Below are positions 1 through 20,155 of a stretch of DNA of 20,155 nt, one piece after another. Source of the stretch: a virus. The stretch's first letter is position 1. Each line of letters begins with the position of its first letter. A program made the translations under genes and the position numbers. The stretch is from positions 1-20,155 of IMG/VR virus record IMGVR_UViG_3300020404_001526; one strand, given 5' to 3'. The notes under the pieces were generated by a model that did no database searches, had not been told where the DNA came from, and was given only the letters and a program-made list of their open reading frames with translations.

Positions 1-1104
1 GTTTGGATTGCTAGACGAAAATCTGCCTGTAACCGTGCCACCATCGTCAGACCGAAGCTGATGAAACTCGCAATGTATGCGTCCGTTATGTGCAAACTTG
101 AGGATATTGTCGATAAAGGTATTGGTTGCCTTGTCTAATTCACGCAACCGCAAGACCTTCGCCGCGATAGGATGTGGACAGGCTTGCAGGAACGCCTTGG
201 TAAAGGAGGGCTGTCCGTTGTTTTCTGTCCTGTTGTAATATATTCCGTAATGATCAAACACAGACGCTACGCTTCTTGCCACCCACGGCTCTACGTTAAT
301 ACCTGTCTCGTGCTTAATCTCTTTGATAAGATCCTGCTTCCTCCAGCTTAACGTCTTCTTGACCTGTTCGGCGTTATCAACGTCTACTTTTACGCCCTTC
401 TCACGCATATCTAACATGACTGGTATCAGAGATGTCTCTATGTTGAACACATCCATAAGGCTTTGCTGTTTCAGTTCGACCTTGAAATGATTCCATAGCT
501 TGAGTGTAAGTTCGGCATCCTTTTCGGCATATGCACCTACGAACCGTGAGTTGAGCCGCCACATCTCTCCTTTGGGATCGAATCCGTAATCTTCTGCCGC
601 TGCACGCAATGTTCTTTCGTCTTTGCGCTCGCCTAGGTAATCTCTTGCCAAGTTATTAAGACTGTAACTAAATCTGTTCTCGTTTAGCAGTGGCGCGGCT
701 ACCATGGTGTCGATTATCGAGCCCTGGATCTTGACTCCTGCCCACCGCAACCAGCCTGCATCATAGGTGGCGTTATGCATGACCTTTGGAATGTCCGGCG
801 TGGCAAGCTGTTCTGCCAACCACTTCATGACCTTGTTCTGTGGGATGTTACCGCCGCCCTCATGTGCAATGGGGTAGTAACCAACAAAGTCTCCGGCAGC
901 AATCGCCACACCAACGATGAAACCATCACCTCGTGCCCACCCTGGACCTAGGGTCGTAAGGTTAGGATCACTAGTCTCTAAGTCGATAGCCATAAACTTA
1001 CAATCGCGTAGGTCTGGAAATACCTCTGGTGGCACCCAGTCCTTCTCAATCGTGTCCAAATCCAATCTGTTTAGGAACGTAATCTGGCTACTTTCCCTCG
1101 ACAT
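1..1104 (-). CDS. Family A DNA polymerase, N-terminal part (cut by window edge)
   Basis: Replicative DNA polymerase of the Pol I/T7 type; 368 codons are visible and the rest lies beyond the left edge. The 3'-5' exonuclease domain is intact: Exo I is MAIDLET (D41, E43), Exo II is HNATYDAGW (D115) and Exo III is YAEKDAE (D196). A thumb-like helical region follows, and the window ends at TGRFSSSNPN (359-368), which matches the TGRLSS-type motif opening the family A palm. ATG 1104 is preceded by a GAAGG-type ribosome site and overlaps the upstream gene by 17 bp. No 5'-nuclease domain is present, as usual for phage enzymes. The exonuclease acids indicate a proofreading enzyme. The assignment is firm; the palm catalytic residues cannot be checked here. 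Confidence 0.96.
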   Translation of the reverse strand, partial: MSRESSQITFLNRLDLDTIEKDWVPPEVFPDLRDCKFMAIDLETSDPNLTTLGPGWARGDGFIVGVAIAAGDFVGYYPIAHEGGGNIPQNKVMKWLAEQLATPDIPKVMHNATYDAGWLRWAGVKIQGSIIDTMVAAPLLNENRFSYSLNNLARDYLGERKDERTLRAAAEDYGFDPKGEMWRLNSRFVGAYAEKDAELTLKLWNHFKVELKQQSLMDVFNIETSLIPVMLDMREKGVKVDVDNAEQVKKTLSWRKQDLIKEIKHETGINVEPWVARSVASVFDHYGIYYNRTENNGQPSFTKAFLQACPHPIAAKVLRLRELDKATNTFIDNILKFAHNGRIHCEFHQLRSDDGGTVTGRFSSSNPN

Positions 1105-1615
1105 CTAACGCTACCTTCTTTTGTTTAGCCAAACATGTATGACACATAAGCACGGGTTGATCTTCATGAGCGACACGTTTCAACATGTTAACGAACCTGT
1201 CCCGTTTTATCACGCGATAGAGACCACAAGAGCAACGAAATACATATTTCTTTGTCTCATTTGATCTCATTCTCTGTTTATGTTTTTCTCGTTTAAATTT
1301 TTGTTGCAGTCTCACAACCTCTGGATGATTGTGAGAAGAGTAAAACTCACAATGAAAACCGTTCTGTCTAACATATTTAACCATGTACTCTTTGGCAGAT
1401 TTTTTTGGCATCACACCAATCAGTGTAAGTTTCTGAAACGTATCTCCGATAGAAAACTTAGCGTTTTTCCCTCTCTCCCTAATCATGCCCTTTGGCGGTG
1501 TTTTAAAATCAAGAGGGCTAATTTCTTCTTCCGGTGGCTGGTCGCCTTTTGAAAAACTATAAACTGCCAACTTGTTAACAGGGGTCAAAGGTAAGTTGTC
1601 AAAAAATTTAGTCAT
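1088..1615 (-). CDS. Hypothetical protein with C-terminal zinc-ribbon-like Cys pairs
   Basis: A 175-residue basic protein of unknown function. The C-terminal third has CSCG followed about 30 residues later by CHTC, a CxC...CxxC pattern that could bind one zinc ion. The middle is rich in Lys and Arg (KFKREKHKQRMRSNETKK), which suits nucleic-acid binding. It lies between the DUF6378-like gene and DNA polymerase and overlaps both by a few bases, so it is very likely translated with the replication operon. I do not recognise a family; a role as a DNA-binding accessory to replication is inference from charge and position. Confidence 0.8.
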   Translation of the reverse strand: MTKFFDNLPLTPVNKLAVYSFSKGDQPPEEEISPLDFKTPPKGMIRERGKNAKFSIGDTFQKLTLIGVMPKKSAKEYMVKYVRQNGFHCEFYSSHNHPEVVRLQQKFKREKHKQRMRSNETKKYVFRCSCGLYRVIKRDRFVNMLKRVAHEDQPVLMCHTCLAKQKKVALDVEGK

Positions 1616-1871
1616 CTTTTATTTCTCCTCCGAGACTTGCATACCCTGCTATATCAACCCACGAGTCTGTATGTGTGGGACTGACAATTAGTCTAGCAAG
1701 TTTCAGAGCCATAAGACACTGATAAACTTGAGAAACCGAAACATCCTGCCCTAGGATCGTGCTCCAGAGTTGTGCAACACGTTCATGATTTTCGTATGCA
1801 TCGCCATAATCCCTGGCTCTCGGACCATTGACCAAGTTCTTTGCCTCATCTAATAGCTTATCGCGTTTCAT
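1608..1871 (-). CDS. DUF6378-like phage protein
   Basis: An 87-residue protein resembling the DUF6378 family of small phage proteins. The recognisable core is RARDYGDAYENHERVAQLWSTI, followed by SVSQVYQCLMALKLARL and then HTDSWVDIAGYASLGGE near the C terminus. The function is unknown. The helical pattern with repeated acidic/His positions recalls MazG-like all-alpha NTP pyrophosphatases, but that link is only a resemblance. The start is placed at ATG 1871 because GGGAGGA lies just upstream; a longer reading from 1919 has no ribosome site and lies entirely over the SET gene. The chosen start overlaps the SET gene by 14 bp. Confidence 0.8.
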   Translation of the reverse strand: MKRDKLLDEAKNLVNGPRARDYGDAYENHERVAQLWSTILGQDVSVSQVYQCLMALKLARLIVSPTHTDSWVDIAGYASLGGEIKDD

Positions 1872-2217
1872 TTCTATCCTCCCAGTAGTCCTCACCATAA
1901 TCGTGAACAATCTCCTCACCTGCTTTAATGTCTCGTAAAGCTATGAAAGAGAGAAAGCGATTGTCTTTTTCGGATATCTGCCACTCGGCATTTGGATCTG
2001 ACCCATGGTTATAGATCATACCTGCACCTAAGACACAGTAGTAATCCTTGTCATGATCAGGACTTTGAAACAAATAGTCATTAAGTCTGCTGTTTTTCTT
2101 TATGTCATGATTGTCTATGACGATGTAAAAGCAATCTTCAATAACACTATCTTTTGCTATGTCCTGCGTGGCGATAACACCAACGCCCTCAATGTCTGAA
2201 TCAGTGACTTTTATCAT
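1858..2217 (-). CDS. Stand-alone SET-domain protein (putative protein lysine methyltransferase)
   Basis: A 119-residue protein that is almost wholly a SET domain. Visible hallmarks are GVGVIATQDI (11-20), the SAM-binding YNHGSDPNA (69-77, matching the NHS.xPN motif) and FIALRDIKAGEEIVHDYGEDYW (91-112), which contains the GEE(I/L)xxDY signature with the conserved Tyr. SET proteins methylate lysines using S-adenosylmethionine; the substrate here is unknown. It has no pre- or post-SET zinc clusters, so it is the minimal form. It starts inside the last codons of the UvrD-like helicase gene (ATGA overlap) and is therefore probably made together with replication proteins. A target among phage or host DNA-binding proteins is speculation. 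Confidence 0.9.
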   Translation of the reverse strand: MIKVTDSDIEGVGVIATQDIAKDSVIEDCFYIVIDNHDIKKNSRLNDYLFQSPDHDKDYYCVLGAGMIYNHGSDPNAEWQISEKDNRFLSFIALRDIKAGEEIVHDYGEDYWEDRNETR

Positions 2218-3734
2218 ATTGTGTACCTATACGGTGATCTTGATTCCACGACATGTAGATTATGCCGTGCTCGTGTAACAGCGGTATAGAACACTCGATG
2301 CTCGTCATCCTGATCAGGATTGTTTACCGCTGGATATGAGGAGTCGGTCAGTAGCAGGATGTTGTCATCCTCGCCGCCCTTCATACGGTGAATGGTGGAT
2401 AGACTGATGCGAGGCTTTGTAAGATCCTCACCACGGCGGCGAACAGCTCCCATGTAACGGATATCCTCGTTGGACATATTGACCACCACCTCTGGCTTCA
2501 ACTCCTGCGGTGCAATCAATCCATGCTCGGCAACCAGATTGTCATAGTTGTGCGACCCCTGCGGATCGACAGCATCAAACGTCTTTGCTGCGGCACGTTT
2601 CAATAATGCCTTGTCCCCTGACTTTGGCATGTAGGTGTACATTTTCTTGATCTCACCCACACTGGCAGTCTCGCCCCTTGCTAACCGCTCCCATACGTCC
2701 ATGGCCTCAAGCAGTTCAAGCGAGATCACAGACTTGCCAAACCGCTCAAACAAATAACCGTCATCGCGTAAACTATTGTGAATTGCGTTCAAGGCTTTGT
2801 TGGTTCTAGCCATAATCGTCCACGAACCTTCATCAATATTCACATCATACCAATTCATGTGAAAGTCTACAGATCCGGCCTCGTCTCTCGGACTCCATTT
2901 CTTTTCCTGTCTGATATGTATCCTGTTCACAATGTCGTTGGACAAATCAAACACGGTTGCCGGAACACGATAACTCTTATTCAAAACCACTTTATTGTCA
3001 CAAGCATTCATAAAACTATGCAGATCAACACCGTTCCAACGGTGGATACACTGATCATCGTCCCCCGCGTACCAGACCTTGGCGGCTCTTTCCTTTAATA
3101 TATTTACTTGTTTCCATTGTAGTGGCGTTAGATCCTGCGCTTCATCTACAATCAAAATCTCCAAGGCAGGTCCTGTGCCTTGGTTAACAAACAATTCAAT
3201 CATGTCCGTGAAATCAAACTTACCAGTATCAGACTTATATTCCTGATACACCTGTTCTACACGGCGCAACATCGACCAATGCAGGTCATAGTCCCCAAGG
3301 TCGTTATACTCCTCCTCCAAGGACACACAGCGCAGTTTAGAGCGGCTGATGACGTTAAGATAGCGATTACCCTCCCTCATGGACATGGGGATCATACCCT
3401 CCTCCATAACTTCTGCGGTGCTGCGATCAAACTCCATACCTAATATATTGCTCAACACACGAAGATCACTAGGCTGTATCGTCTCGTGCTTCTCCATGCC
3501 CAACCAGTTAAAGCCAATCGAATGTAGCGTCCTGAACCACGGCACATCCTTTTCGGTAAGCTGTAGCTCGACACCTACACGCTCCCTTGCCTCTTGAATG
3601 GATTTACGAGAGAACGATACGAAACCAATCCTGTCTGGTGAAGTTCCGTTGGCTAACTCCTGACGCACGATCTCAATCATCGTGTGCGTTTTACCGCAAC
3701 CAGGTGGACCAAAGATAAGTGTTTCTTCAGCCAT
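2214..3734 (-). CDS. UvrD/Rep-like superfamily 1 DNA helicase
   Basis: A 506-residue ATP-dependent helicase. Motifs in order: Walker A GPPGCGKT (9-16), motif Ia-like FSRKSIQEAR, motif II DEAQD (197-201), motif III GDDDQCIHRW (224-233), motif IV SYR (254-256), motif V STIHRMKGGE, and motif VI YTAVTRARHNL near the C terminus. It is shorter than cellular UvrD (about 720), as phage homologues often are, because the 1B/2B inserts are reduced. It would unwind or remodel DNA during phage replication or recombination. ATG 3734 overlaps the preceding gene by 8 bp. Complete motifs suggest an active ATPase; polarity and partners cannot be told from the sequence. Confidence 0.95.
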   Translation of the reverse strand: MAEETLIFGPPGCGKTHTMIEIVRQELANGTSPDRIGFVSFSRKSIQEARERVGVELQLTEKDVPWFRTLHSIGFNWLGMEKHETIQPSDLRVLSNILGMEFDRSTAEVMEEGMIPMSMREGNRYLNVISRSKLRCVSLEEEYNDLGDYDLHWSMLRRVEQVYQEYKSDTGKFDFTDMIELFVNQGTGPALEILIVDEAQDLTPLQWKQVNILKERAAKVWYAGDDDQCIHRWNGVDLHSFMNACDNKVVLNKSYRVPATVFDLSNDIVNRIHIRQEKKWSPRDEAGSVDFHMNWYDVNIDEGSWTIMARTNKALNAIHNSLRDDGYLFERFGKSVISLELLEAMDVWERLARGETASVGEIKKMYTYMPKSGDKALLKRAAAKTFDAVDPQGSHNYDNLVAEHGLIAPQELKPEVVVNMSNEDIRYMGAVRRRGEDLTKPRISLSTIHRMKGGEDDNILLLTDSSYPAVNNPDQDDEHRVFYTAVTRARHNLHVVESRSPYRYTI

Positions 3735-4023
3735 TTTCTTCGACCCACTGTGCGTTAATCATTCTCCTGAAATCATGCCGCGCTTTTCGGGCAAGCTGTT
3801 CTGCTGCAAAAACATCATCTATAATGCTTTGAAAATCTCCGTTGTTGTTACAAATGGCTTTTCTTTGGAAAAAGTTTAATTCTTTTTCTAAAGATTGAAA
3901 TAGTTTTTCAAGACCTTCTAAAGTGTATTCAACAGCCTTTGTTTTTTGAGTGTTGATTGCTAGTGGAATTGTAAGAGCACCTTTTGGTCTACCACCCTTT
4001 TTCTTTATCAAATCATCCATCAT
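3727..4023 (-). CDS. Small hypothetical protein with AT-hook-like N terminus
   Basis: A 98-residue protein of unknown function. The N terminus carries KKKGGRPKGA, similar to an AT-hook (core GRP), so contact with DNA is plausible. The rest is probably alpha-helical: a Leu/Glu-rich stretch (LEGLEKLFQSLEKELNFF) is followed by an Ala/Arg-rich helix. The start is one of two adjacent ATG codons at 4023/4020 behind AAGGGAG. It overlaps the AlpA-like gene upstream and the helicase gene downstream, so all three are probably translated as a unit. Confidence 0.75.
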   Translation of the reverse strand: MMDDLIKKKGGRPKGALTIPLAINTQKTKAVEYTLEGLEKLFQSLEKELNFFQRKAICNNNGDFQSIIDDVFAAEQLARKARHDFRRMINAQWVEENG

Positions 4024-4231
4024 TTTTCTCCCTTGGCCTTGTTTTTATCCACTCATCAATCTCGGTGCGTAACCACCGAGTCGAACTATTTTTATCTGTT
4101 TCAGGTCCTAGCACGACAGGTTTGGGAAAGTGTCCTGAGTCCACCCACCTGTATATGGTGCTTCGTGCTACCCCTAGGGTGTTGGCTACATCACCCACTT
4201 TGAGATATTTCTCATCAGAAGGGTATGTCAT
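4013..4231 (-). CDS. AlpA/excisionase-like MerR-type HTH protein
   Basis: A 72-residue winged-helix DNA-binding protein. The HTH is YLKVGDVANTLGVARSTIYRWVDSGHFP (9-36), followed by a wing and the typical C-terminal WLRTEIDEWIKTR. This is the AlpA/excisionase-like layout found in phage regulators and excisionases. It lies inside the replication operon between primase and helicase with overlaps on both sides. No integrase is in the window, so a regulatory or replication-related role is as likely as excision. Binding site unknown; the palindromes and iterons further right are possible targets, without direct evidence. Confidence 0.88.
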   Translation of the reverse strand: MTYPSDEKYLKVGDVANTLGVARSTIYRWVDSGHFPKPVVLGPETDKNSSTRWLRTEIDEWIKTRPREKNDG

Positions 4232-5747
4232 CTAATGTCTCCTCTTTCGGTAGATCGGTTTCGTTGATGTCAAACTCTGGTACAAACCAGACGCGAAGAT
4301 TCCTCCATTGACCTGTATCCTCGTCTTTAAACTTGTGTATGGTGTTACACTCATGACCGCCGTTTATATCCTTCAGCCGTTGTTGTATCTGTGGGCGTTT
4401 TAGTTCTCTGAAGTTTCTGTTGCGTAAGAACTCCATCAATCCCTTCAACGTAAACATTGTCAGGTCGCTTTCCGTCCAAGGCTTACCAAGCAACATCTCC
4501 TGCGGTGACTTTGCTCTGATACGACTGGTGCAATAAATCTCCAGCAGTTCTTCAAACTGACCCTTAATCGTCAGTTCCTTTGGAACCTCGACATGCGTTG
4601 CATGGTCAAGAAGACCGTTTACATATGTCTGCCACTCCGGTGCTTTCATAATCGGAGGCATAACGTCCAGTTGCTCCATACAGGCACGTTGGAACTGCAA
4701 AGGCATTTGTAGTTGTTCGGTGGATAGTTCCAAACGCCTGCCGTCCACATCAAGGAAGTACAGCCGAGGCTCCGACTTCTGTATGGTCAGACCAGTTATC
4801 CCTGGCATCGAGTTATTCTTGCCAACCCCATACTTTGCCTCACGGCATGCCGCCTTATCGCAATGACTGCCCATGGGTTCTTCCTTACACAAATACCCAT
4901 AGTCCTTCTTCTTATGTTGTGATTGTATGGTAACAATCTCATTGGCTGGCAAAGACGGCTTGCAATACTTCTGATTCCATTTTTCCAGAGTCTGTTCCCA
5001 TGTATCTGGGTGCATCATCTTTGCGGCTACCGCAGCATGAAACATGACTTTGTTCCTCGTGCCATCAGGCACAGAGGTTGCGAACATAATCCGCAAGCAT
5101 GGTGGCATTTCTTTTAATTCATCATCGTCACTGGCAAACTCCAGCTTTCGTAAGTCCTCCAAATTAGTCTTGGTTCTATCAACAAGGTTTAGAAATCTTT
5201 CCAGAGTCAGTTCTTCGCCCTTTTCGTTAATTGCATAACGAAGAGTGTTGTCCGACTGGAAGTAAGGCAAATTGATAAAGTTGCCGACATCTCCACGCTC
5301 GGCAAGAATCTTGTTCTGTTTAGGGAATACCTCACAGCCACCATGACCAAGCACAGCAGCAAATTCCATAAGGTGATCACGCATGTCCGTTGCACTGATC
5401 CAATCATCAGTAAACAAGAACAAGTGCGCCCCTCCTGATTTTGATCGGCAAACAACAAGTGGCAACTTGAAACGGCGACATTTCTTCACAAGCGCAACAT
5501 GGTCGATAGGATAAGTGTCTATGTCTAGTGCACCAAACTTGCACAAGTTCTTATCATTGATGGGTATAGACCCGACTCCTACACCGCCCTTGAGGTGACT
5601 ATTGATTAGATCCATGGTCATTGGCTCTCGGACTATTCGACTATTTGCTTCTGTCTTTCCGTTCTTTCTTACGCTTCCTACTGTTGTTTGACCGTGTGCA
5701 ACGCTTGACCCTTCAAACGCCGCCGCAAAGCGGTCCTCTAAATTCAT
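4215..5747 (-). CDS. Archaeo-eukaryotic-type primase (TOTE/plasmid-primase-like) with SSB-like C-terminal tip
   Basis: A 510-residue primase-polymerase of the AEP superfamily. Catalytic features are FGALDIDTYP (D75, D77 metal ligands), RSKSGGAHLF (H108 in the SGGxH nucleotide-binding motif), EVFPKQ (139-144) and GNFINLPYF (155-163). A PriCT-like helical segment follows (PPCLRIMF...PDGTRNKVMFHAA, about 215-239), then a Cys cluster C287/C296/C301. It probably makes primers for the family A polymerase. The last residues, EETLDDIPF, copy the acidic tip of bacterial SSB. It lies directly downstream of the SSB-like gene, separated by 88 bp of hairpin-rich DNA. No DnaG/Toprim or RecA-like helicase domain is seen, so unwinding must come from another protein. 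Confidence 0.9.
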   Translation of the reverse strand: MNLEDRFAAAFEGSSVAHGQTTVGSVRKNGKTEANSRIVREPMTMDLINSHLKGGVGVGSIPINDKNLCKFGALDIDTYPIDHVALVKKCRRFKLPLVVCRSKSGGAHLFLFTDDWISATDMRDHLMEFAAVLGHGGCEVFPKQNKILAERGDVGNFINLPYFQSDNTLRYAINEKGEELTLERFLNLVDRTKTNLEDLRKLEFASDDDELKEMPPCLRIMFATSVPDGTRNKVMFHAAVAAKMMHPDTWEQTLEKWNQKYCKPSLPANEIVTIQSQHKKKDYGYLCKEEPMGSHCDKAACREAKYGVGKNNSMPGITGLTIQKSEPRLYFLDVDGRRLELSTEQLQMPLQFQRACMEQLDVMPPIMKAPEWQTYVNGLLDHATHVEVPKELTIKGQFEELLEIYCTSRIRAKSPQEMLLGKPWTESDLTMFTLKGLMEFLRNRNFRELKRPQIQQRLKDINGGHECNTIHKFKDEDTGQWRNLRVWFVPEFDINETDLPKEETLDDIPF

Positions 5748-5774
5748 AATATACTCCGCGAAAAAAGCTAAAGT

Positions 5775-5844
5775 GGGGGTAATGGAAAACCCAAAACCAT
5801 CACCCCCTCCGTTCTAATAAGTTGCAGTGCTCAACCTAGAACGG
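5775..5844 (-). promoter_or_regulatory. Two hairpins between SSB-like and primase genes
   Basis: The first hairpin pairs CCGTTCTA with TAGAACGG (arms 5837-5844 and 5809-5816); one arm includes the SSB stop codon. The second has 11-bp arms at 5775-5785 and 5797-5807 with one A-C mismatch and an AAAACCCAAAA loop. A run of six T on the minus strand follows roughly 10 nt after the second stem, so it could act as a weak terminator or attenuator and lower primase relative to SSB. An RNA-processing site is an alternative. Confidence 0.5.
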
Positions 5845-6633
5845 AATGTCGTCATCCTTGAGGTCTTTCGTAGCACCTGAGTCGCTTGTCTCAGGATCCG
5901 CTGCGGCTTTAACCTCGCCTTTAGCTATTGATTCGCGGAATGACTTGGCCTCGTCAAACATTGCCTTGTCCTGGATGAACCCGACCTTTTCGACTTGCCA
6001 ATTGTACCAAGTGCCCATTTGATTGGACTCCTCGGTAGTTGATAGCTTCCACATGGTTGCATACAACGCAGGGGTTCTCATCTGACCCTTGGAGTCTTTG
6101 ACCTTCTGCATTGCAATTTGAGTCTTCCAACGCCGACTGACTTTCAGTTGCGTTGATTTCATATCCACGATTGCAGGTTGATGCATGCCATCCTCGCCTA
6201 CAATGATGCAGTAATGCTGATCAGACTTCACCAACTCGTTACCGTTAGGCAAAATCTCTTTTGCCCCATTACGCTCAGTGTTCGCCAGATCTGGATCCGT
6301 GACCTTTCGTTCGCCAACAAATCCACCACCCTGATCAAGTGGTATGAACTCCAAGTATTTCGTTTCTTGGAAACAGGGAATGACAGTGATGCCATCCTCG
6401 CCTGACCAAAACTGTCCAGTCACCGTGTTAAACGCATCACCTTGCCCTGCATCTTTGATAAAAGCAGGATCGCTCTTTTTGATTTGTGGCGACAGAGCTT
6501 GTATCACACGGATGAAAGGGATCTGTAATTCAGACGTATCATAGTCCACACCCTCACCAGCAGTGGCAACGATGTCGTCCATCAATTCGGCTGGCAGACC
6601 AGCCTCTTCTTTTTTTACTACATTGGTACTCAT
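5836..6633 (-). CDS. Single-stranded DNA-binding protein-like
   Basis: A 265-residue protein ending in a flexible acidic tail and the tip KDLKDDDIPF, the same final DDDIPF that bacterial SSB uses to recruit replication and repair enzymes. The body has mixed beta-type sequence (GQFWSGEDGITVIPCFQETKYLEFIP; HYCIIVGEDGMHQPAIVDMKSTQLKVSRRWKT; compatible with an OB fold), but I cannot prove the fold from sequence. It fits a phage SSB that coats the template and binds partners through its tail. ATG 6633 follows GGAGGAATAA and overlaps the upstream gene by 4 bp. The function rests on the tail and on its neighbours: primase, helicases and polymerase. Confidence 0.75.
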   Translation of the reverse strand: MSTNVVKKEEAGLPAELMDDIVATAGEGVDYDTSELQIPFIRVIQALSPQIKKSDPAFIKDAGQGDAFNTVTGQFWSGEDGITVIPCFQETKYLEFIPLDQGGGFVGERKVTDPDLANTERNGAKEILPNGNELVKSDQHYCIIVGEDGMHQPAIVDMKSTQLKVSRRWKTQIAMQKVKDSKGQMRTPALYATMWKLSTTEESNQMGTWYNWQVEKVGFIQDKAMFDEAKSFRESIAKGEVKAAADPETSDSGATKDLKDDDIPF

Positions 6634-7202
6634 TTATTCCTCCTAACTTCAGCAGTTCTAGCTACAAACGCTCCAAACATATCCAGATCAATAGGCTTAC
6701 CTTGTTCGACACGCTCTTTAACGAACGCCTTCAAGGTCATTGCATGGACATGAGTTTTTTGTTCTGGGTGAAAACCCTTCTGTTCAAGGTCATACATGAC
6801 ATCGCCAGCTTGGTTATCCTGCCCACGACCAAACGACACGATGATGTCGTTCTTGATAATGTCGTCCAGACCATGTTCTCGGAGCCAATTGAAAGCCTCC
6901 TGCTTCCGGTCAGCAGGGATAGACGCAGACACAAACGCTTTCAGTTTGACGGTTGCACCGTCAACATCCACACGCTCGATACCCATCTCATCCATAAGCA
7001 TAGGTATCTGTTCAAACGCTATCCGCTGTTTTTCTTGCTTCAGTGCTTTTAAATGTGTTTCAGCATCATCGATCTGATCCTGCACATTATTCAACTGGCG
7101 CACCAGGCCAGATAGTTGTTTGCCACTGTCAGCCCCGACATTGTCAAGGCTTGCAGCGTCTGCAAACATTTCTTCTTCAAAGATTGTTTCACTCTGCATC
7201 AT
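6630..7202 (-). CDS. Hypothetical coiled-coil protein, first gene of replication operon
   Basis: A 190-residue protein of unknown function. A predicted coiled coil covers about residues 27-60 (LSGLVRQLNNVQDQIDDAETHLKALKQEKQRI). Then comes a segment with alternating beta-type pattern (MGIERVDVDGATVKLKAFVSASI), a helix (RKQEAFNWLREHGLDDII), and a C-terminal part seen in phage proteins located beside SSB genes. The start is ATG 7202 (or the adjacent 7199); an upstream TTG-initiated reading to 7289 would run through the promoter region and start codon of the divergent gene and is rejected. Being first after the leftward promoter suggests an early-expressed protein. Confidence 0.78.
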   Translation of the reverse strand: MMQSETIFEEEMFADAASLDNVGADSGKQLSGLVRQLNNVQDQIDDAETHLKALKQEKQRIAFEQIPMLMDEMGIERVDVDGATVKLKAFVSASIPADRKQEAFNWLREHGLDDIIKNDIIVSFGRGQDNQAGDVMYDLEQKGFHPEQKTHVHAMTLKAFVKERVEQGKPIDLDMFGAFVARTAEVRRNK

Positions 7203-7230
7203 TGCAAGTACATCCTCTTCAGGTTTGATA

Positions 7231-7259
7231 TTGACGAAACCATTTCGACAACCTATGTT
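7231..7259 (+). promoter_or_regulatory. Sigma70-like promoter for the SNF2 helicase gene
   Basis: TTGACG (7231-7236), a 17-bp spacer, then TATGTT (7254-7259). Expected transcription start is near 7266, giving a leader of only about 13 nt that begins at the AGGAGGA ribosome site. It overlaps the leftward promoter on the other strand. Confidence 0.65.
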
Positions 7260-7260
7260 A

Positions 7261-7289
7261 CATATAGGAGGACATGGGATGACTGTCAA
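7261..7289 (-). promoter_or_regulatory. Sigma70-like promoter for the leftward replication operon
   Basis: On the minus strand, a consensus TTGACA (7289-7284), a 17-bp spacer, then TATATG (7266-7261); expected start near 7254. The -35 box lies inside the first codons of the divergent SNF2 gene and the -10 box lies where the rightward transcript should begin, so the two promoters probably exclude one another. Confidence 0.65.
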
Positions 7290-8739
7290 CTACAAATTCA
7301 AAACGACACCGTATGCACACCAGGTAGAGGCTCTCAACCGCAGTATAAGCAAGGCTTCGTTTGGATTTTTCATGGAAATGGGGACAGGTAAGTCAAAAGT
7401 CCTGATCGATACCATCGCAACGCTTGCAGATCAGCAACGAATTGAGTTCGCGTTAATCATTGCACCCAAGGGCGTGTATCGCAACTGGATAAACAAAGAG
7501 ATACCAGAACATTTTTGTGAAGACGTACCACATGTAGTGTTTCACTGGCAGGCAAACCAAACGCAGACATATAAGAAGGAGGCCAAGGCTTTTTTCTTCG
7601 GGGATCAACCAGGCGTTAAGATATTTGTCATGAATGTCGAGGCGTTTTCTAGTCCGAAAGGTAAGAAGGCGGGGGAGTGGATGGCTGAGAGGTTCGGGCG
7701 CAATGCACTCATAGCCGTTGATGAATCTACAACCATCAAGAACCACAAGGCAAAGCGCACAAAGTCTCTAATTAAGATCGCATCAAACTTCAAGTACAAA
7801 AGAATCCTGACTGGATCTCCTGTCACAAAGTCCCCAATGGACTTGTTCGCACAGTTTCAGTTCCTTGACCCTGAGATTCTTGGCTTTGACTCCTTCTATG
7901 CGTACCAAAACAGATATGCGATCCTCCAACAGCGCAGCATGGGCGCACATAGTTTCAAACAAGTTCTTGGCTACCGGAACTTGGAAGAGCTTACCAAGAA
8001 GATAGACCCACACATTTATCGGGTTTTGAAGAAGGATTGTCTGGACCTGCCAGAAAAGACATACACCGTGCGTCACGTTACTCTGACCATGGAACAAATC
8101 CGCATGTACAAGGATTTGCAGAAAGAAGCCATCACGCTTCTGGACAACGGCGACTTGGTATCCACGCCACAAGTCATCACTCAGATGCTACGACTGCAAC
8201 AGATTTTGTCGGGGCATATCAAAACAGATGACGGCAACCAGGTCGAGGTGCCGACTCAACGCCTGTCTGCCATGATGGAGTGTATCGAGGAAGTATCCGG
8301 CAAGATCCTTATCTGGTCGCGCTTCCGATACGACATCATCAAGATCCGGGCAGAGCTTGTAAAAGCATATGGAGACAACTCGGTGGTGTCATACTATGGC
8401 GACACCTCTGACAAAGACAGGCAGGACGCAATAGACAGGTTCCAGAACGGCACGGCACGTTTCTTTGTGGCTAACCCAGCCACCGCAGGATTTGGCCTCA
8501 CACTGACCGAGGCTAATACAGTGATCTACTATACTAATGACTTTAATCTTGAAACTAGAACCCAGTCAGAAGATCGCTGCCATCGTATAGGTCAGAAAAA
8601 TCCGGTGACATATATAGATTTAATTGCAGATGGCACGATTGATGAGAAGATCATCAAGGCACTTCGTGATAAGATTGATATAGGCGCACGAGTTCTTGGA
8701 GAGGAAGCAAGAGAATGGTTAACATTGACCCCACGGTAG
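7279..8739 (+). CDS. SNF2-family DEST-box helicase/translocase
   Basis: A 486-residue superfamily 2 ATPase. Landmarks: Q-motif region YAHQ (12-15), Walker A MGTGKSK (34-40), VDESTTIKN (147-155, DEST in place of DEAH, common in phage SNF2 proteins), LTGSPVTKSP (177-186), QQILSGH, KILIWSRFRYD, VVSYYGDTSDKDRQDAIDRF, PATAGFGLTLTEANTVIYY and QSEDRCHRIGQ (motif VI). Both RecA-like lobes are complete and no extra chromatin-type domain is present. It probably acts as a double-strand DNA translocase or remodeller in replication or recombination. Start chosen at ATG 7279, 6 nt after AGGAGGA. A TTG-initiated extension upstream has no support. Confidence 0.95.
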   Translation: MTVNYKFKTTPYAHQVEALNRSISKASFGFFMEMGTGKSKVLIDTIATLADQQRIEFALIIAPKGVYRNWINKEIPEHFCEDVPHVVFHWQANQTQTYKKEAKAFFFGDQPGVKIFVMNVEAFSSPKGKKAGEWMAERFGRNALIAVDESTTIKNHKAKRTKSLIKIASNFKYKRILTGSPVTKSPMDLFAQFQFLDPEILGFDSFYAYQNRYAILQQRSMGAHSFKQVLGYRNLEELTKKIDPHIYRVLKKDCLDLPEKTYTVRHVTLTMEQIRMYKDLQKEAITLLDNGDLVSTPQVITQMLRLQQILSGHIKTDDGNQVEVPTQRLSAMMECIEEVSGKILIWSRFRYDIIKIRAELVKAYGDNSVVSYYGDTSDKDRQDAIDRFQNGTARFFVANPATAGFGLTLTEANTVIYYTNDFNLETRTQSEDRCHRIGQKNPVTYIDLIADGTIDEKIIKALRDKIDIGARVLGEEAREWLTLTPR

Positions 8740-8948
8740 AGGGCACGATTGATATTCTAATAGATTACAAAAAAGGTGGACTGACACTGGCTCAAGCTGT
8801 TGAACGCTTTTCCAAACTTACGGGAATAGATGCACCCATATCTGAAAAATATATTCGGGGGTTAGGTCGTGACAACATCATATCGCTCAATAGTGAGAGA
8901 CAGAATCGGGCAAGCAAGTCGGAGGAGACAGATGATAGAACAGGGTGA
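8715..8948 (+). CDS. Small hypothetical protein, SNF2 operon
   Basis: A 77-residue protein beginning 25 bp before the SNF2 stop, behind GAGGAAG. The central part (YKKGGLTLAQAVERFSKLTGIDAPISEKYIRGL) looks like a short helical, perhaps HTH-like, segment; the C terminus is hydrophilic. No family recognised. The overlap with SNF2 suggests coupled translation. Confidence 0.7.
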   Translation: MVNIDPTVEGTIDILIDYKKGGLTLAQAVERFSKLTGIDAPISEKYIRGLGRDNIISLNSERQNRASKSEETDDRTG

Positions 8949-9102
8949 CGGGAGCATAGCGCGACTAATATCAGATGGTCTGTGTCCTCGATGTCAATCA
9001 TCTATACCGCCCGTAGAAGTTCACGGTCACATACAGTGTGCCGTATGCAAACTTGTTATAAGTGAGTGTTGTCAGGGAGAGACGGCTGACACTGAGACGT
9101 AA
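8932..9102 (+). CDS. Small zinc-ribbon protein
   Basis: A 56-residue protein with two CxxC pairs, CPRC (18-21) and CAVC (36-39), spaced as in a zinc ribbon, plus CC at 46-47. The start is ATG 8932 because GGAGGA lies 5 nt upstream; a longer reading exists but lacks a ribosome site. It overlaps the previous gene by 17 bp and ends the rightward SNF2 operon. The function is unknown; small zinc ribbons in phages often bind nucleic acid or RNA polymerase, but nothing here decides that. Confidence 0.75.
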   Translation: MIEQGDGSIARLISDGLCPRCQSSIPPVEVHGHIQCAVCKLVISECCQGETADTET

Positions 9103-9146
9103 ACGTTGGTTTGACTTCAATCGGTTTAGAAAATACCGCAAAAAAA

Positions 9147-9170
9147 GAAGGCGGCCTAAATACCGCCTTC
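9147..9170 (-). terminator. Intrinsic terminator ending the leftward small-gene operon
   Basis: An 8-bp perfect stem (GAAGGCGG / CCGCCTTC) with an 8-nt loop, followed on the minus strand by seven T. It sits between convergent operons. On the plus strand it is followed only by GATTAATTATT, so it would end rightward transcription less well. Confidence 0.85.
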
Positions 9171-9176
9171 GATTAA

Positions 9177-9398
9177 TTATTCTGGGGCGTGAGGTCCAGT
9201 AAATTCAAACCCAAACGGATCGTCATTATTTACATAGTCGATCATTTGTTTTCGCACTGCCTCTCGCAGTGCATCTTTCCAATCCAAACCAGTTTCGGAA
9301 AAATCCACAACTACCTTGAGAGATATCGAAACATCGTACTGACACTTATCACCAAACACTTCTAATTCTTCTTCTTCGGTAAAACTAGCAATACTCAT
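9177..9398 (-). CDS. Small acidic hypothetical protein
   Basis: A 73-residue acidic protein (FTEEEELEVFGDK near the N terminus; DYVNNDDPFGFEF near the C terminus). Alternating beta-type residues in YDVSISLKVVVDF precede a helix. The family is not recognised. It is the last gene before the terminator and overlaps the previous gene by ATGA. Confidence 0.7.
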   Translation of the reverse strand: MSIASFTEEEELEVFGDKCQYDVSISLKVVVDFSETGLDWKDALREAVRKQMIDYVNNDDPFGFEFTGPHAPE

Positions 9399-9577
9399 TT
9401 TTTGCTCCTTTTCGGGGGACGACCCCTCTTCTTTTTCGGGGCTTTCCCGCCCTTCCAGGCCTCATTGACGGTCGGGGTCTTCTTATCGTCAGCAATAAGC
9501 CTGCCCTTGTTGTCCCTGGCTCTTTCGGGTTCCGAGAAGAACATCGGGAAAAATAATCTCAAGAATTTATCTATCAT
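9395..9577 (-). CDS. Small protein with C-terminal AT-hook-like tail
   Basis: A 60-residue protein. The N terminus is hydrophobic and aromatic (FLRLFFPMFF), the middle is charged, and the end is a strongly basic tail KKKRGRPPKRSKK with the AT-hook core RGRPP. It could link a membrane or protein surface to A+T-rich DNA, but that is inference. It overlaps the ribbon-helix-helix gene by 11 bp and the next gene by 4 bp. Confidence 0.68.
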   Translation of the reverse strand: MIDKFLRLFFPMFFSEPERARDNKGRLIADDKKTPTVNEAWKGGKAPKKKRGRPPKRSKK

Positions 9578-9746
9578 GTAACACTCCTTGATGTGCTGTT
9601 TTAATCAGGACAGCAAGCTGCCGAGCAATCGTCCGATCCTCCATCTTCGCCAACTCCCTGATCATTTCATAAATCTCCATCGGGACGGCAACATTCCGAA
9701 ACGTTGCCTTCTCATCCACCGGAGGTCTTCCTCTTTTCGGGGTCAT
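9567..9746 (-). CDS. Ribbon-helix-helix-like DNA-binding protein
   Basis: A 59-residue protein. After an AT-hook-like MTPKRGRPPVDE comes ATFRNVAVPMEIYEMIRELAKMEDRTIARQLAVLIKTA, which has the ribbon-helix-helix layout: a short strand, helix 1 ending in E.R(T/S), then helix 2. RHH dimers bind DNA with the paired strands and act as repressors or as antitoxins. No toxin gene is adjacent, so a transcription regulator is more likely. ATG 9746 directly abuts the upstream stop (TAGATG) and follows GGAGGAATAG. Confidence 0.8.
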   Translation of the reverse strand: MTPKRGRPPVDEKATFRNVAVPMEIYEMIRELAKMEDRTIARQLAVLIKTAHQGVLHDR

Positions 9747-9953
9747 CTATTCCTCCTTCCTCGGTCTTCCGCGCTTGGGACTCGGCTCCAGATACACCAT
9801 CGATTCCTGGTCGTACACGAGTCCGAGCTTGTCGGCTGTCTGGACCAGGTTCGCGATCATCCGCATGTCTGTATCCTCCAAAACGTACCGGATCAACTTA
9901 CCACGCAGCAAATTCAACGTGTCATTGACCAACATTGTTGATTCCTTCGACAT
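9747..9953 (-). CDS. Small protein with C-terminal AT-hook-like motif
   Basis: A 68-residue protein, mostly helical in appearance (LVNDTLNLLRGKLIRYVLEDTDMRMIANLVQTADKLGLV), ending in SPKRGRPRKEE, an AT-hook-like GRP core in a basic context. ATG 9953 follows AAGGAGGTG at good spacing; an upstream TTG at 9956 is less likely. It is placed immediately before the RHH gene, and the two may act together at DNA. Family not recognised. Confidence 0.72.
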   Translation of the reverse strand: MSKESTMLVNDTLNLLRGKLIRYVLEDTDMRMIANLVQTADKLGLVYDQESMVYLEPSPKRGRPRKEE

Positions 9954-10000
9954 CAATACACCTCCTTAACAATGTAATTGTGTGACTTCATATTTTATTA

Positions 10001-10204
10001 TTATTGATTATGTTTATAGCTTGTTATTACACAATCATCCAGAACTATTTTTTTGTTTCTGGGCAACTCATGCATACGCCACTGAAGAAGTTTCACATTA
10101 CAGGACTGGACGCTGTCAAATGTGCGCGGATAAAACTCGGTCACGCACTTTGACTCGCCCCCTGCATATACAACGCACACAAGTGCCATGGCTTTTACAA
10201 TCAT
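10001..10204 (-). CDS. Small possibly exported Cys-containing protein
   Basis: A 67-residue protein that starts with a hydrophobic stretch MIVKAMALVCVVYAGG resembling a short signal peptide, followed by a polar region with Cys at about 20, 35 and 58. Export to the periplasm is possible but the segment is short. It overlaps the NrdR-like gene by 4 bp. Function unknown. Confidence 0.65.
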   Translation of the reverse strand: MIVKAMALVCVVYAGGESKCVTEFYPRTFDSVQSCNVKLLQWRMHELPRNKKIVLDDCVITSYKHNQ

Positions 10205-10467
10205 CTATATTCCTCCATTGCCGCCTCGATTTCCTCATCGGTCATTGAATCAAAGTTCAAATCTTCAAACCGAGGTTTACGAGCCTTACGCTTTACTGGT
10301 TTTGGTGTTGGTTTGGGCACGATCTTCAAATCAGGTTTAGCTTCTAAAACCTCCATTGTAAAAAATCGGTGACCACACCGCAGACACTCCCTGCGTCTGC
10401 GGATAGATTTGTCTTTTGGGCGGCTGTCTTTAACAACCGTTTCGGCTTTGCACTTTTCACATCGCAT
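10201..10467 (-). CDS. NrdR-like zinc-ribbon protein without ATP-cone
   Basis: An 88-residue protein whose first 40 residues closely resemble the zinc ribbon of the ribonucleotide reductase repressor NrdR: C3/C6, then VKDSRPKDKSIRRRRECLRCGHRF with C28/C31. In NrdR this domain binds NrdR boxes upstream of nrd genes, and an ATP-cone senses dATP/ATP. Here the ATP-cone is missing and is replaced by a Pro/Lys-rich linker and an acidic C terminus (FDSMTDEEIEAAMEEYR). It might bind host or phage nrd-type operators without nucleotide control; that is inference. Confidence 0.82.
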   Translation of the reverse strand: MRCEKCKAETVVKDSRPKDKSIRRRRECLRCGHRFFTMEVLEAKPDLKIVPKPTPKPVKRKARKPRFEDLNFDSMTDEEIEAAMEEYR

Positions 10468-10475
10468 GGCAGCAC

Positions 10476-10787
10476 CTAGTGAGATGTTGATGCGACAGGC
10501 TCACCGCACATGCTTTCGGGCAAGGTCTCATCCACCTCGCATTCAATGCCATGATACTCGCAATATCCAATCACCGAATAAATTCCTGGACTCGGTGCAA
10601 CGAATGACCGGATCGTCACATGGCAACGTGCCGGATCAGATGCCGCCCGAAAGAACAACCAATATTCCGAAACATCATCAGCTCCCCAAGCATATAGCTT
10701 AGTGGGATCGTCACCTGATGATGATGTGATTTGCCCTGCCACTGATGACAGAAAACTCAACGTCCAGTCTGTATTGCTATCACTCAT
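10476..10787 (-). CDS. Hypothetical protein
   Basis: A 103-residue protein without a recognised family. Sequence is mixed, with Ser-rich N terminus and beta-type segments (SEYWLFFRAA; HVTIRSFVAPSPGIYSVIGYCEYHGIECEVDE). Four Cys are scattered rather than paired. It overlaps the upstream 51-residue gene by 8 bp and lies 8 bp before the NrdR-like gene. Confidence 0.68.
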   Translation of the reverse strand: MSDSNTDWTLSFLSSVAGQITSSSGDDPTKLYAWGADDVSEYWLFFRAASDPARCHVTIRSFVAPSPGIYSVIGYCEYHGIECEVDETLPESMCGEPVASTSH

Positions 10788-10935
10788 CCTCTACCTCCAC
10801 ATGTTCGGCAAACTTTTGCCGCGCTTCGTTATAAACCTCGATGAGGCTCTCGCCATGCTTCTCGCACCACTCTTCTCGTGTCATGGACATCGCGTCTTCC
10901 TCCATGTCCATCAACCATGCTTTGACTTTTCCCAT
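10780..10935 (-). CDS. Short acidic hypothetical protein
   Basis: A 51-residue acidic protein (KAWLMDMEEDAMSMTREEWCEKHGES..., ending EHVEVEDE), helical in appearance. ATG 10935 is preceded by GGAGGTTTGA and by an in-frame TGA directly upstream, which fixes the start. It overlaps an ORF on the same strand in another frame by 107 bp, so one of the two must be using the DNA unusually. Confidence 0.7.
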   Translation of the reverse strand: MGKVKAWLMDMEEDAMSMTREEWCEKHGESLIEVYNEARQKFAEHVEVEDE

Positions 10936-11041
10936 TCAAACCTCCATAAATTTCAAACCAATGTTCAGTGCAAAGGAGGACATCCCCATCCTTCGCATCT
11001 GCCTTCTTGTCACACTTGTGACATCTACTTACTGACAGCAT
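10829..11041 (-). CDS. Zinc-finger-like small ORF, C-terminal part uncertain
   Basis: A 70-residue ORF. Residues 1-34 look like a real small zinc-binding protein: C7, C10, C24, H27 in RCHKCDKK...LLCTEHWFEIY. The remaining part (GGRRDVHDTRRVVREAWREP) runs through the start and most of the 51-residue gene in another frame and looks like an out-of-frame translation. It overlaps the methyltransferase gene by 17 bp. Either the natural protein keeps this tail, or a frameshift mutation or sequencing error hides a shorter end. Confidence 0.5.
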   Translation of the reverse strand: MLSVSRCHKCDKKADAKDGDVLLCTEHWFEIYGGLNGKSQSMVDGHGGRRDVHDTRRVVREAWREPHRGL

Positions 11042-12359
11042 CTCTCATGCCCTCCAATAAATGACATATGATATCAACAGTCCAACCGTTGCCTAACATC
11101 CGATAACGCTGGGTGTTCGACACGCATTTAGTGTAATTGTCCGGCACTGTTTGTAAACGTTCGCATTCAATAGGCGTGAGTTTTCGCCATCGCAACTCAT
11201 CTGGATTAACCACCACATTGTCTTTCTCAACCGTTGTTAGACAATTTGACTTGTCATCTGTGCGAGTCTCAACTTTCTGCGTAAATGGGACAGACTTGTC
11301 ATCGTCCCTGCGAGTGCCGCTTTCATCCAATCTGCGATTTACAATGCGCCCGACTACAAAATTATTCTGTTCCCAAGCCGATCCGCTCATGGTTGGAACC
11401 TTACCGTCATTCGCTTTGATGCCGCCTTGGTTCTTGCCCCTTGGCACTTGCATAATCTTCGGTTCAAGATTTCCACCGGAATTTGCTGCCAACGTTGGTG
11501 CTTTACCGTCAGGATGATAAACCCTGCGATTATAGTCGTGTCCCTTCAAATCCGCTTGCCCTGCCATGATCAAACCGGACTTGGTCTCAGGCTCGTGAAA
11601 GTCGAACGACATTTGCCGCGTTTCTTTGAAATAGTTATATGGCACGCCCTTATGCATATTGGCGGTCAGTGTAAATGACTTTTCGGTCTCAGGCGTTTGC
11701 TCGTACCCATCCGCTCGTCTTGATCCGGCCTGCTTCCATTTGTCGTTGCCACGCTCCATATACGCGACAGACTTCATGCTGTGATAATGCTCTTCGCCTA
11801 TCTCAGCTACGTCCTGCAAAATGTCTTTAAGATATATGCGTTTGTTCTCAGGAAACGATTTGACTGGAATATTCGTCCAATACAACCGATCCCGATTCTG
11901 CGCGGATACGATGTTGGAGTTCAGGCGTACAGGTTTCACACCCAGATGCTCACTGATAACGTCCTGAAACTCCTGTTTCATGGGCACGTTCTCAAGCAAA
12001 AACCAACGCGGTTTCAGTTCTTTTAATAATCTAACATATTCAAAAAATAATTTGCTGCGCTCATCATTAAAGTTCAATTGCTTGCCAGCAAACGAAAATC
12101 CCTGACATGGTGAGCCGCCAAGCAATAAATCAATTCTCTGATGCCCATTACCGTGCTCATGCGGAATAACCAACATTTGGTTTTTTGTCCTAATACCTGT
12201 TACGTCACCCAGATGCACCGTGTCAGGAAAATTGTCCCTCGCAACTTGGATCGCATACTTGTCGATCTCACTCGCATAATAATTTGTGATAGGAAAGCCA
12301 GCCCTTTCCAAGGCCAGCCTCCCACATGACATTCCGTCAAACAAAGATAAAACGTTCAT
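11025..12359 (-). CDS. dcm: DNA (cytosine-5-)-methyltransferase
   Basis: A 444-residue C5-cytosine methyltransferase. Motif I is SLFDGMSCG (5-13), motif IV is GGSPCQGFSF with the catalytic Cys85, motif VI is LENVP (122-126), motif VIII is QNRDRLYW (154-161), and motif X is YRMLGNGWTV near the C terminus. The N terminus resembles the DNMT3-like branch of phage enzymes. The target-recognition region (about 170-390) is long and repeats a similar element: SFTLTAN, APTLAAN, VPTMSGS, NCLTTVEKDN. No restriction endonuclease is nearby, so it is an orphan enzyme that probably protects phage DNA or marks it. Start ATG 12359 forms a TAATG junction with the previous gene. Confidence 0.94.
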   Translation of the reverse strand: MNVLSLFDGMSCGRLALERAGFPITNYYASEIDKYAIQVARDNFPDTVHLGDVTGIRTKNQMLVIPHEHGNGHQRIDLLLGGSPCQGFSFAGKQLNFNDERSKLFFEYVRLLKELKPRWFLLENVPMKQEFQDVISEHLGVKPVRLNSNIVSAQNRDRLYWTNIPVKSFPENKRIYLKDILQDVAEIGEEHYHSMKSVAYMERGNDKWKQAGSRRADGYEQTPETEKSFTLTANMHKGVPYNYFKETRQMSFDFHEPETKSGLIMAGQADLKGHDYNRRVYHPDGKAPTLAANSGGNLEPKIMQVPRGKNQGGIKANDGKVPTMSGSAWEQNNFVVGRIVNRRLDESGTRRDDDKSVPFTQKVETRTDDKSNCLTTVEKDNVVVNPDELRWRKLTPIECERLQTVPDNYTKCVSNTQRYRMLGNGWTVDIICHLLEGMRDAVSK

Positions 12360-12838
12360 TACCAACTCGCTTGATATTCAACTGAATGCCAAAAGTTTTC
12401 GCCCTCGGACTCCACCCAATCTGCGGCTTTATCAAAAATCTCCGCATCTTCGTGGGCGTTCTCACGCAACTCGTCCCACCATTCATCATTACCAAAAAAA
12501 GCACCACGAATAACATCTTCATTAGAAGGCAATTCATATTCACTATCTTCGCCACGCAGAACCTTGGCAATCCACCGCAACTGTTCGACATTCAATTGAA
12601 TAGGGCGGCAATTATCCTCACCGTTGGCAAACTGTTCGACAATAAAGTTATGCAGAGGCGCATGCTTACGCCAATAACCAACCTCTAATTTTTGGCTACT
12701 TCTCCGATAACCATCAACAGTATCCTCATTAACCGAAATGATACCGCCATCCTCATCGCGTAAGATTTCACCATTGGAGTCTTTAGCGTATTCAGTGCGC
12801 TTAAATTTATCTCCAGTTAAATACATATCTAGTCCCAT
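12359..12838 (-). CDS. Conserved phage protein (MGLDMYL type)
   Basis: A 159-residue protein beginning MGLDMYLTGDKFKR and containing EVGYWRKHAPLHNFIVEQFANGEDNCRP, a pattern I recognise from a widely distributed phage and bacterial family of unknown function. Acidic, with several Trp in the C-terminal half (NDEWWDELRE; ADWVESEGENFWHSVEY). The start is taken at MGLDMYL (12838) because this is the conserved family start and it forms a TAATG junction with the upstream stop. Function unknown. Confidence 0.82.
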   Translation of the reverse strand: MGLDMYLTGDKFKRTEYAKDSNGEILRDEDGGIISVNEDTVDGYRRSSQKLEVGYWRKHAPLHNFIVEQFANGEDNCRPIQLNVEQLRWIAKVLRGEDSEYELPSNEDVIRGAFFGNDEWWDELRENAHEDAEIFDKAADWVESEGENFWHSVEYQASW

Positions 12839-13026
12839 TATCCCCAATCCTTTCTATCTTCTTCGTTGTCCCAACCATCCTTGTAGTCGGCGATTTGTTC
12901 CTTGGTCATCAAGACCTCAATAATCCGAATGCCCTTACCTGTGCCGTTCGGATAATAATGTGGCTCGTACCGTCTGCCATAATATCGGTCAGCCGAACCA
13001 CGATCCTTTGGACTTCCATTAGTCAT
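12838..13026 (-). CDS. Conserved small phage protein (SPKDRGSAD type)
   Basis: A 62-residue protein with NGSPKDRGSADRYYGRRYEPH near the N terminus, a pattern common among small phage hypotheticals, and a C-terminal helix (MTKEQIADYKDGWDNEEDRKDWG). The Asp/Arg-rich, Tyr-rich sequence suggests a compact folded protein. Function unknown. It starts 8 bp inside the preceding 51-residue gene. Confidence 0.8.
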   Translation of the reverse strand: MTNGSPKDRGSADRYYGRRYEPHYYPNGTGKGIRIIEVLMTKEQIADYKDGWDNEEDRKDWG

Positions 13027-13174
13027 GGCACTCTCCAGAATTTAGGCCGAGTTCTTCGGTGATGTTCGCCATCGCCCCACAAATCTCGTCCCATTCTTTA
13101 TCTTCAAATCCCCCATGGTTATGGAGAACGTCCCATATGAGAGACAAAGCATTTTTCTTTTCCTGTTCAGTCAT
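13019..13174 (-). CDS. Short acidic hypothetical protein
   Basis: A 51-residue acidic protein: MTEQEKKNALSLIWDVLHNH, then GGFEDKEWDEICGAM and ITEELGLNSGE. Probably two helices. ATG 13174 lies 1 nt beyond the preceding stop region and has a weak AGGAGCG-like ribosome site; the stop overlaps the next start by 8 bp. No family recognised. Confidence 0.65.
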   Translation of the reverse strand: MTEQEKKNALSLIWDVLHNHGGFEDKEWDEICGAMANITEELGLNSGECHD

Positions 13175-13175
13175 C

Positions 13176-13448
13176 CTACGCTCCTATGTGCACATAATAA
13201 CCGTGACCAAAAACGTCGTAAAAGATTTCGCCATCATGCTCCATCTCCTTGACGATCTCCAAACCACCGCCTGTGAAATAACCAACGGCTTTGTTGGCAC
13301 AATCAAAATCAGACGCAGGAATGGTTGCTTGAATACACTCCTTCCAATTGTCTGGATCACAAATCTCCGAAAAAATATCCTGCAACTGATCGCGAGTGTA
13401 TCCACCTCGCGCATCATCCATGAGTTTTTGCATTGTTGCTTTATCCAT
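13176..13448 (-). CDS. Small hypothetical protein
   Basis: A 90-residue protein; the start is placed at ATG 13448 (MDKATMQKLMDDARGG), two bases after the preceding stop, rather than at an upstream non-ATG codon. The N-terminal half is helical; the C-terminal half (GGGLEIVKEMEHDGEIFYDVFGHGYYVHIG) looks like strands. No recognised domain. Confidence 0.7.
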   Translation of the reverse strand: MDKATMQKLMDDARGGYTRDQLQDIFSEICDPDNWKECIQATIPASDFDCANKAVGYFTGGGLEIVKEMEHDGEIFYDVFGHGYYVHIGA

Positions 13449-13450
13449 GA

Positions 13451-13969
13451 TCAAACACCCTCCTGCCAAATTGCCAAGGCATCTGACTCCGGCATGTCAT
13501 TCAATACCTGATAAGATGGATACTTGTTTATGATGTGCGCGACATGCGCTGGGGTAATCTTACGAGTGCCCTTGAAACCGATAACTCGTATCGCCTTCGG
13601 ATCGTCAGATGCCGGATCAGTAAACACGACATTCGACTTCATCGTTCTTTTGAAATCTTTGTGAGACAGCCACTTGTTTACTTGCTCACCGCACCAAACT
13701 TCCATGGACATCTCATTCCATGAGTCATCAAAATCCATGTAATACTTAGGATGGTCAGACCTGATACGAGACTCCAAGTCACGCCAGATTTTGTAGTCAC
13801 CATCAAAGCGGTCAGAACCACCTTGACCATCATTTGACACAACACCAATTCTTTTGCCATTGAAATAGACAGATGCCTCATAACAATGTGTCTCGTGTGA
13901 CGCGAACTCAGAATGCTTAAAACCCTTCAACGCAATAACGTCACCATTCTTAAACGTAAAACTAAACAT
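13451..13969 (-). CDS. Hypothetical phage protein
   Basis: A 172-residue protein. The N-terminal half is beta-type (FKNGDVIALKGFKHSEF; YEASVYFNGKRIGVVSNDGQGGSDRF) and looks like a small barrel or sandwich; the C-terminal half is more helical (RKITPAHVAHIINKYPSYQVLNDMPESDALAI). I have the impression of a family shared among phages, but no named domain. It is joined to the upstream zinc-finger gene by a TAATG junction. Confidence 0.75.
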   Translation of the reverse strand: MFSFTFKNGDVIALKGFKHSEFASHETHCYEASVYFNGKRIGVVSNDGQGGSDRFDGDYKIWRDLESRIRSDHPKYYMDFDDSWNEMSMEVWCGEQVNKWLSHKDFKRTMKSNVVFTDPASDDPKAIRVIGFKGTRKITPAHVAHIINKYPSYQVLNDMPESDALAIWQEGV

Positions 13970-14139
13970 TATTTGTCCTCCATTACTGAACTAAACTTGA
14001 CGCATGTACCTTGGCACTTGTGACAATCAACAACGTCACCATATGCATCAGACTCAAAACCATGACCAGCACACCAGTCACAGTAAATAATGTATTCGAT
14101 CCGCGAACCACGAACCTCTATCTTTTCTGCTAATTCCAT
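13969..14139 (-). CDS. Small DnaJ-type zinc-finger protein
   Basis: A 56-residue protein with CDWCAGHG (20-27) and CHKCQGTC (39-46), which resemble two CxxCxGxG repeats of the DnaJ central zinc-finger domain and probably bind one zinc. No J domain is present. It is the first gene of the leftward block and starts at ATG 14139, 6 nt after GGAGGA; a TTG at 14151 in frame is rejected. The leader folds so that the ribosome site is in a hairpin loop. Function unknown; a protein-protein or RNA-binding role is possible. Confidence 0.8.
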   Translation of the reverse strand: MELAEKIEVRGSRIEYIIYCDWCAGHGFESDAYGDVVDCHKCQGTCVKFSSVMEDK

Positions 14140-14160
14140 AATATCCTCCAAACTGATATT
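14140..14160 (-). promoter_or_regulatory. Leader hairpin presenting the ribosome site
   Basis: Six-bp perfect arms AAUAUC / GAUAUU (14155-14160 with 14140-14145) enclose the loop AGUUUGGAG directly before ATG 14139. The predicted transcript start (about 14162) puts this hairpin at the 5' end of the mRNA. It may gate translation. Confidence 0.45.
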
Positions 14161-14168
14161 TAATTGTT

Positions 14169-14196
14169 ATTATACATATCGTGGGACACTATGCAA
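14169..14196 (-). promoter_or_regulatory. Sigma70-like promoter of the leftward small-gene operon
   Basis: On the minus strand TTGCAT (14196-14191), a 16-bp spacer, then a perfect TATAAT (14174-14169). Expected start near 14162, about 23 nt before ATG 14139. It would drive the block down to the terminator at 9147-9170. Confidence 0.65.
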
Positions 14197-14236
14197 CCTA
14201 TATATAGTGATGTGTGGTTTTGTTGCATTTGTTCCA

Positions 14237-14498
14237 TTTGTTACAGTAGTTTTGCTGAAAAAAACTTTTGAAAACTTTTTCAAATAGGGTGTAACAAGTG
14301 TAACAAGTGTAACAAACCTGTCTTTTTACTAGGGTGGCTGCGCCTTTGACCTTGTTACACTTCTCTTGATTTTTGTTACACTTGTTACACTTGTTGAGAC
14401 AAAAAAGACAATATGCACCGATTCCAGGAATTTTCGTGTTTTTAAAAAGTTTGCAAAAACGCCATTTTATGGGGTAGAAGTGTGACAAGTGTAACAAG
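14237..14498. repeat. TGTAACAAG iterons in both orientations with 24-bp inverted repeat
   Basis: Nine-base units TGTAACAAG stand in direct array at 14290-14316 (three, the last ending A), inverted at 14351-14359 and 14372-14398 (the last one imperfect), again direct at 14481-14498 (TGTGACAAG then TGTAACAAG), with one more inverted copy at 14237-14245. The arms 14293-14316 and 14372-14395 are a perfect 24-bp inverted repeat around a 55-nt loop. An A/T-rich palindrome TTTGAAAA-CT-TTTTCAAA lies at 14267-14284. The 376-bp region 14140-14515 between divergent gene blocks has no convincing gene. It fits a replication origin, an operator array or a packaging (TerS) site. Confidence 0.85.
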
Positions 14499-14515
14499 AA
14501 AGAAAATTCTTGCAG

Positions 14516-15064
14516 ATGGACACCATTGAAGAGACTGGACGAAAACTAACAAATCGCCAAAAAGAGTTTGCTCGTCATTATGTTGAAGGGATTTACTCTA
14601 ATGCGGAGTGCGCTAGAAAAGCTGGGTACGCCACCGCGTCAGCAGCCAGCATCGCTGGACATCTTTTGGCAGGCAAAAAGTTCCCTCACCTTGTAGACTA
14701 TATCCAAGAATTACGAGAAGAACGCGAACGAAAATATGGCGTGACTATTATTGGTCAGCTCAAACGTTTGCATGATCTGTCCGCAGGGGCTGAAGAGGCA
14801 GGGCAATTCTCAGCCGCAATCAACGCTGAAAAGATACGATCTGCCCTTGGTGGTCTGACAGTAGATAGGCGCGAACAAATCCATCAACTTGACGATTTAT
14901 CTCGCGAGGAAATTTCCGCTCGGCTTGCACAACTCCGTCAACAATATCCCCAAGCATTTATCGAGGGTGAATATACAGAGGTGAAAGATGCCGACACCAG
15001 AGGCGAACTTTTGGAATACGTTGAAGAGAAACCTGCCAACGAACTGTCACACAACGCGGATTGA
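14516..15064 (+). CDS. Terminase small subunit-like protein
   Basis: A 182-residue protein. The N-terminal region LTNRQKEFARHYVEGIYSNAECARKAGYA (about 9-37) is the HTH pattern of phage small terminases (Terminase_2 type): Lys/Arg-rich start, (Q/E)xFxxxYV, then NAxxAxxxAGY. A long helix follows (DYIQELREERERKYG), as needed for oligomer formation, and then an acidic C-terminal region. It would recognise phage DNA and start packaging with TerL, which is not in the window. Start chosen at ATG 14516; a TTG lies two codons earlier and neither has a strong ribosome site. The iterons end 18 bp upstream. Confidence 0.77.
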   Translation: MDTIEETGRKLTNRQKEFARHYVEGIYSNAECARKAGYATASAASIAGHLLAGKKFPHLVDYIQELREERERKYGVTIIGQLKRLHDLSAGAEEAGQFSAAINAEKIRSALGGLTVDRREQIHQLDDLSREEISARLAQLRQQYPQAFIEGEYTEVKDADTRGELLEYVEEKPANELSHNAD

Positions 15065-15443
15065 AAACCGACATGGTGGAGGCGTACCTGACGTACATAT
15101 AGTATGGGCAGGGCTTGTGTTTTGGTTAGAATTAAAAACAACGAAAAACAATAGCGTGAGAATATCCCCACATCAAATTGCTTGGAATACCGCGTATTCG
15201 CGTTCGGGCGGCTTGTCTTTCATCTTGGTTAAGCACCTCTCTTCGGGCGATCTATTTTTGTTTCGGGGTGCGAAATCCCTGGACCTCGGGCGTTCGGGAC
15301 TGGCTACTGAAGCCGAGTTTCGGGGTTCGGGGTACGATAACCTATGGGCAGCAATTCGGGAGTCGGGGTTCGGGACTTCGGGGTTCGGGGATCATCGAGC
15401 CCTGGACCAGGGGTCAGGGGCTGGGGCACCAGTACAACAGTAA
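14988..15443 (+). CDS. VRR-NUC-like nuclease with repeat-derived tail
   Basis: A 151-residue protein. Residues 1-92 match the VRR-NUC branch of PD-(D/E)XK nucleases: GGGVPDVHIV (D35), FWLELKT (E48, K50), and SPHQIAWN (Q63); these are the usual catalytic residues. Such proteins cut branched or flapped DNA, for example as resolvases before packaging. Residues from about 93 on (GAKSLDLGRSG...SGFGTSGFGD...GSGAGAPVQQ) are low-complexity and correspond to TTCGGG repeats in the DNA, so they are probably an acquired disordered tail. It overlaps the TerS gene by 77 bp and ends before the terminator at 15471. Confidence 0.85.
   Translation: MPTPEANFWNTLKRNLPTNCHTTRIENRHGGGVPDVHIVWAGLVFWLELKTTKNNSVRISPHQIAWNTAYSRSGGLSFILVKHLSSGDLFLFRGAKSLDLGRSGLATEAEFRGSGYDNLWAAIRESGFGTSGFGDHRALDQGSGAGAPVQQ
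15203..15390 (+). repeat. Cluster of TTCGGG(G) repeats inside the nuclease gene
   Basis: About ten plus-strand copies of TTCGGG, several extended to GGTTCGGGG, between 15203 and 15390, for example near 15203, 15242, 15259, 15292, 15318-15332, 15352 and 15367-15388. Spacing is irregular. The same element returns in non-coding DNA at 16281-16346. Confidence 0.75.
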
Positions 15444-15470
15444 CAATAAGCTGTTCCTGGCAGATAGTAA

Positions 15471-15492
15471 AAAGGGAGCCTAGGCTCCCTTT
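15471..15492. terminator. Bidirectional intrinsic terminator
   Basis: A perfect 10-bp stem AAAGGGAGCC / GGCTCCCTTT with TA at the centre, between convergent genes. The minus-strand side continues the T run (TTTTTACT), so it ends leftward transcription best; the plus side is followed by CCTAATGC. Confidence 0.85.
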
Positions 15493-15493
15493 C

Positions 15494-16216
15494 CTAATGC
15501 ATCACGATTGCAATTGATTTCGCTTTAGTCTTTGCGCCACTACATAGCTTACAAGTATCACAAGTGGCACGACGACCAGCTTCCTTACTTGCTGGACATA
15601 AAATTTCCGAACCTTTAATGACTTGGTCAACGTTATCAATAACGCGAAATGTGCGCTGGCCATTATCCCAAGCCTTTAATGCTTCCGCTTTGGTATCCGC
15701 GCTAATCATATAAAGGTTAGGGTCAACATCCAGAATGTCCGATTGATGGCTGTATGCGGTATGCCCTATGGCATCGGTCAAAAGACTGTCCCAAATATAA
15801 CTCGGCACAGCCGCGCCATCGCCATAAGTACCAATCCGAACCATACGACCCGCGCCAAGTTTAGCAATTGCATCATGTCCGGTCGCGACCGGATACCCGC
15901 CTTTTTGCAAATGCTTCCAAACATGCAAAACGCCTTGAAACAATTTAACGTAACATGTGCGACCTTTGGCATGTTTTCCGGTCGCGTTTATGTCAACGGC
16001 TGTACCCCTATGTTTACAATTGCCGCATATCGAAAAATCCAAACCTAGCTTATTGTTAAGCATAGGGTCGTTGCCATTGTCGCATAGGATATATGTCTGG
16101 ACCATGTTTCCGGTTTTTGTATTGCTACTTTTCACGATAGCAATCACAACGATATTCTCGCTAGGGTCGATAAGTGATGGACCCCTATAGATAATTGAGC
16201 TATTGATTTTTTCCAT
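15494..16216 (-). CDS. DUF7227-like phage protein with Cys motifs
   Basis: A 240-residue protein of a phage family I recognise by sequence, probably DUF7227, of unknown function. Visible blocks: SIIYRGPSLID (start), KTGNMVQTYI, LDFSICGNCKHRG, GRTCYVKLFQGVLHVW, VRIGTYGDGAAVPSYIW, GQRTFRVID, and a C-terminal CPASKEAGRRATCDTCKLCSG. The Cys pairs CGNC, CDTC and others could bind zinc or an iron-sulphur cluster. The length matches relatives. It forms its own transcription unit: promoter at 16244-16272, leader hairpin, gene, terminator at 15471-15492. Ribosome site AUGGAGG lies 8 nt before ATG 16216. Confidence 0.83.
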   Translation of the reverse strand: MEKINSSIIYRGPSLIDPSENIVVIAIVKSSNTKTGNMVQTYILCDNGNDPMLNNKLGLDFSICGNCKHRGTAVDINATGKHAKGRTCYVKLFQGVLHVWKHLQKGGYPVATGHDAIAKLGAGRMVRIGTYGDGAAVPSYIWDSLLTDAIGHTAYSHQSDILDVDPNLYMISADTKAEALKAWDNGQRTFRVIDNVDQVIKGSEILCPASKEAGRRATCDTCKLCSGAKTKAKSIAIVMH

Positions 16217-16239
16217 TGTTAATCCTCCATAACTAACAA
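16216..16239 (-). promoter_or_regulatory. Leader hairpin with AUGGAGG in the loop
   Basis: Eight-bp stem UUGUUAGU / AUUAACAA (one G-U pair) encloses the loop UAUGGAGG, the ribosome site of the 240-residue gene. The stem reaches the start codon. The predicted transcript begins at about 16237, so the hairpin is the whole 5' leader. Confidence 0.5.
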
Positions 16240-16243
16240 GTTA

Positions 16244-16272
16244 ATTGTATGCCAGGAACAAGTTAAAAACAA
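16244..16272 (-). promoter_or_regulatory. Sigma70-like promoter
   Basis: On the minus strand TTGTTT (16272-16267), a 17-bp spacer, then TACAAT (16249-16244). Drives the gene at 15494-16216. Confidence 0.55.
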
Positions 16273-16280
16273 GCGCAAAT

Positions 16281-16346
16281 ATTCGGGATATCTTCCAGGA
16301 ATATCGGGCAGCAGCGGGTTCGGGGTTCGGGGTTCGGGTTTCGGGA
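16281..16346 (+). repeat. Non-coding TTCGGGG repeat cluster
   Basis: One TTCGGG near 16281, then four in near-tandem at 16319-16346 with a 7-bp step (GGTTCGGGGTTCGGGGTTCG and onward). It lies between a promoter and a terminator, in DNA without a gene. It is the same element as inside the nuclease gene at 15203-15390. Confidence 0.8.
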
Positions 16347-16354
16347 TAATAAAA

Positions 16355-16378
16355 ACGGGGAGCCTCGAGGCTCCCCGT
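16355..16378 (-). terminator. Intrinsic terminator of the 69/34-residue gene unit
   Basis: A 24-nt perfect palindrome (arms 16355-16366 and 16367-16378, GC-rich with CTCGAG at the centre) followed on the minus strand by TTTTATTATCC. It ends the unit that starts at the promoter 16800-16827. Confidence 0.85.
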
Positions 16379-16380
16379 CC

Positions 16381-16401
16381 TACTAGTATGGAGGACTAGT
16401 A
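16381..16401 (-). ncRNA. 3'-UTR hairpin with anti-Shine-Dalgarno loop CCUCCAU
   Basis: In the minus-strand transcript, perfect 7-bp arms UACUAGU / ACUAGUA enclose the 7-nt loop CCUCCAU. The loop is the exact complement of AUGGAGG, the ribosome site of four genes in this module. Complementarity with the leader at 16721-16735 extends to 10 nt (GUCCUCCAUA with UAUGGAGGAC). It is placed after the last stop codon (16407) and before the terminator, like a 3'-UTR-derived small RNA. Alternatively it is only an inverted copy of the leader palindrome. Confidence 0.5.
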
Positions 16402-16406
16402 TTAAA

Positions 16407-16511
16407 TCAATCATTCCTGGTGACGTATAGCATGGTTACCAGTCCGACCACACAAAAGACGAGATAGCCTATTACGAATAGGCTATCCCAATCTAGGTTA
16501 TGAAACGTCAC
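16407..16511 (-). CDS. 34-residue single-span membrane protein
   Basis: A very short protein beginning MTFHNLDWDSLF, with one hydrophobic span of about 18-20 residues (VIGYLVFCVVGLVTMLYV, residues 13-30) and the polar end TRND. It starts with GTG 16511, overlapping the upstream stop by four bases (GTGA), the classic layout of coupled translation. The short acidic N terminus and one span suit an inner-membrane microprotein; a holin- or antiholin-type role is possible but not shown. Too short for usual gene callers. Confidence 0.65.
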   Translation of the reverse strand: MTFHNLDWDSLFVIGYLVFCVVGLVTMLYVTRND

Positions 16512-16717
16512 AGCATCTCTACCATGTCAGCAAATATGTCTTCGCATTCTGCGTGCGATCTATATTTGCCATCATTCACTTGTCGCTGAACCATTAGCAT
16601 CATTTCCGCTGTTCTTAAATGAGGTGTTGTATCTGTCCGCTTGTTGCCGTTTTCATCTACAACGTAGTAATCACGCGGTAAGTTAGGCGTGTTATATTGC
16701 TTTATCTCATAGTCCAT
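16508..16717 (-). CDS. Small hypothetical protein
   Basis: A 69-residue protein: DYEIKQYNTPNLPRDYYVVDENG near the start, then TPHLRTAEMMLMVQRQVNDGKYRSHAECEDIFADMVEML. The N-terminal half looks like strands, the C-terminal half helical. No family recognised. It has its own promoter (16800-16827), an attenuator-like leader and a ribosome site UAUGGAGGAC in a hairpin loop, so its expression seems to be carefully controlled. It is coupled to the 34-residue membrane protein. Confidence 0.75.
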   Translation of the reverse strand: MDYEIKQYNTPNLPRDYYVVDENGNKRTDTTPHLRTAEMMLMVQRQVNDGKYRSHAECEDIFADMVEML

Positions 16718-16781
16718 TGTTGTCCTCCATAGACAGGTTAAAAAAAGAGGGGTGCTGTTCGCGTGTCTGGTCGGCGGTCAT
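16707..16781 (-). CDS. Possible 24-residue leader peptide
   Basis: ATG 16781 preceded by GAGGGG opens a 24-codon frame (MTADQTREQHPSFFNLSMED and on) that ends 11 nt inside the 69-residue gene. Its ribosome site lies in the 5' arm of the terminator-like hairpin and its codons cover the 3' arm, so translating it would prevent the hairpin. This is an attenuator design on paper; the peptide itself may not matter. Confidence 0.35.
   Translation of the reverse strand: MTADQTREQHPSFFNLSMEDNNGL
16721..16735 (-). promoter_or_regulatory. Leader hairpin with AUGGAG in the loop
   Basis: Four-bp stem UGUC / GACA with loop UAUGGAG before ATG 16717. The stem is short and may be marginal alone. It is the best match to the anti-Shine-Dalgarno hairpin at 16381-16401 (10 nt). 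Confidence 0.4.
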
Positions 16782-16792
16782 GGCGACCCCTC
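16740..16792 (-). terminator. Terminator-like hairpin between promoter and gene (attenuator or small RNA)
   Basis: Minus-strand arms GAGGGGU (16792-16786) and ACCCCUC (16753-16747) enclose a structured 32-nt segment that can form an inner GGUC-GCCAU-GACC hairpin, and seven U follow directly. The predicted transcript starts at about 16793, so most transcription from this promoter could yield an RNA of roughly 50-55 nt unless the stem is broken. Confidence 0.6.
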
Positions 16793-16799
16793 ATGAATG

Positions 16800-16827
16800 A
16801 TTATATACAAAAACAAACTAAACACAA
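16800..16827 (-). promoter_or_regulatory. Sigma70-like promoter
   Basis: On the minus strand TTGTGT (16827-16822), a 16-bp spacer, and a perfect TATAAT (16805-16800). It lies between the terminator of the upstream unit and the attenuator-like hairpin. Confidence 0.65.
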
Positions 16828-16829
16828 AT

Positions 16830-16853
16830 AAAAAGGGGCGGCTAATGCCGCCC
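16830..16853 (-). terminator. Intrinsic terminator overlapping a stop codon
   Basis: Stem GGGCGGC / GCCGCCC (16847-16853 with 16836-16842), 4-nt loop, followed on the minus strand by CTTTTTA. The TAG stop of the two-span membrane protein (16842-16844) is inside the hairpin, so translation ends where termination begins. Confidence 0.82.
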
Positions 16854-17039
16854 TCTCTCTAGGTTATACATAAAAATTAGCCATCCGCATATTAGACACC
16901 ATGCGCTACAGCCGAACATTGTCCAAGATAACCATGTCATTTGACCCATGCCATGCAATGATAGCATTGCAAAACCAAAGAACACAGCAACCATAATCAT
17001 GGCTATCAAGAACAAATCTAGCATTTCAAACTTTTTCAT
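16842..17039 (-). CDS. Small two-span membrane protein
   Basis: A 65-residue protein with two hydrophobic spans, about residues 7-29 (LDLFLIAMIMVAVFFGFAML) and 35-58 (WLSWTMFGCSAWCLICGWLI), a short loop with Gly/His between them and a basic end (NLERGRH). The start MKK and end RGRH suggest both ends in the cytoplasm. The layout resembles small holins, but there is no endolysin next to it. It starts on a TAATG junction with the DUF2958-like gene. Confidence 0.78.
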   Translation of the reverse strand: MKKFEMLDLFLIAMIMVAVFFGFAMLSLHGMGQMTWLSWTMFGCSAWCLICGWLIFMYNLERGRH

Positions 17040-17353
17040 TAGGCTATAATCCTTCCATTGGCTCTAGCTTCCTCCGCATATTGAGTGATGGTTTTATCCG
17101 CTTTGAAATATCTGTCTCGCTCAACACCTAATCCATATGCAAACTTTGTGTTTTGCAATTTAGATAGGCTCACTGTTCCTAGCTCTGGACAACCATGACC
17201 AAGGTCACACAATCCAAACAGCGTGTCTCCGTCTTCGTCCATCTCACTGATCAACCATGTGCACGCCCCACCACCAAAAAATTTAACGACTGGGGTATTG
17301 CTCCAATTATTTGATCTTAGCTTCTTTTCAAGTTCTTTAGTTAATAGTTTCAT
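17039..17353 (-). CDS. DUF2958-like protein
   Basis: A 104-residue protein matching the DUF2958 pattern: LLTKELEKKLRSN at the start, PVVKFFGGGACTWLISEMDEDGDTLFGLCDLGHGCPELGTVSLSKL in the middle (WxxxE, FGL, ELGxxSLxxL), and LGVERDRYFKADKTI near the end. DUF2958 is common on plasmids and in phages; its function is unknown. The leader has two hairpins and AUGGAGG as ribosome site. Confidence 0.85.
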   Translation of the reverse strand: MKLLTKELEKKLRSNNWSNTPVVKFFGGGACTWLISEMDEDGDTLFGLCDLGHGCPELGTVSLSKLQNTKFAYGLGVERDRYFKADKTITQYAEEARANGRIIA

Positions 17354-17357
17354 TGTT

Positions 17358-17374
17358 TAGCCCTCCATTGGCTA
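17358..17374 (-). promoter_or_regulatory. Leader hairpin with AUGGAG in the loop
   Basis: Five-bp stem UAGCC / GGCUA with loop AAUGGAG, directly before ATG 17353. It is a third member of the AUGGAGG-loop family in this module. Confidence 0.4.
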
Positions 17375-17380
17375 GGTTGC

Positions 17381-17403
17381 GGCTAGGGCATAATGCCCTA
17401 GCC
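17381..17403 (-). promoter_or_regulatory. Strong intercistronic hairpin
   Basis: A perfect 10-bp stem (GGCTAGGGCA with TGCCCTAGCC) and a 3-nt loop between the 110-residue gene and the DUF2958-like gene. No T run follows on either strand, so it is more likely an RNA-processing or stabilising element than a terminator. Confidence 0.6.
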
Positions 17404-17411
17404 TAGGTTGA

Positions 17412-17744
17412 TTACATTGAGCCGTCATCGATGAGCTTTAGTTTTGTATAACCGTCGCCCTTGTTGACGTATTCTGGATCATCCCAATTAAAACCAAATT
17501 TTTCAGCGGCCTTTTTTAATTTGTCCAATGGCACTGTAGTGCGACCATTTACAAATATTGGCGCGGCTTTTTCATTCTTGTGTGCATGCTCAAGTACATG
17601 TAGCTTGTACGCTTGATATATCTTGATGCTTGCATCAATAGCATTGATTGCATGCTGGTAATCTTTTGTTGTTGTAAAATCATCTAAGGTAGATTTTTTT
17701 AACGCTGTAAGATTACGCTGTGCAATGTTTAATGTTTTAGCCAT
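17412..17744 (-). CDS. Small hypothetical protein
   Basis: A 110-residue protein, largely helical: NIAQRNLTALKKS, then DYQHAINAIDASIKIYQAYKLHVLEHAHK, followed by a second part with FVNGRTTVPLDKLKKAAEKFGFNWDDPEY that resembles a small basic domain. The family is not recognised. It is the first gene of the leftward module after the palindrome region. Ribosome site AUGGAGG lies 9 nt before ATG 17744. Confidence 0.75.
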   Translation of the reverse strand: MAKTLNIAQRNLTALKKSTLDDFTTTKDYQHAINAIDASIKIYQAYKLHVLEHAHKNEKAAPIFVNGRTTVPLDKLKKAAEKFGFNWDDPEYVNKGDGYTKLKLIDDGSM

Positions 17745-17765
17745 GTTCTAATCCTCCATTGGCTG

Positions 17766-17787
17766 GTTAATGTCTAATGACATTAAC
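17766..17787. promoter_or_regulatory. Inverted repeat upstream of the 110-residue gene
   Basis: Nine-bp arms GTTAATGTC / GACATTAAC around TAAT. In the leftward transcript this is a stable leader hairpin just 5' of the ribosome site; at DNA level it could be an operator. Confidence 0.55.
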
Positions 17788-17828
17788 ATCTAAAACACAA
17801 CTAGTAAACAAGTAAAACACATTTAATA

Positions 17829-17889
17829 TGTCAAACGTTTGACAGGGGTTACTTGGTCGGATCGGGCGGGGATCGTCAAATGTTTGACG
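17829..17889. promoter_or_regulatory. Twin operator-like palindromes GTCAAAYGTTTGAC
   Basis: Perfect 16-bp palindromes TGTCAAACGTTTGACA (17829-17844) and an almost identical CGTCAAATGTTTGACG (17874-17889; TG at centre), 45 bp apart centre to centre, in a G+C-rich stretch between divergent operons. The first one offers a consensus TTGACA -35 on the minus strand, but no good -10 is seen. The second is nested in a further 7-bp inverted repeat TCGGGCG / CGCCCGA. Likely binding sites for a dimeric regulator. The rest of 17745-18038 holds no gene. Confidence 0.75.
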
Positions 17890-17988
17890 CCCGACCCCCT
17901 TGACAAAAACCAGGCCGCGCCGCACCCACCCACCCGCCCTAGTTGGGTACATTTATTCACATGTTTTTCCATTGAGCCTAGGTTCAGG

Positions 17989-18017
17989 TTGCAAGTTCCA
18001 CAATTAAATTGTACGAA
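17989..18017 (+). promoter_or_regulatory. Weak candidate promoter for the GNAT gene
   Basis: TTGCAA (17989-17994), a 17-bp spacer containing ACAATTAAATTGT, then TACGAA (18012-18017). The expected start falls almost on the ribosome site AAAGGAG, so it remains doubtful. Confidence 0.3.
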
Positions 18018-18038
18018 TAGCTAAAGGAGTCCCTAGGG

Positions 18039-18536
18039 GTGGAAAAAATTTCAAAAATAAATTCATTGGGTCGTGTTGTTTATCGTCCAATGGAGGACAC
18101 TGATATTTCTGTTATGATTGAGCTAGGTGCAGCGATGCATGATGAGTCTGCTTTTCGGCACTTGGATTATGACAGGGAGAAGTGTTTTGCCATGGGTGTG
18201 AAGTATTTAATGAATCCAGACTGGTATTTTAGTTATTGTGCATATGAGGGTGATGAGTTAGTTGGGATGTTTATGGGGTATCTGAATAGATATTATTTCG
18301 GAAATGATCTTCTCGCGAATGATATTCTCTGGTATGTTAAAAAAGAACGAAGAGGCTCTATGGTTGGCATCCGGTTATTGAATGCTTTTCGTAAGTGGGC
18401 AAAAGAGCGTGGTGCTAGTGAAGTTTGTATAGGTGTCTCTACGGCGTTGGACGTAGATAGAACGCATGGTCTACTGTCCCGAATGGGTTTTGATCATGTT
18501 GGCGGCACTTTTAAAGAGGCACTTACAAAATGTTAA
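18039..18536 (+). CDS. GNAT-family N-acetyltransferase
   Basis: A 165-residue GNAT-fold protein. The N-terminal VVYRPMEDTDISVMIEL is the typical opening strand and helix; YCAYEGDELVGMFMGYL is the central strand pair; RRGSMVGIRLLNAFRKWAKERGASEVCIGVS (104-134) holds the acetyl-CoA pyrophosphate-binding loop (R/QxxGxG-like) and following helix; RMGFDHVGGTF closes the fold. It transfers an acyl group to an unknown amine. GNAT genes often stand beside phage virion genes, and this one overlaps the next gene by 7 bp. The start is GTG 18039 behind AAAGGAG; the ATG at 18087 has no ribosome site. Confidence 0.87.
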   Translation: MEKISKINSLGRVVYRPMEDTDISVMIELGAAMHDESAFRHLDYDREKCFAMGVKYLMNPDWYFSYCAYEGDELVGMFMGYLNRYYFGNDLLANDILWYVKKERRGSMVGIRLLNAFRKWAKERGASEVCIGVSTALDVDRTHGLLSRMGFDHVGGTFKEALTKC

Positions 18537-20155
18537 AATTTGATAAACTGACTTTAGAACCCCAATGGATAGATACTAATATTTGTTTTTGTGAAGGAGG
18601 CGGCGGCGGCGGTGACGACAACGTAGATCGCAGCAACCCGAATGAGATGCGTGGTCGTGAGCAAGCGGCGGCACGGGCTGGCACCGTTACTGATAGTCAA
18701 GGCAATCCTGTAACCAGCAATGTTTATGATGATTCTGGAAACGTGGTTGGGCAGAATGTTGTTACTGCTGGAACTCAGGCTCAACAGGTAGCGGCACGGG
18801 AAGCCTTTAATGCCGCTACGGGAAATGAGCGGTCAAACTATGCTCAAGATCAGTATGATCAGGTAAGGGCACGAGAGGATGCGGCACTTCAACGTGCGGC
18901 GGCGGCTGGCAGGTTAGCTGGCAGTGATACTGGTGCAGACGTTAGTGCTATCAATCAGGCACTGGGTCGTAGCGATCCAAACGAAATCTTTGATTTTGAC
19001 ATCACTCAAAACCGAAACGTAAGCATGGATGATATAGGGATTACTTCTTCAAGTCCCTCTATGGCGTTACCTGCCTCTCGTAGTGATGCAGTTTCTAATA
19101 TTCTCAGTGATGTGCCAAGCACCATTTTATCTCGTCCACAGTTTGGGCAAAACAATGTATTTGGTATCGGGCAGAGTTTGGTTGATAACGAATTGGTAAC
19201 CAGAGCCGCCGCTGGAGATGACGTAGCTCTTAATTCTCTAAGTCGAGAACAAATGGAAGCGGCAACGAATGCAAGGTTCGGGGGACTGCCATCACAAGGT
19301 CCGGCGGTAGGGATCATGACCACACCCGCCGCAACAGCAGCGAATGTTCTAGGCACTTCTATTAATGATCCTCAACTTGGAAATATTACGCAAACCACAA
19401 GTCCTGATGGCACCGTTAACAGAACGGCTGATTTAGGTAATTTTAGAAGTTCAACAAATATCACGAGAACTCCCTCTTTAGATGATGCGTCCATGTTGGA
19501 GGATTTAAGAACCACGGCTCCCGCACCTGGGGTTTTTAGTGGTGTTGGATCACTTTTGGGTGGCGGTCCTAGAACCGATCTTCAGAATTTAATCAGTGAA
19601 GCTGCGGCTAATCCTCGTCAGGGGTATACTCCGAATGTTGTTAGTTCCCCTGCACTCAGGGGCGAGAAGGCTGCGGCAGGAACTCCAGCGGAGAATTTTT
19701 ACACGGATGCTTATCGTGAACTGTACCCAGATGTGGAGGGGAACATTCCTGGCACCTTCATGGCGGGTGTAGGAAACACCGTAAGAAATCTTCCTGGTAT
19801 TGGAATGCTTTTGAGTGGTGGTCCTCAAGATCTTCCTTCCGCATCAGAACAAGCGGCATTTAAATCTGGAGAACTTTTGAATATGGGCGGCACCATGGAT
19901 CCTCAAACCGGAGCCATTAGTGACATACCAGCGGGTCGAGGCACGCTAGACATGAATCGTTTTGGCATGGTTACCTACAGCGGAATGCCAGATCCAAACT
20001 ACACCGGACCATATCGCGAACTTGTGAATCCTCCACCACAGGATTTAAGTGGTTCAGAGGAGGAAGTAATTGACCCATGCCCACCAGGATTTGTACTGAA
20101 GGACGGCGTATGTACACCCGTGGAAGAGGCGGGTGATGATGCAGGCGGTCCAGGT
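18530..20155 (+). CDS. Long Gly/Ala-rich protein, probably virion-associated (cut by window edge)
   Basis: 542 codons without stop, running off the right edge. After LKFDKLTLEPQWIDTNICFCE comes a Gly6-Asp stretch, then Ala-rich helical repeats with charged heptads (REQAAARAG, QQVAAREAFNAA, VRAREDAALQRAAAAGRLAG), then a long Ser/Thr/Asn/Gly/Pro-rich part with little hydrophobic core, and PCPPGFVLKDGVC near the edge, a small Cys loop. The style suits a virion protein such as a tail, internal or ejection protein, but no domain proves it. ATG 18530 overlaps the GNAT stop by 7 bp with AAAGAGG upstream. Confidence 0.72.
   Translation, partial: MLKFDKLTLEPQWIDTNICFCEGGGGGGDDNVDRSNPNEMRGREQAAARAGTVTDSQGNPVTSNVYDDSGNVVGQNVVTAGTQAQQVAAREAFNAATGNERSNYAQDQYDQVRAREDAALQRAAAAGRLAGSDTGADVSAINQALGRSDPNEIFDFDITQNRNVSMDDIGITSSSPSMALPASRSDAVSNILSDVPSTILSRPQFGQNNVFGIGQSLVDNELVTRAAAGDDVALNSLSREQMEAATNARFGGLPSQGPAVGIMTTPAATAANVLGTSINDPQLGNITQTTSPDGTVNRTADLGNFRSSTNITRTPSLDDASMLEDLRTTAPAPGVFSGVGSLLGGGPRTDLQNLISEAAANPRQGYTPNVVSSPALRGEKAAAGTPAENFYTDAYRELYPDVEGNIPGTFMAGVGNTVRNLPGIGMLLSGGPQDLPSASEQAAFKSGELLNMGGTMDPQTGAISDIPAGRGTLDMNRFGMVTYSGMPDPNYTGPYRELVNPPPQDLSGSEEEVIDPCPPGFVLKDGVCTPVEEAGDDAGGPG

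Follow-up and report, generated by a model that had tools for sequence, protein, structure and literature searches.

A candidate anti-Shine-Dalgarno hairpin module of uncultured phages whose loop co-varies with the phages' own leaders

Introduction

C-rich loops complementary to the Shine-Dalgarno (SD) sequence (anti-SD loops) are carried by the CcsR RNAs. These small RNAs of Rhodobacter sphaeroides, CcsR1-4, are released from the ccaF1 3′ untranslated region (3′UTR) (PMC8625941); they are four tandem chromosomal RNAs, stress-induced, with no phage involved and no known co-evolving regulon. In the alpha-r14 or 'cuckoo' small RNAs of the Rhizobiales (SmelA075, NfeR1), an ultraconserved anti-SD loop sits on stems of differing sequence (PMC3927594, PMC10746234), the loop CCUCCUCCC occurring in each of at least three hairpins per RNA and the targets being bacterial. 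Translation of the icaR mRNA of Staphylococcus aureus is blocked when an anti-SD motif in its 3′UTR binds the SD (PMC3868564). The Betaproteobacteria toxic small RNA family RF02278 combines a UCCUCC-loop hairpin with a terminator in 57-92 nt (PMC4603805), and the c4 antisense RNA of phages P1 and P7 uses loops that pair with the ribosome-site region of a phage mRNA (PMC12197685).

The module described here shares features with each of these systems and differs from each. Like the alpha-r14 RNAs it presents an anti-SD loop on stems of variable sequence; unlike them it consists of one hairpin (one relative, L211, has two modules in tandem), with a loop, CCUCCA(A)U, tuned to phage leaders. Like 3′UTR-derived small RNAs of the CcsR type, it lies at a 3′ end and is closed by an intrinsic terminator, and like the icaR motif it is complementary to an SD on its own predicted transcript; however, icaR concerns a single mRNA, pairing in cis and a long 3′UTR, whereas the phage module is short and has several candidate target leaders. 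The hairpin-plus-terminator layout is that of RF02278, which is encoded on the bacterial chromosome and, as far as is known, is not aimed at co-evolving targets. As with c4, a phage RNA is predicted to have a loop complementary to the ribosome-site region of phage mRNA, but c4 has long complementarity to one antirepressor mRNA and belongs to temperate phages.

Materials and Methods

The DNA analysed (hereafter the window) is a fragment, 20,155 bases long, from an IMG/VR record of an uncultured virus. The proteins encoded beside the hairpin, and the hairpin itself, served as queries to collect relatives from IMG/VR. Base pairs were counted in a register set by hand, in place of a covariance model, as MAFFT misregisters the arms when loop length varies. 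Leaders were called as ATG starts with GGAG 8-16 nt upstream and open reading frames (ORFs) of at least 40 codons, a rule under which some called leaders are false. Each hairpin was compared with T-GGAG leaders from the same contig and from other contigs.

Results

The window encodes a family A DNA polymerase, a UvrD-like helicase, an AEP-type primase, a C5 methyltransferase and a small terminase. Megablast gave no DNA-level match of the whole window to named phages, and likewise none for the relative L308. Among 84,980 bacterial and archaeal genomes, the hairpin-with-terminator pattern had 0 matches and the protein encoded downstream of the hairpin was found on three MAG contigs only, pointing to no host. 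A repeated AAGTGTAACA, both direct and inverted, lies at 14287-14506, upstream of the small terminase gene. Behind the terminators (16300-16346 and 15314-15390) lie tandem CCCGAACCC / CCCGACCCGA repeats, which fill intergenic regions; hairpin-bearing relatives have them too, and their copy number differs among close relatives.

An earlier note on this sequence had described a 7-bp perfect stem with loop CCUCCAU between the stop of a 34-residue gene and a terminator. This is what the minus strand holds at 16401-16381 (TACTAGT CCTCCAT ACTAGTA, the stem being perfect over 7 bp and the loop 7 nt long), between the stop of a 34-codon ORF and a strong terminator, whose U-tract is short (5 U). The elements of the locus are as follows.

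16381..16401, minus strand: anti-SD hairpin, stem UACUAGU/ACUAGUA, loop CCUCCAU, retained with a covarying stem in about 17 distinct relatives.
16351..16377, minus strand: intrinsic terminator CGGGGAGCC-UCGA-GGCUCCCCG-UUUUU, closing the module 3 nt after the hairpin; an equivalent terminator lies close behind the hairpin in every relative.
16407..16511, minus strand: 34-codon ORF with a GTG start, immediately before the hairpin, whose sequence can pair with GGUCGGACUGGUA of this ORF.
15494..16216, minus strand: gene directly downstream, phrog_2554-like, 240 aa; in relatives the hairpin and terminator precede this or a kin gene.

Among 200 dinucleotide shuffles of the window, 0 gave a hairpin of at least 7 bp around CCTCCAT, of which the real window has one. 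Hairpin-plus-terminator units with random 5-mer loop cores averaged 0.33 in five near-complete genomes of relatives, against 8 for CTCCA, one of the 8 being the antisense of a leader. Rfam searches of the window and three relatives returned sub-threshold look-alikes only, placing the module in no family tested. The RF02278 covariance model reached 18.7 bits in L116, below its gathering cut-off of 50, with no match in the window's record, and c4 antisense RNA (RF01695) had no match among the listed Rfam hits.

The hairpin-plus-terminator module is retained in about 17 distinct IMG/VR relatives. Its position is constant, separating two transcription units and preceding the phrog_2554-like gene or its kin, with CTCCA in the loop and the terminator close behind. 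In their early-side hairpins the loop residues CTCCA are invariant while the stems covary, with arms TACTAGT/ACTAGTA, TTCTAGT/ACTAGAA, TTATGGT/ACCATAG, TCGTAGT/ACTACGG, CATGAC/GTCATG, GTTATAGT/ACTATAAC, CTTGTAGT/ACTACAAG, TCTTGTTG/CAACAAGG and TCTTGTTA/TAACAAGA. Every pair in the 17 distinct hairpins is canonical, with 2-5 pair types per position. Canonical cells number 102/102, against 57 ± 7 when the 3′ arms were dealt anew, a total that is partly so by construction since hairpins were gathered by stem length; that choice does not account for the diversity of compensating pairs found at a single syntenic position. As judged by this comparison of sequences, the hairpin structure is under selection. 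A sister group (L226, L234, L239, L241 and L250) is without the hairpin and has different leaders, mostly of AAGGAGG type as judged by eye; T-GGAGG leaders account for 216 of 342 in hairpin phages versus 31 of 82 in relatives without it (p = 4e-5).

Two other readings of the stem were set aside. The stem TACTAGT/ACTAGTA is not a signal by itself, a scan for TACTAGT-N7-ACTAGTA having given many unrelated contigs with other loops, and the many unrelated stems that stand in place of ACTAGT led us to reject a restriction or DNA-protein site. In L211, two anti-SD hairpin-plus-terminator modules lie in tandem (2250-2440). In L249, L243, L248 and L253, a TTATAAT box stands a few nucleotides before the hairpin, in some cases with a preceding CACCTGG-n-CCAGGTG palindrome; in that subgroup the box could be a dedicated promoter for a hairpin RNA.

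The window has 14 occurrences of ATGGAGG, the complement of its loop, where 2.8 would be expected. The earlier note had placed this sequence upstream of the starts at 16216, 16717, 17353 and 17744, which proved correct, and it also stands upstream of 13969. The 10-nt complementarity that had been claimed for the 16717 leader is likewise real, the match TATGGAGGAC being exact. The leaders of genes 17744, 17353, 16717, 16216 and 13969 are the five best-pairing ones in the window; they are listed with their predicted pairing runs (G-U allowed), followed by one further element of the 16717 mRNA.

17748..17759, minus strand: leader of gene 17744, AUGGAGGAUUAG, 12 bp including G-U, with the best net energy, −10.0 kcal/mol.
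17358..17368, minus strand: leader of gene 17353 (DUF2958), AUGGAGGGCUA, 11 bp including G-U.
16722..16731, minus strand: leader of gene 16717, UAUGGAGGAC, 10 bp; leader and hairpin share one predicted transcript.
16220..16231, minus strand: leader of gene 16216 (phrog_2554-like), UAUGGAGGAUUA, 12 bp including G-U; SD flanked by UUGUUAGU/AUUAACAA.
13975..13983, minus strand: leader of gene 13969, a probable fifth target, AUGGAGGAC, 9 bp.
16747..16792, minus strand: structured 5′ leader of the 16717 mRNA, stem GAGGGGU/ACCCCUC, a separate element, conserved and directly after a TATAAT promoter.

Duplex energies for the five range from −14.3 to −17.5 kcal/mol, or −3.8 to −10.0 net of opening costs. 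The leaders of the primase and other replication-side genes in the window pair over just 4-6 nt, and one further 9-nt run, at a start near 3395, falls inside the helicase gene. We therefore rejected the idea that all ATGGAGG leaders are equal targets, as their flanks set these five apart from most others.

The SD of the 17353 leader can lie in a small hairpin loop, CCUAGCC-AAUGGAG-GGCUAAAC (DNA CCTAGCC-AATGGAG-GGCTAAAC, 17346-17374, minus strand), a hairpin kept in L285, L292, L305, L306 and L307; such a loop could meet the CCUCCAU loop as a kissing pair. The outer stem of the structured 5′ leader at 16747-16792 covaries (GAGGGGU/ACCCCUC, GUGGAGU/ACUCCAC, GUCGGGCGU/ACGCCCGAC) and encloses a core, CGnnAUGACCGCCGACCAGnnnnGCGAACAGC, that hardly varies; in many cases a U-run comes next. 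This element has no Rfam match, recurs in L002, L003, L004, L006, L011, L210, L217, L225, L229, L231 and L243, and could be a riboswitch, a ribozyme or a put-like antiterminator.

Folding predictions depend on context. Alone, or with 30 nt of upstream RNA, the window hairpin forms with a probability of about 0.9-0.99; when at least 60 nt of upstream mRNA are included, the probability falls to about 0, the sequence being predicted to pair instead with GGUCGGACUGGUA inside the 34-aa ORF. Its isolated energy is −4.7 kcal/mol, reaching −7.4 elsewhere. On these predictions, the idea that the hairpin always forms in the full 3′UTR was rejected for the window's sublineage: in the window, L004, L006, L186, L093 and L229, and also in L298, it is predicted not to form in the longer 3′UTR. 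In the window's lineage its formation would therefore require either processing or ribosomes translating the 34-aa ORF. We speculate that this need could itself be a control point. In most other lineages the hairpin is predicted to form in context: it does so in L281, L282, L288, L290, L303 and the capsid-side copies described below, while in L285, L286, L287, L289 and L291 its formation depends on the length of upstream RNA included.

Several genes per phage share an SD context beyond what 16S rRNA pairing explains. Hairpins pair better with leaders of their own contig than with permuted ones: the five best runs average 8.9 nt against 8.2 (p = 1e-4 for 19 contigs, 9e-4 and 2.5e-4 for 11 classes), and duplex energies are −15.1 against −13.7 kcal/mol (p = 5e-5, and 2.5e-4 for 11 classes), all of these p values serving as guides only because the contigs are related and permutation overstates their independence. 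The signal is carried by three changes in the loop or 5′ arm, namely GCCCUCCAAU with GGAGGGCAA, CCUCCAAU with UAUUGGAGG and ACCUCCAUAG with CUAUGGAGGU, which fall on separate branches of the downstream-protein tree, although recombination is likely.

In L284, the leaders of about six genes read GGAGGGCAA and the hairpin is UUGCCCUCCAAU, which contains UUGCCCUCC; orthologues of these genes elsewhere mostly have GGAGGAC, GGAGGAU or similar, with the exception of gene L284|1, which also has GGAGGGC in some other phages. In L281 and L282, the loop CCUCCAAU accompanies leaders UAUUGGAGG, in two separate genes in L282, where orthologues have UAUGGAGG. L283 has these same leaders on a contig that does not cover the hairpin, and the loop CCUCCAAU is seen in L228 and L238. 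L291 and L309 combine the hairpin ACCUCCAUAG with leaders CUAUGGAGGU. The genes whose leaders changed along with the loop are several and non-homologous within one phage. The earlier note had held that a stem kept while the loop varied independently of the leaders would count against it, and had suggested a search for covariation; early-side copies show the opposite pattern, with compensated stem changes, a fixed loop core and three loop or flank changes each matched by the phage's own leaders.

Several relatives have a second copy of the hairpin, CCTAGTCCTCCATACTAGG and similar, with a terminator, behind a gene matching the phrog_371 major head protein; the window is too short to include the head protein gene. 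The capsid-side copy in L316 reads CCTCCAA, as does the early copy of the same genome (L288). In L320 (CCTAGTTAAGAGCTAGG) and L380 the capsid-side stem is kept and the loop lost (TTAAGAG), and CCTCC is absent from this side in L339 and L341. A second C-rich motif, TCCTCCCTAAACT, occurs just before a second terminator, about 60-120 nt past the head protein stop, in L325, L329, L313, L305, L286 and L320.

Discussion

Comparative evidence from sequence establishes the module in its structure and placement, its complementarity to leaders and the co-evolution of hairpin and leader. Our favoured explanation, which we consider likely, is a phage-encoded anti-SD RNA that masks a set of leaders belonging to the same phage, lowering their translation, possibly as a late shut-off of early genes. 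The hairpin and terminator would make up a small riboregulator, about 60 nt long, with which a phage operon ends on its 3′ side. Its loop CCUCCAU, together with the 5′ arm (UAGUCCUCCAU), would pair with the extended SD region U(A)UGGAGGA(C/U)UA of several own leaders; the weak stem (−5 to −7 kcal/mol) would offer the loop as a seed before opening, so that 9-12 bp form, hiding the ribosome site and so reducing translation of the target genes. We infer that the phage produces a lasting RNA, that this RNA works in trans, as an mRNA 3′ end or a processed small RNA, against a set of early leaders, and that it represses by SD occlusion, with late timing provided by the capsid-side copy, which would help to shut off the early set late in infection. 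That it represses rather than activates is an assumption drawn from SD occlusion. A tentative extension, which we think possible though doubtful, is an RNA developmental switch in which accumulating 3′ ends of head protein mRNA silence an early regulon with a co-evolving extended SD, alongside the matching early-region copy.

The exact 10-bp match to the leader heading the same predicted transcript would also fit pairing purely in cis, whereby the 3′UTR hairpin silences or destabilises its own mRNA (gene 16717 in the window) and other leader matches are by-products of a shared SD style; in icaR, for instance, pairing between a UCCCCUG motif and the SD lays the mRNA open to RNase III (PMC3868564). 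We regard this as unlikely, given that the matching change is common to about six leaders of separate genes in L284 and two in L282, that the best net energy in the window belongs to gene 17744, on another transcript, and that a copy lies behind the head protein gene, far from the target leaders. Matching leader changes in several genes of one phage point to action on own leaders and not within the same operon alone. Of the targets that the earlier note had proposed, the phage's own leaders thus stand, extended beyond the operon, whereas host mRNAs do not: the extended match (AU before and AC/GC after GGAGG) fits phage leaders rather than generic AAGGAGG, so that nothing supports action on host mRNAs. 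CCUCC can nevertheless pair with any GGAGG, and RF02278, of identical layout (a CUCC-loop hairpin plus terminator), has members reported as toxic in Escherichia coli (PMC4603805), which would suit a generic anti-SD decoy blocking host mRNAs; yet complementarity that runs past GGAGG into phage-specific flanks and tracks phage leader changes, together with the 18.7-bit score against a cut-off of 50, makes host shut-off improbable.

Activation is scarcely more credible than host shut-off. Leaders with the SD in a small hairpin loop (17353 and 16216, for example) might be freed or protected through a kissing contact, raising early-gene translation or mRNA half-life, but it is the SD itself that would be paired, and this normally keeps the 30S subunit from binding; moreover, SD-loop hairpins are not general among the targets. 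Least probable of all, to our minds, is an ordinary 3′-end hairpin or protein-binding site whose SD match is incidental, CCUCC fitting any SD. The truly invariant core is just five bases, GGAGG is fixed by 16S rRNA and the loop can be lost from capsid-side copies, all of which would agree with it; however, flanking bases unconstrained by rRNA co-vary across several leaders per phage, and the freedom of the stem sequence to vary argues against a DNA site.

To our knowledge, no anti-SD loop RNA aimed at a co-evolving set of its own leaders has been described from marine phages, and our literature search found none. The natural loop-leader variants (the window, L284, L281 and L291) are ready-made compensatory mutants, which makes specificity directly testable. 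Should the capsid-side copy work in the proposed way, base pairing rather than a protein repressor would govern the passage from early to late genes, which would explain early-gene timing in these phages, and the match between loop and SD flank would offer a readable signature of riboregulation for uncultured viruses.
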